Below, piece by piece: positions 1-64,000 of a stretch of DNA of 64,000 bases. The DNA comes from Liopterus haemorrhoidalis (taxonomy: Eukaryota; Arthropoda; Insecta; Coleoptera; Dytiscidae). The notes under the pieces are model-generated. The model did no database searches and had not been told where the DNA came from. It saw only the letters and a list, made by a program, of their open reading frames with translations. Numbering within the stretch: the stretch's first letter is position 1; each line of letters opens with the position of its first letter. A program made the position numbers and the translations under genes. The DNA lies in the NCBI GenBank assembly GCA_963971575.1, contig OZ020618.1, positions 51,474,509 through 51,538,508 of the forward strand, read 5' to 3'.

Positions 1-226
1 AGCGTCCACTAATCTCAAACTTCAGCAACCTTTTGAGCCGCGTCATACTAGAGACTAGTGGAGCTAAATACACACGACTGCATCCCAAACCCTGGCGATA
101 TGCAGCCGCGGAAATTAAGCTAGATCCCATACAATGCGGAGTGACCCGAGCAGCACTGCTTTCTGCATCCTGCAGATCAAAGAGTTGGCAGAAAATCTGC
201 AGACGGGAATGGACTCAAAATTATTA
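1..226 (+). repeat. Dispersed repeat X, copy 1 (cut by window edge)
   Basis: This stretch matches 50325-50536 over about 200 bases with many substitutions. Both copies keep an open frame (here from about position 60) with the shared residues TSGAKYTRL near the start and ICRREWT at the end, and the length difference between them is two whole codons. I do not recognise the family. It may be the tail of a retroelement ORF or simply a non-coding repeat that happens to stay open. Confidence 0.6.
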
Positions 227-1428
227 TTATTATTATATTTGTTTTTTGTTTTTTCGACCTCATATTTGGTTTCTACACGTTTAAGACAATATCCGCAAAA
301 AAATATTTTTGTCTGTCTGTTTGTCCGAGATTCATGCAAAAACGGTTAGATATATTTTCATGTACTTTAGTATGATGATAAAATGAATCCAGGATTCAAA
401 CATAGTCTATAAGGCATCTCAAATTTTATATTTTGGGGGGTATTTCGGAGTTAAAACTGTTTATTTAAAACTGAAAATATCTATCTTATTATTAGCTTAA
501 CAGAAAAATGTACATAATGAAAATTGTTTACAATAATTTTATAAAATACCGCCAATATTTTTTTTTACTGAATGCTCCCCGCGATATAAAAAAGGTTACC
601 GATCCCTGGTCTGGCTGATTGCATGACTTTGTATTTGCTATTCTATTACTCCATTTTTTACGCCCATCTATTAATACAAGTATAATTTACTTGACAATAT
701 TAACCTTACCAAACATACAGAATAATGTCGAGAGGTTTTACTGGAACCATTTGTTGGAGCGAGTTAAATATTTATTTGATTGTGTAGTGTTTGCTCTCCA
801 AACATATGTTTTGTCACGCCAGTCTGAACAGCTACAAAGATTTCTAAAATCCATATAAACACGTATCTCTTTTCTCGTGACAATGTTCGATTTTTTACTC
901 TTTTGTTCTGATATAATTTCACATTATTCTACAAAATAAGGAAATCTACTGCAAAATTGATCTTATTCTTGTTTGAAAAGATGAGGTATATAAATTTAAG
1001 GTTTTCTCACTACCATCACAGTTCAGAGGTTAAATGAAGTTTGGTTTATCTCAAAAAAACAAGATGGTGTTAGTTGACAGGCTCTTTATAATCAAAATAT
1101 ACGGGCTCAGTTTCTCGGAAATTTCTTAGTTATTTAAGGGAAATATAAATAAGTTTGATCACAAAATTGGCGAATAAAAGTCAAGAGTTCCAGTTTCTAA
1201 TAAACTATTTTCTGGCTTTTCAATTTTTGGTTAAGTTTCATTATATTAAGGTTGCATTGATTCAAAAATTACAACTGTCAAATTGTCAGATTTCAAATTA
1301 ATTTGAATTCTCCCTATCCATTGATTAAGCTTTGCTTAATGCCCACAGCCCGCATATTTTCATATCAAATTACCTATACCTATAATAATATATACCTATA
1401 TACCTATAATAATTTTGTTATTCGATTA
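227..1428. other. AT-rich stretch, no recognised gene
   Basis: No recognisable gene. At 1034-1220 (+) a short ATG-initiated frame with two stops has a faint look of a transposase helix-turn-helix (a GLSFSEIS segment), but this is too weak to call. A 79-codon frame at 619-858 resembles nothing I know. Confidence 0.4.
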
Positions 1429-1973
1429 CACTGGTCAACACAATTTTTGCTGACTTACACCTAAGACTTGTTTCTTACTAATTTGGTGCTGCTGAACTCA
1501 AATATCACATCATTTTTTGCGTATCACATCAGAATTTTGCTCTACAACAAATACATATTTTTGGCCAAATAATGCTTCTATCGTTTAATTTTAGACGTCG
1601 ATACTGTAATTGGTACAAATTTGGCGAACAATAAGGACTAAATAATTAGAAAATATTCTTAAAATTTTATTTATAGTGAAAGAAAGAAAAGGAGAACAGT
1701 TATAATTACATTTTAATGTATTGGACTGTTAAAATAAAAATACAAAATAATTTAAGGATTAAATGGTCGTTTGTAAGATTTTCCGGAGTGCACCATTCCC
1801 GATAAGTCTCTTTTAATATTCCAACAGTAGTCAGCCATCATGTGAGTATCCCACCTTCCTTGATAACATCTCTCCATATCTTTTAAATCCTTATGGAAAC
1901 GTTCACCCTGTCCATCAATAACATTTCCAAGATTGACAGGAAATTTGTCAAGATGACAAATTTACCTTTATTT
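1429..1973 (-). mobile_element. Uncharacterised TIR element family U, copy a (truncated)
   Basis: The left edge is the terminal motif CACTGGTCAACA preceded by TTA, the same terminus seen at both ends of the copy at 3809-5076. The first 250 bases match, in reverse complement, the 3' flank of that copy and of the one at 24924-26205. The copy breaks at about 1973, inside the ORF, so the other terminus is absent. Confidence 0.75.
1752..1972 (-). pseudogene. C-terminal fragment of family U protein (unknown function)
   Basis: About 73 codons in one open frame match the end of the ORFs at 4049-4764 and 25246-25965. The conserved landmarks are GERFHKDLK, RWDTHMMADYCW and a basic end KRPFNP before the stop. 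The N-terminal two thirds, including the CFLC segment seen in the other copies, are missing because the element is truncated at 1973. Proteins with these motifs occur, as far as I recall, as multi-copy uncharacterised proteins in arthropods and other invertebrates; I know no assigned activity. The function is not inferred here. Confidence 0.7.
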
Positions 1974-2085
1974 TCTTTTATCTTCATGAGGTATAATATC
2001 CACTATTATTGTCACTATGATATTAGTAATTTTTCTCTAAATTAAAACTATTAATTACTATCTTAAAAGTTGGTAGCACTTATGA

Positions 2086-2300
2086 GGTTATAATGGATAT
2101 TTTATTTATCATTCTGCTTCTTTAACATCCTGTTATTTTTATCAAGAACATTGTTTAAATTGGCAATTTATTTGCTCAGTTGCAACTCTTTGTGTCTTTT
2201 TTCATGATATTCAGCTTCATCCCTCATTTACTTTCTGCATTGTTCTATTTTCTTCAACTTTTAGAACTTCTAAAACTTTTTACAATTGTTCAGAATCCAT
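2086..2300 (-). pseudogene. Decayed coiled-coil-like frame, unknown
   Basis: Reading leftward from an ATG at 2300, two overlapping frames joined by one shift give a charged, leucine- and lysine-rich segment beginning MDSEQL, with further pieces such as EAEYHEKRHKELQL and NNVLDKNNRMLKK. Two or three stops interrupt it. The composition suggests a coiled coil of the kind found in short transposon-associated or DNA-binding proteins, but I do not recognise it and chance cannot be excluded. Confidence 0.3.
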
Positions 2301-2757
2301 TCTGAGTTTTTCTAAAGACGCTATCCAGTGGTTACTATTGTTAAACAAATGTATTAAGAGTCTTTATGTTTTTCGTCGCAGCGTCAACTTCAAAATTATG
2401 TATTTTAGAATTTTTTTTAGTTAAAGGATTTTTTCGGTTAGGGCAAATTGATTTTGTCTTCTTTTAGGATACTCTTAATTAGAATGTTTTATTAATACAA
2501 TACCTTATTAGTAAAAGCTATTTATAAGGATATGAAGATCAAATGAAAAATGGTGCCAATGAAAATTAAAGAGTTTTTTTGACGGTCAAGAAAGTTCGCG
2601 AAGTATTTGCAATTTTTTGTTTTTGGGAGATAGTCGATGTATAAGATCTTTATCATGGCACAAAATATTGATCTTTTCGGCTGATAAGACCACTTTTGTC
2701 TTTTTTAAATAAGGGAATCTCGATGAAACTACTTATTGGACTCTTGGTTTCCGGCGT

Positions 2758-3430
2758 ATACGAGGGCCTCTTATATTTCGGGGTTGCGTTAAACTACTGC
2801 TGCCATCTGGCAACTGACGCTTCTATCGTAAAGTTTCACATTTTTGACGGTATACGTACTCAGAACGTTTTGACGTACGAGCGCCATTTGTGTTGTTTAC
2901 AGTAACTTGAAAAAATTCATCTCTGCTAAAGATGGAATTAAATCATGAACATTTTCGAGCGATTATTTTTTACAACTTTCGACGTGGATTAACCCAACAA
3001 CAGTGCATCGATGCAAACGTAAATAAAGCACCATCAAGGACTACTGTTAATCGATGGTTTGCCGACTTCAATCGTGGACGCAGTTCGCTTAAGGACGAAT
3101 TTCGTGAAGGTCGTCTTAAGTCGGTTGTTGTTCTGGAAAACATTGATGCTGTGCGTGAACTGATACTGCAAGATCGTCATGTGACTTATCGTGAGATTGA
3201 AGTATCCTTGGGCATTAGTGGAACCAGCATACATTCACTAATGCATGAACATTTGGCCTTCAAAAGTTTGTTCGCGTTGGATTTCGCATAATTTGAGAAT
3301 CTCAGTGGAAAATGCCTCAATCGGAGTGGAAAAAGTGCTTCGAAAATTGGTTCAAACGCATGCAAAAGTGTATTGATCTTCATGGAGAATATTTTGAAAA
3401 ACAATAAAAGGGTGTAATTCAGAATTCAGA
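2758..3430 (+). mobile_element. Internally deleted mariner element
   Basis: The left end carries a mariner-like terminus (TACGAGGGCC, just after a TA), followed by a 5' leader and the start of a mariner transposase. The transposase jumps from its N-terminal DNA-binding half straight to its last 35 residues, so most of the catalytic domain is missing. I cannot see a clean right ITR; the element appears eroded or truncated there. Confidence 0.8.
2932..3407 (+). pseudogene. Mariner transposase, catalytic core deleted
   Basis: Mariner transposases cut and paste their own element; the N-terminal half binds the ITRs through two helix-turn-helix motifs and the C-terminal half is a DDE/D nuclease. 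The frame 2932-3291 begins MELNHEHFRAIIFYNFRRGL and continues through the WF/FNRGR linker, REGRLKSVV and the second HTH (YREIEVSLGISGTSIH) to EHLAFK, then is fused out of frame to the C-terminal tail (EWKKCFENWFKRMQKCI) ending at 3407. All three catalytic acidic residues fall in the deletion, so this copy is catalytically dead. It resembles the mellifera/cecropia-type mariners. Confidence 0.85.
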
Positions 3431-3808
3431 ACTTATTTAGCCATAAGCATTTTTGGTTTTTGGAGGTAGCGCTCAAATCGTATTTAAATTTTTTTATATG
3501 TAAAACATATTTACCGAATGTTCTACATGACACGCTGTTTAATTACTTTAATTGTTGTTTGTGGAAGTGACTGACAGTTCTGGTACAATACATTTATCAT
3601 TTTAAACAAACAGCTTTCAATAGTGTGAACTATTCTACCATTGTTTTATTGTCTACTTTATTTTTTAAATTATTTACGAAAAGTTTTACAAAAATTGTGA
3701 ATTTCAATAAAATATATCACGATAAAATTAAATAAGCTACTTTCTCGTGAATTTAGGCAGCATAGCTTGCTCCAACCTCTTTAAGAGATAATTATTTATT
3801 GTCTATAA

Positions 3809-5076
3809 CACTGGTCAACAAATTTAAACTTTTTTTTCCTGACTTTTGGGGACAAATTTTGGGGTGCTGATTTTAAAAATGTTAACAGTTTCTGCCTATA
3901 ACGTCAAATGTTAGTTCTATCGTATTTTAACTTTTTTCACCTTTTCACGTTCTGATATACGTCTAATTGTTGTCCAATATACATATTTCGTAGGAACGCC
4001 TTACATGCAGGTACTTGTTATAGACCTTTTTACAACCCAGATCTTAAAATGGTAAACTTTTTACTTGGCCAACAAGGTGGATTCACAAAATATTCATGTT
4101 TTTTGTGTTTCTGGGACAGCAGAGCGAGAGATAAGCATTGGACTCAGAAAAATTGGCCGGTGAGAATAGATTTAAATGTTGGAGACCCAAACATAATACA
4201 CGAACCTTTGGTGGAGCGAACAAAAATCATTTTCCCCCCCTCTTCATATTAAACTGGGTCTAATGAAGCGGTTTGTAAAAGCGTTGAACAAAGATGGTGA
4301 CTGTTTCAAATATATATCTGAAACATTTCAAAGTCTCAGTAAAGAGAAGCTAAAAGCCGACATTTTTGACAGACCACAAATTAGAAAATTAGTGAATTAG
4401 TGAACATTTCACTGTACATATGGATGATGCATGGCAGTCTTTCGCAGCGCTCATCAAAAATTTTCTTGGGAATAAAAAAACCGAAAACTATGTGTAGGTC
4501 GTTGAAAATTATTATCATCTGGGGTGCAACATGAGCGTGAAACTACATTTTTTAAGCAGTCATCTTGACAAATTTCCTGTCAATCTTGGAGATATTAGTG
4601 ATGAATATGGTGAACGTTTCCATCAGGATTTAAAAGAGATGGAGAGACGTTATCAAGGAAGGTGGGATACTCACATGATGGCTGACTACTGTTGGAGTAT
4701 TAAAAGAGACTTATCGGGAATGGTGCACTCCAGAAGATCTAACAAACGACCATTTAATCCTTAAATTATTTTGTATTTTTATTTTAACACTCCAATGCAT
4801 TAAAACTGTTCTCATTTTCTTTCTTTCACTATAAATAAAATTTAAAGAATATTTTCTAATTATTTAGTCTTTATTGTTCGCCAAATTTGTACCAACTACA
4901 GTATTGACGTCTAAAATTAAACGATAGAAGCATTATTTGGCCAAAAATATGTATTTGTTGTAGAGCAAAAATCTAATGTGATACGCAAAAACTGATGTGA
5001 TATTTGAGTTCAGCAGCACTGAATTAGTAAGAAACAAGTCTTAGATGTAAGTCAGTCAAAATTGTGTTAACCAGGG
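3809..5076 (+). mobile_element. Uncharacterised TIR element family U, copy b (both ends)
   Basis: A 1.27 kb unit is bounded by short inverted termini, CACTGGTCAACA on the left and the complement of CCCTGGTTAACA on the right. Weaker inverted similarity extends for about 80 bases inward (a GGTGCTG block near both ends). The unit is flanked on both sides by TAA, which could be a 3-bp target duplication. The same termini recur at 1429 and, degraded, at 24924 and 26205; a diverged one is at 50917. It carries a decayed ORF on the + strand. TAA/TTA duplications are known for PIF/Harbinger elements, but no Harbinger protein is visible. Confidence 0.7.
4049..4764 (+). pseudogene. Family U protein pseudogene (unknown function)
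   Basis: The frame opens with NFLLGQQGGFTKYSCFLCFW, then DSRARDKHW, IHEPLVERTKIIFPP, the KLGLMK block, a run of charged helices (FVKALNKDGDCFKYISETFQSL), KNFLGNKK, and ends with GERFHQDLKEMERRYQGRW and MMADYCW. It is broken by a C-run frameshift near 4245, stops near 4395-4400 and a frame change near 4530. The CFLC pair with following D and H residues could bind a metal, which is speculation. The reading frame starts about 240 bases from the left terminus and ends about 310 bases before the right one. Confidence 0.7.
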
Positions 5077-5883
5077 TAAGAAACAATATTTCTTCATGTT
5101 TTTTTTTTTTTTAATTTTATCAAACCACGCATTTATGATGTGTTTGTAAATTTTGAAAATGGCAGCACCCCTGCGATTTCATATCACGAGCCGCTACTGA
5201 TTTTAACTAACAATTCTGAAAGTACTACCAATGAAATTCACTATGATTTAAATTTTGTAGGTTTCCTGAATTCTATATAATTTTATCCCGACTTTGTTTC
5301 TGTGTAGAGTGTATCGATATTTGGTTGAAAAGGGGAAAAGTGTTGAATGTCAAGGTTTCTGATATATTCTTGTTACGTGGGACATTTCTCCTGATTTCTT
5401 GCGACGTGACAGACGTGCAGCTCTATAATACCACCAAAGGTTATGGGAATCCATCAGCATGACATATATTACACCTGAATTATATTTTCCATCCTTTTTT
5501 ACAGTGCGTTGAAAGGATTAGTCCTTTCTTTGTTTAGGAGGGACATTTGTCTTGCTTCCATGTGTCTCTAGCACGATCAAACGCATCCTTTTTTGTCTGT
5601 TTTGATAAGACTTCCGGGATACTGCTATTTTAAGAGACAACACACGACAGAAAAAAATATATTTTTTAGTCTATGAGGGTGAAGTTACACATGTTTACCA
5701 GACCAAATGATTGTTAGAATTATATTTCAAACTTAAACCATTAAACAATTATAGGTCAGAGGGATATTTAATTCTTTTCTTTTTGCCAAAATATTACTTT
5801 ATTTTCCAACATAATCTCCTTTTAGCTCAATACATTTTGCCCAACTACGGAGGGAAGGAAAGTTTTGAGATACGGCTTACTTT
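5077..5883. other. Non-coding, AT-rich
   Basis: No recognised gene or element to about 5760. From about 5770 the sequence is the 3' end of the mariner relic whose coding tail lies at 5884-6108. Confidence 0.4.
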
Positions 5884-6108
5884 TTAAACTTTTTCAAAGT
5901 GCTTCCCAACACATTCAATACATTTCCTCATACGTATAAACCACGTGTTAAAAATGTCTTCCCACTTTTCATTTAGTACTTCTGTACAAGTTTGGTCTCA
6001 AGCTACTAGAAGCTCATCATCTCTCTTAAAATGGCGGCCATTAAGATTATCCTTGATGAAAGGGAAGAGTCCAAAATCACAAGGAGCAAGATCTGGACTA
6101 TTCGGAGG
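5884..6108 (-). pseudogene. Mariner transposase C-terminal fragment
   Basis: Seventy-five codons in one frame, with one internal stop, read from the SPDLAPCDF block, which holds the third catalytic Asp of the mariner triad, through FPFIKDNLNG, a charged linker, and NTWFIRMRKCIE to the terminal GKHFEKV stop. That is the usual last quarter of a mariner transposase. The N-terminal three quarters are absent. Typical mariner 3' non-coding sequence continues down to about 5770. Confidence 0.8.
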
Positions 6109-6278
6109 ATGTTCTAATACTTATACAGAATTATTTATATATGCCAACGTGGTTCTAACAAAACTGAACATGATTATCACTGTATTTAAAAAGTTTCACC
6201 CCTGAAATCCAATTCGCTACTGGTTTAGGACGATATGAAGACGGTCTTCCCTAATTTTACTCAAAAATTCTTGTCTGT

Positions 6279-6402
6279 AGTAGCGACGTCAATTCCTTCA
6301 GAGCGCTTATTTTGGAAAGCAGGAGCCACTGTATGCAGACAGAAATAGGCTTCTGGGTAAAAGGCTTACTAAACTGCTTTTTATCGGTGCTTGCAATGAA
6401 GA
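6279..6402 (+). pseudogene. hAT transposase C-terminal (dimerisation) fragment
   Basis: The frame reads ATSIPSERLFWKAG, then after one shift RNRLLGKRLTKLLFIG. This is the signature of the hAT C-terminal dimerisation region, where a SxPSERxFSxAG block precedes a conserved NRL-containing helix. Only about 40 codons survive, with one frameshift. No hAT terminal repeats can be assigned to it, and the GTCT-array repeat begins 70 bases downstream. Confidence 0.65.
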
Positions 6403-6469
6403 AGTGGAGTGTTTAATTATATTTTAAACAATCACTCAGACCTATAGGCGCCATTGCCTTACCATTTTT

Positions 6470-6971
6470 ACCGACCGCCAACATATATAAGGGAGGTATT
6501 GTGATAATACCGATTTTGACATTTTGAGATTTCGATGGATCTCCACAAATTGAGGTTTTAACTATTTTTAGCATGATGTCTGTCGGTCTGTCTGTCCGTC
6601 CGTCCGTCTGTCTATCCGTCCGTCTGTCTGTATGTGTACACGTGCAGAGCAAATTCGGCTGAAAGGATTTTTATGAAACTGCATATTTAAGCTTATGACA
6701 TCAATTGTACGAGTTGATTAACTTTTGGTAAAAATCGGTTGACTAGAAATGGAAGTTTACTCTTGTCGATTTTAATTTTTATTTAAGAAATTTTTGATAA
6801 AACGAAAAAATTTTGAAAATATTTTCATACTTATATGTAACGTTTCCATTCTCATGATAAATAATATCTCTGTTAGAAAATATTAGGCCAAGTTATTTCT
6901 ACTCTGCTGCTAGAATGTATTTTATACAAGTACTTTATGATGGCGGTCGGTCTTGTGGTGGCCACAGATGA
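6470..6971 (+). mobile_element. GTCT-array repeat (HINE-like), copy 1
   Basis: Full-length copy running from ACCGACCGCCAACATATATA to the hairpin motif CTTGTGGTGGCCACAG. Family layout: a 5' sub-terminal motif GACCGCCA, about 100 bases of conserved sequence (including GATTTCGATGGATCTCCAC), a variable TCTG/GTCC tetranucleotide array (here 6577-6632), about 330 bases containing GTGTACACGTGCAGAG, then the complement of GACCGCCA and a GC-rich terminal hairpin followed by a T run. This architecture matches non-autonomous Helentrons (HINE/DINE-1 type); the assignment is by architecture, not by protein. Confidence 0.75.
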
Positions 6972-7038
6972 TTTTTCAAAGATGCAAACTACTGATCAAA
7001 ATTTCCTCTTAGTTTGTTTTACCAAAGTGAACAGCATA

Positions 7039-7548
7039 CAGTAGGTGGCCAAATTATTAGGGACAGCACACCCCCCTTGTAATTTTCAAGTTTAAATGCA
7101 TTTTGTGAGAAAATAAATTGTTTTTAAATCATTTTTCTTCTATATTCTTGTTGCTGGTATCATTATTATTTTAAAAAGCGGGAGATCGCCAAAAAAATCA
7201 TCACCACCAAGCGGCAATTTATAGAAACCCTTTTCAGAGAGTGGCATCACAACCTCAATCTCCGACACAACGCAAAAGTCTGCATAGAAAGCATACCCAC
7301 ACGCCTGGAAGCCGCAATCGCAGCAAAGGGTGGCATTACAAAATATTAAGATTTTACTTAATTTGTTAAATTAACACTTTTTATACAAAAATAAATGATT
7401 ATAAATAATGTATGTCGTTTTATATTCTAAATAAAGCACTCTAATGAATAAAAATAAATACGAGACCCAAAGCCACTTATTTCCTCATTAAATTCATTTG
7501 AAAATTACAGAAAATCTGCACTGTCCCTAATAATTTGGCAACCCACTG
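7039..7548 (+). mobile_element. Internally deleted Tc1-like element with both TIRs
   Basis: The termini CAGTAGGTGGCCAAATTATT (left) and the complement of a near-identical sequence (right) form inverted repeats of about 28 bases, with weaker similarity inward. TA dinucleotides flank both ends (7037-7038 and 7549-7550), as expected for Tc1/mariner insertion. The 510-bp unit keeps only the tail of the transposase. A second copy of its left end occurs alone at 56014-56128. Confidence 0.85.
7170..7349 (+). pseudogene. Tc1-like transposase C-terminal tail
   Basis: About 58 open codons read REIAKKIITTKRQFIETLF, then WHH and further on CIESIPTRLEAAIAAKGG and a stop. The CIESxPxRxxAxIxAKGGxTKY ending is characteristic of Tc1-family transposases. 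The DNA-binding and catalytic domains are deleted; only the C-terminal tail remains between the TIRs. Confidence 0.8.
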
Positions 7549-7554
7549 TATATA

Positions 7555-7980
7555 GGCTATTCCAAACGTTTAAGCGGAACTAGATTTTGAAATTTAATAA
7601 TTTTTATTTATTAATTCGGACTTTTGGTCATTTTGTTTTAACTTTGTAAATCACACTCACATTGCAAATTCTAGATTAAATTGATAGTCATTATAAAATG
7701 TCCTTTTCATTACATTTTAATTTTTTATCATTCTTAATTAAAATTTCCCATTTATTTATTTGTTTTGTCTTTAAAATATGTAAAAAAGTATTCAAATTGT
7801 TAATAAATGTAATTGGTTTCCATGGTTTCACTCACAGAACAGTTTCACTCTTGGAATTTTAAATTTTCACATTCCAATCTGAAAAATGAAATAACCGAAG
7901 CACAACCCGTTCTCGTTATTCCTGACAACCTAAAAGAACAAAACTCCTACTTAGTTCCGCCTAAACGTTTGGAGTAGACC
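7555..7980. mobile_element. MITE with GG(C/T)CTA..AACGTTTA TIRs
   Basis: The ends GGCTATTCCAAACGTTTAAG and the complement of CTAAACGTTTGGAGTAGACC are inverted repeats of about 27 bases with a few mismatches. TATA/TTATA lies at both flanks, suggesting a TA-type duplication. The 426-bp interior is AT-rich and has no ORF. It starts only four bases after the TA that ends the Tc1-like element at 7548. Confidence 0.75.
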
Positions 7981-8059
7981 TTATACTTTAATCTATTTAT
8001 TATTGTAAAACAATTATATTGTTATAAGAATAAACTATTTTTTACGTTTTATAGAAAAT

Positions 8060-8195
8060 ATATTCATTTTTCCCTTCGATACTTGTCATCGATATTTTGT
8101 TTGGATACGATACCGGTATCGATACTTATCATTCGATATTATCGATACCCAAATATCGATTCTTTCTCAGTATCGCATATCCCTAAGCAGAACCT
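8060..8195. repeat. Cluster of ATCGATA-type motifs
   Basis: About ten overlapping copies of TATCGATA/CGATAC variants lie within 130 bases. Similar dense clusters of short palindromic motifs occur near the ends of the hAT-like elements at 39134-40455 and 56465-57864, so this may be a lone sub-terminal region of another such element. No matching partner end was found. Confidence 0.5.
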
Positions 8196-8569
8196 TGATA
8201 GTTTTTTGCCGTTATTTCAGTTACTCTGAACAAATATAAATTTCATTGTTCACATGAGTAGACAGGACCGTCACGAGATTTTGTTTATTCAGGGCTGAAA
8301 ATAAATATATGTTTGAGCTTAGCATAACAATAGGGATGTAATCATGCGGACCTAAATTGCATAAATATGTATAATTTGGGTTTTAACACGAATACAGGCT
8401 AATTTATTTATGGTAATTTTTTATCAGATTATTGTAATTAGAATTAAATAGATAATGTTACTATACAAGATCCTTGAGGATTTTCAGGCAATACTATTTT
8501 AACAAATTGTCAATCTGGCTCTGTTAAAGGCATTATAACTAGCATACGGTTTTTCCATGTTTCTTTGTA

Positions 8570-8705
8570 CATCTTTGTTAAAATAATTATTTGTTAATTT
8601 TTTTTCTTTCTGCTAGTCGTGGAGAAAGTAGGGTCTGTGACTCGGTTGGAAGAGAAAATTCGATACTCGTGGTTCCCCACGCTCTCCTGCGGCTCGCGCT
8701 GGAGA
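8570..8705 (+). repeat. Dispersed repeat Y, copy 1
   Basis: This matches 44310-44425 closely, from TTTGTTAAAATAATTATTTG through GTAGGGTCTGTGACTCGGTT to GCGGCTCGCGCT. The second copy continues into a hairpin arm that this copy lacks. I do not recognise the family. Confidence 0.65.
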
Positions 8706-8837
8706 GAGATTTTGAGTAACAAACTGATTAAGGAGTATCCACGTTTTAGTAAAATCTATCACTTTTATTGGTCAGCATAGCTCATACATTAATAAAAATT
8801 TAAAAGGTATAATATAATACTCCAATGGAAGTTTAAA

Positions 8838-10130
8838 GTGAAGAGTATCCTCATGTACGGAGTGGAGATCTGGGGATGGAAGGAATGGGAGATAGTAGAA
8901 AAGGTACAAGAGGGATACATGAGATGGATTATGGGATTAAACAGAACGACACCAGGATATATAGTGAGAGAGGTAATGAAGAGGGAAAAGCTGAGAGTGG
9001 GAGCCGAGGCGAGGGCGGCGAAGTATGAGGAGAAAATCAGAAGAGACGAACAAAGGAAGATACTTAGAGAATGCTGGGAAGAAAGAATGAAGAACAAAAG
9101 GGTAAACTGTTGGAATGGGGAGAGACAAGAAAAAAGTACTATTAGAGATGTGGGATGGACACTGAGTGAAAGAGAAACAGAGGAAGAAACATAGTAGAAG
9201 AATTGAGGAGGAGAGATAAGGAGGTACAGGAACAGGAAAGAACTGTAAGAATAGACAATTCAAGGAATGTGAAAAGGTATAGAGAGATAAGGACGGTAGG
9301 AATACCTAAATATTTGAAAGGGATGAGAGGAAAGGCAGGGGGGAAGGATTACCAGATTAAGATGTGGAAATGAAGAACGGAGCAACAGGTATTGGGCAAA
9401 ACCAGATGATAGACTATGCAGGATGTGTAAGGAGGAGGAAGAATCCTTAGAACATCTAACAAAAAATTGTGGAAAGATGACAAAATGGGAGGAAGAGATA
9501 AAGGAGCTGTTGTGTGAAGAAAGCAAGGGAGAAAGATGGGCAAGAGTACTCGAGGAAAGAAGGAAGGAATGCGGAGAGGTAAAGCAGGACTGAGAACAGG
9601 AAGGGAGAGGCAAAGGAGGAGGAAAGAAGAGAGGGAAGAGAAGCGAAAAAGAGATGGGAGTCGAAAGGGGAATAGGAAGAAAGAGAGGGACACTGGAAAA
9701 AGAAAGAAATGAAAGATAGTTATTTAGAGAAAAGATGCAGAGGGAAGGCAGTTTGGGAGGACGAGATAAAGAAACTGATAAGCGAGAAAGCCAAGGGAGA
9801 AAGATGGGCGGAAGAACTGGAGTTAAGAAGGAAGGAAATCGGAGAGGGAAGCCGGAATGGAAACAGGAAGAAACAGAGAGTGACCGGAGGAAGAGCAAAG
9901 AAATTTATATAAATGTTTTGTAAAGATACTCATATTAAGAAGTGTAAGGAAGAGGAAATCTTTGAGCATTTAGCGAAGAGATACGAGTGATTGGAATACC
10001 AAAATACTTGAAGGGGGAAAGAGGAAGATCAGGGAGTAGTCAGGAGGATAGCAAGGCTAAGGTGCGACAACGAGGAACGGAACAATAGATAATGGGCAAA
10101 GCGAGAGGACAAGCTCTAGAATGTGACCAA
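8838..10130 (+). pseudogene. LINE ORF2 C-terminal region, frameshifted and partly duplicated
   Basis: Non-LTR retrotransposon ORF2 proteins combine endonuclease, reverse transcriptase and a C-terminal region. The first frame (8838-9194) carries YGVEIWGWKEWEIVEKVQEG, YIVREVMKREKLRVGAEARA and a long charged helix region. A second frame continues VGIPKYLKG, and a third (9360-9593) holds RCGNEERSNRYW followed by a CX2C-X8-H-X4-C zinc knuckle and KGERWA. The KGERWA block recurs at 9790-9850 and the VGIPKYLKG/CDNEER block at 9980-10100, so the tail has been locally duplicated. The layout is like the R1/I-type tails common in insects, but the clade is not certain. The RT domain itself is absent. Confidence 0.75.
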
Positions 10131-11098
10131 AACTTACCAAAATACCAGAGTGGAAAGAAATTAAAAATGGTTTGTAGTTTTAATAATAATATCAACTCAA
10201 TATATTGCTCAAGTATTTTATACTTAAAATGGGTATTTGTTTTTACTTCTATTTCATAGGACTAGTCGTAGCGTCACGCTTATCACGTAGCTTTTCTAAA
10301 AATCCAAAAGAAATTTTCCATTATAATCTCATAAATATTTTTCACTAAGATACTCACATATTGTACTCCTTAATATTCGTAAATGTTCTCTATCAAAATT
10401 TAATGAATTCAAATGACCCAAATCACGATATTTTCACACTCCATTATACACTAATTTCCACACAAAGAACTAATAAACTCGTGACCTTATCCAATCAAAT
10501 ATATTCCAGATTTGAGAATAAAATTCATATTTAAATTTGTCAAATGGAATAGCCAACAATTCCAACTAACGAGTCTCATTGTACTATTGGCGTATTGACA
10601 GTTTTTAGGCGACATATTTCCACTTACGCCATCAGACTGGATTGTATTCGTGTTCCTGGGAACTTATAGTTTATCCCTAGGGAAGGAAAACATAGGCGGA
10701 ACATCAGGGATTTAAAATTAGTTGAACAGAAGTATACGAAAATGCACAGTGAAACATGATGTAATAAATTCTTTATCAGAGAATTTAGTTTTTAAGTTAT
10801 TAAAACAGTTAAAGATTCTAGGTTTTACTGGTGCCTAGAATTAGTCAGTTCATAAACTTGTACGTATTTTTTTGGAAGATTTAAAATACTTAAATAAAAC
10901 GCATATATATTTAATCACCTAATGCGTATTATTTTTAAAAACGGTAAATATTTCTATATAATAATAAATAAATAAATAAATAATATAATTTATTGACTAT
11001 GTTACAATACATAAATTGTTTAAAGTCAGTCGAAATTACATATAATATACACAAAATATTAATTTAAAATAAAAGAAAAAAATAAATAGATATAGTAC
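10131..11098. other. No recognised gene
   Basis: AT-rich with a short (AATA)n run near 10960-10985. I see no coding or repeat signature that I can name. Confidence 0.4.
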
Positions 11099-11212
11099 AA
11101 GGTGTCTCAAAAGAAATTTTATATTTATTTAGCTTACTGCGTGAACGCAACGTATCCGAGGGGCGCGGGGGTTATGTCAATCGGTAGCCTGGCTCTTGGG
11201 AATTTAGTCACT

Positions 11213-12070
11213 ATGGAGCGTTTCTCGAGAGCAGACCGCGCGTTATGCGTGCGAGACTTTTACAAATTTTGCAGTATTCGAGGTTTTCGCCACTTAAATG
11301 ATGCGCCAAGCATTCCCCTCATTCGACATTGGGTTAAAAAGTTTGAAGAGACTGGTACAACGCTGGATAAATCAAAATCCGGGCGACCTAGGTCATCAAG
11401 AACGGTAGAAAACGTGGAGAATGTTAATCAGTCTGTTCGTGACGACCCGAACCCTTCAATTCGAAAGCGTGTAAGTGCTTTAAATGTGCATAGATCATCA
11501 TTTCATCGCGTTATGCACAAAGACCTAAAGCTGCACCCCTACAAAATTCAATTGGTGCAAGAATTAAAGCCCCAAGATGCCAATCAGAGGCTTAATTTCG
11601 TAAATCAGGTGATTGAGCGATTTTCAACGTTTACCAACATTTTGTTTTCGGATGAAGCTCATTTTCATCTTAATGGCCACGTAAATAAGCAGAACTGCCG
11701 CTACTGGAGTGCAACGAATCCGAAACGCAAACATCAGAAACCCCTACATTCGCCTAAAGTGACCGTATGGGCTGCGATGTCGGCGCGAGGAATTATCGGC
11801 CCTTACTTTTTTGAAGACGAAAGGGGGCGTGCAGTTACAGTGAATTCAGAGCGTTATGTGGAGATGTTAGACAACTTCTTGGTACCTGAACTGCAAAACT
11901 TTCCTGGCTATAACCAAAGAACATGGTTCCAACAGGACGGAGCAACTTCACACACGTCCAATATGTCTCTGCCACGTGTTCGTGAAATTTTCTCAGGCAA
12001 ATTGATCTCCCGGAGAGGTGACATAAATTGGCCCAACATAGAGATCAGGACCAACTGGAACCACAAATAG
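11213..12070 (+). pseudogene. DD41D-type Tc1/mariner transposase, C-terminally truncated
   Basis: A 286-codon frame is open from the ATG at 11213 (MERFSRADRALCVRDFYKF). Order: an N-terminal helix-turn-helix region, the GRPRSSRT hook and a second HTH to about residue 110, a DDE nuclease domain with its first Asp in FSDEAHFHLNG (residue about 150) and its second in WFQQDGATSH (about 243), then GDINWP, where homology stops. In relatives the third Asp follows in a SPDLTPCD motif; extrapolated, 41 residues would separate the last two. Here the frame runs into unrelated sequence, so the triad is incomplete. The frame also extends upstream to 11102 without a better ATG; GGTGTCTCAAAAG at 11101 may be the left terminus. 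Confidence 0.8.
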
Positions 12071-12152
12071 AAGTACCAACACAACCTCAAATAGAAGAAG
12101 CTGCAAGAACACGTAATGCTTAAGCAGACCTCATACCTCTTACGCAATTCTT

Positions 12153-12195
12153 ACAGCTCTGATGAAGATTTTAAATATTAATCGAAACATTACCG
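12153..12195 (+). ncRNA. Hammerhead-like core, degenerate
   Basis: The stretch contains CTGATGA (12159-12165), one extra A, a 4-bp stem (GATT/AATC with a 9-base loop) and GAAAC (12184-12188). This is the order of a hammerhead ribozyme core and matches the layout of the motifs at 32511 and 52331. No stem I partner for the upstream ACAGCT is present, so it is likely inactive or coincidental. Confidence 0.3.
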
Positions 12196-12354
12196 AAGTT
12201 AAAATATTGTTTTAGTTTCTGACATCTAAATCTCATCAAATTCAAGTCTAAATACAATGGCAGAAACAAATGCATGTTGAAGTTGAGCGAAACCTAGCTA
12301 CATTACCCTCTTAAGTATTAAGTATCTTAAGTATACTTGAGGCTGAGTCGACCC

Positions 12355-12475
12355 CAAAGCTGACTGCACAATAGTGGAGAATAAAAATCCAGAGGTGGGG
12401 GATTCAAACTCTTGTTGTGGAATCCAGGCCCTTGTGCTCCGTATACAACCACGGTGCCACCGCAGCTCTTAAACT
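12355..12475 (-). repeat. tRNA-like head, possible SINE
   Basis: On the minus strand TGGCACCGTGG resembles a pol III A box with one mismatch, and about 45 bases later AGTTTGAATCC resembles a B box. A cloverleaf is not convincing, so a decayed tRNA-derived SINE head is the most that can be said. Confidence 0.35.
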
Positions 12476-12911
12476 TTTAAAAATATATTTTTTATTCCCT
12501 CTTTTTCCAGTTGATATTTTAAGAATCTTTAATAGAGACATTAAGCTACAATTAAGCATTCGATTACTTTTATCTGTATTTAAAACAAGTTGAGAAAAAA
12601 CGTTAATTGGAATTCTTCTTCGTTCATTTGTTTATTTAGTTCTTAACAAGCTTCTTGTTTTTCTAATTCTCCACCGTTCTTTGCTCTAATTGTCCGTAAT
12701 CCTTTTACAATTAAATAAACGATTTAAGAATTGTTCGTCATAACTTTAAAAGCACTATTCTTCCGGGAAAATTTCTTAATTGATTCAAATAAAACAGACT
12801 TCCATTTCTGACTCTATAACAGATGACTAGCCTACATTTTTCTCATAATTTAATTAATGGAACAATTTTTTTATTATATCTCAGCATTATTATTATTCGG
12901 TCAGAAATATC

Positions 12912-13142
12912 CTAATAATCCTGTATACCAATACTTCTTAGATCTTCAGTTAGCTGATCTTTCCATCTCTTGCGAAGCCTTCTCACCGATCGACGGGTAT
13001 TCAATCTTCCTTCCCATATTTTCCTAACCATTCTGTCCTCCCTCATCCTCATAACGTGTCCTATCCACTGAAATCGTCTGCCTATCAGTTCTTGTGTGAT
13101 ACTCGGCCTTGAGTACAGTTCTCCAATATCTTTGTTCTAAGT
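12912..13142 (-). pseudogene. LINE ORF2 C-terminal tail
   Basis: One open frame of about 76 codons reads through RPSITQELIGRRFQWIGHVM, then a basic stretch and RRLRKRWKDQL to a stop after GIQDY. The WxGHVxRM block followed by a basic K/R-rich segment is the typical end of RTE-like non-LTR retrotransposon proteins in arthropods. Upstream RT domains are missing. An ATT/TAA-rich segment follows the stop. Confidence 0.7.
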
Positions 13143-13323
13143 TTTGTATTAGAAACTAATAATTTGTGAGAGTTGTTTGACATAATGCTTTTTAAAATTC
13201 AGAGTAGATTAATTTCATTTATTAAATGAATTTAAGGTTTCCACAATCTGAATTAAATTGATCAACTCTGTTAGAACGCAATATCTAATTGGCAACAATA
13301 CCTAGTCAATAAGATAAATACTA

Positions 13324-13933
13324 TTAGGTCCTCAAGGATGAAATTTGTAGAAAAAAGGCAAAGTTGGTTGATAACTTACAAATATAAGGAATTATTTTAT
13401 TCATCCATTTAAGCGGCAGGTTGTTCAGGCCGGTGCTATAAAACCCTTGCGGACGAAAGTCAATGAATTCCTGGAAGGCCAGTTTTACAGCATTGTCGGT
13501 ATTAAACTGTTTTCCTATTAAAAAGTTGTCCAAATTACGGAAGAAGTGGTACTCAGTGGGGGATAGATCTGATGAGTATGGAGGATGATGAAGAAGTTCC
13601 AATTCCAATTCCTGTAGTTTTGCCACAGTCATTTGTGCAGTGTGTGGTCTAGCGTTATCATGCAATAAGATAGGAGTCGATTTGTTGACCAATCTAGGCT
13701 GTTTTTCGCATCATTTCGTCCAGTTGGTTACAATATATTTCTGCTGTGATCGATGACCCAGGTTTTTTTTTCTTTTGTTTTCAAGATACCTGAAATTTGG
13801 CAAACCAATTTGATATTGTCTGCTGCGTAGTAACACTAGAGCCAAATACACTATTAATTCGCGCGGTCTGCGATGCCATAGTTCCACGTAAGAACTCATA
13901 CTTCATAATAGTGCGAATTTTCAACCGTTCCAT
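13324..13933 (-). pseudogene. Mariner transposase (cecropia-like), internal deletion
   Basis: From the ATG at 13933 the frame begins MERLKIRTIMKYEFLRGT, passes the first HTH (NSVFGSSVTTQQTISNWFAK) and then, after a stop and poly-A stretch, jumps to ITAEIYCNQLDEMMRK. The C-terminal part (13692 leftward) carries LLHDNARPHTAQ with the second catalytic Asp, HHPPYSSDLSPTEYHFF, where the expected final Asp (SPTDY) is Glu, and GFYSTGLNNLPLKW. The first catalytic Asp is in the deleted part. Its closest resemblance from memory is to the cecropia subfamily. Confidence 0.83.
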
Positions 13934-14169
13934 TTTCAACAAAATTAATTTTAAAAAAAATTAACGTTAAAATAAAGGATTATATAGTAATTTTAAAAAA
14001 AAGTTTTTGATATTTTTTAGAGCATACAATGATTTCTTTAAACAAGCGAGATGTGTAACTTTCCAACAAAAAAAAAAAACAGAACAGTAAAATATTAAGC
14101 CAATGTCAAATAATAAGCTGTTAAAGTTGGCAATATTATTAAGTACAAATTTCATCCTTGATGACCTAA
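13324..14169 (-). mobile_element. Internally deleted mariner with intact ITRs and TA duplication
   Basis: The ends TTAGGTCCTCAAGGATGAAA and the complement of a sequence differing at one position form ITRs of about 26 bases, with TA on both sides (13322-13323, 14170-14171). The 846-bp unit is shorter than the roughly 1.3 kb of autonomous mariners because the middle of the transposase has been removed. The long ITR similarity suggests it could have been mobilised in trans. Confidence 0.88.
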
Positions 14170-14925
14170 TATTTTAAATAAATTATATTTTTTGTTGAAA
14201 AATTCGCACGCCCCTGTTCAATATGTTCTTTCAATGAGTTTATGTAGAAAGTCCCTTTGAATCTTGTAACTATTCCTTATCTGAAATTCTTAGTCCTTAT
14301 TTTTTCTTTTTTAAAACTTCCTTTTTGTTGATAAGATTGTTTTCTGTGCTGATTACTGTTACTAAAAAGGACTCCAAAATATAAAAGGCTTTGTTAAGAT
14401 CATGACAGGGAACAAGATCTTTAAAATGACTGTCTTAAGCTGCTCTTTTATTTTTGGTTTTGTTTGCCAACAACACAGTAGTTACACAGAATGTAATGAG
14501 AACATTGCATGTAAGAAAACTTCCAAGGATACATGTATGAGACAGGAAACTGGCTCGGATGTTATACCTAATATATTGTAATATATCATACGTATATATA
14601 CAGCATAATTTTTAATGAGGATCTGTGTAGTTATTTTGCGAAATATCAAAGCAAAAAAGATAAAGGGAATTTACAAGAAAATGAGAAAGACAAAAAATTT
14701 AGTGTGATTTTCTTCAGAATAATACCCATATTATTTATCTTTTAAAAAAATATGTGAAATGTGAATTTTGACACATTTCAGGATTTTGTAGGTATTTAAT
14801 GAGAAGTCAATTAATAATAATATTTATTTATTGTCCACATACAATACATAATCATTAATGGACAGTCAATCAGAAAAATTACAATAACATGAATTAATTA
14901 CAAAATGATAAGTGATACACAGAAG
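14170..14925. other. No recognised gene
   Basis: AT-rich. The last 100 bases are likely 3' untranslated sequence of the LINE that starts at 14926 on the minus strand. Confidence 0.4.
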
Positions 14926-15216
14926 TTATAAATTAAGTTCAAAAAAATCCTTAAAACTATACATTGGGTTTTCAGTCAATAAGTATTTAATTGTTTTTTT
15001 AAATTGTACTGAACTTAATTCTTTGGTGGAAACTGGTAACAAATTCATAAACTTTATAGAATAATAGTTAATACTATATCTTGATTTATTTATTCGTGTA
15101 AAATTGGGGTAAATATTTAAAAAAATAAATAAATAAATATTTGATTTATTACGTGTGTTATATTTGTGAACGTCTTCATAAGAGACAAAAGAATTTAGGT
15201 TTTGATGGGCATATAC

Positions 15217-15598
15217 TAGGGTGACCATCCGTCCCGGTTTTTCGGGATTATCCCGGTTTTAGGTCCCCGGTGTCCCGAAAAATGTTCTCGGGACGCCCTA
15301 TTGTCCCGGTTTTTGAGGTGAGGACTCTTTTTGCTCTTCACTTTGAATTTGGGGGAGGTGAGGACATTTTTGTTTTTTTTTTGCTCTTTACTTTGAATTT
15401 GGGAGGTGAGGACCTTTTTTTTTCTCTTCACTTTGAATTTGGGAAGTGAGGACTTTTTTTTTTTGCTCTTCACTTTAAATTTAGGGAGGTGAGGACCTTT
15501 TTTTTGTTTTGCTCTTTCACTTGGATCTGGGAGGAAACAAAGACCTTCTTTTTTTCCCCTCTGTCCCGGTTTCCCTTCACTGAAATCTGGTCACCCTA
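15217..15598. mobile_element. hAT MITE with perfect 8-bp duplication
   Basis: Termini TAGGGTGACCA and the complement of TGGTCACCCTA are inverted, and both flanks are GCATATAC (15209-15216 and 15599-15606), an exact 8-bp duplication as produced by hAT transposases. The interior consists mostly of about four tandem repeats of roughly 55 bases. The same terminus (TAAGGTGACCA) bounds the hAT element with transposase sequence at 44525-45545, a plausible relative of its donor. Confidence 0.9.
15305..15535. repeat. Tandem repeat of about 55 bp inside the MITE
   Basis: Four to five units, each built from GGTGAGGAC, a T-rich run, TTTGCTCTTCAC and TTTGAATTTGGGAG, differ mainly in T-run length. The lysine-rich reading frame this creates on the minus strand is an artefact. 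Confidence 0.8.
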
Positions 15599-16505
15599 GC
15601 ATATACTAAACAGTGATAGATAAAAAGTGATGGTAGTGTCATGAAATTCTTTAAAGAGTAACCTACAATCGGCTCTATAAGATGCACTCCCCATCACTCT
15701 TATTGCACGCCTCTGTAGTCTAAAAACTCTTTCAGCAGAGGCAGAGTGTCCCCATGCTAAAAGAGCGTATGCTATGTGCGACTGAAATAACGCAAAATAC
15801 GTAATTAATAAAACATCCCTTGTAACTTTTTGTAGGTTTCTTAGAAGATAGATGGTTTTGCACAATTTCCCACATATATGAGCAACGTGATGGTCCCGTA
15901 TCAAATGAGGATCAATATGGACTCCTAAAAATTTAATGCAATCCGGATTATTATAGTTATGATTTTTTGTTGTTATGAGTAAATTTTGTGTTTTCTCCTC
16001 ATTTAATGATAATTTATTTGATAAAAACCAGTCTTGTGCTTTAGATAAATTATGACTAGAAACATGTTGCATGTGTTCCAGGGACAACGATCTTGTTATA
16101 AGGGTCATATCATCGGCATATAAAATAGATTTCGTCTCAATAGCAGAAGAGAAATCATTGAAATAAATTAAAAATAGTAATGGACCTAAAATTGAACCCG
16201 GCGGTACTCCATACATAATATTGAGCGAATTTGACTTAGAATTATTTATACAAACTGTTTTCTGTTTGTTAGATACGATTCTATAAGTGAACAGCTACTG
16301 TGACTGAGATGTACATAGCAAGTTTAGCAAGTAATATATCATGCGATACACAGTTAAAAGCCTTGCTTAAATCCAAGGAAGTAGATAAGCAAAACTCTTT
16401 AGCTTCAAAACATCTGGATATTTCGAGAATAAATTCCAATAGCTTGTCTGGTGGATCTATTTTTCCTAAAACCAAACTGTGACTCACTAAAGAGGTTATT
16501 ATGAA

Positions 16506-16688
16506 GATATGCAAGCCAAACTTGAAAGTATAAGTACTTTGGCAAATCTAGTTGGCTTATTCATAAATAAAGCGAAAACCAAATTAATGCGGATTGGTAC
16601 CAATAACATCAAAAGATTTTACATTAACGTCGAAGACTTAGAAGATGTGGAAGAATTCTGCTACCTCGGAGAGTTAAGACTCAATTAA
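16506..16688 (+). pseudogene. LINE reverse transcriptase fragment
   Basis: Sixty codons in one open frame read DMQAKLESISTLANLVGLFI, INKAKTKLMRIGTNN and VEDLEDVEEFCYLGELRL before a stop. This is the segment just after the catalytic YADD in RTE-like or related non-LTR reverse transcriptases (the KTKLMR and EEFCYLG blocks). It abuts, in the opposite orientation, the N-terminal end of the LINE at 14926-16505, so two different retroelement copies meet at about 16505. Confidence 0.75.
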
Positions 16689-17000
16689 AATTTTTACAAT
16701 TTAACTTATTGTTATGTAAATCTTATTAATTTTTCATTCTAGCGAAATTAAAACAAATAATAAAGAAAGAATTATTAGCATTCTTTATGGTTTTTGTTTT
16801 CTTTTCACATTTCAGTAAATTCGTAATCCTGATAAGCTTAGTATGATATTTTTTAAATGAACATGAATATTTATGCCGGAGAAAGCAATTTTAAGAAAAA
16901 AAATATTTAAATACCAAATTATAATTTATGAATATAATTAATCTCAAGTTTCGAACTATAGAAAAGGAGTAAGCAAATGAAATAAAGGATACATAAAAAA
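16689..17000. other. No recognised gene
   Basis: AT-rich spacer between a LINE fragment and a GTCT-array repeat; nothing recognised. Confidence 0.4.
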
Positions 17001-17312
17001 TCAGCTGTGGCCACCACAGGACCGACCGCCATCACAAAGTAATTTATGCTGCTTTATCAAAAAATGTTTCAAATAAAAGTTGTTAATTATTGTTTTTATA
17101 GCATTGTTAAATATTTTTTTTGAAATATTTCTCTGTTGTGAAATATTCGCAAAAATCTTAAAATCGACGCGAGTAAACTCTCATTCCTAGTTAACCGATT
17201 TTTACCAAAAGTTGATCAACTCGTGCCATTGTTGTCAAAAGCTTAAATATGAAGTTTCATAAAAATACTTTTACCCGAATTTGCTCTGCACGTGTACACA
17301 GACAGAGAGATG

Positions 17313-17372
<60 letters not shown>

Positions 17373-17456
17373 CTCAGACAGACATACAGACACACAGACA
17401 GGCAGACACACAGACAGACACACAGACACACAGACAGACGGACAGACAGACAGACC
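17001..17456 (-). mobile_element. GTCT-array repeat (HINE-like), copy 2, 5' end missing
   Basis: The 3' end with its hairpin (GCTGTGGCCACCACAG at 17004) and sub-terminal GACCGACCGCCA is intact. The element runs to a 150-base CAGA array (17303-17452) and stops there; the 5' block is absent and the Tc1 relic begins directly. The junction lies exactly at the end of the array. Confidence 0.75.
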
Positions 17457-17962
17457 TATCGTTACAATTTGCGCAACATGTGACCAAGAATTATCCTTGG
17501 CAAGATGAAACTGATCACCAACAGCACCACGAAATGGACGCACAATAGGTTGAAAAATATTTTCCAAATATTGTTGTGCTGTTAAAAATCTATTGGGAAA
17601 AACGAGATCAGTTCTACCTCCAATGATTATCCCACCTTATGCCATAACAGTACCACCTCTGTAACTATGAACATCCTGGACGTGCCCCATACCCTTGTTC
17701 AACGAGAATCTGGATGAATTCCAAATCTGGACCCATCAATAAACAAAACTGTAGCCCAATCATTATTACACCAATATTGAAAATTATAACACCAGTCTAA
17801 TCTTGCTCTGCGATTGCCTCTAGAGACGGGTTGACATCTGATTGGTTGTCGAGATAGAATATTAGCTTCGTGGAGACGATTTCTTAAAGTATCGCGACAA
17901 ACAGTTAAGTTATGCGCTCGCTGTAACTCCTTGTGACATCCATTTTTTTTTAGGTGCAATTA
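17457..17962 (-). pseudogene. Tc1/Tc3-like transposase fragment
   Basis: Reading leftward from 17959: a second-HTH region (ELQRAHNLTVCRDTLRNRLH), RQPIRCQPVSRGNRRARLDW, then VLFIDGSRFGIHPDSR, corresponding to the first catalytic Asp block. After a stop follow GHVQDVHSYRGGTVMA, GGIIIGGRTDLVF and YLENIFQPIVRPF, then FHLAKDNSWSH, where relatives have a MDDNARPH block with the second Asp. The third catalytic residue is lost at the junction with the GTCT-array repeat. Several stops and substitutions mark it as dead. Confidence 0.8.
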
Positions 17963-19294
17963 CGTAAAATAAAAATATATCTCCTTTTATTTTTCAATGT
18001 TTTTTTTTTATATTGAAATATTTTTACTATATGAGGGTTCAAAAATTGAATATGTATGCCAAATTTCAGCTCTATACGTCCAGTCGTTTGGCTACAATTT
18101 CTACCGTACAGACGCATGAGTGGTGGCATAATAATATCTTAATTATACCAAAACCCAAAGAACAATTCCAAGTATAAACAAGTGTAAAGTAAATGAAATT
18201 ATCAAAGTAATTCCTTAAATGAGTAGTAGAAGACAGTACCAACATTGAAACAGTAAATAACTGTAGAAAAGTAATTATAAGCAGGAGAGATATCTGCAGA
18301 AATGCACTCTAAGACCATAATTTCTCAATCTGTGTAAATTTATCACAAGATATTCTGTCTCGGCTGTAGATTCAGTTGGAATCCTTAGGGCAGAAGCTAA
18401 ATCCGGAATAATGCTACAGAGACCCAAGTGAGCGAAGCGAAACAATGTTGATGGTCCTGGAAATGGCAGGTAGAATCTTAAACCGTGGCGAGGCTCATCA
18501 CAAGACACAGATAAATTACAAGATCACCTAACCCTATCTAGTTGACACATTAACTTAAATATATTTGATGCTTGCTATGTACCAAAACAAAATTAAGATT
18601 CAATTTGTGTAGAATGTGTAATAAAAACTGGAAATAATTACGCACACTAAAAAAATAGTGTTAAACGGACTTCATGTGTCACTAAAAGATGAATTTTTAA
18701 TGTAACATGATGGCCCTCGCTTTTCGTGTTACTTATTTACACTTCTATTCTAGTTAAACTTAGTGCAAAGTTTACACTTACATACTGGTTAAATTATAGC
18801 GTTAGTAAATAAATAGTGTTAAACTAGTGTTAATTTTAACACTGAAAAAGTAATATTTCATAAAAATAGCACTATCTGAATAAATAAAGATTTATACGGT
18901 GATTTGGTTAAAAATAGTGATTTTTTTAAATGAAAATTTAAACTAAACTGAAAATGACTTTTACGCTTATGAATTTACTATGTATGACGATGCAAAATTT
19001 GCCTTTCTACCGATTTATTTTTTTAATGTAATAGTATTGCTACTGCAAAGAAGTTTTATATTCGCCCTAGTATGACTGTTAGCTAATGCCATACTCAATT
19101 GCAACTTGATTGTATCAATATTTTTCTCGTCTTTCTACCCAGTCTTTTACCCACGTTTTTCTAAATTTCCTTTCTTTTTTCATATTTTTATTATTTTCTT
19201 TTTATTCATTATTTGATTACTAAGAGCTTCCATTTATTTTTTGTAAACTTAATTTAAATAATTTTCGACAATTTCATCACAATAAATTAAAAAT
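17963..19294. other. No recognised gene
   Basis: Between 18630 and 18860 the motif AGTGTTAA and its complement recur several times in both orientations without forming clean TIRs. A 77-codon minus-strand frame at 18275-18508 is not recognised. The rest is AT-rich. Confidence 0.4.
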
Positions 19295-19936
19295 TGAGCT
19301 GTGGCCACCACAGGACCGACCGCTATCATAAAGTACTTGCATAAAATACATTCTAGCAGCAGAGTAGAAATATCCTGGCCTAATATTTTCTAACAGAGAT
19401 ATTATTTATCATGACCATGGAAACGTTACATATTAGTATGAAAAAATTGAGACTTATGGAGAAAAATATTACAATAATTTTTCGAAATTTTTCGTTTTAT
19501 CAAAAAACGTCTCAAATAAAAGTTATTAGTTGCATTTATAGCAACTTTTGTTTAATAAGTTTTTTAGAAATATTTTTCTGTTGCTAAATAATCGCAAAAT
19601 ATCTTAAAATCGACACGAGTAAACTCCCATTTCTAGTCAACCGATTTTTACCAAAAGTTGATCTACTCGTGCCATTGATGTCAAAAGCTTAAATACAGTT
19701 TCATAAAAATCCTTCTAGCCGAATTTGCACTGCACGTGTACACAGACAGACATACGGACGGACGGACAGACAGACAGACGGACAGACGGACGGACAGATA
19801 GACAGACCGACAGACATCATGCTAAAAATAGTAAAAACGTTATGTAGGGACCACAATTTGTGGAGATCCATCGAAATCTCGACATGTCAAAATCGGTATG
19901 ATCACAATACCTCCCTTATATATGTTGGCGGTCGGT
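19295..19936 (-). mobile_element. GTCT-array repeat (HINE-like), copy 3, full length
   Basis: The 3' hairpin end is at 19296 and the 5' end (complement of ACCGACCGCCAACATATATA) ends at 19936. The tetranucleotide array (19741-19816) mixes GACA and GGAC units. With copy 4 it is one of the most complete copies and is suited to building a family consensus. Confidence 0.8.
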
Positions 19937-21061
19937 AAAAATTGTTGTTGGAAGGATGTATATAGAATCTCCATTTAGACTAGAGGGTCGTCATTTTCTT
20001 AGTAAAATCCCAATAGAAGAAGGAAAACATGCGGTTGTAAAAAAATGTGTGCTTTGATCAAAAAATAAATTAAATAATATTAGTTGTACTACGTACGAGA
20101 AGCGTATACGCTAATGCCAAGCAACGAATGGCTACTTCAAATCTGCCGAACGACGAGCAGGTAATTTAAAATATATGTCACGTATCGAAAGGGTTTTAAA
20201 AGGGAGATATTTGATCAATGTATGGTTCCAATTATTTCATATGAGGCAAACTTTCACATTATGTTTAAAATCGTTAGAATTAAAAATGTATACCTTATTT
20301 TTTATAATTTAAATGTAAAATCTATAGTAAAAATGCTTTGCATGATACCAAGGAGCACAGCTGTGAAATAAACTGATTTTCATCTCGTGAAAGAATCAAA
20401 GAACCCATCAGCTATCGATCTGGTATCGTTATCGCTAAATCCTTCCACCTTTACTGCTAACAAGGTATTTTCACGATGTATTGGAGAATTTCTCGCAACA
20501 AACAAGCTAAGATTCGACATCAAAACGAATTTAGAACATGTTTATTTATACATCAACTTGATACAGGTTTAAATATATACAAATATATGAGCCTCCTGAA
20601 AGAACTGGTTGTTACAATTTTGGCAGTCCACCACTGTACATAACATGTATACGCATAATCTTATTATTCGTTTTTTTGTCCACAGTAGGTTAATGGAACG
20701 TAAGCTCCACGGATGACAAGAGGTTACAGTACATAAATATGAACCAACAATCAGTGCCACCGCGTGTGGTTGTACATAGTCCGCACCGCACACGAGCGGC
20801 TCATTAAAAGGACGTCATTTGGAATAGAGTCTAATAAAATTCCCATAGTAGAGGGCGATTTTCTGAACATTTACACATGATCGGTATTTGGGCTCGATTC
20901 TATTAGAGGGCGGTTTTATGAATATTTGCATACGAAAGGCTGACATTAACGCAGTGGATACAGTGATAGTACAATAAAAAAATTATCTGAGTCGAATATT
21001 TCTACATTTCCCAATGTTTCCCCAAACACGCTCAAAGAAGTTTTTATTTGAGAAAATTTCC
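19937..21061. other. No recognised gene
   Basis: Two short related stretches near 19975-20030 and 20815-20940 share motifs such as AAAATTCCCATAGTAGA, suggesting a minor repeat. The body of the SINE-like unit whose head is at 21062 may occupy 20960-21061. Confidence 0.35.
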
Positions 21062-21140
21062 ATGCCTGAACGGGATTCGAACCCGAGACCTTCGCAACGC
21101 AGGGCACATGTGTTACCACTGCGCTACGCCGGTCAGCATA
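21062..21140 (-). repeat. tRNA-derived SINE head
   Basis: On the minus strand TAGCGCAGTGG is a perfect pol III A box and GGTTCGAATCC a perfect B box, about 40 bases apart. The expected acceptor stem does not pair (5' GACCGGC against 3' sequence around CAGGCAT), so this is better read as a tRNA-derived SINE head than as a functional tRNA gene. Downstream on the minus strand no poly(A) tail was recognised. Confidence 0.5.
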
Positions 21141-21146
21141 CCACCT

Positions 21147-21285
21147 TATTTTATTTTCAATAAAACCATGGATAACTATCCGAGAATAAAAAATGTATTG
21201 TGAAAGTGAACGTTGGAATAAACATCGGAATAAACTTATACCTCGGATTAGCGGCCCTTAAAAGACTTAATTCGTTTTAGTTTTT
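21147..21285 (+). repeat. Flanking repeat shared with 27671-27812
   Basis: This stretch is nearly identical to the reverse complement of 27671-27812, and in both places it directly precedes the 5' end of a GTCT-array repeat. Either the two repeats inserted into the same site of a dispersed element, or flank and repeat were duplicated together. Confidence 0.75.
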
Positions 21286-21436
21286 ACCGACCGCCAACAT
21301 ATATAAGGGAGGTATTGTGATTATACGTATTTAGACATTTCGAGATTTCGATGGATCTCCACGAATTGAGAATCTCCCTACATAACGTTTTGGCTATTTT
21401 TAGCATGAGGTCTGTCAGTCTGTCTGTTTGTCCGTT

Positions 21437-21473
<37 letters not shown>

Positions 21474-21876
21474 CTCTGTCTGCCTGTCTGTCGGTCTGTG
21501 TACACGTGCAGAGCAAATTAAGCTAAAAGGATTTTTATGAAACTTCATAGAGCTTTTGACATCAATGGCACGAGTTAATCAACTTTTGGTAAAAATCGGT
21601 TCACAAGAAATGGGAATTTACTCGTGTCAATTTTATGATTTTTAACAACAGAGAAATATTTCGAAAAAATTTATATAACAAAAATTGCTATAAAAGCAAT
21701 AACTAACAACTTTTATTTGAGACATTTTATCTAACGTTTCCATTGTCATGGTAAATAATATCTCTGTTAGAAAATATTAGGCTATTAAATCGTTAAGTTA
21801 TTTCTACTCTGCTGCTAGAATGTATTTTATATAATTACTTTGTGATGGCGGTCGGTCCTGTGGTGGCCACAGCTGA
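21286..21876 (+). mobile_element. GTCT-array repeat (HINE-like), copy 4, full length
   Basis: It runs from ACCGACCGCCAACATATATA (21286) to the hairpin CTGTGGTGGCCACAG and CTGA (21876), followed by a T run. The array spans 21411-21498 and is mostly TCTG with TTTG and CTCTC interruptions. Tiny overlapping RQTD-type reading frames in the array are artefacts. Confidence 0.82.
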
Positions 21877-22010
21877 TTTTTATAAATAACATTTAGCTTA
21901 TTTTGTTGTAAACTATTCTTTATTGAGTATTTTAATTGATTGAATGCAATAAACGTACAAAAGAAATCATGCGCTATTTATTTACATATATTTTTTTCTA
22001 TCCCTAGACT

Positions 22011-22262
22011 CAGGGCCGCCCCTAGCATTTTCGGGGCCCCATCTATATATATATATATATATTGAATAACGATATTTTTTTAAATATTATTAAGTATTAA
22101 CAAAGTACACATACTTATATTTAATGAAAATATAATTTTTTTCCAACTGTTTATAAAACATTGAATAATATTTTTAATGTATTTTATTATTTTATTACTT
22201 GACGGTCGAAGTGCGGGGCCTGGGGCAGGTGCCCCACTTGCTCCCGCATAGGGACGGCCCTG
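22011..22262. mobile_element. hAT MITE with perfect 8-bp duplication
   Basis: Termini CAGGGCCGCCCCTA and the complement of TAGGGACGGCCCTG are inverted with one mismatch. Both flanks are CCTAGACT (22003-22010, 22263-22270). The 252-bp interior contains a short (AT)n run and no ORF. Confidence 0.9.
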
Positions 22263-22270
22263 CCTAGACT

Positions 22271-23289
22271 TTTCCGATGTGTGTATTTTGAATGGTCTAT
22301 TTAATGATGCAAGAATAAACTTGCTATGTTTATTGATACAGCCGTATCTCCAAACTTTCCTAGCGCCCTACATATTTCTGTACAACAAATATAGTATTGA
22401 GTGTGCTCAGTACGGCACTGTAGGTTTGAAATGTTGAGATCTGTGAGATACAGAGGGGCTGAACGTTCAAATTCCTTCTATATTAGTTCCAGGAGGAACA
22501 TATCTGCCTCTCCTGACTGCTCCTGACTGCTCCTGTCTCTCGGCAATAAAATTACATCTGATGTTCTCTGCGGTCGCTTAAAAATTCCTTTAGATTCACA
22601 GGCTTGATTTCTTGCCTCTAGAAACATACAAGAGCTTTTGATTTCCCTCTTTATAGGGAAATCTCTACAGAAATAAAATAAAAAAGGACCACTTATCAGA
22701 GAAATCAAAAGAAACATGTAAAAAGGTTTTAAGATCACGAAAACATATTTAAACTATATTTTACATTCTTTGGAAAAACTCGTAAAAGATGAAGAAAACA
22801 ACTTATAGAAGATCTGAAACTTAGTGTTAATATAGACAACCGGAAAGGATCGGCAGTGCTGCGATAAAACAAATAATTGCTAATATTTTGGTTATTATTT
22901 TATTTATATGTTTTGATAATTGTTGGGATGAACAAGTGTTGAGGTGCTGTTTTCGAGATCACGTTTTCTGACTAACATTTTTTGCCAAAACTTCAAAAAA
23001 ACTCGAAAAGTTGCAAACAAATGTTTTTTGCAAATATCTCCATTCCGTTGTAAAATTCGGAAAAAATATTTCCATACTAAATTAAAAAAGGATATATTCT
23101 CTATAATTTTGCTTTCATAAGTTTTTTTATGGGATTAATGGTTTCACTGCTAGAGCACCGCAGTTGGAATATTTTTCGAATTCATGAAAATTGTACTTTA
23201 TGCTGCCAAATTAACGTGACAAAAATTACGAAGAATTTCATATTTGAATGTGAGCGTGTGAGATCTTAGTTAATAATTATTTTTTTCAA
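22271..23289. other. No recognised gene
   Basis: An 86-codon minus-strand frame at 22478-22738 begins with a hydrophobic stretch (MILKPFYMFLLISLISGP) that looks like a signal peptide, but it has no recognisable domain and no supporting context. A GACTGCTCCT motif is tandemly duplicated at about 22515-22535. Confidence 0.35.
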
Positions 23290-23567
23290 GATCTTTATTT
23301 ATATAAGCGCGTAATTCATCTATATCTGATGCACTGTATTCTAATGTTGTTTCGTCGATAAACAGATTTTCCGTAGCAATTTAGTTTATATATCGAATTT
23401 ATATATATAAGGAAAAGCGTAGGACCGAAAAAGCGTACTGAACCCTGAGAAACACCACATGTTATAGTGCGAACTAAGCTCATTGTTTTGTTAATTTGAG
23501 TAAATTGTGTTCTATTTGTAAAATAACTTTGGAACCAATCAAATGTTTTGCCATGAATACCTATATT
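23290..23567 (-). pseudogene. LINE reverse transcriptase fragment
   Basis: One frame reads GIHGKTFDWFQSYFTNRTQF, then TCGVSQGSVRFFGPTLFLIY, and ends in a decayed stretch. The first block is the DWFxSYLxxRxQ region and the second the GVPQGSVLGPLLFLIYIND region of non-LTR reverse transcriptases. The catalytic YADD block is not preserved. A hAT MITE begins 25 bases to the right. Confidence 0.75.
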
Positions 23568-23591
23568 TTAAATATTTTTATTTATCTTAAT

Positions 23592-24179
23592 CAGTAGCGA
23601 CTGGTGAGTAAAATATTTGGGGGAACACTTTTTGATCCATATACTGCAATTTTGTCCAGAATACGGCCCACGGACAAACAATCCGGCCCAACAATAAGTT
23701 TCTAAAGGCTCGCATGAAATTTCTGCCCCTTGTTTTTTTTTTAAATCAACCTCCCCCGTCTTCAAACGATTTTCTGAATTTCTCTACTCTTGTTCTTAAT
23801 TTATCTTCAGAATTTAAAACGAACTTAGCTAGTCTAAACTGGCCGAAATTCACTAATACATACACACTAAACCTTCCATTGTAGCCCTTTCCAGTTTTTT
23901 TTTTTTTTTACTTGATTAGATAAATACATTAGAAATCGCATGTGGAAACACTGTACCGGGACACTAACGTGTAGTGTCCTCATGAGTTTTCTAGATCTAA
24001 AATTTTAAAATCTTACACTTACATGAAAAATCTTTGAATTAGAAATAATAGAAATAAATATGTATATGCAGATATATTGCGTGATTTAATGCAATTTTAA
24101 AGTATAAATGAGATTTTAAATTTAGCTTTTTTTCTTAAAAATATTGAGGAGGTTCCAGCACCAGTCTCAGCCGCCACTG
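23592..24179. mobile_element. hAT MITE, near-perfect 8-bp duplication
   Basis: Termini CAGTAGCGACTG and the complement of CAGCCGCCACTG match at all but two positions. The flanks are ATCTTAAT (23584-23591) and ATCTTAAG (24180-24187), differing at one base. The 588-bp interior has no convincing ORF. Confidence 0.8.
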
Positions 24180-24187
24180 ATCTTAAG

Positions 24188-24923
24188 ACCCACAGTCACA
24201 AATACCTATCTTTGACTGTGATTGGAACGTGAAGGCGAATGGTACAGCTATTAGATTACGAGTCCTGCTGTTTGTATGGTGTTTAGGTCTTCAAAATAAG
24301 ATCCTTTCGGTAGCATTTTGAGTTTTTTACCTTACTTGATAATCCATCGTATTCGTCGAATTTAACTCCGTGCAATTTCTTTTTGATTCTGAAATGTTCA
24401 AGCTTGATGACCCGCAACCCGTCTCAATCTGCGATATGTGATACGATCTACAAAATCCTAATTTTGTTATTTAAATGTTACTCCTCGTATTCGTATACAT
24501 AGATACCTGGAAAGACTTGGTATGAAACAAAGCAATCAGTATTTGTGTGAGTGAAGCCAATAGCCTTTCAAAAAGCATAAGTAGATGGTATTTTTCACGG
24601 AATTAAATCGTATTTTAAAATTGTATTTACGAAAATAACAAAACATGAATAGAAATGAGAGAATTCACATATGTTCGACGCGGAATATAACAGCAAATTG
24701 CCACTTATATCGACAAACAGATAATACTCCAAATGTGTTCACATTTGTATGTGAATTGTCATTGTTATACCCTAAAAAAATGTATGCAAACACACAAAGT
24801 ATCGTATTAAAAGACGGGCTAAAAACATAACAACTAACACTTTTGAAAATACAGTACTCAAGCGTTTAACAACTCCATTCAAAATGTGCTCTCTGTTCTA
24901 AAATAATTGACACATTTGCATGT
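24188..24923. other. No clear gene; possible LINE tail
   Basis: On the minus strand near 24200-24290 a frame containing NSRTRNLIAVPF faintly resembles the HNYNTR end of a LINE ORF2. It may continue the fragment at 23290-23567 across the MITE, but this is weak. Confidence 0.25.
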
Positions 24924-26205
24924 TATTTTTTAACAGAATTTATGCTGACTTACATCTAAGACTTGTTTCTTAGTAATTTGGTGCTGCTGAATTCAAATAT
25001 ACTTCAGTTTTTGCGTATCACATCAGATTTTTGCTCTACAACAAATACATATTTTCGGCCAAATAATGCTTCTATCATTTAATTTAAGACGTCGATACTG
25101 TAACTGGTACAAATTTGGCGAACAATAAGGACTAAATAATTAGTAAATATTCTACAAATTTTATTTAGAGTGAAAGAAAGAAAATGAGAACAGTTTTAAT
25201 TACATTTTAATGCATTGGAGTGTTAAAATAAAAATACAAAATAATTTAAGGATTAAATGGTCGTTTGTAAGATCTTCTGGAGTGCACCATTCCCTATAAG
25301 TCTTTTTTAATACTCCAACAGTAGTCAGCCATCATGTGAGTATCCTTCCTTGATAACGTCTCTCCATCTCTTTTAAATCCTGATGGAAACGTTCACTCTG
25401 TTCATCACTAACATCTCCAAGATTGACAGGAAATTTGTCAAGATGACTGTTTAAAAAATGAAGCTTCACGCTCACGTTTCACCCCAGATGATGATAATTT
25501 TCAATCAAATTTTCAACGACCTGCACATAGTTTTCGGCCTTTTTATTTCCAAGAAAATTTTTGATGAGCGCCACGAAAGACTGCCATGCATTCTTCTCCA
25601 TAACATTCATATGTACAGTGAAATGTGGATCATTCACTAATTTTCTAATTTGTGGTCCGTCAAAAATGCCATCTTTTAGCTTCTCATTACTGAGACTTTG
25701 AAATGTTTCAGATATATATTTGAAACAGTCACCATCTTTGTTCAACGCTTTTACAAACTGCTTCATTAGACCCAGTTTAATATGAAGAGGCGGGAAAATT
25801 ATTTGTGTTCGCTCCACCAAAGGTTCGTGTATTATGTTTGGGTCTTCAACATTTAAATGATTATCTCTCACTCTGCTGTCCCACAAACACAAAAAACATG
25901 GATATTTTGTGAATCCACCTTGTTGGCCAAGTAAAAAGTAACCCCGCCGTTGTAAAAAGGTCTATAACAAGTACCTGCATGTAAGGCGTTCCTACGAAAT
26001 ATATTGGACAACAAGAACGAAGCTGAAATTAAAGTAGACGTATATCAGAACGTGAAAACGTGAAAAAAGTCATAACACGATAGAACAAAAATTTTACATG
26101 ATAGGCAGAAACTGTTAACATTTTTGAAATCAGCACCTCAAAATTAGTTAAAAACAAGTATCAGATCTAAGTTAGCAAAAAAAAGTTTAAATTTGTTGAT
26201 CATTG
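24924..26205 (-). mobile_element. Uncharacterised TIR element family U, copy c (best preserved)
   Basis: About 1.28 kb collinear with the copy at 3809-5076 in the opposite orientation, including both flanks. The terminal motifs are degraded (TTTAACAGAATTT on the left, TTGTTGATCATTG on the right). It carries the longest open part of the family ORF. Confidence 0.75.
25246..25965 (-). pseudogene. Family U protein, longest copy (unknown function)
   Basis: Coding starts in the NFLLGQ-equivalent region near 25945. The frame GGFTKYPCFLCLWDSRVRDN runs on without interruption to 25479, covering IHEPLVERTQIIFPPLHIKL, KQFVKALNKDGDCFKYI, FDGPQIRKL, NAWQSFVALIKNFLGNKKAE and NYVQVVENLIENYHHLG. After a stop follow SVKLHFLNSHLDKFPVNLG, ERFHQDLKEMERRYQGR and, after a small deletion that shifts the frame, the basic end RPFNP. 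At roughly 235 residues this may be a domain of a longer protein. No transmembrane segment or signal peptide is evident. I recall similar multi-copy invertebrate proteins but no assigned function. Confidence 0.72.
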
Positions 26206-27029
26206 TTATTTATTATTTCAAAATACTTGATTTTTCGAAAGTGGGCTATTCGTGAGATACTTAGTAATTTATATTGGATCTGACAAAGTATCGTTATGTG
26301 TAATACGTTAGCAATTACAAGATCAAGCGCCGCTAACGTGATCTAATACATCAGTTCCTAATTAACACCAACTCTGATTGATCCAAACTACTGCAAACTT
26401 TGTTATTGATATCAGCGTCATAACCTTAATCATTAACAATATTCCATAACTTAACAACGATATTAGATCAATAAAATATATTTTAATAATGAGTTATTCG
26501 TAGAATCAGTAAATTGTGTTACTATTCCTGTGCGTTGACGACCAGTCGTCAGAGATCAGGTCGTCAAAAGATCAATTTGAACTTTTTTTACTTCGTTTTA
26601 CTTAAAAATTCTAGTATTTGCGATATCTACCTAGATTATATTAGTTGTTTCTGAATATAATCCTGATTGTTTTAATTTTATTTCTATATTATCTGGTACA
26701 TGTTTAGCATTAGTGTGACTTTGAACGTGTCTCTCCCACGTTGCGATTCTTATCAGAGTGAGTGCATATTTTAAGCCACCCTCAGGAAGTTGAGTTGATT
26801 TTTATCTTTATTTCAACGGAAATATCATTTGAGTGTATGGCTAAAATTACATAACATGATCACACAAAGTAGGGAAATTACATTTTCTTATAACATTTTT
26901 AAACAAGGGATCTTGAAAAAATGTTACGCTCTACATAATAGTTATATAGACTATACAGTGCTGACAATATTGTGGTCAATTAGCTATACTTTAAGTGAAA
27001 TTTGGCATGCATATACAGTTTTGTCTTTG
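26206..27029. other. No recognised gene
   Basis: AT-rich. The last 40 bases (GAAATTTGGCATGCATATAC at about 26998) match part of a second GTCT-bearing repeat family at 62965-63440. Confidence 0.4.
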
Positions 27030-27351
27030 AACCGCATTTGCTCTGTACGTGTACACAGACAGACGGACGGACGGACGGACAGACAGACAGACCGACAGAC
27101 AGACAGATAGACAGACACACCGTCAAACATCATGCTAAAAATAGTCAAAACGATATGTAGGGACCTGAAGATGGATCTCCAGGAAATCCATCAAAACTGA
27201 CGGACGGACGGACGGACGGACAGACAGACAGCCAGACCGACAGACAGACAGATAGACAGACAGACCGTCAGACATTATGCTAAAAATAGTCAGAACGATA
27301 TGTAGGGATCTGAAGATGGATCTCCAGGAAATCCATCGAAACGGACGGACG

Positions 27352-27386
<35 letters not shown>

Positions 27387-27670
27387 CGACAGACAGACAG
27401 ATAGACAGACACACCGTCAAACATCATGCTAAAAATAGTCAGAACGATGTAGGGACCTGAAGATGGATCTCCAGGAAAACCATCGAAACGGACGGACGGA
27501 CGGACGGACAGACAGACAGACCGACAGACAGACAGATGGACAGACAGATCGTCAGACATCATGCTAAAAATAGGCAAAACGTTATGTAGGGACCTCAATT
27601 CGTGGCGATCCATCGAAATGTCAAAATCGGTATGATCACAATACCTCCCTTATATATGTTGCTGGTCGGT
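27030..27670 (-). mobile_element. GTCT-array repeat (HINE-like), copy 5, amplified array
   Basis: The 5' end is intact (TCGGTAAAAAC at 27670) but the 3' half is missing beyond GTGTACAC (27050). A unit of about 150 bases, made of a tetranucleotide array plus a conserved block (ATGCTAAAAATAGTCA, GGGACCTGAAGATGGATC, CAGGAAATCCATC), is tandemly repeated three to four times at 27055-27600. The same higher-order amplification is seen in copy 8. Confidence 0.8.
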
Positions 27671-27866
27671 AAAAACTAAAACGAATTAAGTCTTTTAAGA
27701 GCCAGTAATCCGAGGTATAAGTTTATTCCGATGTTTATTCCAACGTTCGGTTTCACAATACATTTTTTATTCTCGGATAGTTATCCATGGTTTTATTGAA
27801 AATAAAATAAATTTGGAAATAAAATCGAAATTTCAAAATCGGTATGATCACAATACCTCCCTTATA

Positions 27867-28608
27867 CGAGGGATGTTTCCAAAGTTCTGGGAATTTTGCT
27901 ATAATTTTTATTATTTTGTTAATTTTCGTCAATATTATGTAGTTTTTCAACATAATCTCCATTTAACTGAATACATTTATCCTAACGATAAACTAATTTT
28001 TTTAAGCCGTCTTATTAAGTATCCGACCTATTTAGTTTCTGTTCTGGTCCCAACAGCCTTGGCACCTAGCGCGGCGAAACCTTGCTAACGCACAAACAAT
28101 CATGCAAGATGTCATGAACTTGTCTTGTACCTATCCCTAGACGTACACTAATTTGACGAATAGTCATTCGCCTGTCCTCTTTCAGTAGGTCTTCGACGGC
28201 AGTAATGTTTCTTTCATTTACCGACGTGCTTGGGCGCCCACTGCGTGGATCGTCTTCTAGTGATTTTCTTCCGATTTCAAAACCATCGATCCACCTATAA
28301 ACAGTACTTTTGGATTCTGCAGACTCACCAAATACTCCTAGCAGACGCTGAATAATTTCTGATGTTTTCACACCTTTCCACAAAAAGAAAATTATTGCTC
28401 TTTGAGATTTTGCTGCGTCTTCCATGGTTACAAAAACTATGCTATGAAAACGCGTCTATATCAGTCGAACACCTAAATCAGACTGAACAATATTGCACTA
28501 GATAGTTGCATAAACATGTCAAGACTTGTCTGGCACCAATAACATTGCCTATAAGTTCTGCGTAATTTAATTATAGCACAATTCCCATAATTTAGGAAAC
28601 ATCCCTCG
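27867..28608 (-). mobile_element. Internally deleted mariner with exact ends
   Basis: ITRs of about 33 bases start CGAGGGATGTTTCC at both ends, with three or four mismatches. TA lies on each side (27865-27866, 28609-28610). The 742-bp unit is an internal-deletion derivative; its target was a GTCT-array repeat, which dates it as younger than that copy. Confidence 0.93.
28066..28425 (-). pseudogene. Mariner transposase N-terminal half
   Basis: The 119-codon open frame begins MEDAAKSQRAIIFFLWKGVK and contains both helix-turn-helix segments: KSTVYRWIDGFEIGRKSL, the GRPSTSVNERNI hook, and MTIRQISVRLGIGTRQVHDI. After CVSKVSP the catalytic domain is deleted; a separate remnant near 27970 reads IQLNGDYVEK, the usual mariner C-terminus. 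With no DDD residues it cannot catalyse transposition but retains the DNA-binding half. Confidence 0.88.
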
Positions 28609-28708
28609 TATATGTTGGCGGTCGGTAACAACTTGGACAAGGAAAATAACAAGGTGAACACGAGTAAGCATGGTTTGGGTTCCGAAGAATAAGACGAGAA
28701 GTAAGGGT

Positions 28709-28836
28709 TGAGAGGTTAAGAGATGGCATGACTAGATTAAGAAACATGCCGGAAAATTCTGGACAAGGATCAGAAAAAACCGGAACAAATGGCGTAAATG
28801 GGAAAGATCTTCTACGAAAAAATGGATTGTATAAAT
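28709..28836 (+). pseudogene. LINE ORF2 C-terminal tail, short
   Basis: The frame VKRWHD, stop, IKKHAGKFWTRIRKNRNKWR and ERSSTKKWI resembles the common C-terminal end of RTE-like LINEs (TRW.DDIKK.AG..W.R.A.DR..WR.LEEAY..QW). Only about 40 codons with one stop survive. Confidence 0.45.
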
Positions 28837-28974
28837 TCCTGTACATGTTAATTTATGAATTCTTAATTTTGTTATTCATGGATTTGTTTATTGTAACTAC
28901 TATATATTTTAGTTTGTTTCGTTTTGAATTATCTATTTATATATTTTTACAGGCTGTTATTATTAACTATTAGT

Positions 28975-29663
28975 GTCTACTAGCACGCATCGTTAATAGC
29001 TTTTACTATGTAGGTTTGTACGTATATACATATATATGTGATTAGTTATCAATGCTAATCCATTTTTGACATTTTTTTCTCCCGTAGTATTGGTGAAAAT
29101 TATTTGTTTACAAAATCCCGTTTTTTCTATCAAATAAAGTGAACATTTTCTATATTTACTGTTTCCAATTTTCGTAAAGGCACTTCAACTTTTCTAATCC
29201 ATTTATTTATTGACATTTCTGAAAGTCTCTGGCTATATTTCGCTGTCAGTAACTTCCCTTTTTTATCTTCTACGTATTAATTAGGATTTCCTTTCTTTCC
29301 CGACTGCTACTGTCGTCGCAACTCGACACATTTCCGACAACACAACGCATCAGCAAACACTAATCAACTGCACTGTGTTTCCCTGCACTCTAACAACTTA
29401 CAAGTTTTAACTGGCTTCTTAAAGATTTGGGGTTTAAATCAAAGCGCTGCAATTAATCTTGGGTTCCATCCAAATCACTAAAAAAAGAAGTGAGTAAAGG
29501 ACACATAAAACTTAAAAAATATGGCAACACTGTTGACAGACCCATATGATTTCTGGATAGTACCAACCTTCAAACGATACGTGTGAAAATTTTATTACAT
29601 TCTGACAATTTGTTCAGAGGTTACAGTGGTTTTAGTGACTCCAGTTTTGTAATTTTCAAAATA
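28975..29663. other. No recognised gene
   Basis: AT-rich; the part after about 29520 is probably the 5' leader of the mariner at 29664. Its left ITR is not recognisable. Confidence 0.4.
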
Positions 29664-30530
29664 ATGGATAAAAAAGAATTTCGTGTGTTGATTAAACATT
29701 GTTTTTTGATGGAAAAAATACTGTTGAAGCCAAACAGTGGCTTGACAAGCGTTATAGAGACTGAACCAGGAAAATCAACTATTACTGATTGGTATGCTGA
29801 ATTCAAACGCGGTCGTACAAACACCGATGATGCTGAACGCTCTGGTCGCCCAAAATCGGCAGTTGTTCCGGAAAACATAAAAAAAGTCCACAAAATAGTT
29901 TTGAAAGATCGTTAAGTGAAGTTGCGTGAGATAGCTGACACCTTAAAGATATCAGAAGGTAGTGTGTTGCATGCGTAAATTGCTTTCGAAGTGGGTGCCG
30001 CGTTCGCTTACACCAGACCAAAAACAACAACGCTTCGACGATTCAGAGCGCTGTTGGGAGCTGTTCAAGCGAGATAAAAAGGATTTCTTGCATCGGTATG
30101 TGACAATGAAAACATGGATCCACTACTATACATCTGAATCAACAAGATCGTCAGCTGAGTGGACAGCAGTCGGTGAAATTCGTCCAAAGCGACCAAAAAC
30201 TCAAAAGTCAGCTGGAAAGGTTATGACATCCGTATTTTGGGACGCGCATGGTATTTTGTTTATCGACTATCTTGAGAAAGTTAAAACTATCAATAGCGAA
30301 TACTACATGGCATTATTGGATCGATTGGGTGTAGTAATCAAGAAAAAAAAGGCTTCACATGCATAAGAAAAAAGTGCTCTTTCACCAAGACAACGCCCCG
30401 TGTCACAAGTCGATGAAAACGATGGTTAAATTGAATGAATTACGCTTCGAATTGATTCCTCACCCACCGTACTCTCCAGATCTGGCCCCCAGCGACTACT
30501 GGCTTTTTGCAGATCTCAAAAAGATTTTAT
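29664..30530 (+). pseudogene. Mariner transposase (irritans-like), frameshifted
   Basis: From the ATG at 29664: MDKKEFRVLIKHCFLM, KSTITDWYAEFKRGRTNTDD, AERSGRPKSAVVPENIKK, a stop, VKLREIADTLKISEGS, then in other frames KLLSKWVPRSLTPDQKQQRF, RDKKDFLHRYVTM, KTWIHYYTSES, SAGKVMTSVFWDAHGILF, KVLFHQDNAPCHKSM and PHPPYSPDLAPSDYWLF. The first catalytic Asp (expected DETW) reads KTW here; the second (QDNAP) and third (PSDYW) are present. At least four frameshifts or stops and a missing C-terminus make it inactive. Near full length, it matches the irritans subfamily. Confidence 0.88.
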
Positions 30531-30639
30531 TAGAGTATGTAAGGCTGAGATACTCAAGTCCGTCCATTCATTTGCAAGGTTTTTTTAAGAAAAGTAGTAA
30601 AATTGTAGTAAAATTGCACTAAAAAATGAGCTCCTGTTT

Positions 30640-31856
30640 CCGTGTAAACGACGACCTCGGCATTTTGAGGCCCCTATCAAGCCTGGGGCCCTGGGCTCGT
30701 GCCTTATGTGCCCTTATGCGAATGCAAAACCAATTTTATATTATTTTATTTTCAAAATCAAGATATCACGAAAACAGAAAACAGAAAAAATATAAACAAA
30801 CAATCCGTACTTTAGCCAGCGATCCTTCGAAAAATAATCGCAGCAAAAACAAATAAATATCATTGCACCACTATGACTTACTGACTTCCTGTCTGAATTA
30901 TAAGATATATAAAGAATATTGATAATTCATATTCCCATTGAATGAAACGTCACAACATCCATTATCTATTATTTGGCAAATTTTAAGGAATTGTACTGTA
31001 TTATATGCCGCTTTTGTAATATATCAGCCCTGTAATAGAACAGTCACTCAGCTGTATATTTGTATTTCATAATGGTTAAAACTTTTTCAATGACCAATTG
31101 AACTATTGAGATTCGAGCGCCTTTATTTACATTTATTGGGAGCAATAAAGTATTATTGTACTGGCTTTCGTCATCTCCAGTTGCGTATGAGTAAAACGTT
31201 TGTTTTGAAAAAAAAAACACTATATCACATCTGATCACATATATTTTATTTACTTTTCTGTCTAATCTGCTCGCGGAGCACTAGTAGATGTACCGCGGAG
31301 TACAGTTTGGGAAACCTGCCCTAAGTTTTGATGGCTGTACGGCTTGTACGTACCTTTAATAAATTTTATTTATGCGTTCCCATTATTTCATGTTGTATTT
31401 TGGAAATAGTTGTATGGTAAAAGTGAAATGAAGTAAGCGTAAGATGAAAAATGAATATTTCAGTGACATTTTTACGAGATTGTGCGGTGTCTTTAGTGGC
31501 TGGTTGCAGATCTCTTGTTTACCGATAAGGCTGTAATAAAGTGGTCTCACGTTCCCGAAATTACGGGCATTATGTGCGGTGGATGAGCCACAGCGCTACC
31601 GCATCTATGTATCGTTATATATTAAGAGAACGCGGGGTTCCGCACCCGTCACGCCACGATAAACTCCGCATATAGCCGTCACACCACCGCACTTTGGGCT
31701 TTACGATTTTTAACAATGAAAAAAATATAATAAAAATAATTTATATTACTAATTTAAATTATAAATTCATAACCAACTGTGAAATCTTATAAAAAATACT
31801 CCTACTTTTTTAAATATTCGTTTACCAAAAATATTATTGTGGTTTTGTATGGTTTT
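30640..31856. other. No recognised gene; one TIR remnant
   Basis: At 31265-31320 a stretch ending CGGAGTACAGTTTGGGAAAC matches the right end of the element at 54518-54966, so a lone terminus of that family lies here. Nothing else was recognised. Confidence 0.4.
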
Positions 31857-32335
31857 ACCGACCGCCAACATATATAAGGGAGGTATTGTGATCATACCGA
31901 TTTTGACATTTCGAGATTTCGATGGATCTCCACGAATTGAGGTCCCTACATAACGTTTCGACTATTTTTAGCATGATGTCTGTCGGTCTGTCTGTCCGTC
32001 TGTCTGTCCGTCTGTCTGTCTGTCTGTCCGTCCATCTGTCTGTCCGTCTGTCCGTCTGTCTGTGTACACGTGCAGAGTAAATTCGGCTGAAAGGATTTTT
32101 ATGAAACTTCATATTTAAGCTTCTGCCATCAATGGCACAAGTTGATCAACTTTTGGTAAAAATCGGTTGACTAAAAATGGGAGTTTACTCGTGTCGATTT
32201 TAAGATTTTTGTAAATATTTCGAAAAAAATTATTGAACAAAAGGTGCTATAAAAGCAATAACTAATAACTTTTATTTGAGACGTTTTTTGATAAAACGAA
32301 AAATTTCGAATAATTTCTGTAAAATTTTTCGAAAT
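31857..32335 (+). mobile_element. GTCT-array repeat (HINE-like), copy 7, 3' truncated
   Basis: The 5' end ACCGACCGCCAACATATATA is intact, the array spans 31978-32063, and the body continues to an AT-rich stretch at about 32335. The 3' hairpin end is missing and a hammerhead-bearing repeat follows. Confidence 0.8.
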
Positions 32336-32367
32336 TTATATATATATTTTTTTTATATTTGTTATTA

Positions 32368-32399
32368 AGTGTAATGGTGAGATATCTCACCATTACACT
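32368..32399. repeat. Perfect 32-base palindrome
   Basis: The sequence from AGTGTAATGGTGAGA to its exact complement has no spacer (centre at 32383/32384). It marks the upstream edge of the hammerhead-bearing repeat and may be a hairpin at a retroelement junction. Confidence 0.85.
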
Positions 32400-32615
32400 A
32401 ATACTATTATCTCAGGTATGTCTTACAATGTTATACTTATAACTTATATTATATTCATTTATTCATATACGATGTACACTTATACTGTATTCTGATTTTC
32501 CTTTATGTAGCAGCTCTGATGAAGGAATAAACTATTCCGAAACTGGTCAGCTCTAGATAGTTGTTTTTATTCATGTCCGATACCCGTACAACCTTTCCAC
32601 TTTTAATATTTATAC
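32400..32615 (+). repeat. Hammerhead-bearing repeat, copy 1
   Basis: About 215 bases match each arm of the inverted pair at 52045-52456, from ATTATCTCAGGTATGTCTTA through GATGTACACTTATACTGTAT and the ribozyme-like core to ATACCCGTACAACCTTTCCA. No protein is encoded. Short non-coding repeats carrying hammerheads are known from Penelope-like elements and retrozymes; which applies here is undecided. Confidence 0.7.
32511..32554 (+). ncRNA. Hammerhead ribozyme-like motif
   Basis: Stem I strand AGCT (32512-32515) pairs with AGCT at 32549-32552. Core CTGATGA is at 32516-32522, then one extra A, stem II GGAAT/ATTCC with loop AAACT, GAAAC at 32539-32543, a two-pair stem III (AC/GT, loop TG) and C at 32548 as the predicted cleavage-site nucleotide. 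All catalytic-core bases of the hammerhead consensus are present. An extra residue between A9 and stem II has precedent in a natural viroid hammerhead. Cleavage is predicted, not shown. Confidence 0.65.
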
Positions 32616-32639
32616 ACTTTTGCATGCGTTCAAATTCCA

Positions 32640-33232
32640 TGCGTCCATTTTTCTAAACATTTTTTCCACTCTGAAGTTGGTATCGCAAAAACATGGTTTT
32701 CGAAGGCTTCAGCAGTTCTTGAGGTGATGTAAATCGCTGTCCATGCTTTTTTTGTTTGACATTAGGGAACAAAAAATATCATTAGGGGATAAATCAGGTG
32801 AATACGGGCAATGAAACATTAATTCGATGTTTTTATCCGTCAAATAATCAGCTATTTGACGTGCTGTGTGGGAGGTTGCATTGTCATGGTGAAGAATGAA
32901 GCCACGTTTTTGGTTATTTTTCCTGATTTTGTCAATGACTTATGGCAAACAAATTGTTGTATACCATTCATTAACTTTTGTGGGTTTCGGTTCATTCTGG
33001 AAGACCCAAACAGAAGATTGTTGCTTAGTTTCCGGTTCATATTTTATTTATTTTATTTTATTTTATTTTATTTTATTTTATTTTATTTTATATGAATAAA
33101 TCCAAGTTTCGTCACCAGTAACGATGTTGAATACGGATTTTGAAGTGCTTAGGTTGATTTTTTTTAAGCATTCCCTTACACCAATCAATACGAGTCTTTT
33201 TTGAGCTTCGGTCAAATTATTTGGAATCTAAT
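32640..33232 (-). pseudogene. Mariner transposase fragment with (ATTTT)n expansion
   Basis: Reading leftward from 33232: IPNNLTEAQKRLVLIGV, KSVFNIVTGDETWIYS with the first catalytic Asp, then a pentanucleotide expansion, EPETKQQSSVWVFQNEPKPT, and after an internal deletion NEWYTTICL, KRGFILHHDNATSHTARQI with the second Asp, and MFHCPYSPDLSPND with the third. A decayed tail follows. The N-terminal DNA-binding region is absent. It resembles the mellifera-type group. Confidence 0.83.
33046..33092. repeat. (ATTTT)n microsatellite in mariner relic
   Basis: About nine ATTTT units lie within the former coding sequence between the TWIYS and EPETK blocks of the mariner transposase. Confidence 0.9.
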
Positions 33233-33759
33233 AAAAGAAAAAAATACATACCAAATCCTTTTTATCTATATATATATATATAAAATTATCAGTAAGTAAG
33301 TTGTTGAATAAATTGTTCCATTATATATGAAATATGACAAACAAAAAACTCTTTTGATAATATTCACCAAATCCGAAAGCAATGTATTCTCTATCCTTTT
33401 CTATTTGTATTGTGTCTAAATATGTGTTTAAAAGGACTAAAAGGACTCTATTATCATTGTCCTGATACGAAATATTAAAACTATAACTCAATTTTGATTT
33501 AACAATGTATATCGGGTGGTTTAATTATGAAATTGCCTATATATTGTTATTAGAGGACATTAGTGTATCAATTAACATACATATAGAGGCCATTTGGAAA
33601 GTGGAACACGGATATCAAGGTGTTAAATGGTTATTTATTATCAATAGAAATATTAATAAACTCATTGTTTATTAATTTAATAGAATATCATTAGAGTATA
33701 ATCAATATACAAGGGCTGACAATAAATACCCAGCGTCACAATAACAAATTTGGTTTTTT
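33233..33759. other. No recognised gene
   Basis: AT-rich with a short (TA)n run near 33270-33285. Confidence 0.4.
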
Positions 33760-34298
33760 GCCGATCGCCAACATATTTAAGGGAGATATTGTGATTATAC
33801 CGATTTTGAAATTTCGAGATTTCGATGGATCTCCACGAATTGAGGTCCGTACATAACGTTTTGACTATTTTTAGCATGATGTCTGTCGGTCTGTCTGTCC
33901 GTCTGTCTGTCTGTCGGTCTGTCTGTCCGTCTGTCTGTCTGTCGGTCTGTCTGTCTGTAGGTCTGTCCGTCCGTCCGTCCATTTCGATGGATTTCCTGGA
34001 GATCCATCTTCAGGTCCCTACATATCGTTTTGATTATTTTTAGCATGATGTGTGACGGTCTGTCTGTCTATCTGTCTGTCTGTCGGTCTGTCTGTCTGTA
34101 TGTCCGTCCGTCCGTCTGTCCGTCAGTTTCGATGGATTTCCTGGAGATCCATCTTCAGGTCCCTACATATCGTTTTGACTATTTTTAGCATGATGTTTGA
34201 CGGTGTGTCTGTCTATCTGTCTGTCTGTCGGTCTGTCGGTCTGTCGGTCTGTCGGTCTGTCGGTCTGTCGGTCTGTCGGTCTGTCGGTCTGTCTGTCC

Positions 34299-34333
<35 letters not shown>

Positions 34334-34665
34334 CATCCGTCCTTCTGTCTGTGTGTACACGTGCAGAACCAATTCGGCCACAACGATTTTTATGAAACTT
34401 CATATTTAAGCTTTTGACATCAATGGCACGAGTTAATCAACTTTTGGTAAAAATGAGTTGACTAGAAATGGGAGTTTACTCGTGTCGATTTTAAGATTTT
34501 TGCGAATATTTAACAACAGAAAAATATTTCGAAAAAATGTATTTAACAAAAGTTGCTATAAAAGCAATAATTAACAACTTTTATTTGATACATTTTTTGA
34601 TAAAGCAGCATAAATTAAACAAGTACTTTGTGATCGGTGGTCGGTCCTGTGGTGGCCACAGCTGA
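33760..34665 (+). mobile_element. GTCT-array repeat (HINE-like), copy 8, amplified array
   Basis: The longest copy: both ends present (GCCGATCGCCAACATATTTA at 33760; hairpin CTGTGGTGGCCACAG then CTGA to 34665). The array-plus-block unit is repeated three times (arrays at about 33880-33980, 34055-34125 and 34200-34352), in the same higher-order form as copy 5. The third array has a regular CTGTCGGT run. Confidence 0.85.
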
Positions 34666-34772
34666 TTTTTATTAAGGAAATGATCGAAGTGAACAAAAAC
34701 ATTGCCTGCATATTGCATATCTAGAATTTGGAGTAATTATTTTACTTTATTTACTTTTATATTATAAAAAAA

Positions 34773-34843
34773 TAAGCTGTGGCCACCACAAGACCGACCG
34801 TCATCACAAAGTACTTGTTTAAAATACATTCTAGCAAGCATAG
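34773..34843 (-). mobile_element. GTCT-array repeat, copy 9, 3' end only
   Basis: About 70 bases match the family 3' end (GCTGTGGCCACCACA, GACCGACCGTCATCAC, AAAATACATTCTAGCA). It lies 107 bases from copy 8 in opposite orientation. Confidence 0.8.
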
Positions 34844-34929
34844 TATATATATAATCTTTATTTCCTTTCGACCTTTCGGTGTTTTGGGTGATAAATACAT
34901 AATAATATAAAAAAAAGAATAAATAAAAG

Positions 34930-35639
34930 AATGTAAACTAATGTTTTTTAATAATAATAATAATAATCATAATAATAATAATAGTTTATTTATTTAGCTA
35001 ATGCTAGTAAGATCCATATTCACAAACATATACATATAAACATTATAATAAACATTCAAATCAAATTTAATCCTTATTTTGTCAATTTAAACCATTATTT
35101 GTCCACTTAGTTCATGCAAAACGTGATTTTTGTCAAATTTAAATATCGATTTTTCGTAATTTAGCGCTATAAAATTTTTTATAACATATTTGAATTAATT
35201 GTTTGGGACCTTAAAAATAAGTAGGTCGTAAAATTAGGTTCCAAACTTGTTGCAAATTGGTTTGTAATGTTTTCTACAATAATTTCAAAACTGTATTACT
35301 GTGATAAATCATATTTTGAATGTTATCTTCTCAAATATTTTTAATATCAGCCCTGCCTACGAAATCCTGTAAACAATGAAAATTCACAGTTTATATATTT
35401 TTTCAAATAAACAGGTTTCGTCGCATAAATGTTTACGTAATTCCTGCTTATGATATAGAAATAAAATTTCCTTATCATAACTTATTTAAGAGGATTAATT
35501 ATTTTTTTAATCCCATACTAATTCATTTGTGGTTAACAAAACATCGAGATAACATTAAAATGTATTTCTTATAAATTCCAAATTATTTCTTGTACGTATT
35601 TTAACATGGAATATATTGGTCTCGTGAAAGTGTAGTTAT
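34930..35639. other. AT-rich, short (AAT)n run
   Basis: An interrupted (AAT)n microsatellite lies at 34948-34985. The rest shows no recognised gene. Confidence 0.5.
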
Positions 35640-36870
35640 TTTTGGAAATTTGGGTATTAAATCAAAAACTATATCTCAAAAATGGTAAGAAATAGAGAAC
35701 TAAGGTTTAAATCTTTAAAAAATTTAGTTTTAGGATGTTTTTTCTGTAATATTTGGTCCGTAATGACCTAAAACCAATTGGTAAAATTTTGATTTTATTT
35801 TGTAATTTTAAAAATTCATATCTCAAAAAAGGTAAGACATAGAGATTTGAGGTTTGAATTTTTGGAATTCTCACACCTTGTTTTGTTTAGAAAAAATTAA
35901 TGTTTGGTCCGTAATGACCTAAAACTATTGAAAATTTGGATTTTTTTGTAATTTTAAAAATTCATATCTCAAAAAAGGTAAGACATAGAGATTTGAGGTT
36001 TGAATTTTTGGAATTCTCACACCTTGTTTTGTTTAGAAAAAAATAATGTTTGGTCCGTAATGACCTAAAACTATTGAAAATTTTGATTTTTTTGTAATTT
36101 TAAAAATTCATATCTCAAAAAAGGTAAGACATAGAGATTTGAGGTTTGAATTTTTGGAATTCTCACACCTTTTTTTGTTTAGGAAAAATTAATGTTTGGT
36201 CCGTAATGACCTAAAACTATTGAAAATTTGGATTTTTTTGTAATTTTGAAAATTCATATCTCAAAAAAGGTAAGACATAGAGATTTGAGGTTTGAATTTT
36301 TGGAATTCTCACACTTTGTTTTGTTTAGAAAAAATTAATGATTGGTCCGTAATGACCTAAAACTATTGAAAATTTTGATTTTTTTGTAATTTTAAAAATT
36401 CATATCTCAAAAAAGGTAAGACATACAGATTTGAAGTTTGAATTTTTGGAATTCTCACACCTTGTTTTGTTTAGAAAAAAATAATATTTGGTCCGTAATG
36501 ACCTAAAACTATTGAAAATATTGATTTTTTTGTAATTTAAAAAAAAATCATGTCTCAAAAAAGCTAAGACTTAGAGATTTCAGGTTTGAATTTTTGGAAT
36601 CCTCACACCTTGTTTTGTTTAGAAAAAATTAATGTTTAGTCCGTAATGACCTAAAACTATTGAAAATTTGGATTTTTTTTTAATTTTAAAACAATTCATA
36701 TCTCAAAAAAGGTAAGACATAGAGATTTGAAGTTTGAATTTTTGGAATTCTCACACCTTGTTTTGTCTAGAAAAATATAATGTTTGGTCCGTAATGACCT
36801 AAAACTATTAGGGAAAATTATGATTTTTTTTGGAATTTTAAAAAATTCATTCAAACATTTTATAAAACAT
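35640..36870. repeat. Satellite-like array of about eight 146-bp monomers
   Basis: Each monomer contains ATTCATATCTCAAAAAAGGT, AAGACATAGAGATTTGAGGT, GGAATTCTCACACC and TTGGTCCGTAATGACCTAAA. The start of GGTCCGTAATG falls at 35755, 35906, 36052, 36198, 36344, 36490, 36638 and 36786, giving periods of 151, 146, 146, 146, 146, 148 and 148. The first and last units are most diverged, as expected for array edges. Non-coding. Confidence 0.93.
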
Positions 36871-36873
36871 AGA

Positions 36874-37015
36874 CCCCCAACGAAGAACGCGTAAGAGCTA
36901 CAAAGCAAGGAATAAAAAAATTATTAGCTTGCTACGAAGAAATTCTGCGTGAAAAAAAGCATTGTGTCGTCAGACAAATTTGTTAGATTTTATGAAGCAA
37001 TCGACATCGAAATGA
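36874..37015 (+). pseudogene. pogo/Tigger-like transposase tail
   Basis: The frame NEERVRATKQGIKKLLACYE, EILREKKHCVV and, after one shift, RQTNLLDFMKQSTSK stop resembles the C-terminal end of pogo-class (CENP-B-like) transposases, where a charged helix is followed by a QTxLxxFF-type motif. It is only about 45 codons and begins where the 146-bp array ends. The family assignment rests on a short match. Confidence 0.4.
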
Positions 37016-37779
37016 CTTTTTTAAATAAATCGTTTATTTTATTGTTTTATATGTACATATTTAGTATTAATATGTATAAAGAACTTCAATTTCATTAAAT
37101 ATTTTTCTCCTAAACTAATGTTTTTATTAGTCCGTGGTCCCAATTAAACAAAATTGTATGTATTTATATGCAAAGTTGTACCCGACGCGAATTCGACTTA
37201 AGCGATTTACGTCGGTCCCACCTATCGCGTAACTTCGAGGTATTACTGTTCTTCGATTAATTTTTTAATATGAAACATATCCCAGCTTTGGCTGATTCTC
37301 TGTTTGCGGCCAAGGGTGGAAGAGAACGATTTCTATGGACGGTAACGTGGACAGCTGGACAGTAATAATTACATATTTTGATCGTGATGATAAATAATTA
37401 AATAGAATTAAACAAACATTTAATATATGTTATTTAATGTCAGTAAACATTTAATACATCAATGATATCCTTTCTCGAATATAATCATTCCAACAATGTA
37501 AATAGATATGAATTAAAACAAATTAATAATTATTCAAAATTTAATAACATAAAACAACAAACATTATTAGTTTTTCATTAAATATATTGAAATATCAGTA
37601 AATAATTTGCACAAATTTTAAAATTATATTATTATTCTCTCTGAATTTGTCCAATAAATTTGATTTTCTAATTTGCATTCACAAGTAGATTTACCAACTC
37701 CAGAGTGTTCAAAAAAAGGACACCCTGGGAAGAGATGTAAAACTTACTGCCTAGTGGATATTTTTGATTAAAAGGCATT
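37016..37779. other. No recognised gene
   Basis: AT-rich; nothing recognised. Confidence 0.4.
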
Positions 37780-38369
37780 TTAGTAGGCACTAAAGCAGTT
37801 CGTAAATTTCTCGAAAAAAAAAAACGGTATTTTTCTTATCTGATTTCTAATATAGTTTTTAATACTTTTTTTTAAATTAAATGGATTAAAAAAAAAAAAA
37901 AACAATGTTTGGCTTTTCGTATAACTCTTGTAATTCTCTATTTGTTCGCCTTTCCCATCCGTTCTGAGTAATTTTTCCTCCAAATAAGGACTTTCCTTTC
38001 CCACAATTTTTTTTTTAATTAAAATATTTAAGGACTCTTCAGCTCCATCCCACACTTTTATCCTTGTTAGTTTTTTTGTACTCAGAGTCCATATCTCACT
38101 TGCGTACATTACTATCAATCTTATTATTGTTTTATAAATTCTAATTTTTAATTTTTTGGATACATTTTTGTTATATAAAATTTTCTCAAACCAAATAAGC
38201 TACGATTAGCTTACATAACCCTTCTTTGTATTTCTATCAAGCTGTCAGTTTTTCTATAGAATTCCACTCCTAGGTATACAAAATCATCTACTTCCTCAAA
38301 TGTATACTTCTTTCCTGTTATTGTTGTTTCCAGGTTCTTACCCATTTCGCTTTCTGTCCATTGTATATA

Positions 38370-38894
38370 CAGTCGATTCCGCTTAATCAGGACACCGGTT
38401 AATCGGGACAGCCGCTTATTAGGGACAAATCCTAAAGAACGGAAACAAAACCGAGGAAATATCGTAAATTTACTTCGCTTTTTCGGGATAATATTCCGTT
38501 TAATCAGGACAGTAATCGTGTGAATTCCCGTGGCGCCGGGGATTCACGTTGGAGTGGGGATTCACTTTGACATCATTATGTATAAGCGTGGTTTTTGTGG
38601 TTGAGTTAACGTAAATTTAGTGTAGAGGCTCACTGACATAACCCTTACAGGGATGCCAAAAAAAGGATTTGACACATTTGAAAGCATTGTATTTAGTACG
38701 TATATAATTTTTTAATATGTATACCTACGTATAGTTTTGTGACTTGTTTTATTTTCCTGCAATTTATCAAATAAAATATTTATAAAAAAACACTAATTCT
38801 TTAATTTTTGTGAAACTTCGGATAATTAGGCCAGTCGTTTAATCGGGACAAAATGTACTAGTCCCGATGTGTCCCGATGAAGCGGAATCGACTG
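38370..38894. mobile_element. pogo/Tigger-like MITE
   Basis: Ends CAGTCGATTCCGCTTAATCA and the complement of GAAGCGGAATCGACTG form TIRs with TA on both sides (38368-38369, 38895-38896). GGGACA/TGTCCC motifs recur inside each end. Removing the 525-bp unit joins NENKSKY to TMDRKRNG in the LINE frame. No transposase inside. Confidence 0.9.
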
Positions 38895-39133
38895 TACTTG
38901 CTTTTATTCTCATTTATTATCAGTCCTATTTTCACAGCTGCTTCGCTCAGTCTCTTAGTTGTTTGTAATTCATTCTTTGTTCTTGACAGTATAGCAATAT
39001 CGTCTGCAAACGCCAGACATTGATGACGTTTATGATACAGCAACCGTGATATATTTATATTTGCCTTTCTTATTACGTATTCTAATGCAGCGCAAAATAA
39101 TAGTGATGACAGCAGATTCCCCTGTCTTAAAGC

Positions 39134-40455
39134 CAGTGTTGTAATGTATCTAGGTATTTGTATCTGGATACAGTATCTAGATACTGTGCAAGTATCTAGT
39201 TACTGTATCTAGGTACATTTTAAAATATGTATCTGTATCTGTATCTAGATATTTAAATCAGTATCTAAGTATCTGTATTTCAGGTACTTTTTTCAGATAC
39301 TTTCCTATTTTGTCTTTTTCAAGGTCTATTTACAAAATATGTCCTTACGATTTTTCAAGTTGGTAATACATTTAGCATCATTCAGATATTTGAATTTTAA
39401 GTTTAAATTAACCAATCAGCGACCAGTAAACTCTTTCTTGCTTGGTGGGAGTAAAAACATGCTTCACTCTGAATCTAAACATGAGTGTGATATGACGTAG
39501 TTTTGCAATACCTATATAAAATTTTAAATATTTTATGGTTGAGTTTATTAAAATTTTATGAAAATTTTATAGATAAAAATAAATTAAATAAATAAATTAT
39601 AAGTTTGAGAATTATGATAAAATACAAGTTCTATATGTAATTAATTAAATTTTGGAAAACATTCTTTTATTTTTTATTTTTGTTTATTTTTTATTTAAAA
39701 AAAAAGGAAAAAAATAAAAGGATGTTTTCCAAAATTTAATTAATTATATATAGAACTTGTATTTTATCATAATTCTCAAACTTATAATTTATTTATTTAT
39801 TTAATTTATTTTTATCTATAAAATTTTAATAAAGTGTAATTGTATTTCCAGCTCTGAATAAATTTAAAAAAATAATAAATAAAAAAAAAAATAAATAATT
39901 TTATTAACAACGGTTAAGTAAAACAACCATTAAGTAATTATCTAATCTAAGAATAAGAATGAATTTTATAAATGTGAATTAAATAAAGAAAAATATAATA
40001 AATAAAATTGTTGTTTTATTTTTGTCATCCTAAATACTCATTTAATAATCAGTAATTTATTAGCGAACAAAAAATGTTCAAGATATCCGCTGAAATTGGA
40101 ATAAAAAAGTGATTTTTTTAAAGATAACATAGGTATATAGTTAGTTAATATTTCTGACACACAGCTTCAAAGGCTATTTGTGTTTATTTTAAGAGTAATA
40201 ATAGTGCATAACTTATTTTTTATTGTGAACAAATATATTCCTTGCTCTAGTTATTTCTTTTTTTTTGTGGTGTTTTCATTTTTCCGAAAGTATCTTAAAA
40301 GTATCTTGAAGTATCTAGATACATTGTAAAAAAAAATGTATCTGTATCTAGATACTTTTTAAAATTTGTATCTGTATCTGCATCTAGATACATTTTTCCT
40401 CAAGTATCTGTATCTGTATCTAGATATATTTTCAAATGTATCTATTACAACACTG
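39134..40455. mobile_element. Non-autonomous hAT-like element with perfect 8-bp duplication
   Basis: Termini CAGTGTTGTAAT match as inverted repeats and both flanks are CTTAAAGC (39126-39133, 40456-40463). Sub-terminal regions (39150-39300 and 40285-40445) are packed with GTATCTAGATAC variants. The 1322-bp interior holds a long palindrome (39544-39836) and no ORF of note. It inserted into a LINE. Confidence 0.93.
39544..39836. repeat. Long inverted repeat inside the hAT-like element
   Basis: Arms of about 125 bases (39544-39675 and 39712-39836) are nearly identical complements, for example GAGAATTATGATAAAATACA against TGTATTTTATCATAATTCTC, separated by about 36 bases. The transcript would form a long hairpin. 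Confidence 0.88.
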
Positions 40456-40639
40456 CTTAAAGCCTTCATGCACTTCAAATTTCTCTGATGCAGTTCCATT
40501 TACTCTCACTCTGTTATTTGATTGTTCTAGTGTTAGTTTTATTAAATTGAGCAGTTTTCCTCTTATTCCTAGTTCCTTTAATGCTTTGTATATTTATATA
40601 AATTTATAAATTCTTTTGCTAGAAATGTGGTAATAAATG

Positions 40640-41377
40640 ATAGTGCATTATATTTGCAAGACAAACAAGCGTAAATTGTCTATACATACACCTTTTTAAT
40701 CTTAATTTAAAATACAAAGAGATGGAAAAAATTGTGTCGCGTGCGGGAGTTTAATGCCAAAAACGCTTTGTTCAAATGTTCGCGGGTAATTTAACATGAA
40801 GACAGAACTGCGGGCCAATCTTTCAAGGGAATAACGCAGTATATGCCAGATTCACTCCACCGTGCACAATCAGTGGCGTGCACATAAAACAAATTCACAA
40901 AAAAGAAAAAGAAAAACAGTTTTAAAATAAAAGGTTATAACTTCACTGAAATGTTTTTAATATTTGGAAGAGAGTTTGGAAGAATAAAGATTAAAACTTG
41001 TTACTTTTTAAGATTTTATAAATAAAATTCTGATATTAAATATACAGAATATCATCGTCATTAGCGTAACAGCTCGAGGTGATTCTTGGCCTCCTGTTTC
41101 AGGTTCAGGTTTCATGACCAAATTTTCAATCTGTTCACATGCAAGAGTGATAAGGTCAGTATAATGTAATTTTTTTAGTGTACACTAAACGGCACCTATA
41201 GTTTAAAGCCGGTTGCGAACAGCTAAGCAGAACCTGTAATTTGTATAGGGATTTGCAGCTAAGCACCCTACCATCTGGTGAGCGTTTCATGAACTTGTGT
41301 ACATCATATAACATTTCGTTTTGTGTATTGGTTTTGTATGACGTTTGTTTTTAAAGTTTTATTATAATCATTGAAAA
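40640..41377. other. No recognised gene
   Basis: A 38-codon minus-strand open stretch at about 41035-41150 (DLITLACEQIENLVMKPEPE) looks protein-like in composition but is not recognised. Confidence 0.3.
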
Positions 41378-41650
41378 ATGTATAATACATATTGTTGTGT
41401 GCCTATGTGCAATTCATTGAAAAGAAGAAACCCGGAAATATCGTTTCATTTGTTTCCACTAATATCAGACACCGTATGGTTCGAAACAAAATTGGGAAAG
41501 CAAGAGGTTAGGAATCGACGCGATGTTTAGATAAACAATTTAAAAATTGGAAAAAAAGTGAGCCCTTGTATCAAAGTTTGCTCATTACATTTTAATGATA
41601 GTGACTACAAAAAATATTTTCAATTTTGTATTTATTATCGCATATCTTGA
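41378..41650 (+). pseudogene. THAP-type zinc-finger fragment, one in-frame stop
   Basis: Ninety codons from ATG 41378 carry the THAP C2CH pattern: CVPMC near residue 7-11, the ISFHLFP segment, a Trp in DTVWF, and VCSLHF with Cys and His near residue 75-78, followed by DSDY. THAP domains bind DNA in P-element transposases and in derived host proteins. An amber codon at 41528-41530 interrupts the frame. No adjacent transposase domain is visible, so it is either an isolated transposon relic or a dead first exon. Confidence 0.6.
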
Positions 41651-42568
41651 AAATTCCTGTTATTGTGTGTGGGTTTGTAACGCACAAGTGTAGGCATAAT
41701 GCATAAATCTTTATGAACTCTCTGTTTTTTTCAGTGACTCCACACAATATTATATGCTCAGCATTGTAGATTTCTACCCCTTGGTAAACAACACGGGAAT
41801 TATTATTTCCCCCAATATAGTTAAAATAATCGACAATGGAAAACCGCCATAACTTAAAACCAGATCACAAAATGTAGTATTTTAGATGTTTACAAGTAAT
41901 GTCACTTCACAAAATCAGAAAATCCCAAACAATTATTTATTTTTTGTCGTTTTTTGATACACTTTTCGCTATTATTTACTAGTAAATGTCAAGTGGTATC
42001 TGATTTAGAATGGTTTCAAGAAAATCCGCGTGGCGCTACGATCTTAAAATTTTTCCCCTATAAATATTTCCACGTGAATAATCGAACACATATTTCGAGT
42101 GTATCCACGTCTATACCTTTGCTAGCAGTCAAACAGCAGGTACATACGATTTTTAAGGCTTGCGGCCAAATGCTTTCCTGATATATAGATAATGGAGGAA
42201 ATAGAAGTTGAAATTTGGTATGCATGTACAGATCTTTGCTCTAAATATAGCAAAAATACTGAGACAAAAAAAACACATTTTCGGAAAAATACAAACAAAT
42301 TTGTATATAGAAATACGTTTCTGAAACTGAAAAAATTAAACCATTTATTAAAATATTTCTTATTAATTTAATGAAAAGTTAGATACAAAGCAAGTCACAT
42401 CAAAATTGCTGGGATTTTTTACTTTAAATTTTACTATGACGAAATTTTGGCAAATTATGTATATTTAGTTTAAGAAATTAAAGGAAAACTCTTAGTACTC
42501 AAGTAAAAGTTATTGTCAACCAAACTGTTGATTTTGATTTGATTATAGAAAAAACTAACTATGTTATT
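41651..42568. other. No recognised gene
   Basis: GAAATTTGGTATGCATGTAC at about 42212 matches part of the repeat at 62965-63440, so a fragment of that family probably occupies 42205-42300. A 75-codon frame at 41954-42181 is not recognised. Confidence 0.35.
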
Positions 42569-42908
42569 TAATGCCATGTTCGGTATAACGTTGAGGGATA
42601 AAATACCAAATACTGAAATTCGTCAACAGATGAAACTAACCAATATTCTTGTAAAAGTAGTTACCATGAAATCAAAATGGAACGACGATCTAATTAGAGT
42701 AATAAACAAAAAATGAACCAAACGGATTCTCTAATGGAGACCTGAGCAGATAAATGTAGTCGAGGAAGACCCACTCGCTGGCTGATGACCTAAAGCTCAT
42801 ATGTACAAACTGGCTACAAGAAGCTCAAGACAGAGAAAATTGGAAACTTTTAAAGGAGGCCTATATCCAGCAGTGGAACAGCCGAAGAAGGATGATAGAA
42901 AAAAAAAA
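42569..42908 (+). pseudogene. LINE ORF2 C-terminus with poly(A) tail
   Basis: Frames read NAMFGITLRDKIPNTEIRQQ, KWNDDLIRV, TKRIL, then GRPTRWLMT, DDLKLICTNWLQEAQDRENW and LLKEAYIQQW, followed by a 10-base A run at 42899-42908. This is the typical end of RTE-like ORF2 proteins (LRDRIRNEEIR... DDL...W...AQDR..W..L.EAYVQQW). Two frameshifts and stops are present. The poly(A) shows that this is a genuine 3' end of a retrotransposed copy. Confidence 0.8.
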
Positions 42909-43778
42909 ATGTTCAAGACTATCAAAACTCTGTTGGCTATTTACACTTATTAAATACCTACAAAACCCTGAAATGTGTGAAAATTCACACATCAAGTTTT
43001 TAAATAGTACACACTTTGAACTACAATGGAGTGACCTATGTTCATCGTGGACGCACTCGGCAGACAAGATGACGATAGAAAGTCATAATTACCTGTAACA
43101 AAGAACAAAAATTAGTAAAAATATTCAAATGTCAATTTTAAGGGTTTCTAAAATACAAATCTTGATAATCAAATTCTTTTTTATACAATTTAATAATACT
43201 TATAAAATGTATTCTCTTTGTTAGTGCTTCTCGTCTAAACTGATTAATTTATTCCTTTGAAAAACAAAAGAAACAAGAGCTTTTCAGTATCTCAATTGGT
43301 TAAGTGTGGTTTCTTTAACATGTATTCGTGCTTTATCTCTAAGCTTGCTGTACTCTTACCTCTTGAAATGTCATTACTTGGGACAATTTTTCAGAAGTAA
43401 ATAATATTTTTCTTTAAAAGTATGTTTCGAAAACGTGGTTGTCGGATGAAGTTGAAGTTTGTCAATACAGTGTGAAATTTGCTCAACCACTGAAACCAAA
43501 CCTGAATCAGCTGAGCTTCAGTCTGTGACAGGCCATAAATTACGCACTAAGTAATTTATGATATGTGTCACAGTTCACAAGTTCACGTCACTCACAAACC
43601 TACAGATTTATTACATTTTTCACAAACAAAATTAAGACAAATATCTTCTTAAAACAGTCCGGTATTTTAGAATCAACTCTTTGATGTACACAGGATGACA
43701 ATATGTTGTAGAGCCATACCGTTCTCTAGTGCGCTCTAAGATGGACTATAGATGTCTAGCTTATGGATCAGCTAAATA
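42909..43778. other. No recognised gene
   Basis: AT-rich; complementary 68-codon frames at 42861-43098 mirror each other and resemble nothing known. Confidence 0.4.
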
Positions 43779-44295
43779 CGAGGTGTATAAATTAAGGAAC
43801 CGGACTGGCAACATAGCGTTTGATTTGGTAAAATTTGGGACGCGGGACTTAAAGCGGCAGCAGGTGAACATGTAACACGCCTTCAGTACGAGTTTGAACT
43901 TGCTAAAGTAATTTTCTTGTCTGTAGCAATTTTTTTCGTGAAACAAATTTTCTCCACGACCACTATAGAATTTACCAATTCTAAAACCAATTTTGACTAC
44001 AGAAAGTTAATATTCTAACACAAGAGTTGGAGTGTTATTCTAAAGCACTTATCTTCTTATGCATTTCGCATGTATTTCATTCCATCACTTGTTATGGAAT
44101 AACTATTCCTTATTTGTTGTCTTTTGTTTTTGTAGGGTTACATTAAGATATATGCAACGTTTACATTAAATAAATGCAACATTACTTCATAACCTAAAAT
44201 AGTGGCCGATGTGCGGTAAATTAAATTAAAATTAAACAAATAATAAATAAAAAATAGTTTAATTAATTGATTAATTTGTTATGTAATATAAATTA

Positions 44296-44480
44296 TTTGT
44301 TAAGATGTTTGTTAAAATAATTATTTGTTATTTTTTTTTCTTTTTGGTGGTCGTGGATAAAGTAGGGTCTGTGACTCGGTTGGAATGAGAAAATTCGATG
44401 CTCGTGGTTCATCACGCTCGCCTGCGGCTCGCGCTCGGAATGATCCACTCGCATCGAATTTTCTCATGCCAACCTTGTTA
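44296..44480. repeat. Dispersed repeat Y, copy 2, with palindrome
   Basis: It shares its first 130 bases with 8570-8705. Arms of about 30 bases (44377-44407 and 44443-44472) are near-perfect complements built on ATGAGAAAATTCGATGC. Because of the palindrome, both strands read similar peptides starting MRKFDA. Confidence 0.75.
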
Positions 44481-44524
44481 CAGAATATACTATTCCAAGT
44501 GCGTTCTAAAAACATTAGGTACAT

Positions 44525-45545
44525 TAAGGTGACCAGCCGTCCTCCTTTTGTAAGATCTGTCCTTCCTTGAAAAGTGTCCTCCTTTTCGATATTTGTCCTC
44601 CTTTTCGTAAATTTTCGTATTCGATCGATGCCGAGCCGATCCGTTGCAATTGATGTGACTTATTTGCATTTGACATTCGTCAAGGTTAGGTAGAATACCG
44701 CGAGACGCGATTATGAGACGCATACGCTCCGAACGGGAGATCCTGCGAAAGCGCGTCGCACACAAGTAGCTTTGTTTATTGGGAGGAATCAAATCCAGGC
44801 ATAACAGAAAAATTTATCAAAGAAGTGCAGAAATTTTACCAAACATGTTTTCAATATATCGAAGAATGGTTTGAAACAAACACCTTGGTAAATAATTGTT
44901 TTCAATGGTGTTTTTTTACTTCATTGCAAGTAAATTGGACAGATATTGAATCATGTGTTGAGTTTTTATCTAAAGAAATGCCAGATGTTAAAATAGACGA
45001 CAATTGTCTCTTTGAAGAAATTAGAAAACTGAATGTATATTTAAATTCTGAAAAATTAATACAATGGGAAAATCAACACGTTGAAATTGATAAAAGATGG
45101 GTAGAAATATTCAGCCATTTTAAAAATGAACATATTCCATGTGAAAATTTATCTATTCTTATTCAATTTACCTTGTGCTGCCCTGGAACTAATGCAGCAG
45201 TTGAAAGAGTTTTTTCAATTGCTAATGATTTTTAGACAAGTGAGAAATCTAGATTGAATGTTGATACTCTAGCTGCAGCATTTGCAGTAAAATTCAATAT
45301 GAAGGATATTTCTTGTTCAGATATTACCAATATATTGTTATAAGATGATACTTTGACAAAAAATATTCATTCGATTGATAAGTACTCGTTTAAATAATAA
45401 TTAATCATTATGAGTTTTTATCAACAAAGTTTTTATTTTACATTTATCATATTATAGTGTATTATTGTTGCAAATAATAAAATGGAAAAAAATTACTATC
45501 TTTCCTTGTGTCCTCCTTTTCAATGTAAAAAATTTGGTCACCTTA
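44525..45545 (+). mobile_element. hAT element with partial transposase
   Basis: Termini TAAGGTGACCA and the complement of TGGTCACCTTA bound a 1.02 kb unit. GTCCTCC motifs recur near both ends. The flanks GGTACAT(T) and GTTACATT resemble an imperfect 8-bp duplication. It lies inside a mariner and carries the C-terminal part of a hAT transposase. The MITE at 15217-15598 shares its terminus. Confidence 0.8.
44786..45343 (+). pseudogene. hAT transposase C-terminal region
   Basis: About 185 codons in one frame with a single in-frame stop at 45233-45235. From ESNPGITEKFIKEVQKFYQT through YIEEWFE, DIESCVEFLSKEMP, HVEIDKRWVEIFSHF and SILIQFTLCCPGTNAAVERV to FSIANDF, stop, SEKSRLNVDTLAA and a final stop after NILL. 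The PGTNAAVERVFS block and the following KSRL helix form the hAT dimerisation domain at the C-terminus of these transposases. The N-terminal BED finger and first catalytic residues are deleted, so the element is non-autonomous. Confidence 0.82.
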
Positions 45546-45559
45546 GTTACATTCAATTC

Positions 45560-45887
45560 GAGCAACGGTGTGCTGTCAGGTTTTCATTCAGACTTGGGCA
45601 CAGTGCAATAGAAACTCTTGCAAAACTTTAGCAGGCCGACGGTGACAGTGTTTTGTCAAGGACCCAGGTTTTTTTGGTGGTTTAAGGTATTTTCAGAAGA
45701 AAGAGAGTTGATTGAAGATGAATCATGCAGCGGAAGGCCTTCATCTTCAAAAACCGATGAAAATTTCGACAGAATCTGGGTTCTTGTGCGTTCAGATCGT
45801 CGGTTGACAGTCAGAATGGTCGGGGAAGAGTTGAATTTGATTCACACTACCGTTCATCAGATTTTGACCAATGAATTGGGAATTTGA
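45560..45887 (+). pseudogene. Mariner transposase N-terminal fragment
   Basis: Beginning about 15 bases after the hAT insertion, the frames read AVRF-like remnants, IETLAKL, then in one frame (45618-45887) FWWFKVFSEERELIEDESCS, GRPSSSKTDENFDRIWVLVR, SDRRLTVRMVGEELNLIHTT and VHQILTNELGI stop. These are the linker, the hook and the second helix-turn-helix of a mariner transposase. The catalytic domain is absent; a short 3' region leads straight to the right ITR. Confidence 0.85.
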
Positions 45888-45945
45888 CTAATTCGAATAA
45901 AACATTTTTAAAAAATCAGTCCGAATACTTAATTTACACACCTCA

Positions 45946-47329
45946 ACAATATGGCATTATGGTAAAAATGTCGCGAGAAAATAAGTTTGAAAACCACTGA
46001 TCTAGAAAATAGCTTTTAACGTCTAGAATAATCGAGGAAACATTTTTTATTAACAGTGTACATATTAGTTAAATTATTGAGGTATGAATAGAATTGTTTA
46101 ATTAGTTTGTATGTATATGCGTGTCTATAAATAGCCATTGACGTAAGAGAGGAGAATTACTCTGCTAAATAATACAAATGACCGAATATCATGATCCCGA
46201 CTACACTTACACCGGAAGTCAGTGAAAGAGTTATTACTGTCAGTGAACCATTACGTGTCATGCTGAATACACCTTTAATTAACAGTCTTCAAGGAAAATA
46301 GGAGGCGCATCTACCTTCATGTATCGCTTATTAGAACACACCATTAATCAAGCTTTCTTTTAGGTAATATCACACCTAGTGCAATACGATAGTAATATAC
46401 ACCACTCTTATATCAGACCGAACTATTCCTTTATGTTTTTATCACCAAATTTTATTAATTTTGATTTTCTGTAATTTTACCATGTTTTTATGATCGTTTT
46501 ACTAAAATAACAACAATTTTTGTTTGGCTGCTTTATTATGAAGTATGTAGTCTTTTCTAACTAAACAATAAGCGAGATATAATACTGGGTAAAACAAAGC
46601 ACTCCTTTTCCTTTATTATAAATGTCAAAGGACTCTACAGGACAGTGCAAGGATAATTTTTACACACACATTTCTATTTACTCTTTTGTGTAGAAAGCTT
46701 TTTGCCAGATGGATTTTAATACAAAAGTTTTCATTACAAATAAAATCATAATATTTATTGTCAGGACAAAAAAATACAAAGCTTTTTTGAAAAATATAAA
46801 TCATCATAATGAAATGTTTATTATTGATAATACTTGATTAAAAACAACCAACTACAAAAATATTATATATTCAAAATTTAATTCTCCAACATATGCAAAT
46901 ATTCTCTATTGTAATCACAATAGACCTAACAATGAAGAAATTATGCAAAACACGTTGGTTTCATACTAATTTATAAATATTATCAATTCAATATATTTAC
47001 AGACAAAAATATATTTTTTATTAAATATTTTATTTTAAGTTTTATTGTATAAATAGATTCTTTGACCATATTACATGGATTGGTTAAGCGTTAATTTTTT
47101 TGGGTATCGGCCTAATAAGAACTTTTTTTTTTTTTTTTATTTAACTAATTAATGGTTGCCTCAGCTTCTCAGGCTATTGGCCACCAGATACATATGTTAC
47201 TTAAAAATAGCCTCAAAAATATAACTATCTAATTTAATGAAAACACTACCTATGTAATATATTGTTAAAACTATATGTATAATGACACACAAATGTATAT
47301 ATGCAATAAGAACTTTATAGTGTATATTA
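45946..47329. other. No recognised gene
   Basis: AT-rich, with a T run at 47127-47140. A minus-strand 60-codon frame at 46625-46807 is not recognised. Confidence 0.4.
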
Positions 47330-47966
<637 letters not shown>

Positions 47967-48617
47967 ACATCATATAAAAAAGGACACGAAATTTTCTCTT
48001 ATTTTAAGATAGTGAATGCGAAAGATATTTGCATTTTGCTTTCTTCCCTACAAGAATTAACTGTATCAACTGAGATCAAAAGACAAATTTCAGCGTCTTA
48101 CCTACATATTCAATAGAATACGAAAGAAAAAGGAAACCCCATGCAAGTTCTGGCTATTAACGTTATTATTTTCCAATTGTCAAGTCACTTTCCATTTCCT
48201 TTCTTCGTGTAAAAATAACACTGCGTCAAAAATCGTTTAGCTCCTAATGAATTTGTCAATAAAACGAACAAACAAAAACTTGCGTCAATAATCCATTAAA
48301 TATCAAATCGGTACGTGATAGTAATTCTTAGATCGCTCACACCTAACACCTCACACCTGTCGACTGACGTTTTCCGCCACGCCTTACTTCGATTTTCGTC
48401 CTTTAACGGCTCTTTCAAATCTATCTTAAAACTACTCATCCATTTACATCGCGCATTCATTTCACTTCACACGTCATCAAACACCTTTATATTTTAGTTT
48501 TAAACTGGAAACACGGAAGAAATACGCTTCAGAATAACATTCAAAAGATGTGATATACGAGTTTCTTCCACAAAATAAAGAACCCTTGCTTATTAACAAC
48601 ATGAAAACTAATAAATA
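47967..48617. other. No recognised gene
   Basis: No coding or repeat signature recognised. Confidence 0.4.
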
Positions 48618-49390
48618 CGAGGTCTGTTCAAAAAGTATCGCGAATTTTGTGTTTTTTCAAAAATTATTTATTTATTCATAAATATCTATTTTGTCCCCTT
48701 CAAAGTAATCCCCACCAGATATTATACACTTGTGCCAATATTTTTTCCAATCCTCGAAGCACTTGAAAAAATCATTTTTTGTGATCTTGTTCAGCTTCTC
48801 CTTCGATGCCGTCTTTATCTCCTCACTCGTAGCGTAGCGTCGTCCTTTCATGGGCCTCTTCAGTTTCGGGAACAAGAAAAAATCACAGGGGGCCAGATCT
48901 GGAGAATACGGTGGCTGCGGCATTATTAGTGTGTTGTTTTTGGCCAAAAATTCGCGCACAAGCAACAATGTGTGGGCAGGGGCGACCCAAGTCTCATGCC
49001 CAAATCATTGGTAAAAATCGAATGGCACGAGCCAATCGATATGTTTAGGTCCTCAGCAACTTCTCTCAACGGTGATTCGACGATTGGCCAATACTATTTT
49101 CTTCACTTCATCAATGTTTTCGTCTGTTGTTGACGTGCTCGAGCGTCCGGCACGCTCTTCGTCGTTCACATCTTCTCGGCCCTCTGAGAACATTTTGTAC
49201 CACCGATAAACGTTGCTTTGGTCCAAGGTAGCTTCACCATATGCCACAGTCAACATACGGAATGAGTCCGCGCACTTAATTTTGTTTTTCACACAAAATT
49301 TTATACAGATTCTTTGATCCATTTTTTGGTATAGGCAAAAATCGAAGACGAGCCAAAACACGTGCAAGCAAAGCAACTGTCAAAAATTAA
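48618..49390 (-). mobile_element. Internally deleted mariner, one ITR visible
   Basis: The left terminus CGAGGTCTGTTCAAAAAGTA follows TA at 48616-48617. The coding sequence on the minus strand starts near 49325. No matching terminus is visible beyond 49390, so the transposase 5' end is truncated or eroded. Confidence 0.82.
48672..49325 (-). pseudogene. Mariner transposase, internal deletion
   Basis: From MDQRICIKFCVKNKIKCADS: first HTH and linker (SNVYRWYKMFSEGREDVNDE), the hook (STSTTDENIDEVKK), then after a frameshift VAEDLNISIGSCHSIFTNDL, at which point the sequence jumps to APAHTLLLVREFLAKNNTLI, PQPPYSPDLAPCDFFLF with the third catalytic Asp, KGRRYATSEEIKT and CFEDWKKYWHKCIISGGDYF. The first catalytic Asp and the HDN carrying the second are deleted. 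The two surviving parts are well preserved, which implies a fairly recent loss. Confidence 0.88.
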
Positions 49391-50324
49391 CTGAACATTC
49401 AAAATGGCCGAACTTGTCGGCATAAGTGAGAGACATGAGTACCAACATAACGCCACAAAAAAATCAAAATTTCTAAATTACCAAGAACAAATCAGAATTA
49501 CTATACATCATAATTTTCCTATCATCTGGTGTCAAATTTGCATACCATCCTCAGCTTATTCTTTATTTAACCTTTGGAATGTTATCGGAAAATTTATTTG
49601 CTTCTTGCAAAATTATTATATATATATATATATATCAACATGTTATGGTTGCTATCGTTACATATTAAAAAGGATGTCCAAGAATTAGTCCTGATCCATA
49701 AATACATATTAACATTTCTGGAAAAAAAATATATTTTGTCCTCAAAAATAATAGATTTCTTTTCGGTCCTTCTAATATATAAAGTGGGGGTGATCGCGAT
49801 TTTAGATTCATTGTGTAACTATTTTTATTCGTTTAGCATAAAATTATTTCGCCGTCACTGTCCTTATTCCGGATTGGTGTATTACGTGCAATTCAGTGAT
49901 AAGTTCCACTTTACGCACTGAGTTTTCTACACGAAATGTTTTTCAAGTGCTTTTTACAAGTTTCGAGCGAAACGCTGTACTGACCACCAATTATCCTTGT
50001 AGTGATCCTTGGGCAGCAGCTCATAACTGCCCTCTCAAATGCGCACAACGGAATTTATCTTTCCCTTTCATTTTCAGGGGTTATTCACGTACAAAGGTAA
50101 TTACAACTGAAATATCCTACATTTATTATTCGAGATACTCAGATAAATTTAACAGTCCTCTGTTAGGTGCTACTCTTAAAAATTCTCTCTATTTTCTTCC
50201 TCTCTTTAACTTCTAACAATGATATTTAAAGTATGCAAATTTGCCACACTGTAATTTGATAGACTTTGTATTTTTTATGGACAGATTTTTCTATTTGGGA
50301 TTTGTCAGATCTTCACAAGCATCA
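49391..50324. other. No recognised gene
   Basis: A (TA)n run lies at 49616-49636. Overlapping frames at 49404-50216 are not recognised. Confidence 0.4.
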
Positions 50325-50536
50325 ATCGCAAACTTTAGTAACCTTTTGTACAACGTTATACTAAATACTAGTGGAGCTAAATACACACGGCTTTATCTCA
50401 ACCCCGAACGATATGCTGATGCGGAAATTACGCCAGATCCAGTACGTATACAATGCAGAGTGACCCGAGAAACACTGCATTCTGCATTCTGCAGATCAAA
50501 TAGGTGGCAGAATATCTGCAGGCGGGAATGGACTCG
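50325..50536 (+). repeat. Dispersed repeat X, copy 2
   Basis: It matches 1-226; the shared reading frame here runs from 50241 to 50576. The frame may be accidental, but the two-codon length difference preserves it in both copies. Confidence 0.6.
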
Positions 50537-50916
50537 ATTTCCACCCAAAACACCAACTATCAGGACTACAATCTAAACTTTATATCCTGGATATATCTTT
50601 CTAAGCTCGGACAAGAGGTCCATATACTTCCTCTTTTTTCTCGAGAGAGATATTCTCTCAAGGAGGAGAGAATTTTTTAGTAAAATTTAGAGCTGCCAAA
50701 TACAAGTGATGTCCTAAAAAAAAGTTCCTCACTTCTAAAATACATTCTTTTCCAAACAATTGCGGGGGAGGGGGCAACTGGGGGCCAAAGTAGTTATTGG
50801 GGGGGACCCTCGCTAGCGCTGCCACTGCCTGCATAACTCATTTTTTTTTTAAGTGAACATGACGATTTTTGCATTTAGACGAAGGCTGCTTAGCATATCG
50901 AAATGTGCATCAATTA

Positions 50917-52031
50917 CACTGCCCAACAAAATAATTTTTTAACTTGGTGCCGGAAAAGTAAGAACTGATTTTGGATATTTTTGATGTGCTTATTCCAAAA
51001 ATGCCTGACTATTTTTCGTAGCAGCTCTAGTTTTTGAGATACAGACTAATTGATTTTAGTTTTTTATCTAAAAACAGTAAACTTCCTCCTTGGACAGCAA
51101 AGTGGATATACAAAATATCCTTGTTTTTTATGTCTTTGGGACAGCAGAGCTAAGGATCAGCACTGGGTTAACACAAATTGGGTGATTTCCATTAAGAAAT
51201 GTCATAATTCAAGAAAAACAAAACATTGTCAACGAACCTTTGATTGCGAAAGAGAAAATTATATTTCCACCCTTGCATATCAAGTTTGGGCGTATGTACC
51301 AATTTTTGAAGGCTTTAAATCGAGATGGACATTGTATAGGCTACTTGATACGTAAATTTCTTGGACTTAAAAACTAAAAGCCTGAATATTTAATGGTCTT
51401 CAGATAAGGCAACCTACTGAAGATCCACAATCCAATCCAACCGCTTCAATGAACGAGATTGAATCTAATTCTTGGTGTTCATTTATTCAAGTAGTACAAA
51501 ATTTTATTGGAAATAATAAGGCAGAGAATTAGTGGAAAATATGCTTTCCAACTTTAATATTCTCGGTTGTATTATGAACACTTACCAGAAAACCTAGGTT
51601 ATTTTAGTGAAGAACCGGGGGAAAGATTCCATCAGGACATAAAACTATGGAAGATGGATATCAAGGAAGATAAGATAGGCCATCAGCCTACTACTGTTGG
51701 AGTCTTCAGAAAGACTGTTCTGGTAAACTCCATGCTAGAAAATCGTACAAAAGAACATTTTTAAGTGATGAATGTATATTTATCTACTTTGTGAAATAAA
51801 TACCTTACTTTGTCTCTTTTGTGTATGTAACTGGCAGTTGGAGTAAATAGTAACAGTAATAACTGGAAAAATACACAAGTTAAGAAATAAGATATTTTAT
51901 TGTAAAAGAGGCCAATATAGCGTATCTCAAAAACTAGATCTGATAGACCAAATCTGAGGGCTATTTTGGATTCGGTGCCAAAAAATTACCTAGAGACAGT
52001 TAAAAATTCACAGGCCCCAAAATGTCTGTTT
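50917..52031 (+). mobile_element. Family U element, diverged copy d
   Basis: The left terminus TTACACTGCCCAACAAAA resembles the CACTGGTCAACA end of copies a-c. Inverted similarity between the two ends of this copy (TAGTTTTTGAGATAC near 51030 and TCTCAAAAACTAGA near 51925; GGTGCC blocks) supports a TIR element. The right terminus itself is not resolved; a hammerhead-bearing insertion follows at 52045. Confidence 0.55.
51056..51764 (+). pseudogene. Family U protein pseudogene, diverged (unknown function)
   Basis: The opening LKTVNFLLGQQSGYTKYPCF and LCLWDSRAKDQHWVNTNW are close to copies b and c, but the middle has decayed (KFLGLKN, ending of a SWCSFIQVVQNFIGNNKAEN segment). The end retains YFSEEPGERFHQDIKLW and a remnant of the basic tail before the stop at 51764. 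At least three frame changes occur. The CFLC and ERFHQD blocks are conserved across all copies that reach them, which marks them as the functional core of the unknown protein. Confidence 0.65.
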
Positions 52032-52087
52032 ATTGCAAATAAAAGTGGAAAGGTACGGGTATCGGACATAAATAAAAACAACTATCT

Positions 52088-52135
52088 ACAGCTGACCAGT
52101 TTCGGAATGGTTTATTCCTTCATCAGAGCTACTAC
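52088..52135 (-). ncRNA. Hammerhead ribozyme-like motif, minus arm
   Basis: On the minus strand: AGCT pairs with AGCT for stem I (plus weaker G-T pairs outside), core CTGATGA (complement of 52120-52126), extra A, stem II GGAAT/ATTCC with loop AAACC, GAAAC, stem III AC/GT, and predicted cleavage after GGTC, at 52094/52093. Confidence 0.7.
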
Positions 52136-52330
52136 ATAAAGGAAATTCAGAATACAGTATAAGTGTATATCGTATAAGAATAAATAAATATAAAAAAATA
52201 AGTATCAGTATAATATTTCAAGACATACCTGAGATAATAATCTTGCAATATTATACTTATACTTATTTTTTATATTTATTTATTCTTATACGATGTACAC
52301 TTATACTGTATTCTGATTTTACTTTATGTA

Positions 52331-52375
52331 GCAGCTCTGATGAAGGAATAAACCATTCCGAAACTGGTCAGCTGT
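52331..52375 (+). ncRNA. Hammerhead ribozyme-like motif, plus arm (best structure)
   Basis: Stem I is six pairs (GCAGCT 52331-52336 with AGCTGT 52370-52375, last pair G-T). Core CTGATGA 52337-52343, extra A 52344, stem II GGAAT 52345-52349 with ATTCC 52355-52359, GAAAC 52360-52364, stem III A-T and C-G with loop TG, and C at 52369 as cleavage-site nucleotide. This satisfies the type I hammerhead consensus except for the extra A and the very short stem III, a shape reported for retroelement hammerheads that act as dimers. Confidence 0.75.
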
Positions 52376-52469
52376 AGATAGTTGTTTTTATTTATGTCCG
52401 ATACCCGTACAACCTTTCCACTTCTATTCATTACGGACACGACCATCTCCACAACGATTGCAAATAAAA

Positions 52470-53085
52470 TATTGTAGAAAAGTTTCAGTCTCATTATTCA
52501 GATGTTTACATGAAAGAGTTAGAGAGGAAATTTGTGTGATTTGTATGGTCTGACATTTTCTTTTGAAACACTCAGATCACAAGTAAAAGTACCGTTGCAG
52601 CGATAATTCTCCGGTTGTGCAGTCAAATATATCAGTGTACAGTTGGGTCCTGGACGTACAGTACAGTTGTGTGTTGAATGTTTCTGTAGAGGTGGATATT
52701 CTTTTGAGTGTAAAGTGTTAGATGGAGATAAGATTGTGAGCGTGGATTGAAGTCAAAGTGTAACAAATAGAAGGAGCGCTACCGTATGCATGGATCAGCC
52801 GGCCTGAAAGACGATTCTTGAATATGAATGAACATGTAGATATAGACATGTCATGATACCGAGCACGTATGACATCACGAGTTAACTTCTCACTTCTTTA
52901 TTGGACTTGGATTGATCTAAGGATTCAAATGGAAAATTCATATTTTTACGTGCATCGACAAAATAAAATATTACAAACAGTAGAATTACAAGGGTTACCT
53001 TTTATGTTTTTACAAACGACCACTAGATAGCAATATTGAAATGTGTCATTACTATATTTGTAAAATTTAATGTTTGTTATTGTGA
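52470..53085. other. No recognised gene
   Basis: Nothing recognised. Confidence 0.4.
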
Positions 53086-53812
53086 AATAAGTACAAGACC
53101 GGTGAAACAGCTCATTCAATTAGAAGGAAAACCCATAGAACAAGTCGAGCATTTCAAATATCTCGGATTCGTTTTTTCAGCAGACGGAAAAATAGACCGA
53201 GATATAACGGAACGAGTTGGATCTGCTGGCAGGCTATTTAATAGCATTAAGAACTGTTTCTTGGCAAAACGGGAAATTCCGACTGAAGCAAAAGTCCAGA
53301 TATTTAAGAAAGTGGCCATACCAGTGCTGACATATTGGTCAGAGATTTGGACAACGGAGAAGCTAAGAAGCAGAATAAGAAGTAGTGAAATGAGGTTCCT
53401 ATGAAAGATCTAGGGAAAGACAATATTGGACAGAATAAGAAACACAGAATATAGAGAAGAACTGAGAACCAAACCAGTAGAAGAAGTAATAGAAGAAAGG
53501 CAACTTAGGTGGTACGGTCATATTCAAAGGATGGTAGAGACACGAAGAAAGTTTACGAGGCCAAAGTAACTAAAGGAAGACCGAGAAAGGAGTGGAGTGA
53601 CGAAATCAAAAGTGCAATAGAGAGAAGAGATATCACCTGGAATGGAGCGAAAAGTAGGAGGAAGAATAGGAGTGAATGGAAAAAGCTGTGGCGCCGTTCT
53701 CCCACGAAAGAAGAGAACAAATACAAGTAGCAATCAAACTCTACATACAAAGCCCGACACCAGTGATGGTAAAAGGGCTCAACGATTAAGTAAGTAAGTA
53801 TTGTGAAATCAC
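53086..53812 (+). pseudogene. LINE ORF2 C-terminal region with (TAAG)n tail
   Basis: Frame one (to 53404) carries QLEGKPIEQVEHFKYLGFVF, DRDITERVGSAGRLFNSIKN, IFKKVAIPVLTYWSEIWT. After a stop, further frames give DRIRNTEYREELRTKPVEEV, EERQLRWYGHIQRM and finally KVTKGRPRKEWSDEIKSAIE, SEWKKLWRRSP. This is the region from after the RT palm to the C-terminus of an RTE-like LINE. The copy ends in TAAGTAAGTAAGTA at 53798-53812, the simple-repeat tail typical of some non-LTR retrotransposons. Two frame changes make it inactive. Confidence 0.82.
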
Positions 53813-53881
53813 TGACAGCTTATAAATTGATCGAATAGTTTGTTGACGTGAGCGTTAAAAAAAAACAAGTTTGTGAAAAAA

Positions 53882-55140
53882 ATGGATATTACTCGTGGAG
53901 GTTTTTGTTGGATGATTTTTTTACGATTTTAGTAAAGGCCTAACTCAACAACAATGCATAAATTCGCTTCGTTCAACTTTTGGTAATGAAGCATTATCAG
54001 AAAAGACTGTTTACAATTGGTTTGCAGAATTTCCTCGTAGTCGTGCGTCCGTCAGTGATGAATCTCGTGAAGGTCGACCAAAATCGTTTGTGATTTAAAA
54101 AAACATCGATGCTGTGCGCAAAATGATTGAAGCAGATCGGCATGTGATTTACCGTGAGATAGAGACATCTTTGGCATATCGCAGACTGCAATACATTCGA
54201 TTTTGCATGTATATTTAGCTGTGAAAAAGATCTGTTCCCAATTCCGCATAATTTGACCGAAGCTCAAAAAAAGACTCTTGTTGATTGGTGTAAGGGAATG
54301 CTAAAAAAATTCAACCTAGGCTCTGCAAAATTCGTATACAATATCGTTACAGGTAACGAAACTTGGATTTATTCATGTGAACCGGAAACAACAATCCATT
54401 ATTTGGGTCTTCGAAGATGAACGAAAGCCACAAAAGTTATTCGTTCACGAAGCACTTCCAAGAGATAATCGTTTGATTCTTCGGTTGTACTGGACATGTC
54501 GCAATCAATCCTTTAGACTAGTGTTTCCCAACCTTTTTGACTTGCGTAGCCCTTTTCAGAATCAATTTCTATGGCGGAGCCCCTTAGGCCTACCTTATGA
54601 CTTACAAATTAATTATGTTAAGAAGTAGTGTTACGGGAGTGTGGGTAGATTTTTTCACTATAAATTCACTTTTCTCTTTCATAGCTCACTCATTGATAAA
54701 TAGACATAATCAAAATACACGCAGATTATTCAAACAACAAGGCATCTCGCTGATCACATTCCAGTTAGAGTCAGAAATCACTCGGCAATACAATTAACTT
54801 GGCAAATTTTCGTTCAGAATGCAATATCCAGTTTTCTTATTATGTTTTTGTTTTTTATATCTAATTCTTTTGATTTTATTCAATTTTTATTTATTCTATT
54901 TCTTGTAACGGCTGTGGAGCCCCTGAGGAGCACTTAGGGCTTCGCGGAGTACAGGTTGGGAACCGATACGATTGTAGAACAGTTAATGCTGATGGTACAA
55001 CAATTTGTTGGAAAGAAGTCATCGACAAAATCAGGGAAAACAACAAAAAAACGTCGCATCATTCTTCATCATGACAATGCAAGCTCCCACAGTTTTATTA
55101 GACATTATTTTTATTAAAAAGGTGCAAAGGAAACCGTTGT
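53882..55140 (+). pseudogene. Mariner transposase relic split by another element
   Basis: Pieces in order: FSKGLTQQQCI, LSEKTVYNWFAEFPRSRASV, SREGRPKSFVI, stop, NIDAVRKMIEADRHVIYREI, then NLTEAQKKTLVDWCKGMLKK, AKFVYNIVTGNETWIYS (first catalytic Asp replaced: GNETW), a decayed stretch to FFGCTGHVAINPL at about 54515; an insertion of 450 bases; then VNADG-type remnants, KEVIDKIRENNKKT and RRIILHHDNASSHS with the second Asp. The remaining C-terminus is not identifiable. Several stops and frameshifts. It belongs with the copies at 2758 and 32640. Confidence 0.8.
54518..54966. mobile_element. hAT-like MITE in mariner relic
   Basis: Left end TAGTGTTTCCCAACCT and right end, the complement of GGTTCCCAACCTGT, are inverted. 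GAGCCCCT motifs recur near both. Boundaries are accurate to a few bases; no clear 8-bp duplication remains. A lone right end of this family is at 31265-31320. Confidence 0.6.
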
Positions 55141-55956
55141 CAGATGGCAGAAAATGTATGTGACGTCACACGAATATGGTCTATTTGGAACCTATTATTA
55201 ATAATTTAAAAGCACATTTCAACAATATATCTCTTTGACAGCTATTTTTTGTTCGTCTTTGAATTAATAATTCTTCATACATCACAGAGAGTGACAAATA
55301 TTTTTTATCAAATCATCAGCAGGTAGTATAAAGTAGAATCCTGTGTAGCGATGAGATATAAATAACTCATGGCGCAATGTGAACCAGGTGAAATGAACTT
55401 TTCTCTTCTTACTGTTTAATATGAACATTAGCATATGAGGAGTTAACGTCACTGGTAATAACGTACGATGTGTAATATCATAGGGCTGGCGGTGTTCATT
55501 TGTCAAGTGAGAGAGGGCCTACTTTGTTAATTATAAACAGCTCGTCCTAGCGAGAGATGGAAGCGAGCCTCGTGTTCACTCTTTATTAAATTAAGGACTG
55601 GATTTATTGCGGCAGGTCAAGATTTAATATGGTCACTATGTTACGGACCTGACTAACGTACCACAGGGCCGGACTAATACATTTTCACAAATAGAACACA
55701 AAAATATTTAAATACTATTGAACTTTTATTTCAGAAACCTCATATCGATCAAAATAATTTAATCGACGACATTAATGTTTTGTCTAGAATATACGTCAGA
55801 GTGCCTTCTCGGGACTTTAGAATCAGAGATACGTTATTTGTTTGTAAAAGGGCCAACACGGGGCACTATGAAATGAGCCCACTGCATAAAATTACGGCTC
55901 TGTACAATCAACTTTGTCTGCAGACAGATCTATTGATAAATTTACTTTATTTAGAA
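55141..55956. other. No recognised gene
   Basis: A possible eroded hAT-like pair (CAGGGCCGGACTAAT at 55671 and ACGGCTCTG near 55890) lacks a target duplication and was not called. Confidence 0.35.
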
Positions 55957-56009
55957 ATGTCAAAATCGGTATGATCACAATACCTCCCTTATATATGTTG
56001 GCGGTCGGT
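55957..56009 (-). mobile_element. GTCT-array repeat, copy 11, 5' end only
   Basis: Fifty-three bases match the family 5' end (GTCAAAATCGGTATGATCAC, ATGTTGGCGGTCGGTA). It directly abuts a Tc1-like terminus. Confidence 0.8.
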
Positions 56010-56013
56010 AAAA

Positions 56014-56128
56014 ATATAGAAGAAAAATAATTTAAAAACAATTTATTTCCTCACAAAATTCATTTAAACTTGAAAATTACAAAAAAAAATGTACTGTTCC
56101 TTATAATTTTGCCACCTACTGTCTGTAG
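56014..56128 (-). repeat. Lone Tc1-like terminus
   Basis: The reverse complement of 7039-7150, from CAGTAGGTGGCAAAATTATA to AATTATTTTTCTTCTATAT, with about 85-90% similarity by eye. The partner end and transposase are absent. Confidence 0.75.
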
Positions 56129-56464
56129 AGTGTTGTAAAAGTGAAAATACCATGCTATGAACAATTCTTTAAAGGGGGTGCTCCATTTGACCCTGCTTAA
56201 AATTCTAGTACATCTCTTCTGCAACCAGAAGAACATCAAAGTGTCAGAGTTTCCCCATAAGATAATACCTTAGGACGAAAAACTGAACTAACTTGATTAT
56301 TATTATATTAGTTTTGACATCTCTGCAGAGAGGACGGTTATAAAGAGCCAGAACATAGCCTTTTACATAGAAATAATGTATCTCTAAATATAAAGTCACG
56401 AGAAGGAACTTTGGCGTAAATTCTAGATAGAATCGTGGATTAATTGTTAAAGACTTTACAAATA
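56129..56464. other. No recognised gene
   Basis: No signature recognised. Confidence 0.4.
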
Positions 56465-57864
56465 GAGCCCTGTAAATCCGCAGTATCCGCGGATTATCCG
56501 CGGATATCCGCAATTTTTCTGCGGATACGGATAAATTATCATTTAAACCAGGGGTGGTCAACCCGCGGCCAGCCTAGAACATTATTCCGGTCCGCGAGAT
56601 TCATCACACTTTTACAAAATATATTTATTTTATAATGGCCAAAGTAGTGAAAACCAATGTATTAAAAAAATACATTATTTGTGCATCAATATATTCAAAA
56701 ATTAACTGTCGAAATTATAAGAAAAAATTAAGTTTGATTTTAAAATAATATTCTAAATCTAATATGGGGATATATAATTTTATATGCGGCCCGCGGAGTT
56801 ATGGTGTATTACCAAAGTGGCCCACAAGATCATTTGGGTTGGCCACCCCTGATTTAAACGATATGGATGCGGATCGGTGTTGGATAAAATTTCATATCCG
56901 CAATATCCGCATGAACCTTAAATCTTCGGTTACTTTCGGAGAAACACGCGATTGTTTTCTGACTACGCAGTCCGCGGTTACCTTCGGTTGTCTGTATTTG
57001 TAGCATTCTATCTCACTTTATGTTATTGTTATTAAGACAATTGTCCATGATCGAGATTGTGCTGATACAATCACAATAACTGTATCTTTTTTTATTATTG
57101 TATATAGAAAATAATATTTTGGGCAAAAGTTGCTTGGTACACTTTTATGTAATTCTTCCTACAACTGTTCTAATTCTGGCTTTTAAATCTAATAAACGAT
57201 TTTGTTACATAAAACTGATTAGTAAATTTGATTTAAATACCAAAATTTACCTATATACCTTTTTTTCGAAAATTTTATTATGTAACCTGCCAATTGTTTT
57301 ATACTACCCGAAGTAAAAAGTCTTGCTGATTCCAAAAATTTAAATTGAGAAAAATTGGAAAATGACACATGCTGTTATTTGAAAAAATACGAAGCACGTT
57401 CTACCAAGTAACTTTTCTCATATTTAAAAAAAAAATTATACAGTTGCATTACTTTTTCCTCACCTTGGAAAAGGTAAAACTGACGTGAGATGTTAGTTGA
57501 CATTTATATTATACTTGACATCAAACTATCAACACGAATTTCATGAGCATCACGCCACCTGCTCCCTACGAAATAGGACGCTTTGGCCCCCCAACATTTT
57601 TGTCTCTCTCTAGGTTTCAAAATTATTAGCGCATCTAGGCCACAAAACTTTCGGCGTCCCTTAGGTTAGTTTTAGATTAAATCCAAAATTTTTCAGTAGT
57701 GTTTTAGAGCAGCGATTACCAAATAAGGTAAAACATGTTAGATCTTTCCAAACTGACAGCAAAACCTGTTTTATGGATTGTGCGGATATTTTTGGGGATG
57801 CGGATCATGAATATGCGGATGCGAATCGGCTGCGGATACAGAACAGCTTATCCTCGCAGGGCTC
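56465..57864. mobile_element. hAT-like element with GCGGAT clusters
   Basis: Termini GAGCCCTG and the complement of CAGGGCTC are inverted. Dense ATCCGC/GCGGAT motifs occupy the first 75 and last 80 bases, plus a smaller internal group near 56870-56910. The flanks TACAAATA and CACTTATA share five of eight bases, so the duplication is uncertain. A second hAT element is nested at 56549-56851. No transposase frame recognised. Confidence 0.6.
56549..56851. mobile_element. Nested hAT MITE with perfect 8-bp duplication
   Basis: Ends CAGGGGTGGTCAACCC and the complement of GGGTTGGCCACCCCTG form TIRs with one mismatch. Both flanks are ATTTAAAC (56541-56548 and 56852-56859). The 303-bp unit is non-coding and sits inside the GCGGAT-rich element. 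Confidence 0.93.
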
Positions 57865-58650
57865 CACTTATAAAGAAACATGAGCGATATTCCTCCTCGC
57901 AACGAAGTAGCTCAAGTAGCTACTTAATCAAATCCACGGTTGCTTTTCTGGATTCTTTCTTTTTATTACTATACATATTTGACTTCGTGTTTAGGTTCCT
58001 TGTAGTGGCGCCCCTGTTGGTCAGCGAGCGCAGGCACATGTGTGACGGTAGAAATTAACTGTGCTTGAATTATAACCTTGCAGCCATAACTCGTCCTATT
58101 CCAACTACAACATTACTTTATTACAGAACTGTTCCATACTATTATTCTCGGCAACATATGCACCAGCCATCGAATCAATAAGAAAAGAACCGCAACGCAA
58201 AAATATTGATTTGCAAGATACATTATTAGACCGCAAACTGTTAACTTACTGAAAAAAATGAGGTTACTGAGAAAAAATTACAATACAGATAAATATTACA
58301 AAAAAGGATATATGATGAAAAATATACGAATTGAAGACCTTTAAAATATTAAATAATTTATTAAATTTCTTGAATAGATTATTGAGGGGGTTAAATCTAA
58401 AGTGGTGTAAGTAAATTTTTTAAATTAATTTCCTACATTTCGTGGTATAAACTAAAGTACAAATATATTAAATGCAACGGTGGAGCAAGTCATATTTCTT
58501 CTCTTGGTATTAATATATAATAATTTCAAATAGACTGGATAGGTAATTTTATGTAAACTATCAGTCAACGTGTATTTCTTGATTTATATAACATTTTACC
58601 TATGTTCCTGTATTTATATAAAGGAGCAAATAGCCATTGTTTCTGTGCGC

Positions 58651-58651
<1 letters not shown>
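57865..58651. other. No recognised gene
   Basis: Nothing recognised. Confidence 0.4.

Positions 58652-58701
<50 letters not shown>
58652..58701. repeat. (TA)n microsatellite
   Basis: About 50 bases of TA directly border the left end of the DD41D-type element, consistent with insertion into TA-rich DNA. Confidence 0.95.
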
Positions 58702-58704
<3 letters not shown>

Positions 58705-58705
58705 A

Positions 58706-60104
58706 CAGTGAATTTATTTTTTAATGCAACATATACTATGTCAGTACCATGGATACAGTTTTTGACAGCAATATAAATCGTGTTCATTTTCATTTGCAAC
58801 ATAGACAATTAGTGTGTATACTTTTGCTCATTGCTGATTTAAAAATTAATCAACATGTACACAGATGAAGAAAAAATAATGATGGTAACTTGGTACAACT
58901 CACAAATGAGTTTAAGAGAAGTTTCTGCTGTATTTAGTGCAACTTATCCAGATCGACCAATACCAAATCCCTCTACAATTTCAAGACTAGTTAATAAATT
59001 TCATCGCGAAGGATATCTTAAGTCAAACATAATAAAAAAAAGAACAACATCCCACGTGCTTACAGAAGAGAAGCAGTTGGAAATATTATTACAAGTGGAA
59101 GAAAACAATCAAAATACTTTAAGATCAATTGCACAAACCGTTGGTGTCAGTATTGGATCTGTTTTTAACTTCTTAAAAAAAGAAAAGTTTCGATCATACA
59201 AATTTCAAAATCATCATGAAATGTTAGAAAGGGATCCAGCAGTACGTATGGATTTTTGTTTTGAAATGATTGAAAAAATTAATTCCGACCCAACAATGCT
59301 TCAAAGAATTTTATTTACTGACGAAGCAACGTTTACTCTAAATGGTGAAGTGCACAGACAAAATTTTATGTACTGGAGTCCAGAAAATTTACATTTGTTT
59401 CATTCCTCCCAAACTCAAAGGCCGCAAAAATATTTGGGCAGGGATAATAGGAACCAATATTATAGTGCCTTTTTTTATTGACGGTAACCTTAATGCCGCA
59501 ATATATCTAGCCCTTTTGCAAAACCAAATATTACCTGCGTTGCGAAACCTGAATATTAATGGACAAGTATGGTTTCAACATGATGCCGCACAAGTCCATT
59601 ATTCTAGAATAGTTAAAGAATATTTACATAGAACTTTCCCAAATAGCTGGATTGGAAGAGGAGGGTCGATGAATTGGCCAGCGAGATCTCCGGATTTGGC
59701 AATGATTTTTTTTATTGGGGATATTTAAAGGCCAAAGTATATAATGGAGAACTTAAGGATGTTGCTGAACTGCAAGACAAAATTGTTCAAGCATCCAACA
59801 ATATACCTCAAGAGCAATTGCTGAATGTTTTGAATCATTTTTATGATCGTTTAACATTTTATATGCAAGTAAACAGAGAAACTTTTGAACATTTATTATA
59901 AGTTTTTATTAGTCATTTATTCATTATTATTATTATTATTATTATTTTTTTTTTTTATTTGTATTTTCAATAAAATATTTTGATTTTGTTAGTGAATATG
60001 TTTTTTTTATGTTACAAATGAAAATGAACACGATTTATATTGCTGTCAAAAACTGTATCCATGGTAATGACATAGTACATATTGCATTAAAAATAAATTC
60101 ACTG
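58706..60104 (+). mobile_element. DD41D-type Tc1/mariner element with 100-bp TIRs
   Basis: Inverted ends of about 100 bases, from CAGTGAATTTATTTTT through ATGGATACAGTTTTTGACAG to CATTTTCATTTG, match with about four differences. TA flanks both sides (58704-58705, 60105-60106). The 1.4 kb unit is filled by one transposase gene with two frameshifts. The near-identity of the TIRs suggests a fairly young insertion. Confidence 0.93.
58855..59901 (+). pseudogene. DD41D-type transposase, two frameshifts
   Basis: ATG 58855 opens MYTDEEKIMMVTWYNSQMSL, an N-terminal helix-turn-helix region, followed by PNPSTISRLVNKFHREGYLK and a second HTH (NTLRSIAQTVGVSIGSVFNF). The nuclease domain has its first Asp in LFTDEATFTLNG (residue about 157), a frameshift near 59400, its second Asp in VWFQHDAAQVHY, then GGSMNWPARSPDLA, a one-base loss near 59706, and NDFFYWGYLKAKVY with the third Asp. 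Restoring the phase gives about 41 residues between the last two Asp. The C-terminus runs to a stop at 59899-59901. About 348 codons in total, the usual length, so only two small lesions separate it from a full gene. Confidence 0.9.
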
Positions 60105-60106
60105 TA

Positions 60107-60590
60107 TAACTTTATTTATATACATGTCGACGCCGAAAGATTATTAACAGAATTTAAAAGATTAAGATAGTTTTTAATGAGGCAGGAATTAAGAATTCAC
60201 TAATTGAAATGTTGAAAATTAAGACTTAGCTAATCAGTTGTGACCTGGCTGCCTTTCAGTCATGTGCTGTGCAAAGATAAAGCTCAAGAATAGAAAATAT
60301 TGTTTAAATAAAGAATTTGATCGTTTATTGGTTTGCGTTGTTAATAAACCGATTATGTGAAAGTGATTGTTGTTTTGCTGTTCCATTATTCACCTACATT
60401 AATCCATTGAATAGAAGATGGTGAATTTACGAAGGGGCGAAACCCCAGTATGGTATCCGCTCCGACATATATACATATATATATGCACTGTGTACCATGA
60501 TTACTTCTATCTACTGGTGAGTTTTTGATTATATTCTCAATACATTTACAAAACTACAATTATATCTCCCTAACCTTTGATTATATTTAA
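60107..60590. other. Unassigned; possible retroelement long-terminal-like region
   Basis: 60240-60480 has AATAAAG and a run of short-motif sequence that could be retroelement terminal DNA, but I find no paired repeat, primer site or ORF to support it. Confidence 0.2.
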
Positions 60591-60647
60591 AAAAAATCCT
60601 GTTATACCATTTCTTATATTACAAATTGTAATTCCATGTATCTAATT

Positions 60648-60698
60648 ATTTTAGGCTGAAGATGCGTTGACTAATAAACGCGAAACGTACCATAAAAT
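60648..60698 (+). ncRNA. Hammerhead-like motif, second family, plus
   Basis: Stem I: GG with CC, then after a one-base bulge ATTTTA with TAAAAT (60648-60655 with 60690-60698). Core CTGAAGA 60656-60662 (the consensus allows any base at position 7), one extra T, stem II GCGTT/AACGC, GAAAC 60682-60686, then GT and A at 60689 as cleavage-site nucleotide. Stem III would be ACGT, self-complementary without a loop, so a dimer would be needed. Confidence 0.5.
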
Positions 60699-60869
60699 CT
60701 TGTTATTAATTTTCCTAAACAACAAACTGACGATAAAAGAAGAACATTTTATAACTATATATATATATATATATATTTGGATATTTGGTTCTTGATAAGG
60801 ATTATATGAAATAAAACGCAGGTTCTCTTTTATTCGTCAGTTTATTAAAATTAATTCTTTGTCAATTTA

Positions 60870-60922
60870 TAAAATTCGAAACGTTTCGTGCATGGGTAGT
60901 ATGCACATCTTCAGTCTAAAAT
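60870..60922 (-). ncRNA. Hammerhead-like motif, second family, minus
   Basis: On the minus strand: CTGAAGA (complement of 60908-60914), extra T, perfect six-pair stem II GTGCAT/ATGCAC with a 7-base loop, GAAAC, and ACGT for stem III. Stem I is weak (two pairs, a mismatch, two pairs). It faces the motif at 60648 in convergent orientation, with inverted AAACTGACGA/TCGTCAGTTT segments between them. Confidence 0.42.
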
Positions 60923-61014
60923 TAAAATGTATGAAATTAAATTAAATTACATGAAAACATGATTTATAAAATATGTGTGATTAGTTTATGTTTTTCTAAG
61001 TGTAACACTATGAA

Positions 61015-61855
61015 AATTGGTTTATAAACCAATAAGTGTTTCAAAACCTAGAAATAGAGACAGCTTACCAGTCAATCAGTTAAAATCACGGGAAAAATGT
61101 AGTATAGTGGACGACTACGATGTGGTGGGAGATATTTGAGAAATAATGTTATTTTTCTCTTTAAAGGTATTAAAGGTATATTAAAGGTATATCGACGGCC
61201 GTGGCCATCGAAAAATACCTAAAAACCAGTGCTTCTCAAACAATCACTTATCATTTACGTTACAGCAAAAAAAACCACTGGCGTAGGGAGACCTCCGCTA
61301 GACTTGCCCTCCCATAAAAAAAATAATAATAAAAAAAATAGATAATTTTTTTTTTTAATTAAAAAGAAGATTTAGGTAAATCTTCAAAAATACATCAAAT
61401 TAAGTCCTATACAATTTTTTGTCCAAGGCTTGGTTTACTAGTTACGATTTTTTTTAAATTTTAAAGTTTAATAACTTCCGTTTCCGGTTTCGGAGTTTAA
61501 TAAAAAACAATAGGGTTTTTCCCAATTATTAGGAGAACGTTAGTACCAGAACGAACTCAGTTAAACCGTGTGCGTATGCGTATTATAAGCAGCTAAAGTT
61601 ACCTTTACCACAAAAACCGTACCAAGTACGGGTACTCCAGCTAGTTATATTATATTATCTTTTAATTATAATCTTTATTTATTATTTGTTTTTGTTTGAG
61701 AAGTCTCCTTTCTCAAATATCTCCCCACCAGATTCGTCCATCATACTACATTTTAGCCAATTGGTTTATAAACCAGTGAGTGTATAATAATAAGTGTTTC
61801 AAAACCTAGAAATAGAGACAACTTTCCAGTCAATCAGTTAAAATCACCACGTAAT
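61015..61855. mobile_element. Direct-repeat-flanked TIR unit, unclassified
   Basis: A direct repeat of about 75 bases (GTGTTTCAAAACCTAGAAAT, GTCAATCAGTTAAAATCAC) occurs at 61037-61090 and 61794-61849. Between them an inverted pair of about 45 bases (ATGTAGTATAGTGGACGA... GGGAGATATTTGAGAAA at 61097-61142 and its complement at 61700-61753) bounds a 650-bp interior. No ORF. The family is not recognised. Confidence 0.5.
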
Positions 61856-61900
61856 CAAACAGAAACAGTTTTAAACTTTTGTTTGATTACGTGGTGATTT
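61841..61900. repeat. Perfect 20-bp hairpin
   Basis: AAATCACCACGTAATCAAAC (61841-61860) and its exact complement (61881-61900) are separated by 20 bases. The left arm overlaps the end of the direct repeat, so it may be a terminal hairpin of that unit. Confidence 0.85.
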
Positions 61901-62389
61901 TTTGTTACATATATTAATTTAACTTTGACATGTAATTTTATAAAAATATGCCACCAGAAGCAAATTATATAATACTCTAGAATCTTTGTAGTCTAGTTAG
62001 TCAATAATGAACTAGATGTAGGCCGCGTCAAGAGAAAAACTCGCTTTGTTCTCATCAAAATAATACATTTTAGATGTAATTAAAAATGTTTCATTAAAAG
62101 AATATAAAGAAAAAAGTAAAAATTGTAAAATCATTGTCTTTTTAAAAGAAAATTTTCTGCGACAGAGAGACCTAAAGTCCCGCTTACTTTTAAACTTATA
62201 TTAAACTTTGTATAAATCAAAGTCTTTTTTTACTGTCATCGCTTTGAAATTCGTGTCTACAATTTTATACAAATCCAGGAAATTCAGCAGGCGTTCTTAT
62301 TTAATAAACTATCCACAGCATATACTAAATCTTATTACAATAGAACATAATGTACAGAGATTTAACTGAGTTTAACGGAAAAAATTATA
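61901..62389. other. No recognised gene
   Basis: Nothing recognised. Confidence 0.4.
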
Positions 62390-62632
62390 TTAGGAAGAGT
62401 ATGTATGCTTGTTGAAGTTAAATTTCCAAGTAAAATAATAAAATACAAGTAATTCTGTGTAATTGCCTACACTTTTCTTATCACACCATTTTCTGAAATC
62501 TGTATATGTCTTTTCATACAATCTCTTTGATTTTGCAGGCAATAATTCGGCAGTTGCCTCCATTGCAACTGACGCGATATCTGGTGGTGTCCGGAAAAAT
62601 TTCCCGTCGCGATCGTCATTGTCTATTTCCAT
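62390..62632 (-). pseudogene. Possible Crypton-type tyrosine recombinase, N-terminal part
   Basis: From ATG 62632: MEIDNDDRDGKFFRTPPDIA, then SVAMEATAELLPAKSKRLYE, KTYTDFRKWCDKK and NYTELLVFYYF. The LPAKSKRLYEKTYTDFxKWC segment resembles the core-binding (SAM-like) domain at the start of Crypton-type and related tyrosine-recombinase proteins of invertebrates, as I recall them. The catalytic R...HxxR...Y half is absent; the frame becomes unrelated after about residue 60 and stops at 62390. Confidence 0.5.
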
Positions 62633-62964
62633 TTTTAAATTATTAACAGTGTTATTTATATTAAAACATTTATTCAATATTGACACATTCTATTAAACAA
62701 ATTCTATTTTTCATGATATAAGCAAGATGTCTGCGTAGCAATATAATAATAACCTAGGTCTATTGATTTCTGTTTGAAAATTATATGAAATCATATTTTA
62801 AATTTATTAAATAAATTGCAACTTATCGTCGTGAGACAAGTTTTGTATACACCTAAGGATTAAAGTGCATTGTCCATTAAATGAAAATACCCTCAACCCC
62901 TTCGATCGTCTCGGGCATTAGTTACATTCTCGGAATTAAACCATCACTTATATAAATTCTTGCT

Positions 62965-63440
62965 TTTTTAGGGTTTTGTAGGTATGACCAAAAAACCCTT
63001 ATACCGTCATTCTGTCGTCTGTCTGTATGTCTATCTGTCTGTCTGTTCAGTAAAAATTGTAGCCAACGGCTAAACATAGATTGAAATTTGGCATGCTTAT
63101 ACAACTCTTTGACCCGCACATAGGAAAAATACTAACACATCTTAAAAACATATCACCCTAAAAATATAAACAAATATGAGCTCATCGAAAAAAAAAATAT
63201 TTTTTTTTTATAATATTGAAAGCCCTTAGTACGTGGATTAACGATCCAAATTTTATTTTTGCAAAATAAATTATTTTGACGCGATTTTTGAGAAAATTGT
63301 GCAAAAAAAAATTGTTGCCCCACACCCTGTAACCCAGATGGTTTAAACTAAAAATCTGAAAAAATTCAAGGAAATGTACATTGGTGTGAACCGGAATAGT
63401 ACAACAGGAATTTTTTATCAGATTATGTTTTCGGAAAATA
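62965..63440 (+). repeat. Second GTCT-bearing repeat family
   Basis: TTTTTTAGGGTTTTGTAGGT is followed by AAAAACCCTTATACC, a short array (CTGTCTGTATGTCTATCTGT) and CCAACGGCTAAACATAG, GAAATTTGGCATGC. The opening inverted AGGGTTTT/AAAACCCT and the internal tetranucleotide run parallel the HINE-like layout, but the sequence differs from the main family. Pieces occur at about 26998-27028 and 42205-42300. Boundaries are uncertain. Confidence 0.5.
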
Positions 63441-63478
63441 ACGCATTTTTTGTGTTTTTAACTAAAATATATAAAATA

Positions 63479-63479
63479 T

Positions 63480-63514
<35 letters not shown>

Positions 63515-63515
63515 T
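63479..63515. repeat. (TATT)n microsatellite
   Basis: About nine TATT units. Confidence 0.9.
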
Positions 63516-63573
63516 ACATTGGGGAAGCTAACGGTTAATTCGCTATGTAACACAGTAAACGAGTAAACGTTTA

Positions 63574-63645
63574 ATAGTCCGTAGTCTAATGGTTAGCGTA
63601 CCAGCTTCCTAAGTTGCAAACTACGCTTCGCTTCCTGTCAATTTT
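63574..63645 (+). repeat. tRNA-Arg(CCT)-like pseudogene or SINE head
   Basis: D-arm region with a perfect A box (TAGTCTAATGG), anticodon arm CCAGC-TTCCTAA-GTTGC (four of five pairs, one of them G-T; loop in standard form with anticodon CCT), then GCTTCGCTTCC at the place of the B box (two mismatches to GGTTCGATTCC). Acceptor and T stems do not pair, so it is not a functional tRNA gene. Confidence 0.45.
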
Positions 63646-64000
63646 ATTTTTTGTTTTTTTTTTGCATTTTTATTTTGTTTAAATTATTTTGTTAAAATTC
63701 TAGTTATATTTGGGCAAATGTTGCATTTAATTTTCAAAAGCGTAAATTTAATAACCAGTGGGAAATGTTGAAATTATAATTTAATTTAATTTTTGAATGT
63801 ACAATAAATCAGAGGGGCGGAGCTTATGACAAACAACCAGTGGAAGCCATATGCGCAATTTCCAATATCTTAATAAACCTTGCTATACAAAAGAAATACT
63901 GCGCACACATTTAGAAACCTAAATAATGGTATTAGGCATTCGAATTAAAATTAACAAAAAAATATTTTAACATAAAATTTGTTTTGGCATCCAAAATAAT
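63646..64000. other. No recognised gene
   Basis: AT-rich to the end of the window. Confidence 0.4.

Follow-up and report, generated by a model that had tools for sequence, protein, structure and literature searches.

A staggered head-to-head pair of hammerhead-bearing repeats in a beetle genome, probably formed by two-ended priming of a Penelope-like element

The origin of the inverted pLTRs of Penelope-like elements (PLEs) has been approached from two sides: self-priming was proposed from rotifer genomes (PMC3846280), while the purified protein of PAc, the Poseidon element of Anolis carolinensis, was found to cut and extend both strands of its target in vitro (PMC11167929). A unit of two arms that has a target duplication and oppositely staggered ends separates the self-priming and two-ended models at a single locus. 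We describe such a unit at 52032-52469 in a 64-kb stretch of the Liopterus haemorrhoidalis genome (hereafter the window). With a probability of about three in four, we consider its insert to be a head-to-head pair of 5′-truncated pLTRs from an EN-containing PLE, formed by two-ended priming. The insert is a real feature, most likely a PLE pLTR pair, whose stagger bears on the question of mechanism, the arrangement itself being known.

The insert (52045-52456) fills the 412 bp between two exact copies of the 13-mer ATTGCAAATAAAA, the left at 52032-52044 and the right at 52457-52469. Within it, 68 nt separate two inverted arms, 52053-52197 and 52266-52410, whose 145 nt show 97% complementarity. 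We assign 52045-52239 to a left pLTR arm whose sense is the minus strand and 52241-52456 to a right pLTR arm whose sense is the plus strand, both with the 3′ end outward. The first-pass annotation had described an inverted hammerhead-like pair inserted head-to-head as a single 412-bp unit with a 13-bp duplication, and the complementarity of the arms, their outward 3′ ends and the exactness of the repeats bear this out.

Searching the window by BLAST with the unit as query revealed a relative with a single arm about 20 kb from the insert. This second copy, a solo pLTR of about 220 bp on the plus strand (about 32384-32605), has a hammerhead at 32512-32552 and an ATG at 32573, and a perfect 32-bp palindrome at 32368-32399 straddles its 5′ limit. 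Its two flanks share no word longer than 7 bp, a length commonly met at random positions, and so give no target duplication for this copy. To its left, at 31900-32330, lies a repeat with several relatives scattered through the window, of which the one at 19461-19893 matches best, with 85% identity.

Comparison of the arms with each other and with the second copy reveals a stagger at both ends. At the 5′ end the left arm is the longer by 16 nt, and TATTATCTCAGGTATG, present in the left arm only, falls in a stretch of 20 nt that is identical in the second copy. At the other end, a 35-nt 3′ extension (52422-52456) is present in the right arm only, making the stagger reciprocal, with each arm having sequence that the other lacks. 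Mismatch counts (gaps taken apart) were checked for arms derived from different source copies, and the 6 differences between the arms, with 10 from the right arm to the second copy and 13 from the left, come from three sequences, too few to decide.

The 13-mer occurs twice on the plus strand of the 64-kb window and not at all on the minus strand. When 4000 random positions in the window were examined, 45 showed a shared exact word of at least 13 bp in the same geometry, and an origin of the duplication by chance is unlikely, though possible. The 13-mer is absent around the second copy, the only other copy available, and on this one comparison the repeat is seemingly not part of the element, as the first-pass annotation had supposed in calling it a target duplication. 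The last seven bases of the left 13-mer, AATAAAA, also differ from the element's own end at a single position. Part of the insert's left flank is matched at about 71% by three dispersed repeats in the window, where no empty site or related flank of the insert was found.

The arms share a candidate ribozyme. Our own descriptor of the type I hammerhead, consisting of a stem I of at least 4 bp, CTGANGA, a stem II of at least 4 bp, GAAA, a stem III of at least 2 bp and NUH, matches three sites in the window, namely both arms and 32516, the last absent from the first-pass annotation, compared with one site in total in 60 Markov-1 simulated windows. The motif of the left arm (52088-52132, minus strand) has its predicted cut between 52094 and 52093, and that of the right arm (52331-52375, plus strand) between 52369 and 52370, each placed by the descriptor; stem III has 2 bp in all three copies. 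A looser pattern, CTGATGA-N8..24-GAAAC, gave 4 matches in the window against 0.23 expected, a number reached by none of 100 shuffles. These matches in both arms agree with the earlier description of minimal type I hammerheads of the Penelope-like kind. The covariance match that was to accompany them was not found, which counts against the hammerheads: Rfam returned no hammerhead in the whole window at gathering scores, nor up to E=10 in 51900-52600, 52320-52390 and 32500-32570, both searches being run without a positive control. This is unsurprising, since PLE hammerheads are described as minimal variants that lack helix III or loop-loop contacts (PMC7761336). They are minimal type I motifs, some of which map to pLTRs (PMC7761336, PMC6155905), and when in tandem they may self-cleave as dimers (PMC7761336). 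In isolation, the three motifs fold little or no better than their shuffles (z of -1.66, -0.11 and -0.45). The hammerhead core had no matching stretch in viral contigs and none in prokaryotic genome contigs, as expected for an animal element. The plant-type miRNA precursors MIR8562, MIR841 and MIR7994 came up in Rfam far under their gathering scores and reflect the AT-rich palindrome.

The hammerhead is best seen as just one component of the pLTR. RNA of the whole unit is predicted to fold into a single long hairpin (MFE -265.3 kcal/mol, z -38.95), and in a transcript of the insert the hammerhead would be buried in this hairpin, probably without cleavage. As the hairpin fold and the position of the two hammerheads on opposite strands suggest, the insert is probably an inert insertion product.

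Read in the sense direction, the sequence of each copy beyond the predicted cut (GTC/AGC) leads to an ATG followed by an open frame, and all three copies run into ATGTCCGATACCCGT there. In the right arm the frame reads MSDTRTTFPLLFITDTTISTT and stays open for 21 codons (52394-52456, plus strand), that is, for 63 nt to +63, followed directly by the 13-mer; its ATG has an in-frame TAG 5′ of it (read by eye), and the arm ends 87 nt past the predicted cut. The ATG of the left arm begins at 52069 on the minus strand, and this arm tracks the element for 25 nt, which a 3-nt deletion brings to about +28, where it ends; the second copy tracks it to about +30 to +33. The pLTR holds about 9 codons, or 21 with the extension. 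In sequence, 52394-52456 looks like the first codons of a PLE ORF, although 21 open codons alone are weak evidence of one, and a search with the 21-residue N-terminal peptide found no relative. We read the extension at 52422-52456, of which no second copy was seen, as element sequence, the PLE 'tail', on the basis of its frame, length and position; it might instead be filler.

These dimensions are close to those published for PLEs. EN-containing Penelopes of rotifers have an inverted pLTR that adjoins a direct pLTR, and Pen2a_Av of Adineta vaga has a 218-bp pLTR that includes the first 12 codons, or 22 with an optional 31-bp tail, the tail sitting on one inverted pLTR (PMC3846280). The insert resembles the Adineta vaga elements, which are mostly head-to-head, in its adjacent inverted pLTRs, its putative ORF codons within the pLTR, its putative tail of about 30 nt on one arm and its short target duplication, and the second copy resembles them in its pLTR of about 220 bp. 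In two rotifer Penelope families, too, the 5′ end of the pLTR is palindromic, over 18 and 38 bp (PMC3846280), a position at which the second copy has its own palindrome. A curation guide likewise lists inverted pLTRs and short 3′ extensions among the peculiarities of PLEs (PMC8969392). Unlike the Adineta vaga elements, the insert consists of two truncated pLTRs only, with no ORF body, and its target duplication is 13 bp, versus 8, 9 or 10 bp in rotifer Penelopes, some copies of which have none (PMC3846280). That paper does not mention a hammerhead for the Adineta vaga Penelopes.

PAc prefers AT-rich targets, and reverse transcription of PAc begins at two alternative internal sites, which delimit its tail (PMC11167929). 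The insert, like PAc, has its hammerhead motif at the junction of pLTR and putative ORF, an AT-rich target and two putative internal starts that bound the putative tail, and cutting and extension of both strands may be supposed here as well. By our own arithmetic the commonest start of PAc lies 85-92 nt past the ribozyme cut (PMC11167929), compared with the 87 nt at which the right arm ends. Differences from PAc are the first in-frame ATG, which is downstream of the cut here whereas the PAc start codon is upstream, and the possible pairing of 6-7 nt between primer and template at the left end of the insert, whereas PAc starts show no homology to the cut DNA (PMC11167929). PAc was tested in vitro, whereas the insert is known from sequence alone.

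A PLE is most likely the source of the insert, on the strength of an anatomy whose parts (arms, stagger, open frame, duplication and second copy) are observed directly. This anatomy appears to fit a PLE closely, with the missing coding body, the longer duplication and the ATG downstream of the cut as misfits. The insert is joined to no coding sequence for an RT or GIY-YIG. A Pfam scan that covered 8 of the 10 window ORFs of at least 130 aa detected no GIY-YIG; one ORF had an RVT_1 fragment, three had transposase or helix-turn-helix domains and four gave nothing. Two descriptions in the first-pass annotation have to be revised accordingly in the light of these comparisons. It had seen a small protein-less retroelement, but the outer ends enter the apparent start of a PLE ORF and the sizes match those of published PLE pLTRs (PMC3846280). 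It had also called the head-to-head form an unusual insertion product, but, going by anatomy, such an arrangement is already known for PLEs and is not unusual; head-to-head is reported to be the inverted arrangement seen most often among Penelopes (PMC3846280).

The anatomy suggests how the insert could have formed. At the AT-rich site, the PLE endonuclease would make cuts in both strands with an offset of 13 bp, so that the 3′ ends span what is to become the duplication; both primers would then include the 13-mer as 13-nt 3′ overhangs, a cut geometry that we infer. From each target 3′ end a sense RNA would be reverse-transcribed, beginning at an internal position of the template close to the ORF start, near +28 for the left end and near +63 for the right, with the difference corresponding to the PLE tail. 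The left primer would end in AATAAAA, six of whose seven bases could pair with the template sequence UUCUAUU. Both cDNAs would stop inside the pLTR, 5′ of the ribozyme, and be joined in the middle, and fill-in of the overhangs would yield the 13-bp duplication. Two separate priming events and a joining would together explain the arms, the stagger and the duplication. That the unit is a clean record of a two-ended, target-primed PLE insertion, with 13-nt 3′ overhangs, separate RNAs, two alternative starts, left pairing of 6-7 nt and truncated cDNAs joined, is a more tentative proposal, to which we give somewhat less than even odds.

The same pLTR pair could in principle have been made by self-priming, in which the template or cDNA folds back at its 5′ end and is copied into its own complement before integration. 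Palindromes at inverted junctions led to this proposal for rotifer Penelopes (PMC3846280), and the central junction of the insert (52239-52241) does sit between two nearly complementary arms. However, the 16 nt unique to the 5′ end of the left arm and the 35 nt unique to the 3′ end of the right are difficult to reconcile with it, as a copied arm cannot exceed its template and a later deletion would also be needed. Because each has element sequence of its own, neither arm can have been copied from the other without such a deletion. The reciprocal stagger therefore speaks against a single snap-back, and it makes separate priming from the two cut strands the favoured course. The end of the left arm also roughly coincides with that of the independent second copy, which again counts against self-priming. 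Together, these observations make self-priming an unlikely origin, and it ranks below the two-ended PLE reading, as do the two remaining explanations.

One of these takes the insert for a metazoan retrozyme, a non-coding, self-cleaving, non-autonomous element that moved via circular RNA and was inserted as an inverted dimer. A type I hammerhead within a short AT-rich non-coding repeat is shared with metazoan retrozymes (PMC7229834), the unit has no long ORF, and retrozymes may themselves depend on PLEs for movement (PMC7761336). Animal retrozymes, however, occur as direct repeats in tandem and carry canonical hammerheads (PMC7229834). No such arrangement is seen among the three descriptor sites in the window, two of which form an inverted pair while the third stands alone about 20 kb away, and stem III is 2 bp in each. 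These minimal motifs, the inverted or single copies and the likely ORF start all depart from the published retrozymes (PMC7229834), and the outer ends of the insert run into the open frame at PLE-like positions. We therefore regard a retrozyme as distinctly improbable, more so than self-priming. Least probable of all is a fold-back or MITE-like DNA transposon in which the resemblance to a hammerhead is incidental. In its favour are the long inverted repeats and their flanking duplication, but the second copy has a single arm, a 35-nt difference between the outer ends of the arms leaves no common termini, and the full hammerhead descriptor is rare by chance, as the simulated windows indicate.

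Two-ended priming, if general, would explain the head-to-head pLTRs of PLEs without self-priming or antisense templates. Comparing both ends of both arms is a simple test that can be used for head-to-head copies in any genome.

Additional hammerhead-like cores and mobile-element remnants were observed elsewhere in the window. At 12159-12188, a CAGCTCTGATGA...GAAAC core resembles the hammerhead of the element; it fails the full descriptor and was left out of the count. Cores of the CTGAAGATGGATCTCCAGGAAATCCATCGAAA type, followed by GGACGGAC runs, lie inside dispersed repeats at 27310 and 27457 on the plus strand and at 34158 and 34013 on the minus strand. Relatives of a transposase are found at 11096-12070; among the 120 listed of its 2242 relatives, those named are from butterflies, moths, a beetle, a termite and an isopod. 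Further transposable-element fragments at 15596-16294, 29947-30366, 44717-45235 and 58843-59481 account for Pfam matches to an RVT_1 reverse transcriptase, a Transposase_1, a hAT dimerisation region and a DUF4817 helix-turn-helix. Strand bias is strong at 8001-10000, where the GC skew of +0.42 and AT skew of +0.22 are the highest of the 2-kb steps. Finally, 60648-60922 contains a second, older inverted pair of hammerhead-like cores from another sequence family, arranged tail-to-tail. Its cores, CTGAAGATG...CGAAACG, face each other at 60656 on the plus strand and 60914 on the minus strand, and its inverted pieces (60648-60745 and 60822-60922) are 80-88% complementary.
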